Shown: piece after piece, positions 1 through 64,000 of the stretch
Layout: each line of letters begins with the position of its first letter
How positions within the stretch are numbered: position 1 is the stretch's first letter
Assembly (NCBI GenBank): GCA_037576195.1
Contig: JAQZDE010000054.1
Span: forward strand, 1 to 64,000
Direction: 5' to 3'
From: Phytoseiulus persimilis
Taxonomy: Eukaryota > Arthropoda > Arachnida > Mesostigmata > Phytoseiidae
Length of the DNA stretch: 64,000 nucleotides
Program-made: the position numbers and the translations under genes
The notes under the pieces: model-generated
The model's database searches: none
Told to the model about the DNA's origin: nothing
What the model saw: only the letters and a program-made list of their open reading frames with translations

Positions 1-333
1 TCGCGCCGTTTCGAGCCTGGTGATGAAAGACCAACGCAGGTTGGTTCGCCCACACCGCCCCCTCCTATCACCTTCATCGAGCGTACCATCGACACCTCTA
101 TAGAGGACGCAGACCGTTGGGACTTGTACTGCATTTTCTGCAGAAACAACAGGACGCCTGAATCAGTCTACAGAAACCATCCGCTCAGGGACAACCGCGG
201 AAATGTTGTGTGCCCCAGACTTCGAAGTTACAATTGTCCTACATGCAACAACGGCGGAGGGGACCGCGCTCACACCGCGAACTATTGTCCGAAGAACAGA
301 GCCGCTCTCTTCAATTCGTTCTTGAAGCCATGA
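1..333 (+). CDS. nanos: Nanos-type zinc-finger protein, unit 1 (5' end outside window)
   Basis: Nanos proteins bind RNA with Pumilio and recruit deadenylases to repress mRNAs in germ cells and embryos. The frame is open from the window edge to TGA at 331-333. The last 69 residues are a complete zf-nanos domain with two CCHC knuckles: CIFC, then H and C of the first, and CPTC, then H and C (AHTANYC) of the second. The family signature with VYRNH, LRSYNCP and GDRAHT is intact. A proline-rich stretch (TPPPPITF) precedes the domain. An AATAAA follows at about 376. The start codon is not visible and must lie upstream or in an earlier exon. The domain call is firm; activity of the gene is inferred only from the intact frame. 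Confidence 0.8.
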   Translation, partial: SRRFEPGDERPTQVGSPTPPPPITFIERTIDTSIEDADRWDLYCIFCRNNRTPESVYRNHPLRDNRGNVVCPRLRSYNCPTCNNGGGDRAHTANYCPKNRAALFNSFLKP

Positions 334-1539
334 CGGACGCGAGTTCATTGCCTTGGGGACCATGACAGTCCTCCCAATAAATTATCGAGCAGATGAAGAT
401 GTGTTTTTTCTTCTCAAAAAACCTTCGGAAGGGTAGTCTACTCAGTCTTAGCTAGGGTTCTGAATTCTTGGTCTTCGTTCCAAAGTTCTGTGGGAGGGTT
501 GTAGCATTGTAATTTTCCTGAACCAGTGAGATTTTGGAGCCAGAAGGAAGATGAACGAGAAAAAAAAACAGAATGGAAAAGCCATCTCACTAGCTGAGAC
601 CACGGGGATCAATCTATACGGAGTTTGAGTCCCAAAACAGAGATGCCGTAATGTCTCAGAGACGGGGCGAACTATGGTCGCGATCAGGATCAGCTCTCGC
701 GGCTCCCTCCCGACTCGGCAAGCCAAGATGAGCCGCGGAAAAGATTCGGGAAGTCTCCAGATTGAACCATCACTGCCTGGAACTGCTTTCTATCCAGCGA
801 GAACTATTCTGTCTTTACTCCCCAAGTAGCCACGATCAGAGGTAATCCCTCCGCCATGCCGCGTTTTCTCCTGATCTTCGACGTGGCGCGAGGCGTAGCA
901 TAGAGCAAGGGCGCAATGAATAGCAACTTCGCAGCGGAACACCTAACTTCTATCCAGTTTCCTGGATACCGCCTCGTACGATGTGGAGGATTCGCTACAA
1001 GGAATAGTACCGGCGAGAACGTCCCTCAGCGTGCAGAGCTCGATTTCGAGAGATGATCACGTGGTCTTCTGCTCTACATATCTACCTTTCCCTCTCTCAA
1101 CGATGGTATCTTGATCGAGCTCGACGAGGATCCTCGAGCTCATATGTTACCTTGCGACCTGCGACTTCAGAGCGCCTGATATGGAGAAATTGGATTGCTT
1201 GACGGGTTTGGATGAGTACGTGCTTTTCCATATACCTGAATCGGAAGCTTAAGCCCTCTATTGCCGAACTCTTATCGACTACTTCTTTCAGGTCCACTCC
1301 TCTGAGCAGTGGCTTGCTTCAGCAATTTCAGTTGCTGCGAGAGCTTGCATCGGACCGAGTTACTCAGTGAGTTGAATTTTTACTGTTGTTGTCCCAGAGA
1401 AGCTGGGTTCCCTGCACCTGCCCGAAGGAGCCTACACCTCTGGCCGCAACTGGATGGTGAGTCTTGCGATAAATTTCTGACCGGCTTCTGTCGTTCACAG
1501 ACTGCGTGCCATTTCGCGCCGTTTCGAGCCTGGTGATGA
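334..1539 (+). other. Spacer between nanos fingers of units 1 and 2
   Basis: This is unit sequence without a clear complete gene. Two stretches could be upstream exons of unit 2: 1292-1366, ending in a GTGAGT donor, and 1398-1456, flanked by CCCAG and GTGAGT. A third acceptor (GTTCACAG) ends at 1500. The first stretch has a frame rich in Leu and Gln (LLQQFQLLRELASDR). I could not join these stretches to the finger frame without hitting a stop, so I do not call a full gene model. Around 745-775 lies a single copy of the sequence that became the minisatellite in the next spacer. Confidence 0.5.
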
Positions 1540-1845
1540 AGACCAACGCAGGTTGGTTCGCCCACACCGCCCCCTCCTATCACCTTCATCGAGCGTACCA
1601 TCGACACCTCTATAGAGGACGCAGACCGTTGGGACTTGTACTGCATTTTCTGCAGAAACAACAGGACGCCTGAATCAGTCTACAGAAACCATCCGCTCAG
1701 GGACAACCGCGGAAATGTTGTGTGCCCCAGACTTCGAAGTTACAATTGTCCTACATGCAACAACGGCGGAGGGGACCGCGCTCACACCGCGAACTATTGT
1801 CCGAAGAACAGAGCCGCTCTCTTCAATTCGTTCTTGAAGCCATGA
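1540..1845 (+). CDS. nanos: Nanos-type zinc-finger exon, unit 2
   Basis: This is the second copy of the nanos finger. Residues 33-101 of this open stretch are identical to unit 1, including all eight metal ligands, and end in FNSFLKP plus TGA. One A is missing from the GATGAAAGACC run seen in unit 1 (near 1535), so the frame upstream of the domain differs from unit 1 and meets TGA TGA just before 1540. Either the exon starts downstream of this point in the mature gene, or this copy has lost its N-terminal part. The identical finger with a shifted upstream frame suggests very recent duplication followed by decay, or alternative use of frames. Confidence 0.65.
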   Translation, partial: RPTQVGSPTPPPPITFIERTIDTSIEDADRWDLYCIFCRNNRTPESVYRNHPLRDNRGNVVCPRLRSYNCPTCNNGGGDRAHTANYCPKNRAALFNSFLKP

Positions 1846-2250
1846 CGGACGCGAGTTCATTGCCTTGGGGACCATGACAGTCCTCCCAATAAATTATCGA
1901 GCAGATGAAGATGTGTTTTTTCTTTTAAAAAAACCTCGGAGGGTAGTCTACTCAGTCTTAGCTAGGGTTCTGAATTCTTGGTCTTCGTTCCAAAGTTGTG
2001 TGAGAGGGTTGTAGGATTGTAATTTTCCTGAACCAGTGAGATTTGGGGCCAGAAGGAAGATGAACGAGAAAGAAAACAGAATGAAAAAGCCATCTCACCA
2101 GCTGAGACCACAGGGATCCTTACTATATATAACCAGCCGGCCTTTGGCCGACTGGAGTCGGCCGCGCTGCGCGCGGTTGGACGGCGCTCTCTGCCATCGA
2201 GGCACTTTTCTCTCCCTTCACTGGTTCAGCATTCTGATTCTGAAATATAT
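1846..2250 (+). other. Spacer downstream of nanos unit 2
   Basis: This stretch copies the 3' flank of unit 1: an AATAAA near 1888, then the same run ending in a purine-rich stretch at about 2040-2090. From about 2120 it departs from unit 1 (ATATATAACC, then a GC-rich block with CGCGCGG) and leads into the minisatellite. No gene is visible. Confidence 0.5.
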
Positions 2251-3050
2251 GGTCAGATTGGTCTCGGAATTACCCCTCCAGAGTTGGAAAGAAATGCTCA
2301 GATTGGCCCCGGAATCACCCCTCCAGAGTTGGGAAGTAATGCTCAGATTAGCCTCGGAATCACCCCTCCAGAGTTGGAAAAAAATGCTCAGATTGGCCCC
2401 GGAATCTCTCCTCCAGAGTTGGAAAGTAATGCTCAGATTGGTCTCGGAATAACCCCTCCAGAGTTGGAAAGTAATGCTCAGATTGGCCTCGGAATCACCC
2501 CTCCAGAGTTGGAAATAAATGCTCAGATTGGCCCCGGAATCTCTCCTCCAGAGTTGGAAAGTAATGCTCAGATTGGTCTCGGAATAACCCCTCCAGAGTT
2601 GGAAAGTAATGCTCAGATTGACCCCGGAATCACCCCTCCAGAGTTGGAAAGAAATCCTCAGATTGGTCCCGGAATCACCCCTCCAGAGTTGGGAGGTAAT
2701 GCTCAGATTCACCCCGGAATCACCCCTCCAGAGTTGGAAAGTAATGCTCAGATTCACCCCGGAATCACCCCTCCAGAGTTGGAAAGTAATGCTCAGATTC
2801 AACCCGGAATCACCCCTCCAGAGTCGGAAAGTAATGCTCAGATTGGTCTCGGAATCACCCCTCCAGAGTTGGAAAGTAATGCTCAGATTGGTCTCGGAAT
2901 CTCTCCTCCAGAGTTGGAAAGTAATGCTCAGATTGGTCTCGGAATAACCCCTCCAGAGTTGGAAAGTAATGCTCAGATTGAGCCCGGAATCACCCCTCCA
3001 GAGTTGGAAAGAAATGCTCAGATTGAGCCCGGAATCACCCCTCCAGATTG
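2251..3050 (+). repeat. 45-base minisatellite, about 17-18 copies
   Basis: The repeat unit reads roughly CAGATTGGTCTCGGAATCAC followed by CCCTCCAGAGTTGGAAAGTA and ATGCT. Copies differ mainly in the GGTCTC/GGCCCC/CACCCC/GAGCCC block and in ATCACCCCT versus ATCTCTCCT. Because 45 is divisible by three, several frames stay open across the array: plus-strand repeats containing PGITPPELESNAQI, plus-strand repeats containing SESPLQSWKVMLRL, and minus-strand repeats containing SITFQLWRGDS. The ATCTCT variant followed by a GGTCTC unit recurs in blocks, so two- or three-unit segments were duplicated together. The last unit runs into GATTGAACCAT, which matches the single-copy sequence near 760 in the previous unit. 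Confidence 0.95.
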
Positions 3051-3581
3051 AACCATGACTGCCTGGAACTGGTTCCTATACAGCGCGAACGATTCTGTTT
3101 CTACTCCCCAAGTAGCCTCTATCAGAGGTTATTCCCTCCGACCATACCGCGTGTCCTCCTGATTTTTTCGACGTGGCCCGAGGCGTAGCATAGAGCAAGG
3201 GCGCAATAAATAGCAACCTGGCAGCGAAGCACTTAAGGTCGATCCAGTTTCCTGGATATCACCCCCCCTTAAGCCTTCTCTTGCCGAACTCCCATCGATT
3301 ACTTCTTTCAGGTCCTCTCCTCTGAGCACTGGCTTGCTTCAGCAATTTCAGTTGCTGCGAGAGCTTGCATCGGACATAGTTACTCAGTTAGTTGAATTTT
3401 TTTATTGTTGTTGTCCCAGAGAGGTTGAGTCCTATGCACCTGCCTGAAGGAGCCTACACCTCCGGCCGTAACTGGATGGCGAGTGTTGCGATAGATTTCT
3501 GACCAGCTCCTGTCGTTTACAGACTGCGTGCCATTTCGCGCCGTTTCGAGCCTGGTGATGAAAGACCCACGCAGGTTAGTT

Positions 3582-3867
3582 CGCCCACACCGCCCCCTCT
3601 GTCACCTTCATCGAGCGCTCCAGCGACACCTCTATAGACAACGCAGACCGTTGGGACTTGTACTGCATTTTCTGCAGAAACAACAGGACACCTGAATCAG
3701 CCTACAGAAACCATCCGCTCTGGGACAACCGCGGAAATTTCGTGTGCTCCAGACTTCGAAGTTACAATTGTCCTACATGCAACAACGGCGCAGGGGACCG
3801 CGCTCACACCGCGAACTATTGTCCGAAGAACAGAGCCGCTCTCATCAATTCGTTCTTGAAGCCATGA
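3582..3867 (+). CDS. nanos: Nanos-type zinc-finger exon, unit 3 (diverged)
   Basis: This is the third copy of the nanos finger. All eight Cys/His ligands are kept (CIFC...H...C; CPTC...H...YC), but several residues differ from units 1 and 2: SAYRNH for SVYRNH, LWDNRGNF for LRDNRGNV, CSRLR for CPRLR, and NNGAG for NNGGG. The proline that follows the first knuckle's last cysteine is lost. Upstream, a one-base deletion in the CCCCCTC run and a TAG near 3579 cut the frame. The AATAAA seen after units 1 and 2 has become AATGAA, so polyadenylation may be weakened. The copy may still encode a finger, but it looks like a decaying paralogue. Confidence 0.6.
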
Positions 3868-4378
3868 CGGACACGAGTTCATTGCCTTGGGGACCATGAC
3901 AGTCCTCCCAATGAATACCCGAGCAGATGAAGATGTGTTTTTCTTCCCAGAAAACCCTCGGAGGGCAGTCAACTCAGTCTTAGCTCGGGTTCTGGATTCT
4001 TGGCCTTCGTTTCAAAGTTGTGAGTGAAGGTTGTAGGATTGTCATTTTCCCGAACCAGTGAGATTTTGGTGCCAGGAGAAAGATGAACGAGGGAAAAAAC
4101 AGAATGGAAAAGCCATCCCACTATCTGGGTCCAATCTATCCCGAGCTTAAGTCCCTATACAGAGATGCCATATCGTCTCAAAGACGGGGTGAACTATGGT
4201 CGCTATCAGAATCAGCTCTCGCAGCTCCCTCCCTACTCGGCAGGCCAGGAACTTTTGCTTGACGAGTTTGGATGAGTACGTGCTCTTTCATATACCTGAC
4301 TCGGAATCTTAAGACTTCTCTTGCCGAACTCTCATCGATTACTTGTTTCAGGTCCACTCCTCTGAGCACTGGCTTGCT
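3868..4378 (+). other. Spacer between nanos unit 3 and unit 4
   Basis: This is a diverged copy of the same inter-finger spacer, including the TTTCAG/GTCCACTCC stretch at about 4346-4360. It is shorter than the unit 2-3 spacer because it lacks the minisatellite and part of the middle. No gene is seen. Confidence 0.45.
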
Positions 4379-4494
4379 TCAGCAGTTCCAGTTGCTGCGA
4401 GAGCTTGCATCGGACCGAGTTCGGCAGTGAGTTGAATTTGTTATTCTCGTTGCCCCGCAGAAGCTGAGTCGCTTTCACGTACCTGAAGGAGCAC

Positions 4495-5760
4495 ATTTTT
4501 TGAACAACTCACAAAGGGAAGACCCTATGGTTCACAAAAGGAACTGCGAGTGCGAAAAACAGGAGAGTCATGGGGAAAAAAAAAGCATTTACGCGCGACC
4601 CAGACGAAGGGAAAATTCAACTGGGGTGTGGGGCTCATTTGGATAATACCCACTAGAAAAACCAATGGCTCATTATCTGGAAGATGCGAGAGGATAGAAG
4701 TTCGAAAGAGGTTGGGGTTGTAGGTTGAAGGAAAGGCTTGAGAGGGGAGGGAATTCCAAAGGCGAGATGTGCGAGGAAAGAAGATAGAGTCGAACTGAGC
4801 AGAACGATTGGTGGATAATTGGACAGGATAGGGGTATTGTTTGGCAGTACGTCTTGTCACACGGACGGGACCGAAAGAGGAGGAACGAGAGAAGAGATTC
4901 CAGTTCAGCATCTTCCATGGAAGAATCGGTAGAATAGACGGAGGTCGGCGAGCTTGCGTCGGAAGGACAAGGTTTCGAGGGAGAAGGACAGAGTCTCATC
5001 ACCAATGAGGCGAACAGCACGCTTTGCATAGAATCGAGGATGGAAAGGGAAGAGGGAGCGGCGCTCCTCCAGACATGCGAGCGGTACTCGAGCGCGGGAC
5101 GAATTTGGGTTTTATAGAGCAAAAGAAGGTGAGGCGGGAAGAATAGCGATTGGCTCGAAAAAGGAAGCCCAGCTTCTGGGAAGCTGATTGACCCATGGTT
5201 GCGATATGATAGTGCCATTTGAGATTCGGAGAGAGGGACAGGCCTAATATTGAGACAGCTGACGAGGGGGTCAATTTGTTGTCATCGAAAGAAATGTCGA
5301 GAGGTGTGGGCCGGGTTTTCTTCGAGAAGAGAGAGAGTTGTGTCGTTCGAGAATAGAACTGGACCAAGTTAGTTGCGCACCAGTTCAGAATTTTTTGAAG
5401 ATCGAAATTGAGGGAGTCTAGCATGGTGATTTGAGAGGAGCTTCTTTGGGCAGGGGACGGGTACTTTTTGAAAGAGTACCCAGGGTGAAGCGTACTGTCA
5501 TCCGCAAAGCTGTGGATGGGGTTCGAGGTGGAGACGAATAGATCATTGATATGCATCAGAAAGAGAGTTGGAGAGAGTACTGAACCCTGGGGTACGCCCG
5601 CACTCAATGAGTGAGAACTGGAGAGAGCACCATCGGCCATAACCTATATGGAGCGGTGACTGTGAAAACTAGAAATCCAGTTACAGAGCTTCGGCTGGAT
5701 TCCGAAGGAGGGGATCTTGTTGAGGAGAGCTGAATGCCGAACTCCATCAAATGCTCCTGT
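4495..5760 (-). mobile_element. Non-LTR retrotransposon (LINE) reverse-transcriptase fragment
   Basis: Read on the minus strand, 5750-4525 encodes the middle and end of a LINE reverse transcriptase. In order it shows motif A remnants (AFDGVRHSALLNKI), motif B (AGVPQGSVLSPTLFL), motif C with FADD in place of YADD (SFADDSTLH), and the thumb region (YKTQIRPALEYRSHVW). The frame shifts at least twice (around 5130 and 4900), and everything upstream of motif A is missing, so the copy is dead. A short A run (AAAAAA in minus orientation near 4497) marks the 3' end. The style suggests the CR1/Jockey group, but the exact clade needs a tree. Confidence 0.85.
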
Positions 5761-6025
5761 CCTCCTCCTTCGAAACCTTGTCCTTCCTACGCAAGGTAGC
5801 CGACCTCTGTCTATACTACCGGATCTTCCATGGAAGATGATCAACTGAAATCTCTTCTCTCGTTCCTCCCCTTTCGGCCCCCGTCCGTGTGACCAGACGT
5901 ACTGCCAAACAACACCCCTATTCTGTCCAATTATTCACAAATCGTTCTGCTCAGTTCGACTCTACTTTCTTCCCTCGCACATCTGGCCTTTGGAATGCCC
6001 TCCTCTCTGAAGCATCAAATGCTGG
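5761..6025 (+). mobile_element. Second LINE 3' fragment in opposite orientation
   Basis: The plus strand from 5761 repeats, in inverted orientation, the sequence found on the minus strand at about 4990-4760. It includes CGAAACCTTGTCCTTCC, TCTTCCATGGAAGATG and a frame with RRTAKQ and NRSAQFDSTFFPRTSGLWN. It is the same element family as the neighbouring minus-strand copy. The part it represents is already present in that copy, so this is not a single inverted insertion of the twin-priming type. It looks like two insertions, or an insertion plus an inverted duplication, meeting head to head at about 5760. The right edge joins nanos unit 4 sequence near 6026. Confidence 0.75.
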
Positions 6026-6157
6026 TTTCTCACCGGCTGCTGTCGTTCACAGACTGCGTGCCGTTCCGAGCCTGGTGATGGAAGACCTACGCAGGTTGGT
6101 TCGCCCACACCACCCCCCTCCCCCTGACACCTTCATCGAGCCTACCATCGACAGTTC

Positions 6158-7462
6158 CAGTGGCGTAACTAGCAGAAGGGGGGGCGAGGGTGCGGGCCGC
6201 TCCGGGCGGGACCAGAGGCGACATTCTCGCTTCTGGCTTTTTCATCAAGGAGCTCTGGTTGATAAGCCATCGCAGGAGTGAGAATGGTGAGCTCAAGGGG
6301 AGTCAATCACGTGCAGCGAGTTAATGAACTACGAAAGGAGATTCGATGGAAAACGACGCGGGCTGAGCGGAGCTTATCCCACTTTATTCGTCGATTCATT
6401 TGTACTGATTGGGAGCTGAAATCCAGCACGTAATACCAGTCATCGTGAGAACAGAAAAATAATTGCATATGAATCAATAACGGCACATTTCGCAGAATAC
6501 TTGACAATCAATAGAAGCGATCTTGCGGCTTCGTGAATTTGAGTGCATCCCTTCATTCCGCTTCATGGACAGCTTCCCCTCATCACGATCCCGAACAAGA
6601 GACACATTCTTCAAACACAGATCAAGGCTCCGAAATCTCCCACCCAGTACTCTGCTGTGGTCATCGGGTTATTCGAGAACACTGGCATTGGCACACCCCG
6701 GTGTTGCGGAAGTGACGCTAGGAAGTGAAGGGAGGTGCCCACATGTAGCAAACGATTTAGAATGAAATAATCGCTCTCCTAGGAAACCATTTTCGGGAAG
6801 AAAATCGAAGCGGGCGGTGGAAGACGAACATTTTTGAGTCGCCTGTGACAGCACGCCAGAAGTGTCGCATGACGATCAGATGAGCCAGATACTTCGCTGC
6901 GTGAAATTCGGTGGATCCCATCCCAGCGTAGTCGAATCTTCCGCTCATTTTATCGAAGCGGAGGGTGAATCTGCAGAGGAGCTGACACAGTTGATCCTCC
7001 AGAAGACTTCCCAGACACATTCTGCGACCGATGTGAAGTTCGCCACGGAACACTCGCGCATGAGACTTTCGGACGCGATGAATTATGATACACCAATGAT
7101 TACCTCGCAGCTCTCCCCTAGTGAGCTGATTATACATCGTTGAAGACGACAAAGCGACTGCTCGGAGCCTGGGAACGCAACAAGGAAAGATCCGCCGAGA
7201 TAGCTCACGACTGAATTGAAAGTTTGGTTTGTGTATACACGCATCAGATCAAATAAGCCACGAACCAGGTGGATAGAGTCTGACAATCTCGATATGAACG
7301 AGAAAGAGTTCAGAGTCGAGCGGAAAAACTTCAACAAAAATCTTGGAAGTTGTTTAACGCAGGGGAGCGATGCAATTGGCGAGAGGAGTCTGCGTCAGCA
7401 TCTGCGATCCTCGAAATCTCCAAGTTCCGCCCCGGGCGGCATTTCGCCTAGCTAGGCCTCTG
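6158..7462 (+). mobile_element. hAT-like non-autonomous DNA transposon
   Basis: The left end reads CAGTGGCGTAACTAG and the right end CTAGCTAGGCCTCTG. The two are inverted repeats matching at 12 of 15 positions. The bases on either side (GACAGTTC on the left, TACACCTC on the right) are both close to GACACCTC, which occurs once in nanos units 1 and 2 at exactly this point. That fits an 8-base target duplication, the hAT hallmark. Both ends carry GC-rich blocks (GGGCGAGG, CCGCCCCGGGCGGC). The roughly 1.27 kb interior has only short open frames and no transposase that I can see, so it would need a helper enzyme. Confidence 0.7.
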
Positions 7463-7594
7463 TACACCTCTATAGAGGACGCAGACCGTTGAGACTTGTA
7501 CTGCATTTTCTGCAGGAGCAACAGGAAGTCTGAATCAGTCTACAAAACCCGGTCAGAGACGATCGCGGGAATATTGTGTGCCCCAGAATTCGAA

Positions 7595-8147
7595 GTATTT
7601 CTCAGACACTGAGGTCGTCCAGGCGATCAGCGGCTTCTGCACGCCCCAATAGGCGCGATCAGCCAAACCGGATTAACAGCTTCCCCGGAACACGGGAGAA
7701 AATATATGCATACACTAAAGTCGATTTTATTCTCAAAAAAACGCACCAGACAACGACCTGCCAGAAAAGCAAGTTTGTCAGACAACTAGCACATCGGCAA
7801 ACGATTCCGGCTGGTAGCGACCTCATCTGATGCGCTTTTTCGAGGAGAAAACGGAAAAAAATAAGGTTCCTCATCTGCGGAATCATAGGCTAGGCTGTTG
7901 TGTTTCCCTCACTCACTCGTAAATACTGCCTGGAACCGCCATGCGAGTCGGTCAACATCTTCTTGCGTGGAGTGAACGAAAAGCGATCATGTTGCTCAAT
8001 CGAGACGCTCCTTGCACAGGAGGCTCCTCCGTCGGGACGCCAGAAAAAGCCTTTGGAGATGGGGTGCGAGGAATTTCTGGGGACGAAGCGCAATGACGTT
8101 GTGATAACGAAGCGGACGCACATTTGTGAAGCAGGCGATCGAGGAAG
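7595..8147 (+). other. Stretch between nanos array and kinase gene
   Basis: No gene was recognised. The stretch holds the last traces of nanos flank and then unique sequence. It may include 5' exons or the promoter of the kinase-like gene that begins downstream. Confidence 0.4.
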
Positions 8148-10718
8148 ATGAAGAGAGGGACCACGAAGATGGCAGCGAGAAGAAAGTCAAGGAAAAAAGC
8201 TAAAGTCAAGGAGAAGAAGATCATACCCAAAGAACGTCAGAAACTGCGAGATTCGGTGGTAACAGAGGCCACCGGGAGGCTCTCAACAAGTTTCGATTCA
8301 AGCATGGTGAATAGCGGATGCAGAATGAGGGTAGTTTTCGACAGTCGTCCCGGTGAGTCTGCGTTTCTGCATTTGCTCGATTGGTGAAGCTCGAGTCGTC
8401 TGCTGTTCTGATAGCACGAGGGTCTGAGCCACGAGCCCTTCCCTTCCTCTTGGTTGGTATTCCTCGGTTATAGTGCCATACATCGAGGAAAAACGTTCAT
8501 CTCCCGTGGTTTGTAGATCACGTTGTGATATATGAGCCAGATGAACTAGACAGCGGCGAGGAGGAAAATGCTAAAGACTTGAAAAACTTGAAGGACGTGA
8601 TCCGGATTTACGGGGAGTGAGTAATCTGTCCATCAACGAGAAACTTTCATGACTCCGAGAAGCAACTGAGCATTGGACCGAAGGAATCTAAGGAGAGTCC
8701 TCTTTCCATGAAGGGAGGTCGACTTTGCCAAGGCCCATTTGCAAATATTTCTCAGCCAAGTCTATGCCCCGGAGCTGTCAATGTCACCATACAAAAGCTT
8801 TGTGATGCGGCAAGCGTCGCTTGCAGCTTTCAGCATAGCTGCACGAATGAAGAGCAATCGACTTCAATATCTCGATATCCGAGATCACCTCGAGAACCTC
8901 GCCAGCCTTTTTGATTTCATGCAGATCAGAAATAAGGAAGCTTGCGGAGTGAGAGAAACCCTCGGCTGGAACGAATTGCGAGATGGCCTTTAGTTCGGAG
9001 ATCGCATCAGATGAATTGGGATTTTTTACTTGGAGCTTCGTGGGCACTGCTGCACTGATGGGATCCTGTTTTCTACCCAGTATCTCTCCATGCTGCTCTC
9101 GAGATTCATCGGCTTTATCGGACCCATCGCAGAAGTTTTGGAAGATCTCGCCGGAAAGCATGTCACAGACTGGAATCGACTCGAAGAGTTCTACATGGTG
9201 AGGTACGAAGATCTCGAGCTGGAATGTCAGGAGCATCAGGAAATGCTTCGTGTGCCCTTCTTGAGTGAATTCATCCACCCTCGTCTCTGCGGTGAGCATA
9301 CCCTGCTCCAATCATCATTATCGTAAGATCACACTCATTGCTCAGAATTGATTCCTTTTGTTACTGCGCTCATTACAGCGGTCGGCAACTCCAGCTCTGG
9401 ATTCAGTGTGTGGTACGGAAGTTCTGTTGAGATGTTCATGAAAACAGCTCATCGGAAGAGGATCGTGGATGCCCGTGTCGAGCGCTGTTCTCGCAACCGA
9501 AAGCTCCTGACCAACTGCACTCAGATCGGTTGCATGGCGAAACATCTGCTCATCGCTCAAGTCTACAGCTGTTTCCTATCAACCTCACACTATATGATCG
9601 TGATGGAGCACGTTGATGGGGTAACCCTCCATGAACTGGTTCAGTCGAGTACCACTCTCACAGCAAAGGTCTCAGCGATAATATTCGCGCAAATCTGCCT
9701 CGCAGTAGAATATCTTCACTACGTTGGTTTCATCCACCGAAACATTTGTGTGAGTTTCCCCTCCCGTTATCAGCACCGCGCTCCCGGATGAAATGCATGG
9801 ATGTTTTTGACTTCGCGTCGAGAACCTTCCCGCTGTCAGGAATGAGACGGTCAGAAAATGTCTCGGGAAGCTCTGTTCATAAATGATCTGAGACGTTGAC
9901 CCTCCTCCTTGAATAGCACAGTCCAACTGATTTTTCAACAATCTCATCAGTTCTCTGAAGTGAGATTCCCTACTTCCTAGGCTGACAACATCATGGTGAC
10001 GAAGATGTGCCGAGTCCGAATGATTGACTTTGCAAGTCTTAAAATGTGCTCAGGGATGTATTGTGTCAGGATGCTGCACACGTATCGGAAGAGAACGACC
10101 AAGGAGTTCAACGATCGGGAGGTCGTTGGTCCGTTGCACTTCAGAGCGCCCGAACTCTTGCGTCGTCATCCTTACGGACGAGCCATAGATTGGTGGGCCG
10201 TCGGCGTGGTTGCATTCTTGATGAAATTCGGCTACGTCCCCTTCAGAGGGAACACCGAAGCGGAGCTCATGACAGAAATCCTCAGTGGAAACATCCAAGC
10301 TAGCCTCGAGAGTTGCAGGTCATCGGAAGAGCGGGAAGACGCATCCAAGCCTGGCGAGTTGCAAACGACAGGACACCTCTACAACAACCTCATCCAACGC
10401 CTCCTCAAAGTCAGAGTCAACCGTGGGTATTGCTCCAGCAGATATTTGCAGGGTATCTTGCATAACACTTACCTCATATTATCCCTGGGATATTGCACTC
10501 CATCCAAAGTTCGGCTGAATTCCAAAACCTATGAGGATTACCGGCGGCATGACCTCTTCGAGCAATTGAACTGGGAGTCACTAGAACGTGCGGAAGAAAT
10601 CCTTCTGGTACCCCGCGTCTCGGAAATCTTGGAGAAACCTGCCGAGAAGGGGGCGGTGGAATCTACAGACAACACGGCCATCTGCACCGATTTCGGAACC
10701 CTCAAGGCTGAGTATTGA
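8148..10718 (+). CDS. MAST/Greatwall-like AGC pseudokinase
   Basis: The model has six phase-consistent exons: 8148-8352, 8517-8616, 8756-8948, 9081-9291, 9346-9749 and 9981-10718, giving 616 residues. Further 5' exons are possible. The C-terminal half follows the AGC kinase fold. It has a degenerate glycine loop (GNSSSGFSVWYG), a lysine position (MFMK), the linker VMEHVDGVTL, the catalytic loop HRNICADN, then IDFAS, the APE equivalent RAPELL, IDWWAVGVV and a tail with DLFEQLNWESL. KEFNDREVVG before the APE motif resembles MAST kinases. The catalytic Asp of HRD is Asn, the loop Lys is Cys and DFG is DFA, so phosphotransfer is unlikely. The N-terminal half is basic, then acidic (YEPDELDSGEEEN), and not recognised. 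The family call is by eye. Confidence 0.65.
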
Positions 10719-11359
10719 AATGTTCACTCATTCTCAAGCTGTAGAATCTCCTTCGCGGCGTTTGTTGTGAATGTCCCCATTGCGCGTTCCAGGACTGCTC
10801 CAAACAATTTGCCCTGTATACATTCAACAGTACCGCCTTTCTGAGGGTTCAAGATGCATTTTACAATGGGGAAACGGTGAAAGCAGAAATGCTACATGAG
10901 CGGGTAGAGCTCATAGGCACATTCAGCGACAACGGGCCGTACAAATTTCAGGAATGGTACAAATCCACGAGACTCTGATCGGGCAACTTGTGTTGCAAGG
11001 AGTCGTAGATCTGATGCAGGCCCGGATCGGTAGGAATTTCGCATATCCATGTTTAGTTTGGGAATAAATAGCGCTGTACATCGAACGATTGGGTTCGATG
11101 ATGGGTACAAGTTGTGTCGAAGCTTCGTTCATGGAGGTTCAATGTGGTCGTACGAATCATCGTTGGAAAGTTGTCGTTCGTTGTCCTGCATTCAACCGAG
11201 AGCGCGAGGCGGAACTGCTCTGTCGGAAAAATGAAAGTGTCGAATCCTCGGACTTGAATCGTTGATCCATTCGTTAACTCCGCTGGCATATCCGCATATG
11301 GATATTGCGCGCAATCCCTGCGTGATCTGCGGAATGTACCGGTGAAGGTTTCCGTTGGT

Positions 11360-11530
11360 CAATCGATAATTCCAATTATTTCCACTAATCGATGCAGAAA
11401 ACGGTTGAAATTATCGAGAGTTGGAATTGTCGAGGTTGGAATTATCGGGGCTGCATATCAAGTTGAAATAATCGAGATTGGAGCCCGACCGGTTGAAATA
11501 ATGGAGGTTGAAATAATGGAGGTTGTACTG
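11360..11530 (+). repeat. Degenerate 15-18 base tandem repeat
   Basis: The motif GTTGAAATAATCGAG and relatives recur about eight times with drift: GTTGAAATTATCGAG, GTTGGAATTGTCGAG, GTTGGAATTATCGG, GTTGAAATAATCGAG, GTTGAAATAATGGAG (twice). The array is imperfect, with short unrelated inserts. It has no coding sense that I can see. It could be an old minisatellite or the subterminal repeats of a DNA transposon, where short transposase-binding motifs are commonly repeated. Confidence 0.6.
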
Positions 11531-12035
11531 TTTAATGGGATACTCCGAATGGAGCGGGATGCATACAGTTGCCGGAGTTCGGATTCCACTGCATGAAATT
11601 TTCTGCAACGTGATGAGCGTCTTCATATAAGTTTTCGCGACGATTTTTATCGAATGGGGCCGACAAAGCGTGTCGAAATGGACGGGTACGATTATGAGTG
11701 ATGAGATGTGTGCGTCGATAAACACTCGTGTCTGTCGCGAAAGAGAGTCAGTATCGGTCAAAGTGTTGTGACGGACCCTCACATCCGCCGAGAGCCCATC
11801 CTCCGAGAGCCTTCCCACCGTGGAAAGATTTCAGTCTCCCTAAACGGGAATGCCGGGCATCTGCAATATATTTTGCTTGTATCCCGCGGAACAGTGTTCC
11901 AAGAAGAAACTCATTGATGATGGTTCCAGGAACAGAGATGCGCCATCACAGCGATACCTCAGATCAGGGCCCACAGTAGTACCGCGAAATCTCATGTAGA
12001 TCGAATCTGTATTTGCGAGGAAGAAGATATCGGAG

Positions 12036-12680
12036 TTGATTGTCATAGGGAGTGGGCGCGCTCGAGCAAATCGGCGAGCTGCGTGGAAGGCAAATGTGGC
12101 TACAGCGATGGAGTTTCCGCCCTGTACTGAGTTCTGCAACGCCGGAGAATGCAGTGGAGGAACCGTACGGGCATCCAAGAGTTGTACGACACGAATCTTA
12201 GTTCTACCATGTAACCGCGTGTCGGGCTCTGAGAGCGCTGCAGATCAAATCATGCTGCTGAAACCCTCGACCCACCGAAGTCTCGCTGCGAACAGAACGT
12301 CTTCAACCGTAGAAACAAAATCAACATCTGTCGACGCTCGACCGGGTCCCAGTGGGGTCACCGACCACCAGCTTTGCCATGCGCGAGGAGAACTCATAGA
12401 CAACCTCAATCGTCTCTCACATGGCCCTGGCACAGCTCTCACCTCCCCATCATCAGAGCCCCCGAAATTCCAGCCGTGTGCTCGCTATCATCCAAATCCC
12501 ACTGCGAATGGTTTGCCACCCATCCTGATTCCGGGAGACCCGGTCCTCTTTAATTGGAAATGTGGGATTTGCAGATCGACTCTGATCTCTGGAAGGGGTG
12601 AATTCTGGCAACAGACGGAATGTGTCGAGTTGCATGGAAACGCGGACGAAACTCCTACCGAGAGCCGTTTCGAGTTCTGA
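12036..12680 (+). CDS. Unrecognised 214-codon open frame
   Basis: A single open frame begins with an in-frame start near 12036 and ends at TGA 12678-12680. The product is rich in Ser, Thr, Pro and Cys. It has scattered cysteine pairs, such as CTEFCNAGEC near the start and CGIC near the end (WKCGICRST). No domain is recognised and no flanking exons could be placed. It could be a real exon, a decayed transposon fragment or chance. Confidence 0.2.
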   Translation: MIVIGSGRARANRRAAWKANVATAMEFPPCTEFCNAGECSGGTVRASKSCTTRILVLPCNRVSGSESAADQIMLLKPSTHRSLAANRTSSTVETKSTSVDARPGPSGVTDHQLCHARGELIDNLNRLSHGPGTALTSPSSEPPKFQPCARYHPNPTANGLPPILIPGDPVLFNWKCGICRSTLISGRGEFWQQTECVELHGNADETPTESRFEF

Positions 12681-13243
12681 ATGTCACCAGGACACGTTGA
12701 CGATATTTCATGCGGGTCGTTATGATTCCTCGGACAACGACAGGACTCTATCGAATCAAGGTATTTTTCTCTGTCGTTGTTGAACTGCTCAATAAAGTCC
12801 AAGTTTACCTTGCACCTCGAGCTGGAGGAGTCTCGCAATGCATGACCAGAGGACACCAGGATCCAAATGGGTTGAAAGATTGACACGCTCCGTGACTAAA
12901 GTCGCTGCTGTGCGTCTTCGGGGGAGCCTCGGCAGATCAATCTGGCAGCATCTGATATAACTGATGCACTCCTCGCTTTCCCTGTCACGATACCTTTCCG
13001 GACATGGCAGATGTTGTGATCTTTCCCACGTAACAATCACTTCGTCTACGCCGCAGTCGAGTTCTGCTGTGGTAGAGTGGATCCAGTGTTCCCTTATTAC
13101 TGAAAATTCCACGGAGCATTTTCCGCTCAATTCCGCGGAACCAAGCCCCGAAAGGAGTCCATTCGCTTGTTGTTGCTGCGTGATTTGTCTTCATGGATCG
13201 CGCTCAGTTTGCATCGCAACCTGGGCATTCGAAGGACCCGGAG

Positions 13244-13330
13244 CAGTGGCTCTCAACCGGTTTGGCGCCAAGCGTCTCCGTGGGGGGCGCGAAGCCTCCA
13301 GGTTTTCCTGGAGCGAGTATTGGAATCCTT
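13244..13330 (+). mobile_element. Terminal fragment of a hAT-type element
   Basis: The sequence starting CAGTGGCTCTCAACCGGTTT matches the typical 5' end of many hAT elements (CAGTGGTTCTCAACC). It is followed by a GC-rich run (GTGGGGGGCGCGAAGCC). No matching inverted end or 8-base duplication was found nearby, so the other end is lost or too diverged. It probably marks a truncated non-autonomous copy. Confidence 0.4.
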
Positions 13331-15379
13331 GAATGATTACGAGGGGACAGGAGGTCCGAGAAAGTTATCCTGAGGTCTCCTGGAGTCGTCTCAATCAGTG
13401 GGGAACCTCCCGGCACATGCGAGAAGCGCTCCGACTTCCGTCTGCCGTAGATGGAGCCATTTTGTGGGGCTTCTTCCGCTTTCTCAGCGAACGGTTCAAA
13501 CGGCTTGTTCCTTGGGAATGCTTTCTTCGCCCTGGCCGCGCAAACCAGGTCTTCCCTCCTGACAGGTTTTGGTTCCAGCAGCGACATTCACATTCGCTTT
13601 GTTGGTTGCTATTGTGCCGGTATCAACTACCGAGAGCCCAGGCTCAGGATCACGGTTTATCCGGGTACATAATCCGGTAAAATACCGGGTGATTGCTGTA
13701 AGCTGAGCCACGATCAGGGTCTACTTCTGGCCATAATTCAGCCGATAATGGATGTGTATTGGATCTGCTTTTCTCTTTCGATAGCTCCTCAGAAGGCATC
13801 TTCCAGTGCTTCCACTTTTTTCCGAACTCCAAATTCGACTCGAAATTGATCAGAGCTTTTTAAAATGTGCTCAACTCGTCTCTCATTCCTCTTCAATATG
13901 CCCCAGTTGGCGATCGGGTCCAGCGCGAACTCTAAGAACTCGAAAGAAATCAGACTTCACCGATGATCATAGAAACGCACTGTCTGGGTAATTTGATGTT
14001 CGATCGGTACAGGGTCGGTATGTTGAATCAAAACCCACGAGTTTTCGGCTACTCTGCTCTTGCTGCCGGGAGGAGCCTTCGGAATGGCTTCCTCAGTGAG
14101 CCACGGGCGATTTTGGGTGGAGGGATCAGAATCACGGGGCGGGGCGAAACTGTATTTTCTCCGAGTTTCTTGAGCACGCACTTGAGTCGGACCCCTTACT
14201 CAACCCAATACGAGAACCCCAAAGGGGCAAGAAGTGGCGCTTCTGCCTCTGTCGGAGTCGCAGACACAGCTTCAACCCAGCAATTGTGGGAGATGTTGCA
14301 AAATCGAAATCAAAATATCGGAGGGGGCGCGATACGAGGGGAGAGCAAGATTCTGGGTGACCTATGAGGCATAGTTTCAACGGGTGTTCGGCCCATTTCA
14401 TACCATGTAGCTTACATATACAAACTTTTTCTTGGTGTCATCAACAACACTTGGGCGGACAATGCTGGAGACTATGTTTGCTTGTAATTGATTGAATAGA
14501 GGGGGGGGGGGGGGCGGTCCGCCCCGGGCGGCACTTTCCGGAGGAGGCATTGTCATCATTTCCTGTCACGAGTTCCGGCATCAATAGAAAACTTCACGGT
14601 TGCGAGGAAGCTACGCATCAAGATTTCAGTTCAATTTCGTCGTCTTTCAAGACCCCTCTCTCTAAACCGTTGACTTACGATCAGAGCCAAGGCGTAGAAA
14701 CCTAGGCAGAGCCGTTTACTGATAGTTTCGCGTGGTGACGTAGCCGTTCGTTTGTCAATCAAGTTGAGAGAGTCAACAAGAAAGTTCAGTTGGACATGTA
14801 ACGCGTCAAGGAAAGCGAAGGAAAATGAAGAAACAAAGGGGTAGTTTCCTCAAGTACTTGCATCCCATGGCTGAAGCTTTCAGGAATGCCAACGCGTCAG
14901 CTGCCGGGGATACCCGTAACGCATCCTCCGAAAACCTCACCCACTAATACTGCAGACCAAAGTACCAACGAACTGGTGTCAAACCCGGAATTCAAGATCG
15001 AAAGAACTAGACTCAAAAGTTCGAATAATTCTGCTGAGTCTGGAGAGAGGAAACGAATCGTAGACGGAGGCCCACTCAGCGGCTCAACAGCCTTGCCATC
15101 CTCTCAGTCGAGCACCAGCTGACGAAGAAGCTCGACTTCAAGAGCGTCATCCAAGAGTTCGCGGAGAACAGTAGTACTTTTTCCTAAGCGGAGTTTGTAA
15201 CGAAGAATGAAAGGAAAGAGAAAAAAAAGGTCTCTCATTGTCCAAGCATCCACGTCGCGAGAGATGGAAACTTTCCCAATAATCATACCAGGGCTAAGTA
15301 GACTTGAGTTTGCTGACACTGACGAAGCTGCTTCCAAAAATGTGATGCGGATAACGTCAGGGGGAATCAGTGGAGGGGC
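13331..15379 (+). other. Stretch with transposon remnants and no clear gene
   Basis: The most visible item is a run of about 14 G at 14502-14515, followed by GGTCCGCCCCGGGCGGCACT. This resembles the GC-rich inner end of the element at 6158-7462 and is probably a broken copy. The rest has only short open frames on both strands. Confidence 0.4.
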
Positions 15380-15438
15380 GGCATTTCCCAAGTCGGGCGG
15401 TTCTGCCCCGGGCGACACTAGGTAGTTGCACGCCACTG
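15380..15438 (+). mobile_element. 3' end of an element related to the one at 6158-7462
   Basis: The block GGGCGGTTCTGCCCCGGGCG is followed by ACACTAGGTAGTTGCACGCC and ends in ACTG. It resembles the right end of the nanos-inserted element and the reverse complement of CAGTGGCGTAACTAG. It is a third trace of the same family in the window. The matching left end is not obvious. Confidence 0.45.
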
Positions 15439-16329
15439 CTCTTGAGACTTTCTTCGAGCAAGACCAGCATCACCTCTGGCCTTATAGCAGAGCCCTCCAT
15501 GGGTACCTCAATTCAAATAAGTCCCATAAAGTCTAATCCGGCAACGAAGTCATGATCAAAGTTCACACCAAAGCAACTCAACGCACGCGCAGCGGATGGT
15601 GCGCAATTCTATCACCAGGGTGGATTGAGGAGTTAATCCACGATCATGACCGCGAGGAGGTGTCTTATCGTGCTGCCGCTCGGTCGCAAATGATCAAGGG
15701 AGAAGAAGTGCCTGGTCGATCTCAATGCGTATCCCCTACATCAGTCACTGATTCAGGGACTAGCGCTGGGAAGCTGGGAAACCCATTTTTCTCGAATCTT
15801 CGACCTCTCTAGAAAAAAAACACAGGCCCATTCGAGACGATCAACTGCGGGCCTGAGCATAGCCCACCATGGACTACAAAATGGGCACTTTCTCATCCGA
15901 ATCTGGGTATTACTTTTCCCTCGTGAGCTTGAGTGACTGAATGAGACCTAGCCGTCCCATTGAAGCCCCCTCCCAGTTTTCACAAGTTTCGGTGAGTTCT
16001 ATCGCAGTTGGCAGCTAATTAATAATTTTATGACGGCTCGCAGCCGAACCAGAAATTCACAGTGGTTTTCAGCCGAACTAGAGCTTTATTGCTGTCTTTA
16101 GCGAAACTGAATCTCTCCAGAAGAACAATGACGTCAGGAACGCGTTCTCAGCATTTGGTGAAAACAAGCTCCTCGCGTTCTCTCAGAAATCCTTCCGGTC
16201 CGCAGAACTCATCCACAAAATTTGGTTTTTGCCTGCATTCGATAGTGTTCGCTCAATTTTGGTGAGCACTCTTGAGGCCCAGTTCGATCGGAGCATGTAC
16301 ATACGATAAGAATATACGCACAGCGATTC
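15439..16329 (+). other. Stretch downstream of the lipase gene
   Basis: No gene was recognised. There is a short internal echo, CTCGCAGCCGAACCAGA and TTTTCAGCCGAACTAGA at about 16037-16083, which looks like a small direct duplication. The stretch probably contains the lipase 3' untranslated region on the minus strand. Confidence 0.4.
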
Positions 16330-18957
16330 TTACTCTTTTGGAATTATCCGATTCATGAAGTAGACGGTTATTCGCGCATCCTTGGCGAGCTTCAGGTTGG
16401 TGTTTCGGTCGAGACTTATCCATGTCATTCGAACCGTTCTGAGTTGCGGTCGGATGGTGGCAACCACGCCGATGACCCATGCTTGGGGAGAAGCCTCTGG
16501 CGATTCGTTCCGACGCGAGATCCGCGAATGTCTGAAAGAGATCTCCCTCAGATATCACTGTTCACCCAATAAGGCAATGGATACGTCCTCCTGAAGCTCA
16601 GCATCTTCCGCTTCCCTCAACAAACCCGTCGTGAAGCAAAGTTCGAGGACTGAGCTTTCCATCGATGTCCTCGAAAATAAAAGTGATTTGCGCCTCGGTC
16701 ACATCGCTTTCTCTTGACAACCGCAGGCGGATCTCGAGTTGATGCACTGAAGGCAAGAATCAGTAAAAAGTGTTCTTGAGAGAATAAAGATGATTAAATC
16801 GATCAGGAACGGTTCTGATTCCGTGCATATGAGGGGCGAATCAGGCTCACTACAGTATGGAGGTCCAACATTGGTCAGTATGAAGAAACGTTTGGGCCAG
16901 CCATGTGAATCTTTGAACCGTCGATAAGCCTTTCCGCCTTCACCAAGCTGATAGCAGTCTGCTGTATCTGAGCCGCAGTCTGTACAACGACCTGCTCGTG
17001 GTGTGAATCATAAAGTTTTGTCAACTCGCAGAAGAATACTGACTATTAAACCAAATTGATCTCAACCCCGAAAACTCACTCCCGTACCGTGAAGGAAGTT
17101 CGAGAAGTTGGAGCATCGATAGGCAACCGGCGTACAGTTCTCATCTCGAGAGAAAATTCCACCTGTCAATCTGGAATCTCGGGATTTCAAGCTCACAACA
17201 CCAATTGCGCCAAGTTTCTCAATGGTAAGAGATTTTACTGTCAACCCTCGAACCGATTCGTTCTCCTCGCTACAAGTGGTATGAACTCAAGAGAATAAGT
17301 CCATGAGTCGGAAATGGATGGACGGTAAGATGAGAATCATTACCTGACCACGTACTGGTGGCGACAAACGATGACATCTCTAGCCAGCAACAGTGGGTTC
17401 GTCTCGTTCATTGTTTTGCGTGCCACCCTCGCAGGTTCCAGGGTCATGCATGAAGGTTGTTCCATGCCACCATTAACATACACATCCACATGTCCCACGG
17501 GATCCCACATTCCAAGCCCTGCGAGTCAGCAAATTTATTTGGATGCTCCAGAGGAGAATCTGAAAACGAATGATCGTAGATGACCCATATCATCAGCTGA
17601 CCGTCGACCGGCAAGGGGAAAAACACCCTAGCGTCAGTGTGAAGACATTCGACAAACTCGCCGTCCGTGGGATCGATGCGTATCTCGGGCGATCCTCCTT
17701 GGAAGAATGGGCTCGCGGGATCAAGAGCTGCAAATTAATCCAACTGACCGAGATGTCCGAGATATTAAATCAAGCTGATTTCGTCTGGGTAGCAACATCT
17801 TTTCGAGTGCGGGCGTGAGCTTCATGCATATCGGGCGTTTGGCACCCTTTGACGGTTCGACATTCAAAGTCGCCCCAAGTCGACACTGTTGGCGTCGACG
17901 AACGAGCCGGCGTTGTCATCACCGCATTCATTCGAAGAAAGTTTGATTTTCAACTCACCGGTTAATCTGTATAGACCCGGCACTCTCTGTCCAGCGTAGC
18001 CGATGATGTGGCTGCCCAAGCTGTGACCCAGAAGGTGGATGCTCGATTTCGAGAAATCGTAATACTTCTGAATAGCCGACGAGAAACGAATGCATTCAGC
18101 CGTAGAATCATCGAGTGGCCTCGAGAATCTCGTCATACCCGCTTGAAGTGACTCACCAGAATTTTTTCTATGAGCTGTGCGATCTCTGCACCCACTATGC
18201 GGGTGTTGGCGGTTGCCGTCCAATATCCAGTGACACTCCCTTTGCTCCAGTCCACGAAAATGAAATTGCAATCTTGAGCATCGAGAAAACTGTTCTTGAT
18301 CATCTATTGGATTTAAAGGCTATTTTCACACCTGGAAGTACCGGCTGAATACATACTTGACCGGGGAGTTGAGAACCATACCAACTAGAAAAACGAATCA
18401 TACCAGCTGAGTTTTATCCATGGTGACAAGTTGCATGTAGCCATGAGAGAAGACGACGAGTTTCTTATCAGGGTTGAAGTTCGTTTGCTTCAGCATCGTT
18501 CCATTGATGGCATTATGCGGGAGACGATCAGGTTTGTGGCGATTCGCGCGAGTGAAGAGTAAAAACTTGAACGCATCAAAGATTTATCTTGAATTTAATG
18601 CCAAATGCTCAGCAATACGCTTCGAGAGCTGGGCACACAACTACATGGACTCAGCATAGAGAAGAAAATCCCTACCGTGGTCTGAATTTTATCCCGATCC
18701 CAAGGTAGCACGCTGGCTAGATTCCTGAGGGCGCGAGGGTCAGAAAAAGGACCACCAGTGCTGAGGCAACCGAGGCTCCCGTAGCATCGCGTCAAGTTGA
18801 GCGTGTCGGTTCTCAAACAGAGAGCGCCTGGTTGCGGAATTCCCAACGTTTGAGAACGCTCCATTGGAACGAATTCCCGTCTGAGGCGAATCAATCCCAA
18901 TGAAGTATGCAACTTACCGAAAATAATCATGAGCTGGAAGCCCTTCGCTGCAGCCAT
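16330..18957 (-). CDS. Secreted pancreatic-type lipase with PLAT domain
   Basis: Extracellular ester hydrolase of lipids. The model has eleven exons (18957-18918, 18827-18676, 18565-18404, 18303-18157, 18067-17959, 17727-17602, 17518-17344, 17170-17088, 16991-16851, 16746-16626, 16531-16330), every junction in phase, giving 485 residues. This is close to the family's usual 450-500. It begins with a signal peptide (MAAAKGFQLMIIFGALC). It then shows CYGSLGC, the oxyanion segment VVFSHGY, VDWSKGS, the nucleophile elbow GHSLG, ALDPA with the catalytic Asp, a lid segment after HTDA, and GHVDVYVNGG with the catalytic His. Paired cysteines follow (CTPVAYRC; CTDCGSDTADC) and then a C-terminal PLAT-like beta sandwich. 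The triad is complete. An earlier ATG at 19017 is in frame but would delay the signal peptide. Substrate (triglyceride or phospholipid) cannot be told. Confidence 0.85.
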
Positions 18958-19024
18958 TCGCTTCTCAGGCGGACAATAGGAAACATTGAAACAAAAATGA
19001 CTCCTTTGTCGTTCCATTTCGAAT

Positions 19025-20133
19025 TTAAACAGGCGTCTTCAGCTCAAGGTCATCGAGCTCTTCAGAAACACCGAAGTTGAGGAGGTGGTAGCAAACATGA
19101 GCCCTCCTCCAAATATCATTCTCAGTCCCGAACGGAGACTTACGGAGATTCAGGTTTTCAAGATGAACACGACTTTCGGTCCTCAAGAATGCGACATTAC
19201 CTGAGCAGGTATCGTCCTGCTCGAATCGTGTTCTGGCACCTCAAATGGGTCTGGAGAGAGTGTAAGCGTCATCAGACTCGAGTAGGTTCGACAGGGATTA
19301 TCGCTACGGTCTACTAGCTCATGGTCGGACCCGAGCTTCCGAGAGAGTGGGAGAGAATGCCGTGACGCAAAGTACGGGACGCTATGTCCGCCCTGGATGT
19401 TCGGCTGCACTGAAGCCTTGGAAATACACAAGGTCCGGCGAGTTTACAGGTGGTCATACAAGTGTACCTCTTCGTTAAAGACAGGCGTTGAGTTGGCTCA
19501 TGTATGGGGAACCTGGCAATGCTTGTTCGTAGGAAAACGTCGAAAGGATGTGCTGTGTACCTCAGTGAGCGCCTGATGGCCGACGTTCATGGCGACTGAT
19601 GCATGAAGTGCCGAAAAAAATTGCACATTGACGTGTACTCCATCGAAAGAGTTTGTCAAGTTGACACTCAAATCAGAATCGGCGAGCCTGGTGCTCACCG
19701 ATTCCATCATTGTGGGTACGTTACATGGATGATTTGAATTACTCACAATTCCATGAAACGAGCGGTCAGTCGCTTCTCGGAGTTGGGCTCTTCCAATGAG
19801 CGCTCAGAATCGAGATGATCGGTAATCACTCCGCAAACCGTGGCACGGCTGTGTTCCAGGATTGTCTCCGAGAACCGCGGCTCGTGAATTGAATCTGAAT
19901 CCAAGAAGCTCGTGGGGATTGACAAAGTGACTCGATGCTCACTGCTCACAAGCACAAGGTGTGTCAACATCTGACTGCCGCAAATTATCCGGAGTGGGTC
20001 GCTCTGTCGAAGAGAAGTGGAGCATCTCGAGCCCGATCAGGCACCGCGAAGTTTCCGTTCCGGAAGGAGCGAAAATTGTCTTTAGTGAACCACCAATCGG
20101 GAGACGGAGAGATTGGCAGGTCACTTCAGCCAT
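19025..20133 (-). CDS. Unrecognised 253-residue protein
   Basis: Five exons join in phase: 20133-20045, 19974-19747, 19687-19561, 19404-19201 and 19138-19025. The start has a good context (AAGATGGCT). The predicted product begins MAEVTCQSLRLPIGG and ends EELDDLELKTPV. It has no signal peptide, membrane helix or known motif that I can see, and looks like a soluble mixed alpha/beta protein. Coherence of four introns with preserved phase argues that it is real. The last acceptor is AAG rather than CAG/TAG. It sits just upstream of the lipase on the same strand, about 70 bases from the lipase's furthest ATG. I do not assign a function. Confidence 0.5.
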
Positions 20134-22067
20134 CTTTGTGAATGGTTCACGCTGATGTCGCGATTCTCGAAGCTTTGGGTTATGAGAGCGCGAGCTACTA
20201 CAACCCCAAGTATACTCACACGTTCAGGAACTCTACACACGGGTGCTAAACTGGGATCTCACAACAGGTACGAAAGAATTTTCACAGTGACATGATAAGT
20301 CTTGATTTTATTAGATTCCCGTTTTTCGTCATTTCCGACCCTGCGCCGGAGACTTTCGACAACAATATCTGAGAGTATGATTTCACAGAATAGCACATTG
20401 CACTTTTAGAGTAGAATGTTAAACGCAAATTTTAACAATGCGCGACAATCTCGACCGAGGCGCTTCAGGGTGATTGATAATCATCCCTCTTGGACAGATC
20501 TTCTTCATCAAAATATACAAAGAGAAACAGTCGGTGGCGACGTCTGTAATTTTGAAACGCCCGAAAACTTCAGGAAGTTGGGCTATATGCCCCGTGGATC
20601 TGGCGTTCTATAGTGTTCAACACACTGAGAGCCCCAATCGATAATTGCGGAGCTGGCCGTTGGTTGCTTTGTGACTCGTACAGCTCAACACTGCCGAAAC
20701 CAGACTTGGTACTAGGTACTTGGTCATCTCCTCGGGAAATGCCCGCTGTAAAAGCCCGACGGTCGGACCGAGACCTCTCTTCGCACCTCAGGCAGAATTC
20801 GTCAGGTACTTCGAGCAAGTGGTTACTCAGCTCTCACTATGAAATGGGAAAACGATAACAGAATAGACGGCCAAAAAGGCTAAGAAAATGAACTCCTCAG
20901 ATGATCGAATTCAGTAATCATGCTGTCGTGTCGCAACGGACGAAGCCGAGACAAATAGAGTTGCTTTAATCCGTAAACAACATAGGGATAACTCTAGGAC
21001 TTCGAGGGCGCTGACGCCTCCCGACGGGTTTTTTCCAGGCTAAAGGATCCTTGTACGCCATTGAAGCTCATCCAAGGGGAGCTGAGCACGACGTCGAAAT
21101 CGCGGTCCATCCACCCAGGACCGCCTATTGATTTCCTGCAAGAGGAGATTTCCTTCAAGACTGAGTTGCCCAGTCATGCTCCTGAACCTCCGCACACGGA
21201 ATCCTCCCAGGGAGCGAAGCGCAGCTACTGGTACGACCAGACTTGGCATCCCTGGTCGCACGAATCCTTTTAGCAGTAGGGAGCTCCATGAGGGAGTCCG
21301 TGCCTAGGATTCTCCGATTTATTGCCAACCGGTTCCTGTAAAATACATTCGTCGGTCAATCAACAGAGCTAGGAGTTATGGAAGACTAACAGGTCGGGAA
21401 GCCACGGCAATATATGTCGATGATCTTGTCCAACATGCTCCACCTTCTACGATGCAGAATGGCAATTTCGAGATTCATTCCCGCGGAGGAGATGTCGACG
21501 AAATAACTGAAAACCGCACGAAACTACTCTGTACCCGACTCTATTCTGTGACCGCATGTGGCGTGCGAAGGCTAGCAAGCTGTGCCTTGGATTCACGGCG
21601 ACATGTTCCTCAGAACGTCCGAGAGGTATCTTGCGCACAACTTGATGGAAACTCGGGGAACTTTTCGTTCTAGAACTACAATGGACCATGAGAAGAACAG
21701 GAAGACCGCCTCGTTTCTTGTTAGTGGATCTAGCTCTAACAGCAAACCACAGGAGCCTATACGAGGAGAGGTGTGAAATGCAGATGGGAGATGACTCATT
21801 AAAGGTTTCACACGAACACCTACATATTTTGTCCTCCAACATGGTTGCTTTCAGCCCTGAAACTAATGTTTTAATTCTTCGTAAAGAATCTCCGACCTCA
21901 GGACCGCCCCAACAAAGTCTCTTGTGCGTTTTCTTGTTTTCTTCTTCCCAGTTTTCGGTGTGTAGATGCTATCGGACCATAACATCGAACATGGGCTTTC
22001 GATCTGACGATAAATTGGATGAAATTACGTTTCTGCCCATTGTTGTCCGACTCCAGCCTGAGACGTT
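20134..22067. other. Stretch between the unknown gene and PDK
   Basis: There are several 60-130 codon open frames on both strands (for example minus 20818-20570 and plus 21061-21273), but no recognised domain and no splice model that holds. Exons of an unrecognised gene may be hidden here. Confidence 0.35.
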
Positions 22068-24302
22068 CTATTTCGCCGATGACACGTCATCGACCTGACA
22101 GGCTGTAGCTGGAAAAAAAATGACCTCCATCTCATTGCATAATCCGAGCTACACATACCGCTTATTGGGCTGGACCAGTCGTTGGAGCCAATAACCATGT
22201 TGTAGTGTTTCGATGAAGTTTTGTTGAAAATGGGGAGTTTTTCGTGCGAATCTTTTGAGATGGCTTTAATAAACACATGAGCATCAGTTCCGTAGCCTTC
22301 CATGGATGTGACGGTCAAATCCCCGTGGAGATACCTGTGAACGATGGGGAGGAATCATCACTGAGTAGCCGAGATGAGCTCGGTGCCGGCCTCTCATCGG
22401 TGTCAGGGTGGGACTTCTGCTAATCTCGTTGACCTTCGTCGATATCTCAAACAAAAGAAGCTGCTCTGGAACCCAACCTACTTTGCGTAGAGTCTCGATA
22501 TAGGTAGACCGTATCCGTAGCCAGCTAACGGCGCTGAGTTCGTAGAACTGGGCTCGGGTGCGGTGGAATACATATATTGGAACAGAAGATCGCTGGCGCT
22601 TCGCGGAATACCGCCGCCCAAGTCGCTCAGCTGCGGAGAACAGATCAGCGGTTAGGAGCTAGAATGAAGGAGGTGACTGATTCAGACCTGACCTCTAGCT
22701 TGTGCCCAAGAGGCGGGAAAATCATCATTAGAGGGTTCACCTTTATCGTGATATCTTCTTTGCCTTCGACGATTAGAACGCGGAGATCAGGCAGGTTGTC
22801 AGCATCGGAACCGTAGTGTTCGACCACTGCACGCATAGCGTTTTTTAGAAGCTCGAAGAGTATATGATACAAATGAGAGGGAACGTATACGATGCGTATG
22901 CGCGGTTCTGGAGTTCGACAGGAACGAAATTTAGCTATGTTAACACGCAGAATGATCACGTATCCAAGGATGTAAGAAATCTGGGGTTTACAGGAGATTG
23001 ATGGCTCCATATGCTGCGTTACCTTCGGGAATGCACTCGAGTATCATGCTGGGAGAAGTGAGATAATATTGATCACAAAGAAATTTCGCATTTTCGTACG
23101 CGTCGAGGCACACAGATTTGATATCACAATGGGGATCGATTACACCGACTTGACTGCCGTTTCCTAAAAACGTTTTAGATTCTCGTCAGCGGCCGGATCA
23201 GGTGGCAGATCATACGTCTGATTGCTTCCTCAACGGGGTCCTCAAACAAGGATATCATATCGATAGCGCAACTGGGAGTGCTGCCTCACCTGAAGGCCGC
23301 TCTTGCTCTCCGAATAGTGAGGTGTGCTGGTTTATCAGCATCCGAATGGATATCCTCGACATGTAAAACCTGTCCAAGAAGTATTGGATAGTGTGCTCCG
23401 TCGATACATCGCATTTGTGCTGCTGTTTGAGCTCGAGCACGCCCTCGGCCATTGTCTGGACCACGGTATTGTGACGATTCCTGACTTTTGTCAGGGTGTC
23501 GGTGAAATCGTTGAGCACAACGTCGGACGGCGCTCCCTAAACATCGGGGTACAGATGAACTCGTTCATTGGGTACTAAGCCTTCAGGAGTTCACTCGAAT
23601 CGGATTCTGCTCACCTTATGGAGTCTGTCGAATTCGGCGATATCCATGAAGCTTCTCTGATACCATGAAGTCACCAGCCTGACGGATGGTGTGCTCAATA
23701 GTTGGGGCGGAAGAAGTTCGATTTCTTTCATTATATTAGCCAAGCGAACCGGAACTTCTTTCCGTAGAAAAGCGAAGGAGTCTGCAGGATTGGCTCGCTC
23801 CCCTGTGGGAATGTCAATGAAAATCTTGACCTGTGCTCTCCCTCCAAGTGCTCCATGTCTCGCAGACTGTGCTCCGAATTTCCTAGATCCTATCCGAACG
23901 CCGGGTCAGAGGATGAGAAGCTTGACGATACACAGTAATAAACAGACTGTCTTCGATGCAACACAGAGCCCAAAGCAGAGTAGAGCTAGCATTGAGATCT
24001 GATGAGGTGATAGCCCACCCTACCTAAAAAAGTGGGCCGCAAGGACTCAAGGCAATTCTTCTGAACTTTCGAGCTGATTGGCCGGCCTATGAGAGCTCTC
24101 CCTGCTACCTTTTATCTAACGACAAGCAATGCCGAAACGATACGTGAGTCTGAGAAAGTCACCCACCAAAATCGAGGAACTGTTTGATCGACAAAGGCGA
24201 TGGGTTGAATTTGGAATAGTGATCGATCAGTCGGTTGAAATCATTGCCGACAACCTTTCCAGGATTTGTACAGAGACGCCGCACCGGAACGGCGAGCTTC
24301 AT
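22068..24302 (-). CDS. PDK: Pyruvate dehydrogenase (acetyl-transferring) kinase, mitochondrial
   Basis: PDK phosphorylates the E1 alpha subunit of the pyruvate dehydrogenase complex in the matrix and switches it off. Eight exons join in phase (24302-24167, 23781-23615, 23536-23290, 23163-23023, 22907-22741, 22630-22482, 22334-22159, 22108-22068) to give 407 residues, the usual size. The N-terminus is basic ([11 protein letters not shown]), as expected for mitochondrial import. The family blocks are present: [46 protein letters not shown], and the GHKL ATPase boxes [21 protein letters not shown] and [15 protein letters not shown], then the tail SNDWSSP. The nearest relatives are PDK isoforms rather than the branched-chain kinase, judged by eye. 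Confidence 0.95.
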
Positions 24303-25715
24303 CTCGAGGGTCTGAAACAAAATCCGGACAAACACTGAGAAATCTGAGTCGAGATATCGCGTGTCGTGGGTGCAGTGGAGTGTCATCAAACGCGAACGCC
24401 ATGGAAGAATACCGGATTCGCGTCTTAGTGAAACACAGTTGTTGATGCCAACTAGAAGTGCCACTCAACGCTGATCTTGTCTAAGCTTCGAGGAAACGCT
24501 CACAATCGCAACCATAATTCGCCTGTGCACGCAGAGAGCTGTGGTGATATCCACTGAGGCACGTATAATAATCCGCTGCCTCACCTCATGTTCCGCCAGA
24601 CATAACCTCTCAGCGAGCTCAGAAAAGCAATCGTGTCCATAAGTTTTTGCTGTCGTTTGATCAATCTGCGGCGATTGAGCCGATTGACGGTATCTGTTGT
24701 CGAAAACCAAAGTATACATGCATCTGGTCACGGCCCGCCGGCAAAGCGGTCGGAACTTCTGATCTGTATTTTCAGTGCCATGACGCAGAATGACGCTCGC
24801 CGTGAAATCTACAGAGACGCGCGGATCGCGGAAGCTGCAACGGAGTCATTGGCACGACGTTTCCGTGGATGCCGTTGTGCCGTAGACAGCGTCCTCTTTT
24901 CGTCACAGCGTTTGTTTACATTCTCGAGCAAGTTATCTCGGTAGTGTTCCCTAACACGTTCCCAGTAGTCCGATAGCAGGCCTCATTCCGATGTATCCGT
25001 GAGATCCACTCCGATCGATTCCATCCGAGCGCATGAAACGCGCGCGATTCGAAGCTCATGGGACAGCGAACTTATGCAGATGCGTGGATACGTGATCTCC
25101 CGATGTTTTGGGGAGAAGTGGCACTCGGAACCATGTTGTCGAGCTCAAAAAATGAGGTAAAAAACTGACGTATGGCATGACATGGGATTCGAAGCCGAGC
25201 CTTCCCGGCCAGCTTCTCGGAGTCTCCCCGCGGCGCCGGCACGACACAGCCTCCATACTCCAGATTTGTTCCGGGTCGAGATCGTTCGCTTCTCATTCAT
25301 ATGTAGATCGTTCGGTCTCTCCCGAGTTCGCTCGCCCTCTCCTAATGGATCCCACACGAACGCTTGTTGACTAATCTATCGGAAAACTTCGTCGGTGTAC
25401 AGAGACAAACCCGAGGTCGTGTTCTCCTGATCGCAATGGAAAATCACGAGCGCTCCGACCCGATGCTAGAAAGTATAGAACCGGCGCTTCAGAGAACGAT
25501 ATCATCTTTCATCTTGGCACAGAGGAGAGGAAGAACCGAGACGTGCTTTTCATCCGAGGCAGAGCTTCGATACACGTATCCGCGATGGATGTACCTGCCA
25601 GGAGAGCCGTACTCATACCCTGACGCCCAAAGGATTCATTCAAGCTTTCTTCCTCACATGTCTGTCCCGAACGAGTTCCTCATCTGAGTGATGACATTGC
25701 GCACCGCAGTGAGAC
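24303..25715. other. Stretch upstream of PDK
   Basis: It probably includes the PDK promoter and 5' untranslated region. One small plus-strand frame, 25436-25687 (84 codons, starting MENHERSDPM after GCAATGG), has a good start context but no recognisable domain. Nothing else is supported. Confidence 0.35.
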
Positions 25716-26414
25716 CTATAGCGACAAGGTGAATTCGCTATAGCTACGAGACGTCGTCATGACCTCAGAATCCTCTTCTTTGAGAGTCCCTGAACTGCTG
25801 CAAGTCAGAGCGCGCCAGATGAAGTTTCTGAACTCACCGTTCAGGAAAAGGAGCTTCCGAGGAAAACAAGCAAAGCCGGAGAGAAGAGTGAGCAACAGAA
25901 CTAGTCGGTGGCCCAGCTGGTCGTCGCGAATATGAACCTTCGGTCTGGGAGAGGGAAGGACAGCAGACTCAATGATGCAGCGCCAGCTATTCCATGACAC
26001 TTCGATAACGACTAGGATCTTCGAAGAGCTTGCAATGAGCACGGCTGCCAAGCGACGGGGCTCAGTCTGAAGCATGAGTTCCTCAAAGTCGACATCACGC
26101 AGAGATAGCTCTCAAAGTTCTGACGAAGATCAATCCTTGCGGAACGCGGCCTTCCTGAGGGGAAGTAGATCCTCATTCTTCCTGGCCGCAACTCTGGCGT
26201 AACTCGTTTTGAAGTTAACTTCCTACAAAATCGAGATACCGAACCTTGGTGCAACCCGATGCCTCCGTTTATACTCAGAAGACACCATCCTGTGGATAGG
26301 ACCCGGGAGCTCGGTGTCTGTTTTCATTTTGGAGTGGAGAGAGGCATCGTCTACCGTCAACACGTGGGTTTGATCGAAACCGATGCTGCGAAGCTTTTCG
26401 AATTCCGAATCCAA
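25716..26414 (-). CDS. Possible exons of an unrecognised gene
   Basis: Several minus-strand pieces look protein-like. There is a charged piece at 26414-26280 (DSEFEKLRSIGFDQTHV), one after TTTTGTAG at about 26225, and one with VDFEELMLQTEPRRLAAVLI near 26080-26010. The splice phases between them do not close, so no gene model is given. Alternatives are a decayed gene or chance. It lies head to head with RRP9. Confidence 0.25.
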
Positions 26415-26476
26415 TTCAGCGCTGTATTCTCATGTCGGCTGTCCTCTGACTCTCTGATTCTTTCGAAAAACGGATC

Positions 26477-28451
26477 ATGTCGTTCTTTGTCAAGACAGCG
26501 CGCAAAGCCAAGAGTGTTCAAAAGAAGCGAGGTGCCAAATCACAGACGAAATCGCTCCCTGTGGCTAAAAAACCTCGTGAGTACTCTCCAATCCTATATA
26601 CGGTTGAGCATATCAAGAATACCTTCTTCCTCGATTTTATGTGGAGTTCATGGTGTGAAACGTCCTCCGCCTCTCTCCGCGGACCCAATATCCAATGTAT
26701 CCTCTGGTCTCCGATTCTAGAGGGCCTTATTCCCGTGATGTGTTCTGTGTGTATCTATTGACTCAATTGGTCGACAAGCTCGTATCAGTGGAGCATTCGT
26801 GCGGGATCTGCGCGAGCTGTACGATTATCCCGAACGCTACGTGGGAAATGTACCTCAGATGGGTTTTAATCGTCGAAGTAATGTTCTAGGCATCGATGAT
26901 GTCGAAATAACATCGGATGAGGAAGATGTCGATGACGTGAATCGAGAGTACTCCGGAGAAAGCGGAGTAGAGTCCGCTGATGAGGAAAGTGCTGAGCAGA
27001 AGAAGCTCCGTATCGCCAAGGCATACATAGACGAAATACGTAAGAATGAACTGGAGGAAGAAGACGACGAGGAGCAGAAAAGGAGCCTCATCGCGCACAG
27101 GCTGAAGAGAGACGTCTTGGAGCAAAGCGGTCGCCTGTTCAAACCAATCGCTGCGAACTTCCAGAAAGTTGACGAGGGAGGCATTGTTTTTTTGAAAAAC
27201 CAGCATCGTCTCCCGATAACGAGAATCGCTTTGAGCTATGACGAAAAAGTCGTATACTCTGCCTCGAAGGACGGTTCTCTGGTCAAATGGTGAGCTCTCA
27301 TACGGATCCAGAAGCTGTACAGGATGGTACCGTTTCGTAAAATGAGTTCGATAACCTGAAACAGTTTCTTGGATGACAGGTCTATCGACATGGCGGAGAA
27401 CAAAGGTCAGCGGACCGTCAGGGTGAAGGCAGCACATGCCGCGTCTATCCTGGCTCTAGCGCTGAGTTCAGATGCGAAATTTCTCGCGAGTGGGTGCGAG
27501 AAGAACGTCCTGACGATTTGGAATCCGGCTACTTTAGAGAAAATTCATACGTTCGCAATGAATCAACATCGGGGCAAGTTGACTGGTCTCGTTTTCCGTC
27601 ACAACACACATCAACTGTTCAGTTGTTCGGCGGACCGTTCGGTAAAAGTGTGGAGTCTCGACGAGATGGCTTACGTTGAAACATTGTTCGGTCATGAAGA
27701 TGCAGTAACGGGAATCGACAGCTTCCTGAGAGGTAAACTACCATGTTTCCCGGAGAACATACTTGAACCACATTGGAATTTTGAATTCGTATTTCTCTAT
27801 TGTGGTGGATTGACTTTATCATCAGTTTGAGACTTGATATTCTAAATTCTCAGATCGCGCTCTAAGTTCTGGGGGCCTCGACGGCACTTTGAGATTGTGG
27901 AAGATACCGGAAGAATCCCAGCTGGTATTCCAAGGCAATGGTACCTCCGTCGACTGCTGTGCTATGCTCAGCGACGAAACTTTTGTTTCTGGACATGACG
28001 ATGGACGTGTCTACCTGTGGAGAGTCATGAAAAAAAAACCCGTGTTCAGGATAACTGTCGCAAAGCAATGGGTGTCGGCAGTGGCTGCCTTAAGGAATAG
28101 CGATCTAGTTGCAGCCGGATCTAGTTCCGGTGAGATAGTACTTCTAAAGGTGAGACCTTCGTAAACGGTCAGTGAAAATTTTCCAAGTCATGTATACCAG
28201 TCGGTTCCCAGGAACGTTAACATGTCGTATCCGCTCAACAGACCTTGAACTGCCAGCGAGATGCTCAGGGACGTCCGAGTCTCGAAGAAATCGCAAGAAT
28301 TCCATGCTTAGGTTTCATCAACTCCCTGTCGTTTTCTTCATCGTCGAAGCTGCTCGTCGCCGCTTGCTCTCAGGAACACGCTCTCGGACGTTGGGAACGA
28401 ATCAAAGGCGCGAAGAACTCCGTGTGCGTGTTCCCAATAATCTATTCTTGA
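26477..28451 (+). CDS. RRP9: U3 snoRNP protein RRP9 (U3-55K)
   Basis: RRP9 binds the B/C motif of U3 snoRNA and is needed for early cleavages of pre-18S rRNA in the nucleolus. Five exons join in phase: 26477-26576, 26890-27289, 27380-27732, 27854-28149 and 28242-28451, giving 452 residues against about 475 in vertebrates. The N-terminus is basic (KKRGAKSQTK), followed by an acidic stretch and the helical block RIAKAYIDEIRKNE. A WD40 propeller then starts at HRLPITRIALS and includes SASKDGSLVKW, SCSADRSVKVWSLDEMAYVE, SSGGLDGTLRLWKIPEESQL and AACSQEHALGRWERIKGAKN, all diagnostic for RRP9. The domain order is complete. It converges with the RhoGAP gene. Confidence 0.95.
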
Positions 28452-29261
28452 TGAACGTGAACTTCGAGAAGCGAACTGCGTGTACATAATAAAGCTATCA
28501 TTTAAACCTACTTTCGAACTGAGCGATTCGGTCACTGGCGTTTCGAGCGCCTTTCCGCTCGATTCAGAAATTGATCTTCCAGCATCGTGGTTTATTTCTC
28601 GTCTTAGATTACAGCGCAAGCAGTAATAATACTTTGGTACCAGAAATAATATAATGATACATGTATATTATATATATATATATATATATAAATCTATCCC
28701 TAATAATCACCGGGAAGAAAGTCTTTGGCACAAGAGAACCGTACAACTCGGGGTCCCTGAGCGGTACAGCGGGACAAGTCGCACTCACTACAGAAGGGAG
28801 GAACCAACGATAATGTTCTACCTCTCTATGTAGTAGCCGCGGGAGAAGTAGTAAGATCAGTAGATAGGAGTCGATGGAATACGCGTACATACGGCAATAT
28901 GCTTGCAAATTTACAATCGTGGCGAAAGCAAGACGAGGACAAAGTCACGTTTTGAAAATTCGGCACTGACTCCAACGAAATCCGTCAAAGACATCTTTGA
29001 AGTGAGGTTCGGTGATGACAATGATGTGTCGCATGAATATATGGTGGTGACAATGTTCGAAGATAACATGACATTGCTGCTGCTTGTAAAAACGTCCTCC
29101 ACTTCTCTAGCGGGCGCTGGCCGACCTCCAGCCTGATGCCTATCAACAAATCTTTCCAAAAAAGTGAAATATGGAACCGACGCGCGGAAGCATGCGGAGC
29201 GTCGGTATCTTGTGCTCTGTGGCGGATACCACGATGATAGTCTTGGGAATCATCAAAAACT
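28452..29261. other. Convergent gap between RRP9 and the RhoGAP gene
   Basis: It holds the 3' ends of both genes, an AATAAAG near 28488 that may serve RRP9, and an AT microsatellite. No gene is seen. Confidence 0.45.
28664..28692 (+). repeat. AT dinucleotide microsatellite
   Basis: This is a run of TA/AT dinucleotides about 28 bases long with one interruption near its left end. Confidence 0.9.
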
Positions 29262-30916
29262 TTAGGAGAAATTCTCCACTAACGTGGCCACGCCTACTTT
29301 TATGAGGAACTCCACGAAGTGATTGATACGCTGAATTGAGTTCAGTGTCGCGGCGCTGCGCTCAGACCACAGCAGGGAAGGCCCGAAAACAATCGCCAAG
29401 TTTGAGGGACTCATCTTATTAAAGTCACTTTGCTGCACGACTTTTGCTAGGAAATTGAATACAACCAGCAGAACATTCAGATTATCCTGTGGTAATCGCT
29501 GCAAGATCTGTTGAGCTCTCAGGGCTTTCTTCGCGACATCGAGTTCTTGGAAAGTGATCACATCTCCGTAGTTGGCGAAAGTCAGAAGGGGTTCCGGCAG
29601 ACTCCGAAGGAACGATTTGAGGGTAGCCGCGGCGAGATGATAGCTGTCCGAGAACTGTGAAAGCTCAACGGATTTGCCTTCATCGAAAAGGCTCTGCACC
29701 GCCTTTAAAGTCGTGCTGTTGGCGGAACGTCTGAAGAGACCCTCACTCTCCAGAGCGGATTCGCAGTTGAGATATTGGATACAGGTTTTTAACACTATGG
29801 GAATACCGTTGGGGCTCCTGAGACAGAGAACGTCAAGAGGGACGTTGAACTGCTGAGTCTCCCTGTAGGATTTGGCCGCCCCGCTCAAAGACCCTAGTGA
29901 TGTGCTGCTTGGCATCTTGAACCACCTCTTAGATTCGCGTTCTTTCAGGTCGCGATCGTGCTCAGCGACAGCGTCGGGTATTTGGATTTGATCGAAATGT
30001 CTCAAGTGAGTTTTCAACTCAGAGAGGCGATTCACATAAACAATTTTTTTGCCGAACTTCGTCGAGATGTATGGTTTGAAAACTTGGTAGATGACTTTGA
30101 TGAAGGTCGTTGGGTGAACCAAGTACATGTTCTTGAGGTTCTTTTTATATTTCCGATCGAACGTCCGGAACGCCGTCCACAACCACGAGAGAGTTGGTTT
30201 GTTCTTAGAGTTCAGACCATGGTGAAAATATACCAGAACGTAGTCAGTCTCGACAAACTGATCCAACGTATGTTGCAGATAGCGCAGTAGTTTTGAATGG
30301 CTTATCGAGTCAGACGGGGGCAGTCGGCAAGCTGAGACGACGATGATTGTGCGACCAGATAAATCGACACCTGGGAGTAGAAGGAATTCAGTTATGCGTC
30401 TTTTGCTCGATGAAAGGTTTCCTTCGTCGGGGGTCACTCGACTGGCCGTCGAAGAGATCACTCCCGAAACCTCGAAATGTATGTTCTCCAGATAAGAGTG
30501 ACATATTCTGAACTTATGATGGCAAGAATAACGAACAGAGTAATAAGAATGTCCTTCTGGGGAGGTCTCACCGGCTACTTCCACGATTCCAAACTGAGAG
30601 ATGTCCTCGAAGTCGCTTTCCTGCTGAAGCGCGATTTCGTAATCTTCATCCCGGATTGCCATCTCATCCGGCATATCCAAATCACCTCCTGGAATCGTTT
30701 GATTGTGAAGCACTCCGATCTCGTTGACGTTCGCGGCCGGAACACCACAGCAGAATGAGTCGAATATTCAGTCCCAGATACCTGTATCTCCGATGGATAG
30801 GTTGTCCGTTGCCAGGGAGAGCTCTTCGGTGGCAAGGGGTGACCCAGGAGTCTTGAATTCGGAGTCGTCGAATTCCAAAGCTGGCTCCAAGTCGCAGTCT
30901 CCGACGGAGCTTGACC
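29262..30916 (-). CDS. ARHGAP1: p50RhoGAP-like Rho GTPase-activating protein (CRAL-TRIO + RhoGAP)
   Basis: It stimulates GTP hydrolysis by Rho/Cdc42 GTPases, with a Sec14/BCH module thought to help membrane and GTPase targeting. The main exons are 30712-30572 and 30370-29262. An upstream acidic exon 30916-30782 (EFDDSEFKTPGSPLATEE) joins in phase, and further 5' exons must exist because it has no ATG. If the gene instead started at 30674, 403 residues would result. The BCH domain runs from IVEVAG through LLRYLQHTLDQFVE to KIVYVNRLSEL. The RhoGAP domain runs from PLDVLCL to the C-terminus, with the arginine finger in EGLFRRSAN, then LKSFLRSLPEPLLTF and NKMSPSNLAIVFGPSLLW. All catalytic elements look intact. 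The 201-base intron 30571-30371 is in frame and open, so an unspliced form would still be translatable. Confidence 0.92.
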
Positions 30917-32729
30917 CTGCAGCAGAGGAAACGGGAAAATATTTAGAGGCCTCCGACCGGAACGTGCTCACATATCCCAAGGGAAAACCACCAACGGCAG
31001 CTCATTCGTATTTGACATTCGCTCGTAGGCTCCGAGACTCGTACGACGAAACGATCCCCTCGTCCGGCTCCGGAGAGGAGTCGGCGGTACAAGCTTCGAA
31101 TCACGTTTTCAAAGCCCCGGCGCCCACAACGCAGGTCGTTCCATCTTTTTCCCACATGGCCGAAGCCCGCTGTCGGAGTCGAGCTCAATTTAGGACACGA
31201 TCCAGAGCCAGCCAACTACACTGCTGTTCCGAGGAACAAAACGCTTCGACACGGGAGATGGTGGTTGCCTTTCTATTGGTACACGCATGAGTAAACGGGG
31301 TCATGCGCGTCGAGCCGACTTAACGACCCCGATCCGCTCGTTAACAGACCTCCCATTTCCAGACCTCTCCGGAACTTGAACAGTATTATTATACAGAGTC
31401 AAAACTCATATAGGCGATCAATGCGCTGCCTGGTACGCGAACATTTTTTCGAGAATCGCCGTCGGCTACAATAAACAGATACAACTAGCTTATACCACTA
31501 ACTACTTTCTCTGAATTCCTCCGTTTCTGAACTCGGATATTTCAGTGCAATGTAGAGGAGGAGCTTCTCGCATTTGAGTTCGATCTCCTCCGAGGAGTTT
31601 TTTAAAACTGACAAATCGGTGGCATCAAAAAAATCAGGGTGGAATCACAACTCCGAATCGGAACATCCCGGTTTGAAGGGTCGGATTCCCGACAGGAAAA
31701 AGTTCGCTGAACTCTGGGAGAATCGTGAGGGTGAATTCGTTCTCATCTGTCCGAGGGCTGAGCGAGGGGTGAGCCAACAAATCAGTGACACAGTTCTAGA
31801 ATCGTCCATTGAATTCAAGACACGGTCGAAACGACAGAATGGACGGTTACACACTAATCCGTCGCAGGTCGCTGTGAAACGCCCGATCGCGTACCGACGG
31901 AGTCGGGAACGAATGCGACCGCTTGGCTCTCCTGATCGCTCTCTGAGTTCATTCTGTCGCGCCTCTTGTGTGTCAACGACGAAAATCAATACAAGACTCA
32001 TCATCGGAACCGAGAATCTTCGCCGCGAATTCAAGCCTCCGTCATAAGGGCTTCAAAGTAGTTATGCCCCACTATCATCGATCTGTCCGAGCCCGAACAT
32101 ACTCTTCTAATTTATGCACTCCGTGCAAACAAAAGAACGCGCTGAATTGACAAGCCTTGACTTCTGGAAGTCAGAATGATATCTAGGTCTGCTTCTCTGG
32201 CATGAGTTCTCGACGACATCCTCTCACCGCTAAGTTTCCTCTGGCGTTCGTTCTCCATCCCTCTAGTTGCACATAACTTTGGATTCGCAAATCGGAATCA
32301 CGCTCGAATCTACGGAGCTCAAGAACTGCTTCAAAGGAATTGCTGCAGGAAAACCGACTCGGTTCGATTTTCCAAGAGACTGTCTTCTTGTGAGTTTGAC
32401 AGCCCTTAGTGCACTGGTGGAGGCGGCCATCTTGGCTTCATGAAAGGAGCTCGCTCCCAATTCGAATGCGCGGCGCCAATTTTCATTTCGCAGGGGACTC
32501 TTTCACCGCGAACTGGAGCATCGTCCGTCCTGTCCAGGGGAAAAGAATCGCCGACGATTCTCGGAGATAATTTCAGGGCAAACTTCATGGTAGTCTGGGC
32601 TTATTGAGTTTCATTTGCCTCCTTGGCGCCAAAATTCCTCCCATCAGCTGTCTGAGAATGCATGCGTCCCGATACGTTGAGTTGGTCCTGTCGTTCGGTA
32701 GAAGCTAGGAGAGGACCGGAGGTCAAGAT
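30917..32729. other. Stretch between the RhoGAP gene and RNASEH2B
   Basis: It should contain the missing 5' exons of the RhoGAP gene on the minus strand and the RNASEH2B promoter. The plus frame 31574-32047 (157 codons) and the overlapping minus frame 32034-31645 are both open, and neither is recognised. Short minus-strand frames at 32588-32263 overlap each other and carry no known motif. Confidence 0.35.
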
Positions 32730-34217
32730 ATGCCACCCAAACGAGGAACTCGAACGAGTGAAAAAGCCGATAATAGCGAGGAGACAGTGGACACGAAACC
32801 TTTACAGAACAAATTAGTAGAACTCGATCCGCAGAGAGTGTTCTATATCCCAGGTAAGTCTAATGTGAATGCTTCTGCTGAAACGGATGATTTCGCTCGA
32901 AACTCCTGTGTCTGATTCCAACCCGAACTACAGATGAAGCAGTGGACTCTCTATCTTCCCCGAGTGGACTCAACGTAGTAAGCCATCCTCACCCTCGAAC
33001 GCAAACGCCAGTGCTTTTCGTCCTGTCTGGCAGCAAATTATTTGAACTCACGAGTCATTCGACGAAGGAAGGGTTCTGCAGCTTCCTGATCGATCAAACT
33101 GTAGAAAGAGATGGAAAAATCTACACGGTCACGCCTTTCGATGCAAGGTGGGCCTACACGTTCCTCTCCGGTCGTATGCTCAGAGTTTTTTCATCCCTTC
33201 TCCCCGAAGGAGCGAAATTCAGAGACATCAGTGGGATCTCGGGTCCATGGATAACAGAACGTGTTCATAAGATGATCCTTTCCCTTATAGGTTTCTAGTG
33301 CTGGAAACACTGCGCCAGGCTGAAAAGTTCGTTGAACTTTCGAACTGTTTCGACGGCGAGTTGTCATCCGCGTTGGAACATATAGATCTGAAACCGATTG
33401 CTGATATCAAAGGTATCAAGGTGGGGTGATTCGGGGAGAGTGGAGAAGAGCGAGATGAGATGCTCGAGTGACGAGTTGGTTCTTAAGATCGAAATTCCAC
33501 GCAGAGATTTGCGAGCGCTGCCTCGTCCGGTACAACGGGGAAAAAGTAATTACTTGGCTCGAAGGGAAGGTTCAGCGAATCGCCAAGGCTCTCGCATCGA
33601 AGAACATCTCCTGTGGAGCTGTTGCGAGGAGCAAACTTCTCAACGAAACTGAGGCGGAGAACTCAGAAGGTGCGGAATTTCTCCACTCAGTGAAAGTGAT
33701 GGTGGCAAACGCTCGGCTGCACCCAGCGGGAGTATGAAACCCTTCGTCCTCCAATTTCCAGATTACCTCTACTCAGCGGTGGGCATTATCCGTGAATATA
33801 TTTCTGATACGCTCGGAACTCAGTTGGAGAAACATCTAGGAATCGAACGTAAGAAGCCAGTAAAGGACAGCGCCAACGACCTTGAAGGTTCTTTCGAGGA
33901 GAATAAACCGAAACGGAGGAAAACGGAGGTGGGCTTCGCATTCTTACGTCCTCGATCGAGAAATGAATATTCAGTTGCATGTCTTCAACTTTGCGCACTA
34001 CCTGCTCCGATCCGACGTCCTGTTCAGCTTCTTGACATAACCCATCCACGCTGGTTATCTGTAGGAGCCGACAGAAGATTACTCCAAAGGAGCCGTCATC
34101 CCCGTTGGTGACAAATCAGTGACCCCCAAGCTAACCCCTGCTCAGAAAAAGTTGGCTCAATGCGATAAAACCGGAATGAAGAGCATTGCCAGTTTTTTCG
34201 GCAAGAAACAGAAGTGA
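32730..34217 (+). CDS. RNASEH2B: Ribonuclease H2 subunit B
   Basis: RNase H2 removes ribonucleotides from DNA, and subunit B scaffolds subunits A and C. Six exons join in phase: 32730-32853, 32934-33147, 33291-33412, 33505-33669, 33762-33928 and 34065-34217, giving 314 residues, near the human 312. Recognisable blocks are DQTVERDGKIYTVTPFD, FLVLETLRQAEKF, ERCLVRYNGEKVITWLEGKV and DYLYSAVGIIREYI. A basic patch KPKRRKTE follows, and then a C-terminal block LTPAQKKLAQ leading into MKSIASFFGKKQK. That last segment is the expected PIP box that docks on PCNA, with the FF pair intact. The phase constraint picks the GTGCGG donor at 33670 over a later GTATGA. Confidence 0.93.
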
Positions 34218-34454
34218 GGCCCCTTCAGAAAACTGATCGCTCTCGATGGCGGAACCACAAGATGGATCGATGACCCACATGACACGGACTGTGATTGCTA
34301 TCGTCATCTTTTGAGTCAGAATAAATTGAGTTTCAGCATGACACCCGATTTCGTCGATGGATTGCAGTTTATTAACAACGTAGAGAACTGGAATCCGAGC
34401 CCGTAAAGTTTTCTAGAGACTGGCACCGAAAAAATCAACATGAGCTCCAAGTCC

Positions 34455-36460
34455 TCAACGTCGATCCGTTTTGCCGATTCCTCGGCTACCGACGAACAAG
34501 TGTTTGGGCTTGAGAGTGACAATCTTCCGATCAGCTTCGCCCTTCCTCGCCTGTCTGTTAAGGGGAACTTGGGCCTTCTTACGGATTTTCTCGGCCTTGG
34601 CAGCCTGCTTACTATCTCTAACACCGCTCTTGTCACGAGGCACAGCGTGTCGCGACGAGGTAACGTTGCCTTCGGAGTCGAGGCGGGCCTTCTTGAGAGG
34701 TGGACCTCTGCTGGTGGACCTGGTCTTCCTGTAGTGTGCATCTTCGTCCCCATCCATGTCGACCCCGAGCTCCGTTTGTTCTTTGCGGAGGCGAGAAACA
34801 GATCGTTCCGCTCTCTTGAGAACAGGTCTCGAAGCACGATGATTGGTGTTCTCGACTTCGTGGTCCTTCTTCAGAATCTTCTTCTTGGTTCTGATTCTGC
34901 GAGCCAGCGACCGCGTTTCCCTGGTTTCTTCATCCTCCGAAGAGTACTCGACATCATAGAAGCCAGCTTTTTCTCTGAGCTCCTCTTCGGCCTCCAAAGC
35001 CTCGAGTTTCTGCATGATGTCGGGGTCGATGAAATCTGCTACGTTATGTCCTTCCCATACTTCAGGAACCACATCATACTTCATGTCGTCGGGTATATCG
35101 TAATTTTTCTTCAAGTCGAGGATGTAGTCGTCGCCCATCTCCTCTTCGATGTGGCGCTCGAGTTTTCTGTTCTTTTTCGGAGCATCCATTTTAACCTTCA
35201 CGGAATCGGGTATGCAAGGAGGTCGCTCCTTCCCGTCACGAGGCTCGGGGAAGGCGACGTGAAGTCTGTTCAGGATTCCTTCGACCTTGCGATTCTTCAA
35301 CTTGGCCTCCACCCTGAAAAGTCACCAGGAATGTCAATGATCGTTCACAATCAAAGAATCTTCAAGTGAAATCAGGGAATATGTTTGTATGAGACGGGAG
35401 CGAAAAGGGTTTCACAAACGCGAGCTTACCTCGTGGCGAGGAGCATAGCACAGGCTTTGTTCCTCACGTCGAAAACTCCTTCCTGCGTGGCTGTGCTCAT
35501 GAACAATACTTCGAACTTCGACTCATTTTGCAGCTCTTCGATGAGCTTCTTCTTCTCCTCGTCATACGCAGAAGCCGGCAGAGCGTCGATCTTGTTGCAG
35601 AGAACGAGCAGAGGTTTGTTGGCAAATAAAGGTTTCAGACTCTTGAGGAGAGATATCTGACTCTCCAAAGAGTGGCCGCACTGTTCGGAGGGGTCGAGAA
35701 TGAACAGAACACAGGCTCTCAAGTGCGCCAGAGCAGTGACAGCTTGCATTTCAATTGTGTTCCGTTCTTCAAGAGGATGGTCCAAGATACCAGGAGTGTC
35801 GATAACTTGCCATTTCATGTATTCATAGTCTGTATGACCAACATAAAGGGATTTCGTCGTGAAGGCGTATGGTTGGACTTCTACGTCGGCTCTGGTCACA
35901 CAATTGATGAAGGAAGATTTCCCTACGTTGGGATAACCGCAAAGGAGTAGGGTTCTGGTGTTGGGATCAATTGAAGGCAAACGAGACAGATGCTGGCGAA
36001 CTTGCTCGAGATACAGGAGCGACTGTGCCTGTCTCCGCATGATCGTAGCCATGCGCCCAAGAGCGGCTTTTTTCAGCCGCTTGCATCTGAACAGCGAATC
36101 CGCGTATTTGAGGAGACGTACGTAGTCTCGAGCAACATTGTCGATAAGATGCAGAGCTTGATTGATTTGACCCAGGGAAAGTTTGTAATGATCTCTGTCG
36201 TAGAGCACATTCATCAAATCGGCGTAGAACGGATGAATATCCTCTAGCTTCGGGAAGTCCTGGACGATCTTGCTCAACTTATCGTGGAAGTTTTGCTGGG
36301 TGAATTTTACCTTGCGCATGTAAAAACTTCTGATACGCGTTATTTTGTACTGCTTGTGTACTACTGTTGGCGTTTTGCGCTGAGTCTTGGAGAGGATGAT
36401 ATCCACGAAATCCTTGGCCGTGGGCACCACCTCGATCTTCTTGAAGTTGTAGGACGCCAT
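34455..36460 (-). CDS. GTPBP4: Nucleolar GTP-binding protein 1 (60S assembly GTPase)
   Basis: NOG1/GTPBP4 binds nascent 60S particles and blocks the polypeptide exit tunnel during assembly. Two exons (36460-35430 and 35313-34455) join in phase to give 629 residues, matching the usual 630-650. It starts [18 protein letters not shown], the conserved NOG1 N-terminus. The Obg-type GTPase motifs are intact: G1 [10 protein letters not shown]3 DTPG and G4 NKID. A long charged C-terminal tail with KKMK-like and Lys/Arg clusters ends GKTDRR. A 309-codon frame on the opposite strand of the last exon is only a shadow. The gene is divergent from RBBP5 and convergent with RNASEH2B (gap about 240 bases). 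Confidence 0.95.
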
Positions 36461-36921
36461 TGTGTTGAAGATGTCCCACTGGAAACTGTCACAAGAATAT
36501 TCACAGCGTTCTTATCCAACCGCGTCAAATCTCAAGGATCTGAGAGAACATCCGCGTGCAGGCTCAAGACCTCGTGGCCCGAAAAGGAGGCTGCTATGTT
36601 TGTACACAGCAGATTTAGAAGCGGCGCGTCGTCGCATACCGCGGATTCCCTCACATCAAGAGGCCGGACGCGTGAGCGCGGAGAAACTGATCATGAAATG
36701 TCCCGGAGACGGAAGATACGTTCTCAAGTCAAGTTATAATGAAGGATTCCCGAGAGCAACCGCTGTCATTCCGTGAAGTCGCATGAGGATCGCGGTAGAA
36801 ATCGACGCTCGCTCAGGTCTGCAACTTCCTCTGAGAACCAAAACAAAAAACAAGCGCTCCTAGGTCCGGCTGTTCAAATCGGAAACATCGGACTGTGTCG
36901 CACCGATTTCCGAGCCACAGA
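36461..36921. promoter_or_regulatory. Shared divergent promoter of GTPBP4 and RBBP5
   Basis: Only 461 bases separate the start codons of two divergently transcribed housekeeping genes, so both promoters must lie here or overlap. I see no TATA box at a sensible distance, which fits a broad housekeeping promoter. The exact start sites are unknown. Confidence 0.5.
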
Positions 36922-39349
36922 ATGAATCTAGATCTTCTAGGTGAGCGAAGTCAAAGCTTCTTGGTGATGCGAGGATATTTTGGGATTCCGACATCCGAGG
37001 AAAGCGATCTCGGAGTTATTTAGTATCTTAGAGAACCGATTTTGAATCTCCTCTGACTCTCTCTCTGTCAGAAACGTTCGGTCAGAATTACCCCGAAGAA
37101 TTCGACGGTTCTCTGGACTGCATTTCATTGGCATTGACTTGCACTTTCAACCGCTACGGGACCTTATTGGCCGTCGGGTGCAACGATGGCAGAATCGTTA
37201 TATGGGACTTTTTAACAAGAGGGATCGCGAAAATCATATCAGCACATATACATCCAGTTTGCTCATTAGGGTGAGTCCCGGCGTGGTTTCGAACCGTGTC
37301 TCGTAAGTGTGGCAGGTGATCTTTTGTGAACTCATTCATTTGGGGAGGAGTTCCCGAAGCAAGCTGATGACCGAGCAATGATACTTTTCTACGATTTCAG
37401 CTTCACGAGAGATGGACGGAAATTGGTTTCTGCCTCCACGGACAACACCGTTTGCGTTTGGCAGATCATGACTGGGGAATGCCTCCAAAAATACACGTTC
37501 CCATCGCCGATTTTGAAAGTGAGCTATTTGTAACCAACTCCTCTGATTGAGAATGATCCTTCCAGATGAAGTAGTCGTGATCCCTCTGATAACTCATTGT
37601 TCATCGATTCATGCAATCTCCAGGTCCAATTCCACCCGCGTTGTGATCGCCTGTTGCTCGTATGTCCCATCAAGTACTCAGCCGTGATCGTGGATACCTC
37701 AACCGGAGAGCACAAACTTGTGCCTCTGGATGACGATACAGACTTGAACATCGTTGCAACGTTCGATCGCAGAGGGGATCACGTTTTCACGGGGAATGCG
37801 AAGGGTAAACTCGTGGTCGTTCGATTGAGTGACTACAAAATCGTCGCGTCGTTCCGAGTCACTACAGGATCTCAGAGTGCGACAGCTATCAAGTCCATCG
37901 AATTCGCTAGGCGTGGAGAGCACTTTTTGTGCAACACGGCTGATCGCATCATTAGAGTTTACGATACGAAAAAAATTCTGCAACAAGGTGAAGACGCCGA
38001 GTTCGAGCCCAACCAGAAGCTACAGGATCTCGTAAACAAGTACGAATAATCACTATCGCACTTTGGACCTGAACTTGGCTCGTCGTCACTGTCTCATACG
38101 GATTACTTGTCTTTCAGAACAACCTGGAAGAAATGTTGTTTTTCGGGCGATGGCGAATTCATCTGTGCGGGTTCGGCCCGTCAGCACGCTCTTTATGTTT
38201 GGGAGCGGAGCGTGGGGAACCTTGTCAAAATTTTGCATGGAACCAAAGGAGAGCTTCTTCTGGATGTGGTGGTAAGTGCAAGTTTATGGAATAATTGAGT
38301 CATCACTGGAGTCCGGAAGTTTGGCTGTTTTTTCGGTATCACCCGCTCCTTGCAACCGATAAATCCCGGGCGATCGATGGGATGATTTCAGGAAATCACC
38401 CAAACTTTCAGGCTCTAGTCATCACAAACAGTCTCCATTGTTCAAGGCTCATATTCCCTTTCCTCGCTTTCCAGTGGCATCCAGTCAGACCTATAATTGC
38501 TTCAATTTCATCCGGAGTCGTTTCGATATGGTCCCAAGCACAAGTGGAGAACTGGTCGGCGTTCGCGCCAGACTTCAAGGAGCTTGACGAAAACGTGGAG
38601 TACGAGGAACGAGAGAGCGAATTCGATCTCGAAGACGAGGATCGTTCTGTTCACGTCGACAACGATAAGCACGACGAGAGTTCCGAAGTTGATGTGGAGA
38701 CCGAAGAACCAGTGGCTGCCTATTGCTCCTCAGACGAAGACGGAGAAGCTGTCAAGAAAGCTTTGCTCTATCTGCCAATCGCACCCGACATTGATGAGCC
38801 TGAAGAGGGCTGGGGTGGTGATGGCCCGGTGAACGCAACAGGACACTTAACGTCACCATCTTCAGATCCCCCGGCGGCGACCAGATGTCAGAAATCCTTC
38901 GATATCCAGCTGAAAAACGCCCCTGTTGGTGGTGAGTGTACTCTCGCCAAAGCTTTCATGTCGGACCGATGGATGAATCACACACTCGTATCCGTTACGG
39001 GCGGAAGTTGGCTAGCTGCTAGCTGGCAACATCCTCGCTAACTTTCAATGCGATGAATGTCGTCAAGTAACTGCTCGGGATTGTTTCATGGAAAGGGTCT
39101 TGACCAGCGGGAGGAAGGCTTTAAAATATTCGCTCTTCCTCCGCAGAATCCCATCCACTCGTCGGGAACGGGAAGAAGGGAACGGCAACCGCGGCGAAGC
39201 CCAAGCAATTGGAAAGGCAGTCCAGCACGGGTGCCGGGTCGAAACCAGGTGCGAAAGGGCTCAAAGACAAACGGTTCAAGAGGCTCAAGGTTCACGATGA
39301 CTCTTCTTGGGACGCTGAGCACGTTAGCAACTCACCAGGACCCCTGTGA
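36922..39349 (+). CDS. RBBP5: RBBP5, core subunit of COMPASS/MLL H3K4 methyltransferases
   Basis: RBBP5 pairs with ASH2L to activate SET1/MLL enzymes on nucleosomes. Seven exons, including a 19-base first exon, join in phase: 36922-36940, 37072-37270, 37401-37518, 37624-38039, 38118-38271, 38475-38931 and 39147-39349, giving 521 residues (human 538). It starts MNLDLLETFGQNYPEEFDG. The WD40 propeller is nearly unchanged (CNDGRIVIWDFLTRG, ADRIIRVYD, GSARQHALYVWE). The activation and ASH2L-binding hinge is present (ENWSAFAPDFKELDE, then an EYEERESEFD block), followed by a short acidic segment, SSDED and ALLYLPIAP. The tail is basic and shorter than in vertebrates. No catalytic residues are expected. 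Confidence 0.96.
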
Positions 39350-41559
39350 ATATGGGAGATGATTCCGTTTACAAGTGGGGGGCGGGACCTGAGAACATAC
39401 CATCGGACGGCCGTGTGGAGTTCCGTCAGAAATCTCATCTTTCATCAAACATCCCTAGCTGAAGTGATGGACATACCCGACTTGGAGTGACTCAGATCGG
39501 AATGGGGAAACAAAGTCTCCTCGGTTCCTGAGGGATGTTCAGGATGGGAATACATTGTATATATTATATCGAGTCTGATCCTAGGTAATTTTCTTCGAAA
39601 ATCGACTGAGCGAATTCGTCAGCAGTCGTAGAATCCCAAAAGACACGAGACGGGCGTCAGTTAGCATCGAACAATTTCTGCATGGTTTCTGACATCCCAC
39701 AAGCGCGGGAGATTTTCAGATTGAGCTGCTGATGCTTCCTCTGGTGTTCAGAATGGACCACGAAATAAAGAGATGAGTCTCCATCGCGGTTGAAACTGTG
39801 GCTCCTTCCTTCGTTCAGACTTCCTATTTTCACATCAAGTACAGCTGAATCCCCTTCTATGAGCATCTTCAAGGTGCGGAGAGGCGGATTTCAAGAGCTC
39901 CGAGAACACCGATTAACGCGGGTCCTCGGTTCCTTTCTCCGCCCCAAAATGCTTTCCTCAGCTTCCCCGAGACATCCTGGAAGCGATTGCTCATTTTGCT
40001 GAAGAGGCGGGGCGCACACAAAATTCTCTCGAGAGATACGAGACCATCCCTGAGCGGGCCAGTAGCCGTTGATGATCATCATGGGGAGCCGTATGAGACG
40101 GGCGGGATTCTGTTGTCACGCCTGCATAAATGGACACATGGAACATTGAAAGAACTCTGATCGAATTCAACCGATGCCACGTCGTCAAAAGAACGGTGTG
40201 GTCTGATTCGAAGAAGGGCGGAAGATGTCTGCGAGCTTGAAATTCTAAATTTCGAAATCGAATCCCTGATTTATCACTGACGTCAGAGAGTTATATTTTC
40301 GTTTTGTTCGAACACACGTCCATTTGCGCAACCGCTTTCTAAGGCATTCTAAGACGCGAGGACGCATGATCTCTTCAGAAATTCCATGTTATACATCGAC
40401 GACAGAATCATTCTGTTCGGCTTTGCGTAAGGTTCATGAATGTGTGACCGAGAAGAAGATTTCAGATGAGAGGGAACAGAAGACGGCAAAGGGTTCCAGA
40501 CAGACGAACGATGTGCCTTGCCAACCCAATTAGCCGGCAAGCCAGCAGGCGAGTAAACACGCCGACAGGAGGTCCGTCTTGCGGAACCCTTTGCGCAACT
40601 GCTTCCGCAAAATGAAAGTTCACTGCGATATCTGACCCGCATTCGGTTCGACACAGAATATGCTTTGTAGATTTCATAAGAATAGAGTCAGAATGACGTC
40701 TCTTCTGCGAGTGCTCTTGCAATCCTGATACGTGACGTACCCCATACTCGCACGGCGCTACTCCTCTCCACTCGACGCTATCTCTAAGACTGAGTCTCAG
40801 CTACAGGATATCGACCAAGTCTGTGTTCACTGGAGAGCCGAGAAAACGGAGTTTGCATTTCTTATGTGGATTTTTATATTCACCGTAATGATGTCCCCAG
40901 CGGGAAGTCAGAGTTCATGCAGCGGGGCATATCTTGATGATCCGGCGGAGACAGGCCGGGGCGAATCCCTCACTCGACATCTGACCAACCTCTGTTCTCT
41001 CAACAGAGGCCGTCAAAGAAATCGGAGTCCCTCTCGCCGTTGGCATGATCCCTCATCGCCCTACGCGAATGGATGCACGGACATTGACATAGCTCGACGT
41101 CAACTGTTTTCGCACACTATACGCTTCAGTTTGATCGTGACGCATTCGACGAACCGACTCTCACATTCCTGCATCCGGCATTCTAACCGTTGAGCAACGA
41201 TGTCAGCGAGTGAGCGCTTTCTGCCCTGTTCGAGAATGTGATAGAATCGAGAGATTCCTACTCCTCCTCCCGGTTTTTGATTGGGAACAGATCTCATCGA
41301 GGAGGCTCATTCCGCGGCTTGCGCGTAACTCGGCGGCTTGTCGTCGGGACCATACTTCCGAGCTAAGACGCTGACATCATGCGCGGCAAATTCGCTCAAC
41401 GAAGCCATGGCGGAATGAAACAAACAATTTCTGTTGCTGATTAGCTGCTCCACTTGACAAGGGATCCCGCCCAGAAGATGAGATATTTTGCGTCACTGAT
41501 TGGTGACTTCGATAAGGTTTTTTCATTAGATCTATGATTTGATTTCATGCTTTCGGCTC
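39350..41559. other. Gene-poor stretch after RBBP5
   Basis: No recognised gene was found. A minus-strand frame at 39872-39657 (72 codons, with FNRDGDSSLYFVVHSE) reads protein-like and could be a terminal exon, but no partner exon was found. Other frames (for example plus 40732-41193) show no family features. Confidence 0.35.
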
Positions 41560-42108
41560 ACCGAATTCTGGAGATGTTGTCAGGCATGCATGTGCATCAG
41601 GGCAGCCAATGTGGGACGCATTCCGCAAAGACCTTAGAAGAAAGGTGCAAGATAAACTGGACTCTACATGGAAACAAGCCATGTAGTCCAAATCCACATT
41701 GGCGTGTTATCGGCAACACAAGGAGTTCAGAGGTCTCCAACAAAGGCTGTACGACAACACGCGCGGAAGCCAGCTTTTAGCTCTAACGAGAGCAGGGATG
41801 CTAACCATCCTAAAAAAGCACCGGAACCGTGACTCTCCCATCGACATCAAATGCCCAAAATGCGGCAGAACCGAAACGGACAGACACGTGGTCCTGAGAT
41901 GCGAGGAAGACTCATTCTCCCCAGAGGAATTCCCCTGCCGCATCGGACTCTCGCCGAACACAACTCAGGCAGTCCTACGGAGGACGAAAACCACCCCAAT
42001 AAACTGGGAGAGACAAAATCTGTGACTACAATTCAACTCACCCCTGTAATAAAAAGGGTTCATATGATGTATATGAAAGATCAAATAAATCCAATCCAAT
42101 CCAAAAAT
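41560..42108 (+). mobile_element. 5'-truncated LINE 3' end (dead)
   Basis: The plus strand encodes the end of a LINE ORF2. From about 41606 the frame reads WDAFRKDLRRKVQDKLD, meets one TAG near 41684, then continues to TGA at about 42025. It includes a zinc knuckle of the C-x2-C...H...C type (CPKCGRTETDRHVVLRC) typical of Jockey/R1-like elements. After the stop comes a short 3' untranslated region with AATAAA, ending in CCAATCCAATCCAA, which looks like a simple-sequence tail. This is a different family from the element at 4495-6025. Confidence 0.8.
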
Positions 42109-42927
42109 GTTCTCAATTAATCACACGATTTCGATGTCAGAAGGGATAGGGCGACTTCCATTGTGGATTTCTTCAGAACCAGAAAATCTTGCAGAGAAGC
42201 ACATTTCAATTGGCAACGTTTGCATTGGGAGGGGCTTGAATATGATCTCCATAATAGAGCCTCACTGAGAAAGGCTCTGCGATTCCGTCGGACTCTCAGA
42301 ATAGCCCGAGTTCCCTCTCCTTCCCTCAACGAATCGTTACATTATAATCCTTCGATCTTATAGTTCAAGCTAGCTCGGAACTAATGTCAGCCAAGTGGAA
42401 CTAGCTTTCGTTGAAGTGTAACGAGAAACTTGAGGTACCAATCTGATCTGCAACAGAAGAAGTCTTCTAGCGACAAAAGGCTGATGTGCATCAAACTTCT
42501 GGTCTAGTTGCTCCCACAGGATCACCGGGACGCTTTCGAGTCGCGCACCGAGACTCGTCGCGAGGGTGAAAGCTTCGACGAATCCAGTTGGGTTCTCCTT
42601 AGAGGTGAGGGAGCGACAAGTAAGAAGTGCTATCAAGGCCACCTCTCGCGCGCGTCGGATTATTTAATGCCGGTGGCGGTTTGTCTGACTTCACATTCAA
42701 GTACTTTGAGAGATGTTTGTCTATTGGTGAGTGTGTCACCGTGTGCCATGTTTCCTTGCTTCAATGTATGGTTCCTCAAAAACGCAAGCAGTATCGCTCG
42801 CTTGCGGGGAATTCCACTCTTGCTGAGATCCTGGGACTCCTCCCTCCCTCTTCCGGGAGCGGGGAACGCGGACATCGTCTCCTTCGAGTCCCTAATCAAC
42901 AAGCCGCAATCGTGGCCAACGACAAAA
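42109..42927. other. Stretch upstream of the secreted protein gene
   Basis: No gene was recognised. It is likely to hold the promoter and any 5' untranslated exon of the downstream secreted protein. Confidence 0.35.
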
Positions 42928-43677
42928 ATGACAAGACGATCTTTTCATTTCAGGATCGTTTCATTCATCGGGGTGGTGAGCTCCGCGCCCAGGATGGATT
43001 GCAGTTACAGCTACTTGGACAACTGCGCTCATGACTTGCTTCTGTTCCGGAGCGTTGGCGGCGTTGTCAGCGTGCCGGTAAACGTCGACGAGCTCAAACA
43101 GCAGTGTAAATCTCAGGAGCTGTCCGAGAAATGCGTACGTGAGCGATCCGAGCACTGTACAAGAGGGATACAGAAGGGCATCTCAAGACTGTTCCTCGAC
43201 ACAATCCGGGACGAAATGGAATCTCGCTGTGATTTCACTTCAGCCGAACACCGAAATTACCTCAAGATGGCGCCCTGTTTGAACTCGATCTCACCCACAA
43301 TAGCGAATTGCACCTACGAGTTCATCAAGTCAACCGACGTGTCAGTTGGGATTTCAGCGGGCCAGAGCATACGGCAGAAGATTCCTCACGCGTGCTGCAA
43401 TTTTGGTCTCTATGCTGAGTGCGTCCAAAAAACAGCGAAGAGAGGTTGTGGTGTAGAGGCGGAGGCATTTCTCAAGAACCTCGTCGAGGGGGCGAGCGGG
43501 GATCTCATCGAAGCGGCTTGTGCTTCTTACAAAGTAGACAGCGAGGTTTGCCGAAGGAACCTGAAGATGACTAAGCAACTCGAGGCCGAGGGCAAATACG
43601 ATGGGCTGTACCGAGAAATCCGGACATTCATGGGCGCGATCACGAAATTGACTGGCTCCTTCACGACTCGGAATTGA
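42928..43677 (+). CDS. Secreted cysteine-rich protein of unknown function
   Basis: A single-exon frame of 249 residues starts at ATG 42928 and begins with a classic signal peptide (MTRRSFHFRIVSFIGVVSSA). The rest is helical in character, with about 15 cysteines at scattered, regular spacing: CSYSYLDNC, ELSEKC, RSEHC, APCLNS, ANCTYEF, HACCNFGLYAEC, RGCGVEAEAF, AACASY and SEVC. There is one likely N-glycosylation site (NCT). The pattern recalls arthropod secreted or haemolymph proteins of unknown role (27 kDa glycoprotein-like), but that is only a resemblance. An upstream continuation of the frame exists, but starting at the signal peptide is the sensible choice. The function is not known. Confidence 0.6.
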   Translation: MTRRSFHFRIVSFIGVVSSAPRMDCSYSYLDNCAHDLLLFRSVGGVVSVPVNVDELKQQCKSQELSEKCVRERSEHCTRGIQKGISRLFLDTIRDEMESRCDFTSAEHRNYLKMAPCLNSISPTIANCTYEFIKSTDVSVGISAGQSIRQKIPHACCNFGLYAECVQKTAKRGCGVEAEAFLKNLVEGASGDLIEAACASYKVDSEVCRRNLKMTKQLEAEGKYDGLYREIRTFMGAITKLTGSFTTRN

Positions 43678-46188
43678 GGAGCTCTCGACTTTCAATCCGG
43701 AAGAGTTACTACTATATGCCCGAGTCTCGAACTCATAGTGAGGCTGCGCCAGCTCCGCATACCGGTTGAGCGAAAAAATGTTCTGCCTCTGTTCTATTGC
43801 GAAACGCACACAACGACACGAGAACGCGAGATGATATTTTCGTGCTGATCATTCAATCGGGTCAGAGCAAGGAGTGACCGCAGATAATGTTCAGGTAACT
43901 CATTGGATCTTCCAGAACGCCAGATAAGCTTCTAGTACGAAGAGACGAAGATCGGAGATCTCCCCATTGTGATGATTGATGAGTGCTCTCTGCGAATCAT
44001 CGAAATGCCAAGCATGTGATTGGAGGAGAGGTCTGTGCTATCCGTGGTTATTGTATTCTTCTGGTCTCACGTGACGAAAGATATTCAGGCGAGAACTCGA
44101 GGAGAGATCGCTCGTCTCCGTGCCGAGGCCGGAGGGACCGTATTTCACAATAAAAACCGAGCCATCGGTGGGTTCCCCAGATGTTTGTCTCTATGTTCCC
44201 ATGCAGAATGAGCTCACTGTGAGTTAAAATCGCATCACATAGCATGAGTGGTTTTCGGCAAATATCATCCTCAAAGTTCCCGTCAGCGTTCATTTCTATG
44301 ACAGGGCCCCTTACCTTTCAGTTCTCGGAATCAGATGCATGACACACTGGGCTTGACGGGCAGCCGACAGACGAGAGCTGTTGGTTACACGCGAGGGAGC
44401 TTTGATTTTCCGTCGAATTGTTTTGTCTTCGCCACGCTCCCCATTATACTCGAAAAGCCATCAGTTATTCGGGATCTGACAAGAGTCTCCTTTGAACTAA
44501 ATCTTCGGAATCCCGGGTTCATCCATCAATAATCATACAGGGTAACTTTGCTCGGGTTCCAGGAAGCTCTCTGTGCGGAAAAGGCGTCCGGATAACACTC
44601 AAGAGTTGACAGGGCTTTTCTCCGACAAAAAGCTGCCGGAACATGCATGCGAGGGCGAACCAACAACTGAACGACGAGATACGCAGAGGTTTTGCGCGTT
44701 TTATGATCAGCGCCGTGTCGAAAGGGAGCTGCGGTATGATCTATCGACTCTAGAGCATGTGAGCTGTATACAGATGGCAACATTCATGAGTTCGCTTCCA
44801 CAACATACTTTGCAATTCTGAATAACTTTCGAAACAACCACGGACATATTCGCGAACGTGTCGCGAAACAGTGCGCAGAAAATACCTCAGGGAATGCATC
44901 AATGATTCGTTCGTGTAACGCACCTTGGACGGAACCAGCTGGGATTCGTCAGCTTCCAAAGAGGAGCTATCTTCATGTGTTGTCAAGGAGCTAATCGCGT
45001 CGGCCAGCGATTCCTCTGAACCAGGACCAGAGAAGTCTGAAGCCTTAGCTCAACTCACCCCGCCAACAGATGACGAGGAGGATGGGAGTTCACATTCTTG
45101 GGGATCATTGCCACAGAGTACTAAAAGTATGAATAACAGCACCAGAACAATTATGCTCCCAAACTCACTTCTTGATGTAGGTATTGTTCAGGTCGTAGTT
45201 CAATGAGAGAGTCGATACTGTTCACTGCTGAACCAATCCCCGTTGCGACCGCGAAGTATCGTTCAAGGAAAGCCTTCGCTCCAGTTCGATCACATGACGA
45301 TTCCAGCGGCCGAAATAGCGATATTGATCCTGGAATATCTGGCTCGTCTTCCCACATTAGTTGGTCTCATAGCATGAGGGGATCTCCAGCACATCTCTTA
45401 GTCTTCTGCCTTCCAATCAGGATGATGATCTCAAATACTTGTCACGCACGCCTCGATAAACTGAAGCTATCGCATTCCCTGAATCTCCCCGGGACCAATT
45501 GAAGAGACCAGATTCAAAACGTCGCAACTCCTTTCTCAAAGTCGACTTCTCAATCAGGAATTCATCGAACCGATTTCCGACCATGCTATTCTGCGCTCCT
45601 CTTGGAAACGCAAAACGTGGAGTGAAACGTACGTGGCAGGGTTGCTCGCCCAGAGTTTTTAGTCGCTCGGAATCGCCCTCGTCCGGAGTTGGTTCCGGCG
45701 GGACGGGTGAAATCTCAACGAACGAATGTTGGCCTACGCGAAGATTTCCGAATAAAGCGCAAAATACTGTTTTCGCAGTATTTCGCTGACTGGCACCCCG
45801 TCACGTTGTCTCGTGCTCAACGAGCAGGAACGTCATACAGCTCCAATCGATGGCATTCCACTTTGGTACAGAACTTCTCGTTGGGAATCTGAGCTGGTAC
45901 AGGAAGACGCGAAACACGATGAAGACCCGGAAGGTTATGCTGGTGTTTTATTTGAGTCTACCATAAACGTTCGAATGGATCAGAATACACGGTGAAAGTC
46001 GCTAGTGCTCGCTGAGATTAGAGTACCAAAGCGACCAGTTCTCGATAAGCACCGGCAACGAGTTGGGATGTCTGTCGGATTGAAGTTTGAATGGGTAGTT
46101 CGTCTTTCGAACAGCTCTACCACGGTGTTGAATCGGGACAGTTTCTCTACTCGAGCGATGTATGGTTGTTGCGTTTTCAAATCAATTC
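43678..46188. other. Stretch between the secreted protein and PSMC5
   Basis: It probably contains an unrecognised plus-strand gene (see 44563-45995). The part 43678-44562 shows nothing convincing. PSMC5's 3' untranslated region lies at the right edge. Confidence 0.35.
44563..45995 (+). CDS. Candidate multi-exon gene, Ser-rich, unrecognised
   Basis: Several plus-strand stretches look like exons. One is 44563-44758, bounded by TTCCAG and GTGAGC and containing RRVERELRYDLSTLEH. One around 44930-45130 is acidic and Ser-rich (DSSEPGPEKSEALAQL, then TPPTDDEEDGSS). One after TTGTTCAG from about 45192 has GISGSSSHISWSHS. One around 45560-45790 has RFPTMLFCAPLGNAK. One around 45820-45990 has DGIPLWYRTSRWESELVQ. 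The phases between the first two do not match, so some borders are wrong. The composition suggests a regulatory or scaffold protein, but nothing is recognised. Confidence 0.3.
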
Positions 46189-48436
<2,248 letters not shown>

Positions 48437-51400
48437 ATGGCCGACGGTAAGCGGGGATCTCTCAGTTGAGCTATAAGTGGACGAAATCTTCTTGGTTAAC
48501 TCTCTCGTTATATGCGCAACCTGGAAACAATATTACGGAGGATTCAATGCAATGAAATCGCCATCGTACATCTGAGGTTTTTCACGGGGAGCCGAGCAGT
48601 TGACCATTCCCGCGAGCTGAATCACCGAATGTTGTGGGGTTTTATGACCTCAGTATTGTTGACGTTTCCATTGAAAGCGACCCATCCTCGGCGAGTCAAG
48701 TGCTCACTGAGGCCTCAAAGATAATCCTGGAATTTTCAGAGTCGCTGGCAACGAGTCGGACTCGGAGAGCTCGCTCCGACCATTCGGGGCGCCTAGCAGC
48801 CTTGGAGAAGTTCAAAGCTGTGAAATCCGGCCTGAAAACAAAATACGATCTCATAGAGACAGATGATAATCTCTTCGAGGATGTCACCGAGGAGGAGTAC
48901 AATAAAAGAGTCAGTGACCGGAGGTCTGGTTTCATCGCCGATGAAAGCGGCGACTACAAAGACAATGGATTCGAACTATTCGATGAAGAATACCAAGAAG
49001 CTGAGGAGGAGGAACAGAAGAGCAAGCCAAAGGTATCCTACAAGGCTCCAAAAGGGACCAAAGAGAAGCGGCAGGATGCTGCGAAGTCCGGCAACATCAG
49101 GTTCGTAGATAGAAACTTGACCCGAGGCTGTTCTGGTCCCTACGTGAGGGAATCAGGCGACTCATCCAACGACGTAGGTAAGAGGAAAACGAGACATTCC
49201 ATTCCCTTGTTCAGAACTGACTCTCAAAGTGATCGTCCATTCCAGATCGATGTTTCTCGCCGCACCTCACAAGCGCAAAGCTGAGAACGCGTCCCTCGAA
49301 GATGACAAGCTCCTTGAACAGTTGATGAAGTCGAAAGGCCTCAATGCGGATGATGATGATGATGATGAGGAACAACACACGCCTCGAGCGAATGCTCAGA
49401 AGAAACATCGGAGCGAGGTACGGATGTGTGGAGCGTGTCTTGTTCAAGAGAGCCTGTGGAGATCGTTCGTTATTCTTCCCGGGAGCCGAGGAGAACGCTC
49501 GGGAAATATTCGGATTTGCCGTTCCTGTTTCAGGCGTCAGTGAATCGCTTCGCAGCTGGGAGGAAGCCGCAAGTTGTGAAACCATCTCCAAAAAACACAC
49601 CCGACAAAGAATCGTTGAAACCCAAGTTTCCTGTGGTCCCGAAAAAGACTCCCGAAGTGATGAAACAGTCTCACGCTGTTCTTGAGCCTCTTGAAGACGA
49701 CGAGGATTCTATGGGCAGTATACCCGATATTCCGATCACGAAAGAGGATGTCGTAGAAGTATGTATCTAGGTTCAGACTGTCACGGGACACGGTTATATA
49801 TGTCGTTTCCCACTGCTGTTCAATGCGCAAATCCTGTGTATTACAGAAAACGCACGCAATGGAAGTCGATTGCGATCTCGCCGACGAGGTTGACGAGCTG
49901 GACCCCGGAGTGATTGACGGCAAAGTAGAAGGTCCCAAGCCAGAGCTCCTGACGATCAAAGAAGAGCAGCCAACACAGCTGGAGCAGCCATCGACGTCGA
50001 TCGGAATAAAAGAGTGCGTTCAAACAACGTCATGGCATCGATTGGTAATGACGATCCAGGCCGCGTCGGAGAACTATTCACTGAGAGGCACTTACATTGC
50101 AGGGTGGACATGCACTCTTTCAATGAGGATGAATTTGACGAAACTCCAGAAGAGAAGCCTCATGTTGTTGCCAAGTTACCGACTGATTTGCCCGTTTCGG
50201 AGAACTCGGAGGGAGAGAAAGTAGGTCGCCTTCTCCCATCAATGCGGATTAATCTGAGTGGTCGTCAGTTCGTTGCGAGGCAGGTCGCTCTGGAAATGAC
50301 CGAGAGGAGGATTCAACGGAAGTGATCCCGCAGGTTTTCCGGATGTTCTGGCTCGATGCCTACGAGGACGCGTATGCGCATCCCGGAACAGTCTACCTCT
50401 TCGGAAGAACGGTCTGCTCGGACAACTCTCTCAGCTCAGCTATCGTCGTGAAGAATATACCGCGCAAAATGTTCTTCCTACCCAAAGAGCACGAAAACGA
50501 GAATGGAGTGTCGTGCCCGGTTCCGTTCCAATCTGTTTACGACGAAGTCAAGGAAGTTCTGAAGCAGCATGGAATCAAAGAATTCCGCTGCAAAGAGAGC
50601 GAGAAGCAGTTCGTCTTCTCCACGGCGGGGGTGCCACGTAAAGCGAATTATCTGGAAGTGCAGTACAATCCGGCGAAAGCGATGAACACCCTCCCAGCCG
50701 ATTTGGCCGGACGTACGTTCTCCAAAGTTTTCGGAACGAATACCTCCAGTCTCGAAGCGTTCATCCTCGATCGAAAACTCAAGGGTCCATCCTGGCTGGA
50801 AGTCAAACAACCCGGTGAGTTCACGACCATTATCGAGAATTTTCAGTCCGAAACTCTGATAACCTCTCATCTCTCCCAATCGTAGACGCATCGAAGCTGC
50901 ACAACACGACTTGCAAATTCGAACTCGAATGTCTCGACCTGAAAAACATTTCCGTAAGCTCGGTGCAGTCAGATCCCCCCAATTTGACCGTCCTGACTCT
51001 CCAAGCTCGGGTCGTCAGGAACGAGAAGAACTCCAAAGACGAGGTTAGTGAGCTCCGCGTCATTTCACGCTCCGCCAACGATCATATCGGAATTAGTAAA
51101 AGAAGACAGCTCCCACAATACACGGCTCCACCATTCACTACGCCTTGCAGGTGGTGATGATTGCGGGCTTGATTCACGACGATTACCCTCTGACGAAACC
51201 CCCTCCGGAGAAGCTATTTACTCAGCATTTCTGCTTCGTGACGAGTCCGAGCGACAGGAGCCTTCCTTTTGATTTCAAGAAGGAGGCGGCCAACGAGAGA
51301 ATCAAAATCAAGCCGTGCGATAATGAAAGGATGCTCATTTCTCAACTGAATTCTCAGATGACAAAGTGTGATCCGGACATCATCGTGGTATGTTCTGCAG

Positions 51401-54400
51401 GTGCACGAACTCCCCGTGTACCATACCGTGTACCGTGCAGCGAGCTTTCCGTTCATGGAGCCTCGCCCATGAGGCCATACTGATCCGTTCTCGGATTCTT
51501 CAAACTGAAAGCTCGTTTTACGAGCGGGTGCTATACCGCCAGGTCGCTAAAAGCGACGTCAATCGTCTGAGACTTGCTTTGTATGTGGGGGTTCGAAGAA
51601 GAATTTTTGAAATTTCTAGGGTCACGACGCCAGTAGTTTCACGCTCCCGGCAATCTTGACGGCGATGGAACGCCACAAAATCGTGAAACCATCGGCATTG
51701 TCACGTCTCTGCCGCTCCAACATACAGCATGTGAATGTGGCAAAGTTGGACCGAACGCAACTTCTGCCAGGAAGAGTGATCTGCGATACGAAACTGTCCG
51801 CGAAGGAACTGATACAAGCGAAGAGCTATGAGCTCAGCGAGCTGGTCAGCGACGTTCTGAGTGCGGCCCACGATGAAATTTCAGCGGACGCGTTCAAAGA
51901 AATGATCAGTAAGACGCCAAAGCTGAAAATACTCTGCAAGCACATCATGGCTGAGTGTCAGTTTGTTGTCAAGTTACTCGCGGAGCTCAACGTCCTCCCG
52001 CTGGCCTCACAAATCACGAGCATTTGCGGGAATACCCTGGTGAGTACAAAGTTGGCGTGTGAAACTAGGTACGCGAAAGTCATCATGCAAACCCACTTTT
52101 CAACAGAATACACTTCACCGGAAAACGAAGAACCGCCCAGGAGTCTCGTTCTCTGTTGAATGCTGACACTCACAGTGGGAGATTTCCCCTCGCCTTTCAG
52201 ACCCAGACTCTGCAGAAAGGACGCGCTCTGAGAAACGAGTACTTGCTACTCCACGCATTCACCAATAAGAACTACATCGTGCCTGACAAGGAAACAAGAC
52301 GAAAGCGGAAACTACAGAACGGTTCGGATGAGAAGAAAACCGATGACAAAAAGAAAGGCCCAGCGTACTCGGGAGGTCTAGTTCTGGACCCGATTGTGGG
52401 CTTCTACGACTCGATGGTACTCCTGATGGACTTCAACTCTCTATATCCATCGATCATCCAGGAATACAATCTGTGCTTCACGACTTGCGGTTTCACACCG
52501 CCAGAGGACAATCCCACCGCTTCGGAGGCTGACTGGGAAGCCCAGATACCGCACAAGACTGTGGACACTGGAGTTCTTCCATTCGAAATTCGAAAGCTCG
52601 TGGAGAATCGTCGTACTGTCAAGGATCTCCTGAAGACTCCGAATCTTTCCAAGGAAAAGATCCTGCAATATGACATCAGACAGAAAGCTCTGAAATTAAC
52701 GGCGAATTCCATGTACGGATGCCTAGGATTCCAGGTAAGAGCCTTGATCATGTATCAACATTCCCATCGGCGCTACTAATCGTGGTATCGATAGTGGTCA
52801 TTATGATGAAGAGCACTAAAATAGTATCTTCCGCAGGGATCTCGTTTTTATGCGAAACCCATCGCCGCTCTTATCACGCAGAGGGGACGTGATATACTGA
52901 TGAGCGCGAAGTCGATGGCCGAATCGATGGGTTATTCGATCATTTACGGCGACACGGATTCGATCATGATCAACACTTGTACTCGCGAATTAGCCCAAGT
53001 CAGAGAAATCGGGCGAAAACTCAGCAAAGCCATCAACGAGCAGTACAAGCGGCTCGAGATCGAAGTCGATGGTGTGTTCAAAGCCATGCTGCTACTGAAA
53101 AAGAAAAAATACGCCGCTTGTACGTTGACCTTCGGTCCGGACGGCTCGGTATTAGGTGAGAAAATCGAGGTGAAAGGTCTCGACATCGTCAGGCGAGATT
53201 GGTCGGATTTGGCTCGCAAAACAGGGCGGTTCGTGGTGGATACCCTGCTCAGAGGCAAGTTCAGCGCCGATGATGCTGTCGACGCCGTGCACAGCCACTT
53301 GAGAGAGATCGGCCAGAAGGTTAACGAGAACACGCTGCCTTTCGAATCCTACCTCATAACGAAACAGCTGACGAAGAACGTTGAGGACTACCCGGACGCC
53401 AAAAACCAGTCCCACGTCATCGTGGCGAAGCGTTTCAATGCTAGAGGCGCCAGGAAGCTACGAGCGGGTGATACTGTGCAGTACGTTATCTGCGAGGACG
53501 GCACAGAGAATCCACACACGCAACGAGCGTACAGCAGGGAAGAGATTGAATCCAAGGAGTTCGCCGGCAAACTCTCTATCGACAGAAACTATTACATAAC
53601 GCAGCAAGTCTTCCCGGTTGTCTCGCGTCTAATCGAGCCCATAAGAGGAACCGACGCTGCGGTTGTGGCCCAGTGTTTGGGTAAGTTTCTTCGCGATTCA
53701 ACTCCCCTCGAAGAGTGGTATTCGAATCCGTCCAGCCCTGCAGACAGGGCTCTGGACTTGACGGGAACTGTCGTTGATCGAATACCTCGAATGCTTCCAG
53801 GGCTTGATCCGAGTAAATACAACAGGCGAACCAATTTCGATCCGTCCGAGATTGTGGACTCCGAGCTCGCAGTGGGGATTTCGCTCCTGCTCCCAACAAG
53901 CCTCGACTCGGAACTGTTCCAGAACGTCGAAGCTTTTACCGTGACCTGCACGAAATGCAGCGCTCCGATATCGGTTGACGGACCCGTTCTCAAGGTCAGT
54001 TCGAGAAAAATGACCACACTTCAGCAACGATTCACGTGTGACGGCGTCGTTGATCTCGAGAGTTCTCATCCAATCATTTCTCTTCGCAGGACATCGGTGG
54101 TAAATGGAAGTTCCTCTTCTCAGAGTGCGGTCAGTGCCACAGTCCACTGCTCCCGCAAATCGAACAGTTATGCAACCAGCTGACCAAGCAGTTGCAGCTC
54201 CTCCAATTCGACGCTGAGAAAGTCATGTACATCTGCCAGATGTGCGACAGCCGAATAGACGACGTTCTCTGCAATCTCCACGAAGAAGAAATTCCCGTCT
54301 GCGGTACCTGTGGAGAGGATGCACTACGACTCACAGCGGCATCTTTCCAGAGCTATGCTCAAATGCGCTACTGGGGTTTCATGTTTGATCTTGACTACCA

Positions 54401-54602
54401 CCTCGAGAAGTTCCCACAGGCAAGCACGGAGATAGCGAGCGATACCGTGCAAATCATCGCGACATCTTTCAAGGCACGGATCGACAAAGCTCTTATGTGC
54501 AACGGTTTCACGAATTTCTCGCTGCGATCATATATGGAGAAGCTACCGTCATGCGCATTCACGAAACGACCCATAGCTTCCCCGGACTTCGACATACCCT
54601 GA
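48437..54602 (+). CDS. POLA1: DNA polymerase alpha catalytic subunit
   Basis: Extends RNA primers made by primase at replication origins and lagging strands. Fourteen exons join in phase: 48437-48446, 48740-49100, 49246-49417, 49534-49758, 49847-50013, 50103-50220, 50334-50814, 50886-51043, 51151-51387, 51620-52039, 52201-52734, 52837-53680, 53801-53994 and 54090-54602, giving 1477 residues (human 1462). The start is MADESLATSRTRRARS. An acidic region includes an Asp tract. The core begins FRMFWLDAYEDAYAHPG. Family B motifs are intact: A DFNSLYPSIIQEYNLCFTT, B KALKLTANSMYGCLGF and C YGDTDSIM, plus KKKKYAA. The two C-terminal zinc modules are present (CTKC/CGQC and CQMC/CGTC), the second being the POLA2-binding site. 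The inactive exonuclease domain spans DPDIIVGHDASSF. The exon 5/6 junction (GTGCGT donor at 50014) was chosen by phase. Confidence 0.96.
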
Positions 54603-55154
54603 AAGATTTTAGGAATGAACTCTCTTCCATCAATCATCTCACAGGAGGAATATCCAACCCACTGAGTTTTCGAATAAAGAACGTCATAAACTAGTATTTC
54701 CGCTTGGAAGTCTTGACTTCTTATTCGTGAGTCGTCCAAATAGGTGATGGCAAACGACGTGCTGAAGATTTATTCGTCGGGATGGGTAGCCTGCTCTCTA
54801 CTGCACCCCGACAAATGCTAGTTCATCGTGCTTTCGGTGGAAGAAAAACACAGAATCACTTCTCAGATTTTTATTGAGGCTCTAACCCTAAGCTAAGGGT
54901 CAGAAATGAATATGGCACGATAGCATGACACTGTCGGAGCGCTCCTTGAATAATTAAGGGATTGATTGAACCAGCAAAGGAAACAATAGGGCTACTGATG
55001 TGCGTGTTCGCCTCGAAAACACAGACTATGACAACCAGAAGCAGGATGAAGCTGACAGATGGCTGCTGTCATATCCCTGCGTCGAGTTGAGAGGGCGCCG
55101 TAGCAAATAATCTCGTGCTCACCCCTGTCGCTCAGGAGTACGACCTCAGAAGCT
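54603..55154. other. Convergent gap between POLA1 and MICU1
   Basis: It holds both 3' untranslated regions, including an AATAAAG near 54675 that could serve POLA1. No gene is seen. Confidence 0.45.
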
Positions 55155-57832
55155 TTACGTTGCCACGTCAGCAACGGACGTCGTGCTCTTTTTGGGAACT
55201 GCACATTTGGCGAACGAGGACAGCAATTTGACAAACCCGGTATCTTTGGGTTTCTCGAGGCCTCTATGAAGTCGCTCTTTCATGACGGAAACGAATTCTT
55301 TGTTGCTGAGTTGTCCGTCCACTGAAAATTAATTCGAAATGAATTAATTCACGGCGGGAGGCATCTTTTCCACAACAACTTGGAGCGACTTGGAGCAAAG
55401 AGAGGTCGGAATCGTACTCACTATTCTCGTCGAAGAGAGCGAACAGAACGTCCACAACGTGGTCACGGAGTTCTACATGAGCGACGGTTTGGGCTACGTG
55501 TTTCAACGTCGCGGGGTCGATCGAAGCACCAGCTATGTGGTAGAATGTGAGCGCCGTATCGACTTCGGTGATGTTGTTGAGTAAATGGAAAAACTGCAGG
55601 TAGTCGAACAAGGTGATGCCTTCTGAACGGTCCTGGAAGTGCTGCGTAAGAACGATCAGAGTTTGGAATCCGAACAAACTTTCATCATTCATGGGCTGAC
55701 CGAAAAACAGACGAAGCTATTCATGAACAGCGATCACCTACTTTTTTGATGCGTTTCATCATTTTGTTCTTTCGCTTATCGCTCAGTCCCGCGTAGGTTG
55801 TGAGGAGTTCTGCGAATTCCCACTCAGGAATTTTCCCATCCTTCGGGTCATGGCGTAAAAACTGGAAGGGTGATGCCGTTGAGTGATTTTGCTCCGGTAT
55901 TCACAAAAGCATAGCTCGGGGCGGCTCGAACTCACTTCAAGCGTAAGTATCTCAGTTTGGAGCTCTCTCTGGAAGTCGAGGAATCTGTCCACTGTTAGTT
56001 TCTTGCTGAGATCTTCGCCGAAAAAGAAAGTACACAGCGCGGAAGAAACCCCCTTGTAGATGTTGCCTGTACCCTGATGATCGCGGTGCCGACTTCCGAT
56101 ACTGGTCTGATTCCGGATGATGGCTTGAACCTGGAGCGAAAGCAAGCGCTGTGTGAGAGAGGCCCGCGAATGTGAAGCGGCAACTGATGCGACGTGAAGC
56201 TGAGCGAATTCTGCGCGCTCTCGGCCCCCGAGTCGAGGGGATTTACCTTCTCGAACTCTTCGTAGTCGATATCCCCGTCACCGTTGAGGTCGATCATTCG
56301 GAAAGCGATCTCGAAATGTCGTTTCGAAGCCGACAAGATCGTGATTAGAAATATGTAGTCCGAGAAGGAGATCAGGCCCGATGCGGACAGACGGTAGAAA
56401 ACGCTGTTCTCGGACATGCCTTGAAAAGGAGCCGGGAACGCGGAATGATTCGGAGAAATGCACGGATTCGCCCTCGAAGAGATATTCTGGAAAACAAAAA
56501 GACTCGATGGAGCAATGGTGACCACCAGGAGCCTTTGCGCACGTCGCCCATAGGTTCTCTCCGGGAGCAGGAATATTGGGCGAACACGTGAGTTTACCTT
56601 GGCTTCAATTTTTTTATAATGATCCAGACCGTAGCCTTGCGGTTGCATGATGCCAGGCGTGATGGATCTCAAGAAATCTTGCGGAGTCATGAAAATTTCG
56701 ACCTGAAAAGTTAGAAAATGCAGTGGATCTCCTCCGGGAGCTCCTGTGGGGGCATGTAGGGGTTTACATCAGACGGTGGGGACACGTGAATGCGAACATG
56801 ACTCACCTCTCCGTTTTCATACAGCACTTTGATGGAGGCGAAGTACCGGAACACTTTATCAGGCGTAGAGTACTGGCGTATTCGGTTCTCATACTCGATG
56901 ATCTGGAGCGGATGAAAGGATTTCGTAGGAACACTTTCTCGGAGGGGGCATGACTTGGACCGCGATTTGTTTGAATTTTTTTCGCTCCGTCTGTCAGGCG
57001 TCTTTTTCTTCTGCCACCGGACGGAGCAGAACAATGAGTCTTCTCTAGAGCTACGCACTCACTTTCCTCTCCCGAAATCCGGGTTTGCTATTCTTGTCTG
57101 AAGCCTCATCTCCTACTTGATCATCTGCGCGGCCATCTTCGTCTTTCGGAGCGCGTGATTTCGCATGCAGCGTAGGTAGTAATGAAGCGTTCAGGAAATT
57201 ATCCCTTAAATGATTTCAACATATATGCGTCATACGCGGCCCCTGAATTTTTCCGACATTAGGTGTGCTATTGTCAGATGGTGAAGCGACGTCAAGAACT
57301 CCCCGTTGGGAGAGTGATTGATACAGAAGTTGCATCGGAATCGCGGAAGCATCCTGTAATCTCCTTTTCGCGGGCGAAACATACGAATTCAGACAGTGAC
57401 GGAAGCGTTGTGGTTCCTGTGCAGAAACTTTCTAGCTCGATGGGAGTGAGAAGCTCTTAGAATAGTTCCCGCATCTCCCGCGCGTTCACGGAGATAAACA
57501 CTCCTGAGACGCGCTAAGGAGCCCAGATCTCATTGCCCAGCGTAGGACCTGGATTCGCCTCTTCTTGAGAATGAAGGGTATTAGCGGAGAATGGATGGCA
57601 CGAACGTTGTGCAGAGTTTGGACACTTCGAACAAACATCTCACACAAGGACAAGTGGAATACCTTGATTGGTGACGATCGTGCAGAGCCGTCGCCGTCGC
57701 TGCTCCGACTGCTACCAGGAGCACTCTGGACCGTGTACTGAGTCCACCGTTACTATTTCGCCGTTGCTGCGCCGTCAATTTACGCAGTTGGCAGCTGCAG
57801 CGGAGCAAGTGGCGGCTGAAGGTTCGGAACAT
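55155..57832 (-). CDS. MICU1: Mitochondrial calcium uptake protein 1
   Basis: MICU1 senses intermembrane-space calcium and gates the MCU uniporter. Nine exons join in phase: 57832-57663, 57204-57063, 56902-56807, 56702-56598, 56486-56247, 56130-55936, 55861-55742, 55695-55422 and 55321-55155, giving 502 residues (human 476). The N-terminus is a mitochondrial presequence ([18 protein letters not shown]) plus a hydrophobic stretch ([16 protein letters not shown]). Then come [19 protein letters not shown] and [15 protein letters not shown]-hand 1 [12 protein letters not shown], the linker with [20 protein letters not shown], and EF-hand 2 [12 protein letters not shown], both with canonical ligands. 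The tail keeps a Cys ([10 protein letters not shown]), in the place where the dimer disulfide forms in vertebrates. Exon 5 carries an insert rich in Pro/Ser. The exon 2 acceptor is AAG. Confidence 0.94.
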
Positions 57833-58323
57833 AGTCCTTCAAATTATCATTGCTCCTTTCGACAACCACGACAGGTCTGACCGAGCCTCCGGGTACTCCG
57901 TCAGGACACAACACCGCCTGCTCTCTGCTTCGCGCATGCGTACATCTTGCTAGGTTCTGTTGGCGCCCATGACTGCACTATGTATGAACAAGCAGCCCAG
58001 GCACATGGACCGATACAGGAACAAGAAATAGACTTGTCATACGGTGGCCGGACCAGAGCGTAGGCAGCACTCCGGTCTCCTTGGGGTTCGGGCTCCGACG
58101 CGATCAATCATCCAGAAGGATGGAGAGACTGAGAAAAAATGACTCCACGGATAGACCTCTTTGCGAAAGCTCTGAAAGCGGCACCCGCGTTCTTCCCTTG
58201 GTCCGCTCGACTCGTCGGGCCACATCAAGATCTACGTGCACGAGATCCGCTGCTGACGCGTGCGGAAACCTCCAAGATGCGATATCCCGTCTGCCCAATA
58301 TTGTGGTACAAGCCGAGATCGCC
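57833..58323. promoter_or_regulatory. Shared divergent promoter region of MICU1 and the furrowed-like gene
   Basis: 491 bases separate the two start codons. Both promoters and 5' leaders should lie here. No TATA box or clear motif was recognised. Confidence 0.45.
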
Positions 58324-61300
58324 ATGAAGAGACTTCTCATGTTTTTAAGTGTTTTGAGCGTCAGCGATCTCTCAGACGCTGGTGGAGCCTTACCCTGCCA
58401 TTACCCAGGAAGTCCCCAGCACGGCAGACTATCAGGATGGAAAGCGGGTTTCCCCAACGACTCGATTGCGGAGTGCGTGCGTCCTATGGAAACTATCCGT
58501 ACACCTCACAGATTCACGTGCCCTCCGATCCAGTATTTCGAAAATATTTGCTGAGCAACGATCGAGTATTCTGAGTCTTGAAGTGACTCCGGGGCTCTAA
58601 CATCGCGGATTTCAGCGATTCGGTGAAGTTGCTAACCAACCTCACTCCACGAAGGTTCGAGTGCGATCCTGGTTACCAGCGCGTTGGGCCGAAGTCTTTG
58701 ATTTGCATGAGTGGGGAATGGAGCCGAGGAATTCCATTCTGTGTGCGAGACCTGGCTCGAGGGAAACCCGTGCGTCAGGCTGAACCCTTGGCAATGGACT
58801 TCAATGCTGGTTTGCTCGTGGATGGGAACGACACCACCTGTACGAAACCCGCCAATCACTGGTCCGTCAGTCTCTTCGAGGAGACTAGAATAATGGCGAG
58901 TATTGGACCGTCGACTTTTTGGAGGTCTCGAGAAAATCCTCACCTACTACATATTTTCTGATTCCTCCACAGATTGTGAAGCTGGTTCTTGGCGCTGATG
59001 CTGCCGCAAACACGGTGTCCATAAGGATAGGGGACCAGCCTTTAACTGGGGGTGAAAACCCCGGTGGAGATCTGTGCGCGAATCTCGAAATCGATCTCGA
59101 GAGCGAAATGACGTATTACGTCAAATGCGACTCACGGTTGAGCCGCGGGAGGTAAGAGAATTATTCTCCGATCCGTTCTGGGGTCACAGCACCGATGTTC
59201 AATGAGAACCTCCACGCACCGGAGTTTTTGCGGATGCCAGAAAACGCTCATGGGTTCATTCCATGGGTTCCAGCTTCATTTCGGTCCTCGTGGACCCGAA
59301 GAACGGACCCGCTCCTCTGTGCGCTTTAGAGGCTTACCCGACTTATGCAGTATCTCATGAAGATGCCTGTCCTCAGGCTTACAAAGACACTTTCAAAGAC
59401 ACCTTTAACGTAAGAGCTTATGATGAGACTTTCTCGCTGTCAACTCTCAGCTCTGAGAAGGGGCACTCCGTGTGAATTTCGATGAGTTTCGTGAATTTCT
59501 GGCTCTATTCCGGATTCGTTCCGGGGTCCTTTTCCATCAGCTCTTGCCAACAGTTTCCATCCTCATGTTTTCCCTAGAGTTTGATCCCCGGGTCAGCTAC
59601 AACTGATCAGCGGACAATGTTTCAGGGAACGTGCTACGAGTTCCATTACACGGACCCAGCTCCGATTGGCGATGCCAGATCCATCTGTTACAGAGCGGAA
59701 GGCCGCCTCATAGGGAACGCGCCTATTGATCAGCAAACTTTGAACTATTTGAAGTGGCGTGCCGAGGAAATCTTCCGCGGAGCCTCGTTCTGGTTGGATC
59801 TCAACTCTACGATTGCGGTAAATCAGCGGCTTTCATCCCCGATCTTTCGCTCCGTTCTCCTTTCGTCGTCCCTCGTACATGGTGCACCAGCCGTTACAGC
59901 ACAGCAAATCTGCACATGTAACGCTGGAAAACCAAGAAAACCTGCGTGCGAGAGACAGTATCCAATTTGGCGTCTTCGATCCGCCACCTTTCAGCGACTT
60001 CGCGTTAGAAGAGAAACTGATATCAGAGACATTTTTTCTCGGCATCTTGTTTCCTCTCCTACGAGTGAATTTCAATGGAGATCGTCGAGAAACTCCGCAT
60101 TGGAAACCTTTCAGGGAACACTGGTGAACAACACGGATTGGACAAATGTCGCGGGAAAGGGGGCCTGCTACGTTCTGAGCGCGAGGAATGGTTTTAGCAG
60201 ATCGGAATGCGAATCACCGAATCACGTAATTTGTGCCTACAGCGTCGTGAGTTGTGGAAGACCTCGACTGCCCAAAGCATTCGATGGTTGGCAAGGAATC
60301 GGTACGTCCCTCAAGGTTGAGCACGAACGCCAGCCGTCGATTTGAGGGAGCTCGGAGGAGGAAGCTCGCGGCGTTCCCTTAGCGAAAGTATTCGCTGTTG
60401 ACCCTACCCGCAAGGAGGCTTGAGAAACTCTCGATCATCACAAGAGGATATGATAGAGCTGGATGACGGGATTAGCCCCCTAAAATGCTTCAGTAATCCA
60501 AATCCTTTCCAGACAAGTTAAAAACAGGGCGAACCTTGAAAAACTTAAGATGTTCCGAAGGATTCTACGCAGAAACGGAAGAACCGCTCTCGTGCAACAG
60601 CAGGGGCGAAATAACGGGTGAACCTTCAGGAAATTCTCGCAAAACCTCCCCATCTATTTTTTCCAATATTGGCCGACAGGAGAGAACATGACGGTCCTGT
60701 CTCATTATGAATATACGTGCGCTGATCTTCAGGAGCTGTCCATTGTCGCAAGTTCGTTTGCGGCACGCCGCCGGTAGTGCGGGGAGGATTTTCTCGATCC
60801 ACGTCAAATCACACGGTTGAATATAAATGCAACGGAGGAAAGTTCGTGAAGGTATCCCTCTTGAGATAATTTTGTGGAGTCTGGGGAAGATGGACCATAG
60901 ATCGACAAAACAACGTACGGAAAATTCGTCATTCCGCAGGGTGACTCCAGGGTTGTTTGCGATATCACGACGCTCAAATGGGGCGGAGCACCGACTTGTC
61001 AGACGTTCTTCGAGGTCTTCAAGGATTGGTTCCATGTCAGTGAAGGAAGCGTTCAGGTAGGTAGATCTCCCGGAGCTTCCCCCGATCCGGAACCTTCATG
61101 GTCGATATCGCACTCGTTTGATTTCCCTCGTATTTGGCGCAACGGCAACCGATCCCTGTTCTTCTAGAAATTCGAGGATCTCCCGGCGGCCGGTCAAGTG
61201 GCCATCTTGGCAGCAGTGCCGGCTGTGATCATTTTAGTCCTGTTCGGAATCTTCTATCGCGTTCGAACTTCACGTCGATGCAAAGGAGTCAAGGTGGGCA

Positions 61301-61442
61301 GGTCGGGTACTTTTCTCGATTTACTCATCTCAGCTGAAGCCCTCTGGCGCAACGAATCGATTGGCGTTTACAGGGAGCCTTCCGCCTGGAATCGCGAGGG
61401 GTACTTCCTGCCGCAATAAACCCAGAAACAAGCGCAGACTGA
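58324..61442 (+). CDS. fw: Furrowed-like membrane protein: sushi, F5/8C-type lectin, C-type lectin
   Basis: A single-pass adhesion/receptor protein resembling Drosophila furrowed. Exons, in phase unless noted: 58324-58472, 58655-58924, 58973-59151, 59274-59349, 59578-59817, 60115-60301, 60787-60851, 60940-61056, 61168-61293 and 61374-61442. The order is: signal peptide (MKRLLMFLSVLSVSDLSDAG); sushi 1 from CHYPGSPQHG to GEWSRGIPFC; a discoidin/fucolectin-like domain (DLARGKPVRQ, YWTVDFLE, FISVLVDPKN, LCALEAY); a C-type lectin domain (GTCYEFHY, NNTDWTNVAGKGACYVLS, ECESPNHVICAY); sushi 2 (SCGRPRLP to KWGGAPTC); a membrane helix (VAILAAVPAVIILVLFGIF); and a short basic tail. Inside 58655-58924 the frame changes between NHWSVSLFEE and YWTVDFLE, so a very small intron (about 58859-58888) or an error is needed. 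With only two sushi repeats it is much shorter than the fly protein. Confidence 0.78.
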
Positions 61443-62796
61443 GAACCGCGGTCTACCTAAAGACACCGACGTCGTCGTTGAATTTTCCAATATCTAAAAC
61501 AAAAGAAACTACGAGAGAGACGTTCGAGTTTGTCGAGTCGTTCTTCGGTTGCTCGAAGTATTTTGAGGAGGGAACTTCACTGTGTCGCCCTGACCATCCT
61601 TGTAAGGATTCGTGTATTGTTACCTTGAATTGAGATTTTTTTAGGCCCGATCCGCTACGCGAACTCCGAAGAACGCTGGAGAGACGGCGAGAGACTGAGC
61701 GTGGCCTACGGAATACACCTGTGATTCGGAACGTGCTGCGATCGCCACGCAGAGTTCCCGAGATAAATGTTATACCCCCGGCGCTGGACTCGGTAGCGAG
61801 AAGTCTTGCTTAGCCTTTAGATCATAGAGTTATACATATTTTTCGGATTCACCTGGTTTTTAACGTTAAGTGAGGAGTTATTATTCCAACTCGAAGTGAG
61901 TGACGTGCGAATCGAGTGCGTCAGATCAACTTGTATCGAAACGAAGTAGCGCCGGTGATTCCAGAGTGGCGGTTTGCTGTAAACCGGACAAGATAATTCC
62001 CCTTCGCTCAAAATTATGAGCGAGCATATACACAACATACTGGGGAAACTTGCAGGCTCTGTGCGAATAAATTACACCTGTCGTTTGAAAAAAGAGGAGT
62101 CAGCTACCTTTACGATCTTTGGAAGCCGGAGAAAGTCGTTTAGAGCGAGGCATTCTTCATGCGTGGTTCGTTGGATTCCTAGTCCGAATACGATGAAGCT
62201 CAACATTGATACATTCGCGTCACGTCGTTTCCACGGCGACCACAGCGCTGGCGGATAGCAGGAAGGGCATAATTGTTCGTTGCATGGTTTGTTCATCATA
62301 ATTATTAATCTCTCAGAGTGTCAGCCCAAGTTGAACGAATTATGATATTGTGTCGCAGTCTACTTGTTCCGGAGCGAATGGGTTCTCGATAGAGAGATTC
62401 AGAACCGATGTCCCGAATATTCAGTGTCCACGAGGTCAATATTATTGACGGGCGGGTTTCACCCAGCTGCCGTAGATTATTTTCCCCTCGGATTTATCCC
62501 TCCGATCGAAGTCCAACCCATAGTCGATCGAAGACTGTTCTCAATCAGCCAGTCGAGCGGGAGAGATACGGGCTCGCAGCTGGAAGTTTTCAGGTGACTG
62601 AACAGTGCGTGTGAAGCTCGCTGTTTTTCCGGAAATTTCCGAATCATCCACCGACTCGTTCTTGTATCCGCGGAATCGGTTGAATGTTCAGTTGGCAGTG
62701 CTGCCGTTCGACCGCGAATTTATTCGCATCGCTCCGAGCGGCATTTCCCGAAAGCCTCGACAACGGCGGCAGTTGCGTAGGCAGCGGATAGTCTGC
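61443..62796. other. Stretch after the furrowed-like gene
   Basis: No gene was recognised. The sequence becomes more AT-rich with short open frames only. It likely contains the furrowed-like 3' untranslated region. Confidence 0.4.
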
Positions 62797-63702
62797 TCAG
62801 TAATTAATCTTCGAGTCAGCTTGAGAGCGTTCGCAAACATCTATTTCGACAGCGGAGACATATGGCAGTGACAGCCAGGGAGCGCGAAGAATACAGTAGC
62901 GCTCACAATCCAGCGAGATGTCGCAATCGAAGGTTGATTTTTTTGCGACTCCAACACCGGCGCCACTCGGTGCCAATAAGCGCCGAACATGAAGAGCTTG
63001 AAGAGAATGATGCTCTGTGGTCATCGATCCCAGCATCTGCTCCTCCGCTAGTCCGGTCGGAGTCGCCCCGAAACCCGTGAGGAATTCACGCCGTTGCCAC
63101 ATCGATAGATTTTTGCAGGGCAAGCATTGCATGCTTCGCATTCTGATTTCATCCGGATTTTCGGCTGTCCCCGCGACCTCGATTTTTGCGGCCGCCGCCT
63201 TTCGCATGCTCCGACGAGTTCGCATAGGAGCGTTCGAGAGCTTTCCCACTGGCTTCGGATCTTCTAGCGGTAATGAGGCAACGAATGACCAGCGGAAAAA
63301 AACCAAAAGAAATCCGAAGCAAACGATCAGGTTAGAAGAGGCCGAGCAAACGACCGACCACTGGGCAAGAAGAGACCGGGCCAAGTTGTAGCCGCAAACG
63401 GAGTTGAGGAGCCGAAGGCGGCACCGACTTGCTTTCGGTTTATTTTTTGAAGACGTCGGTTGGCAAGTAAGCAAAAGCCCCAATAAAAACATTGCTTGTT
63501 GGTCAAGCTGAAGTGGCGTCAACCGGCCCGCCGACCGACCAGTTTGCCTACCAGTCGATCTATGCGCGGCCGCTGGCGAAGTTCTGGGAAGTTGTTCCTT
63601 TTCTCCTCTCGAATGAAGAGTAGAGCAACGTGAGTTTCGCGCACGCCCGTCCGTCGCTGGTTCGCCGAAGCGCCTGGTTCCTCCTAGCTTCTGGTCTGCC
63701 AT
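62797..63702 (-). CDS. Unrecognised 301-codon open frame with a signal-like segment
   Basis: The frame starts at ATG 63702 in a good context (AAAATGGCAGAC) and runs without a stop to 62797. Residues about 132-148 are strongly hydrophobic (LIVCFGFLLVFFRWSFV), followed by a small-residue stretch and then RTRR and KAAAAK clusters and two cysteine pairs (CLPC; CDISLDCERYC). Such a layout could be a membrane anchor, or a signal peptide of a secreted precursor if translation starts internally or an upstream intron is removed. The N-terminal third is Arg/Ser/Gln-rich and may be untranslated leader. No family is recognised. Confidence 0.35.
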   Translation of the reverse strand: MADQKLGGTRRFGEPATDGRARNSRCSTLHSRGEKEQLPRTSPAAAHRSTGRQTGRSAGRLTPLQLDQQAMFLLGLLLTCQPTSSKNKPKASRCRLRLLNSVCGYNLARSLLAQWSVVCSASSNLIVCFGFLLVFFRWSFVASLPLEDPKPVGKLSNAPMRTRRSMRKAAAAKIEVAGTAENPDEIRMRSMQCLPCKNLSMWQRREFLTGFGATPTGLAEEQMLGSMTTEHHSLQALHVRRLLAPSGAGVGVAKKSTFDCDISLDCERYCILRAPWLSLPYVSAVEIDVCERSQADSKINY

Positions 63703-64000
63703 TTTGTCTCAGCTCGACTTTGGCCGCCGCCGTAGTTGTTGTTGGGAGCAAGCTCGTCACAGCGAAAAAGACTAGGAACACGGGGCAGGCCGACGCGAGA
63801 AACAACGACGATAGGTATAACGCTTGCTGCGTCTGACCGAGCAGGAACCTCTGAGAGGGCGAGAATCATAAAAACGAGTCCAGAGCGAAAGCTTGCCACG
63901 GCATCTTTCTATTTCTCTCACTCTTCGGAGCAACGGCAACGAATTGTCCATTGTTCGTCCGTCCGTTCTTCGCTGCTTGCCCGCCTGCTTGTCTCGCTCA
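63703..64000. other. Right edge of window
   Basis: No gene was recognised. It has several CCGTCCG-type CG-containing motifs and pyrimidine-rich runs, and may be promoter or leader sequence of the minus-strand frame to its left. Confidence 0.3.

Follow-up and report, generated by a model that had tools for sequence, protein, structure and literature searches.

The four nanos-type units at the left end of the window (the whole 64,000-nucleotide stretch of Phytoseiulus persimilis DNA analysed here) belong to class A and are a small part of a genome-wide nanos expansion. Germline control by Nanos is conserved, and most genomes carry one to a few copies of the gene. In the whole assembly (181 Mb, about 50% GC, with four large scaffolds of 54.7, 52.0, 38.9 and 28.1 Mb), 57 zf-nanos (PF05741) matches lie above the Pfam cut-off. 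We count 59 nanos loci including two relics, in six clusters and six scattered loci; C3:19864747 and C4:270580, which score below the cut-off and were judged to be chance matches, are excluded from all locus counts. All eight zinc ligands are kept in 50 of the 59 loci, namely 49 of 57 fetched loci with eight ligands and no internal stop plus window unit 3, a count that includes window units 2 and 3 despite their frames being broken upstream. In the C2:5 Mb array, 12 of 13 loci have open frames of at least 210 aa. We interpret the expansion as a Nanos-like family of RNA-binding proteins amplified by birth and death within this lineage, some classes of which have probably diverged in their RNA binding (probability about 0.6). 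Duplication of short genes with the nanos double CCHC finger, both in tandem and in larger blocks, to at least 59 loci is evident in the sequence itself, and the pattern is one of birth and death because some copies are nearly identical and others wrecked. For another family in the same assembly, the arthropod-typical Chitin_bind_4, 112 matches were found, whereas exact 18S primer patterns, COX1 and a TTAGG repeat gave none. Two phytoseiids treated in PMC6902594 have three chromosomes, other phytoseiids have four, and N. cucumeris has 173 Mb.

The window is the left end of contig C53 (75.6 kb), and the two share their first base. The four units lie in tandem and in one orientation within bases 1-7596 (Table 1), as an earlier note on this DNA had proposed, and units 1-3 match PF05741 above the cut-off of 27 bits; unit 4 is absent from the matches above the cut-off in the genome-wide profile search. 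The spacing between successive units is irregular (1512, 2022 and 3838 bp) because of a 45-bp minisatellite and two insertions with approximate ends. The first insertion has a weak RVT_1 match on the minus strand (26.3 bits against a Pfam cut-off of 29.6, E 7.3e-6), and the second is perhaps a non-autonomous DNA transposon.

Table 1 Features of the nanos-type array, in bases of the window
Feature	Bases	Strand	Basis and details
Unit 1: undamaged nanos finger (130-294) within the last coding exon, stop 331-333	1..333	+	frame open from base 1; zf-nanos 73.8 bits
Upstream module of unit 2	758..1137	+	sequence common to other loci
Unit 2: exon A 1181-1215, exon B 1292-1366, exon C (last coding) 1501-1845, finger 1642-1806	1181..1845	+	phase-consistent model, splice sites inferred; zf-nanos 74.1 bits, scored on the open part only
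45-bp minisatellite between units 2 and 3	2253..3047	.	17.7 copies, 90% matches, Tandem Repeats Finder
Unit 3: exon B-like and exon C parts, without exon A; last coding exon 3523-3867, finger 3664-3828	3268..3867	+	zf-nanos 61.4 bits
Unit 4, three pieces: exon A/B region 4255-4492, exon C start 6014-6153, finger remnant 7464-7596 (last coding exon in pieces)	4255..7596	+	in-frame TGA; second half of finger lost
Retroelement pieces inserted in unit 4, in part inverted copies of one another	4493..6013	.	inverted repeats; ends inferred from loss of unit homology
Insertion of about 1.3 kb, the second in unit 4, imperfect inverted ends	6154..7463	.	ends read by eye

Within the window the last exon is undamaged in unit 1 alone, and the 5' end of this unit is truncated by the contig edge. 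Across 59-358, units 1 and 2 agree at every position (300/300 bases), so the claim that their fingers are the same holds; unit 2 is nevertheless no intact twin of unit 1, as it is one base short at about 1535-1541, some 100 bases upstream of its finger, when compared with units 1 and 3, which puts the finger out of frame. The missing base falls within a short run of As and may reflect an assembly error. The finger of unit 3 is diverged yet retains all eight ligands, as previously described; its frame shifts at about 3596, before the finger begins, and the exon B donor is still GT (GTGAGT changed to GTTAGT). Unit 4 carries two insertions, an in-frame TGA stop in the finger and a truncation that removes the second half of the finger, which bears out the description of this finger as destroyed. 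Duplicates of different age thus lie side by side, with identical, diverged and wrecked fingers. Units 2-4 look like pseudogenes, and the comparison of unit 3 with unit 1 (2 synonymous and 8 nonsynonymous changes, ratio 1.07) indicates no constraint; the window therefore appears to record decay more than live regulators. The suggestion of ongoing copy-number change stands for the family, as two loci 5,402 bp apart in another class A array agree at 3164 of 3165 bases.

The upstream module of unit 2 is probably its promoter or 5' region. Part of it (1000-1137) recurs at 72-75% identity upstream of C3:28 Mb array genes, and another part (758-1075) at two places at C1 51.17 Mb at 71%; the nanos finger was not found at this C1 pair. 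The earlier note had also raised the case of a dispersed transposon-borne fragment at hundreds of loci. We found the finger DNA of the window at 6 genomic places in two regions, four on C53 and two on C1 (81% and 77%), and a spacer stretch at 11, a count that includes the query itself and comes from a search type that can miss common repeats; a dispersed fragment is not supported. Nor is C53 supported as a duplicate haplotype contig, judging from the one gene examined, Rpt6, whose next best genomic place is only 73% identical. That a single locus was falsely duplicated during assembly is very improbable: the window array stops at a contig end and the 3164/3165 pair is close to identical, but most array copies differ by substitutions and insertions, and the other clusters sit inside contigs of 38.9-54.7 Mb.

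The finger itself is of the Nanos type. Three solved chains matched at E up to 0.01, all of Nanos (5kl1, 5kl8 and 3alr) and two of them from fly, and the eight zinc ligands of the two CCHC knuckles are complete in units 1-3 and incomplete in unit 4. Residue roles in RNA contact were taken from fly Nanos, as set out in PMC4995099. Of the six contacts (F321, N325, Y352, T366, K368 and Y369), five are kept in units 1-3, including the pocket residues F321, T366 and Y369, and K368 is replaced by Asn. The window fingers differ from fly Nanos in the second knuckle, which is C-x2-C-x8-H with one residue more than the x7 of fly, and in the short tail of 12 residues after the finger, which by eye is unlike the Pumilio-contacting tail of fly. 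A regular-expression scan of the forward frames of 59 oriented stretches, some reaching only about 700 bases upstream and with window units 3 and 4 outside the scan, found no NIM-like CNOT1 motif, so a repressor (CNOT1) contact is assumed; NIM is no strict hallmark of Nanos, as it was not detected in insects either (PMC4003280). No family matched in NCBIfam, whose models are for prokaryotes, and the AlphaFold model of unit 1 (mean pLDDT 44.7) was left unused. The label of germline regulator would follow from what is known of the family.

The changes in RNA contacts are class-wide. Among 52 of the 59 loci (without C1:17891727, C3:35742067, C1:5457362, C3:31643114, C3:31725265 and window units 3 and 4), the K368 position is Asn in 18/18 class A loci and Ser in 28/28 class B loci, where class B includes the scattered gene C2:3.998 Mb. 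Window unit 3, outside this count, also has Asn. In fly Nanos the K368 lysine contacts a phosphate of the RNA, as stated in PMC4995099. Lys or Arg is retained in class C and in three unclassed genes, and all six fly contacts are kept in one copy, C2:2.00 Mb. Class C (four loci), in which F321M is present, is also duplicated and keeps the lysine; loss of the lysine is therefore not tied to duplication everywhere. A finger tree of 55 columns, with identical fingers entered once and without C1:17891727, C3:35742067, C1:5457362 and five damaged fingers, has 30 inner branches, of which 15 are open and 2 starred.

Selection was examined in groups of undamaged copies. Pooled pN/pS is 0.28-0.58 across five groups, with damaged copies excluded (1/15, 1/13, 2/10 and 1/4) except the first of these, which the pooled test kept. 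A disjoint-pair test of four groups gave an overall ratio of 0.44 (P 2e-9), with pairs picked greedily; gene conversion would disturb such tests, and leaving out damaged copies tilts them towards constraint. Window unit 1 against its C1 relative has a pN/pS of 0.149. By these ratios, undamaged class B and C copies show constraint. No ratio was clearly above 1 in any selection comparison run, the value for unit 3 being 1.07.

Alternatively, most loci could be non-functional remains that tandem duplication left in DNA rich in transposons, with few working genes. We regard this as unlikely. In its favour, seven loci are damaged besides window units 2-4 (C1:5457362 is not counted, as its first residues may sit on another exon), unit 4 carries insertions, a DUF7083 match (29.8 bits, cut-off 27), from what we take to be a retroelement-related family, lies between two C2 copies, and the largest and youngest class A array, at C3:28 Mb, gives no clear selection signal (14 copies tested, ratio 0.79, P 0.28). 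Against it stand the intact ligands in 50/59 loci and the constrained class B and C copies.

A somewhat less likely explanation is dosage, in which many near-identical copies would supply much Nanos-like product without new functions. The C3:28 Mb and C2:5 Mb arrays hold near-identical copies, with seven identical fingers in one and six in the other, and one copy pair is 99.9% identical over 1092 bases. However, the class-wide RNA-contact changes, the damaged copies and the deep divergence (dS at least 0.76 or saturated in 10/12 representative pairs) argue against it. We give still less credence to genetic conflict, with copies retained because they help or oppose a selfish element, or the genome of one parent, in the germline. 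Copy turnover, several clusters and young blocks would fit, as would the loss of the paternal genome in phytoseiid mite males described in PMC6902594, but ratios clearly above 1 are lacking.

Under birth-and-death amplification, the undamaged copies elsewhere may act, by analogy with fly and vertebrate Nanos, as Nanos-like adaptors, with the finger holding the RNA and the N-terminal part bringing in a repressor. Classes A and B would probably bind RNA more weakly than the C2:2.00 Mb copy, or bind other targets, because the base pocket is kept and the phosphate-contacting lysine is lost. Their proteins may be diverged helpers or competitors of the C2:2.00 Mb copy, with germ cells or early embryos as the likeliest setting. 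PUF repeats, the domain of the partner Pumilio, occur at two loci in the genome. Two classes, both lacking the lysine, were amplified to dozens of loci while the PUF repeats stayed at two. One could speculate, at rather long odds, that these classes form a new tier of germline RNA regulation that works without Pumilio or competes with it, and that genetic conflict, for instance over elimination of the paternal genome, drove its rise.

Such a nanos expansion was not reported in the open-access titles and abstract openings searched, a scope that leaves out most subscription literature. With 50 ligand-complete fingers at 59 loci and class-wide contact changes, the family would be a natural test of how a germline regulator is duplicated, acquires different RNA targets and perhaps becomes independent of its partner. 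The conflict families Stellate and Slx/Sly likewise involve an amplified gene, with a presumed germline role. Tandem birth-and-death families of arthropods also mix pseudogenes with young and old copies in one place, whereas a germline RNA regulator such as the family here usually has few copies. Vertebrates have three nanos paralogues (NANOS1-3), with extra nanos1 copies in some fishes, according to PMC5932020; the copy number in this mite is far above three.

The window, which forms the left end of the 75,631-base contig C53, begins with four nanos-type units (bases 1-7596), all in the same orientation in a window self-comparison. The earlier note's description of this array is right, including a finger shared by units 1 and 2 and destroyed in unit 4. 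Units 1 and 2 match at 300/300 bases of the finger exon and are 97.5% identical across 610 bases, with mismatches mainly in the 3′ flank; this pattern fits recent duplication or gene conversion across the coding end. Units 1 and 3 are ~90% identical. Unit 4 is interrupted twice, by a retroelement stretch and a second insert, and its finger contains a TGA and ends half way, the second half being gone. Units 1, 2, and 3 score 73.8, 74.1, and 61.4 bits against zf-nanos (PF05741, cut-off 27), and the three solved chains found at E ≤ 0.01 all belong to Nanos proteins.

Damage extends beyond unit 4. Unit 2 loses its frame at ~1535-1541, where it has one A fewer than units 1 and 3, and unit 3 lacks exon A and has a separate frameshift near 3596. 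Of the changes that separate units 1 and 3, 2 are synonymous and 8 nonsynonymous (ratio 1.07), and unit 1 differs from its relative on contig C1 by 26 synonymous and 20 nonsynonymous changes on ~50 and 184 sites, respectively. From these counts, we infer a long-lasting constraint that lapsed in unit 3. The note's reading stands in part. The window itself is a four-unit array in decay; the interest of the array derives from the genome around it.

Features of the window and nanos loci of the assembly (C1, C2, C3, and C53 are contigs)
Feature	Location	Details
Unit 1	starts at base 1	self-comparison
Unit 2	~755 to 2118	self-comparison
Unit 2 gene model	exon A 1181-1215, exon B 1292-1366, exon C 1501-1845	phase-consistent, splice sites inferred
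Minisatellite	2253-3047	45-bp period, 17.7 copies; ahead of unit 3
Unit 3	~3041 to 4250	self-comparison
Unit 4	from 4255	three pieces; self-comparison
Rpt6-like gene	46410-47585	26S proteasome ATPase
Nanos loci	C53	4 loci
Nanos loci	C1 17.89 Mb	2 loci
Nanos loci	C3 28.25-28.28 Mb	15 loci, mostly 1.8 kb apart
Nanos loci	C2 5.15-5.52 Mb	13 loci, both strands
Nanos loci	C3 31.61-31.74 Mb	14 loci: ten class B, four class C
Nanos loci	C3 36.02-36.08 Mb	5 loci
Scattered nanos loci	C1 5.46, C1 18.30, C2 2.00, C2 4.00, C3 9.87, C3 35.74 Mb	six loci

Because its period is a multiple of three, the minisatellite carries long open frames on the plus (339 aa) and minus (285 aa) strands; a Pfam search with the plus-strand frame gave no match, and the frames are probably not a gene. 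The Rpt6-like gene shares 73% DNA identity over 743 bases with C2:7702019, perhaps a second Rpt6 gene. Assembly-wide exact searches found neither two general 18S primer patterns nor an exact TTAGG run, and COX1 had no match; rDNA and the mitochondrion may be absent from the assembly.

In the assembly (181 Mb, 127 contigs), all 64 PF05741 candidates were scored, giving 60 matches, 57 above the cut-off. The stretches around matches were fetched and placed on contigs; the total of 59 loci takes in C1:17891727, a clear relic below the cut-off, and window unit 4, which is outside the match list. All eight zinc ligands without a stop are found in 49 of the 57 fetched loci, and 50/59 loci are ligand-complete once window unit 3 is added; these counts concern fingers, upstream exon integrity having been examined in the window and its C1 relative only. 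Classes A, B, and C were assigned by eye from fingers and frames, and a finger tree, with few forks resolved, agrees with them. Class A comprises C53, C1 17.89 Mb, the C3 28 Mb array, and a relic at C3 35.74 Mb; class B also includes the C2 4.00 Mb gene. The third class, C, lies at C3 31.708-31.725 Mb (L033, L039, L040, L052), nested in a class B cluster. Two loci of the C3 28 Mb array, 5,402 bp apart, are identical at 3164/3165 bases. For PUF repeats there were 15 matches, spread over two loci, either of which could be Pumilio. At C2 5.19 Mb (L069 349-1005), a frame with a DUF7083 match, which we take to be retroelement-like, is flanked by two class B copies. Judging by titles and abstract openings, we found no report of a nanos expansion of this size in the open-access literature.

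Pooled pN/pS in five groups was 0.36, 0.53, 0.47, 0.28, and 0.58, from pairs that are not independent. With disjoint pairs, the ratio was 0.79 for the C3 28 Mb array (5 pairs, P 0.28), 0.55 for C2 (5 pairs, P 0.016), 0.39 for the C3 members of class B (6 pairs, P 1.5e-7), and 0.20 for class C (1 pair, P 0.002); the four groups combined gave 0.44 (P 2e-9). Damaged copies were excluded, which tilts the ratios towards constraint.

Window bases 1000-1137 are 72-75% identical to sequence ~490 bases upstream of the fingers in 6/15 units of the C3 28 Mb array. The two arrays likely share a promoter or 5′ region and would then have more than the finger in common. Bases 758-1075, which belong to the nanos units' upstream module, are 71% identical to a duplicated pair of places at C1 51.17 Mb (L070, L071), where no nanos finger was found; these copies may represent a shared promoter or a mobile fragment.

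In fly Nanos, according to PMC4995099, the -1U base sits in a pocket made by F321, T366, and Y369 and is contacted at its phosphate by K368, with N325 and Y352 serving the bases that follow; K368Q reduces repression to 32% vs 75%. We scored these residues in 52 finger loci. The pocket is kept except for Y369F in the C3 28 Mb array (15/15) and F321M in class C, which combines this Met with a retained Lys at K368 (3/3 undamaged loci). Position K368 is Asn in class A (18/18) and Ser in class B (28/28), and N325 is replaced by Lys in 28/28 class B loci. The three unclassed genes carry Lys (C2 2.00 Mb), Arg (C3 9.87 Mb), and Lys (C1 18.30 Mb). These positions suggest that RNA binding may differ in the amplified classes, and the C2 2.00 Mb gene is the best candidate for an ancestral-type gene because it alone among the 52 keeps all six fly contacts.
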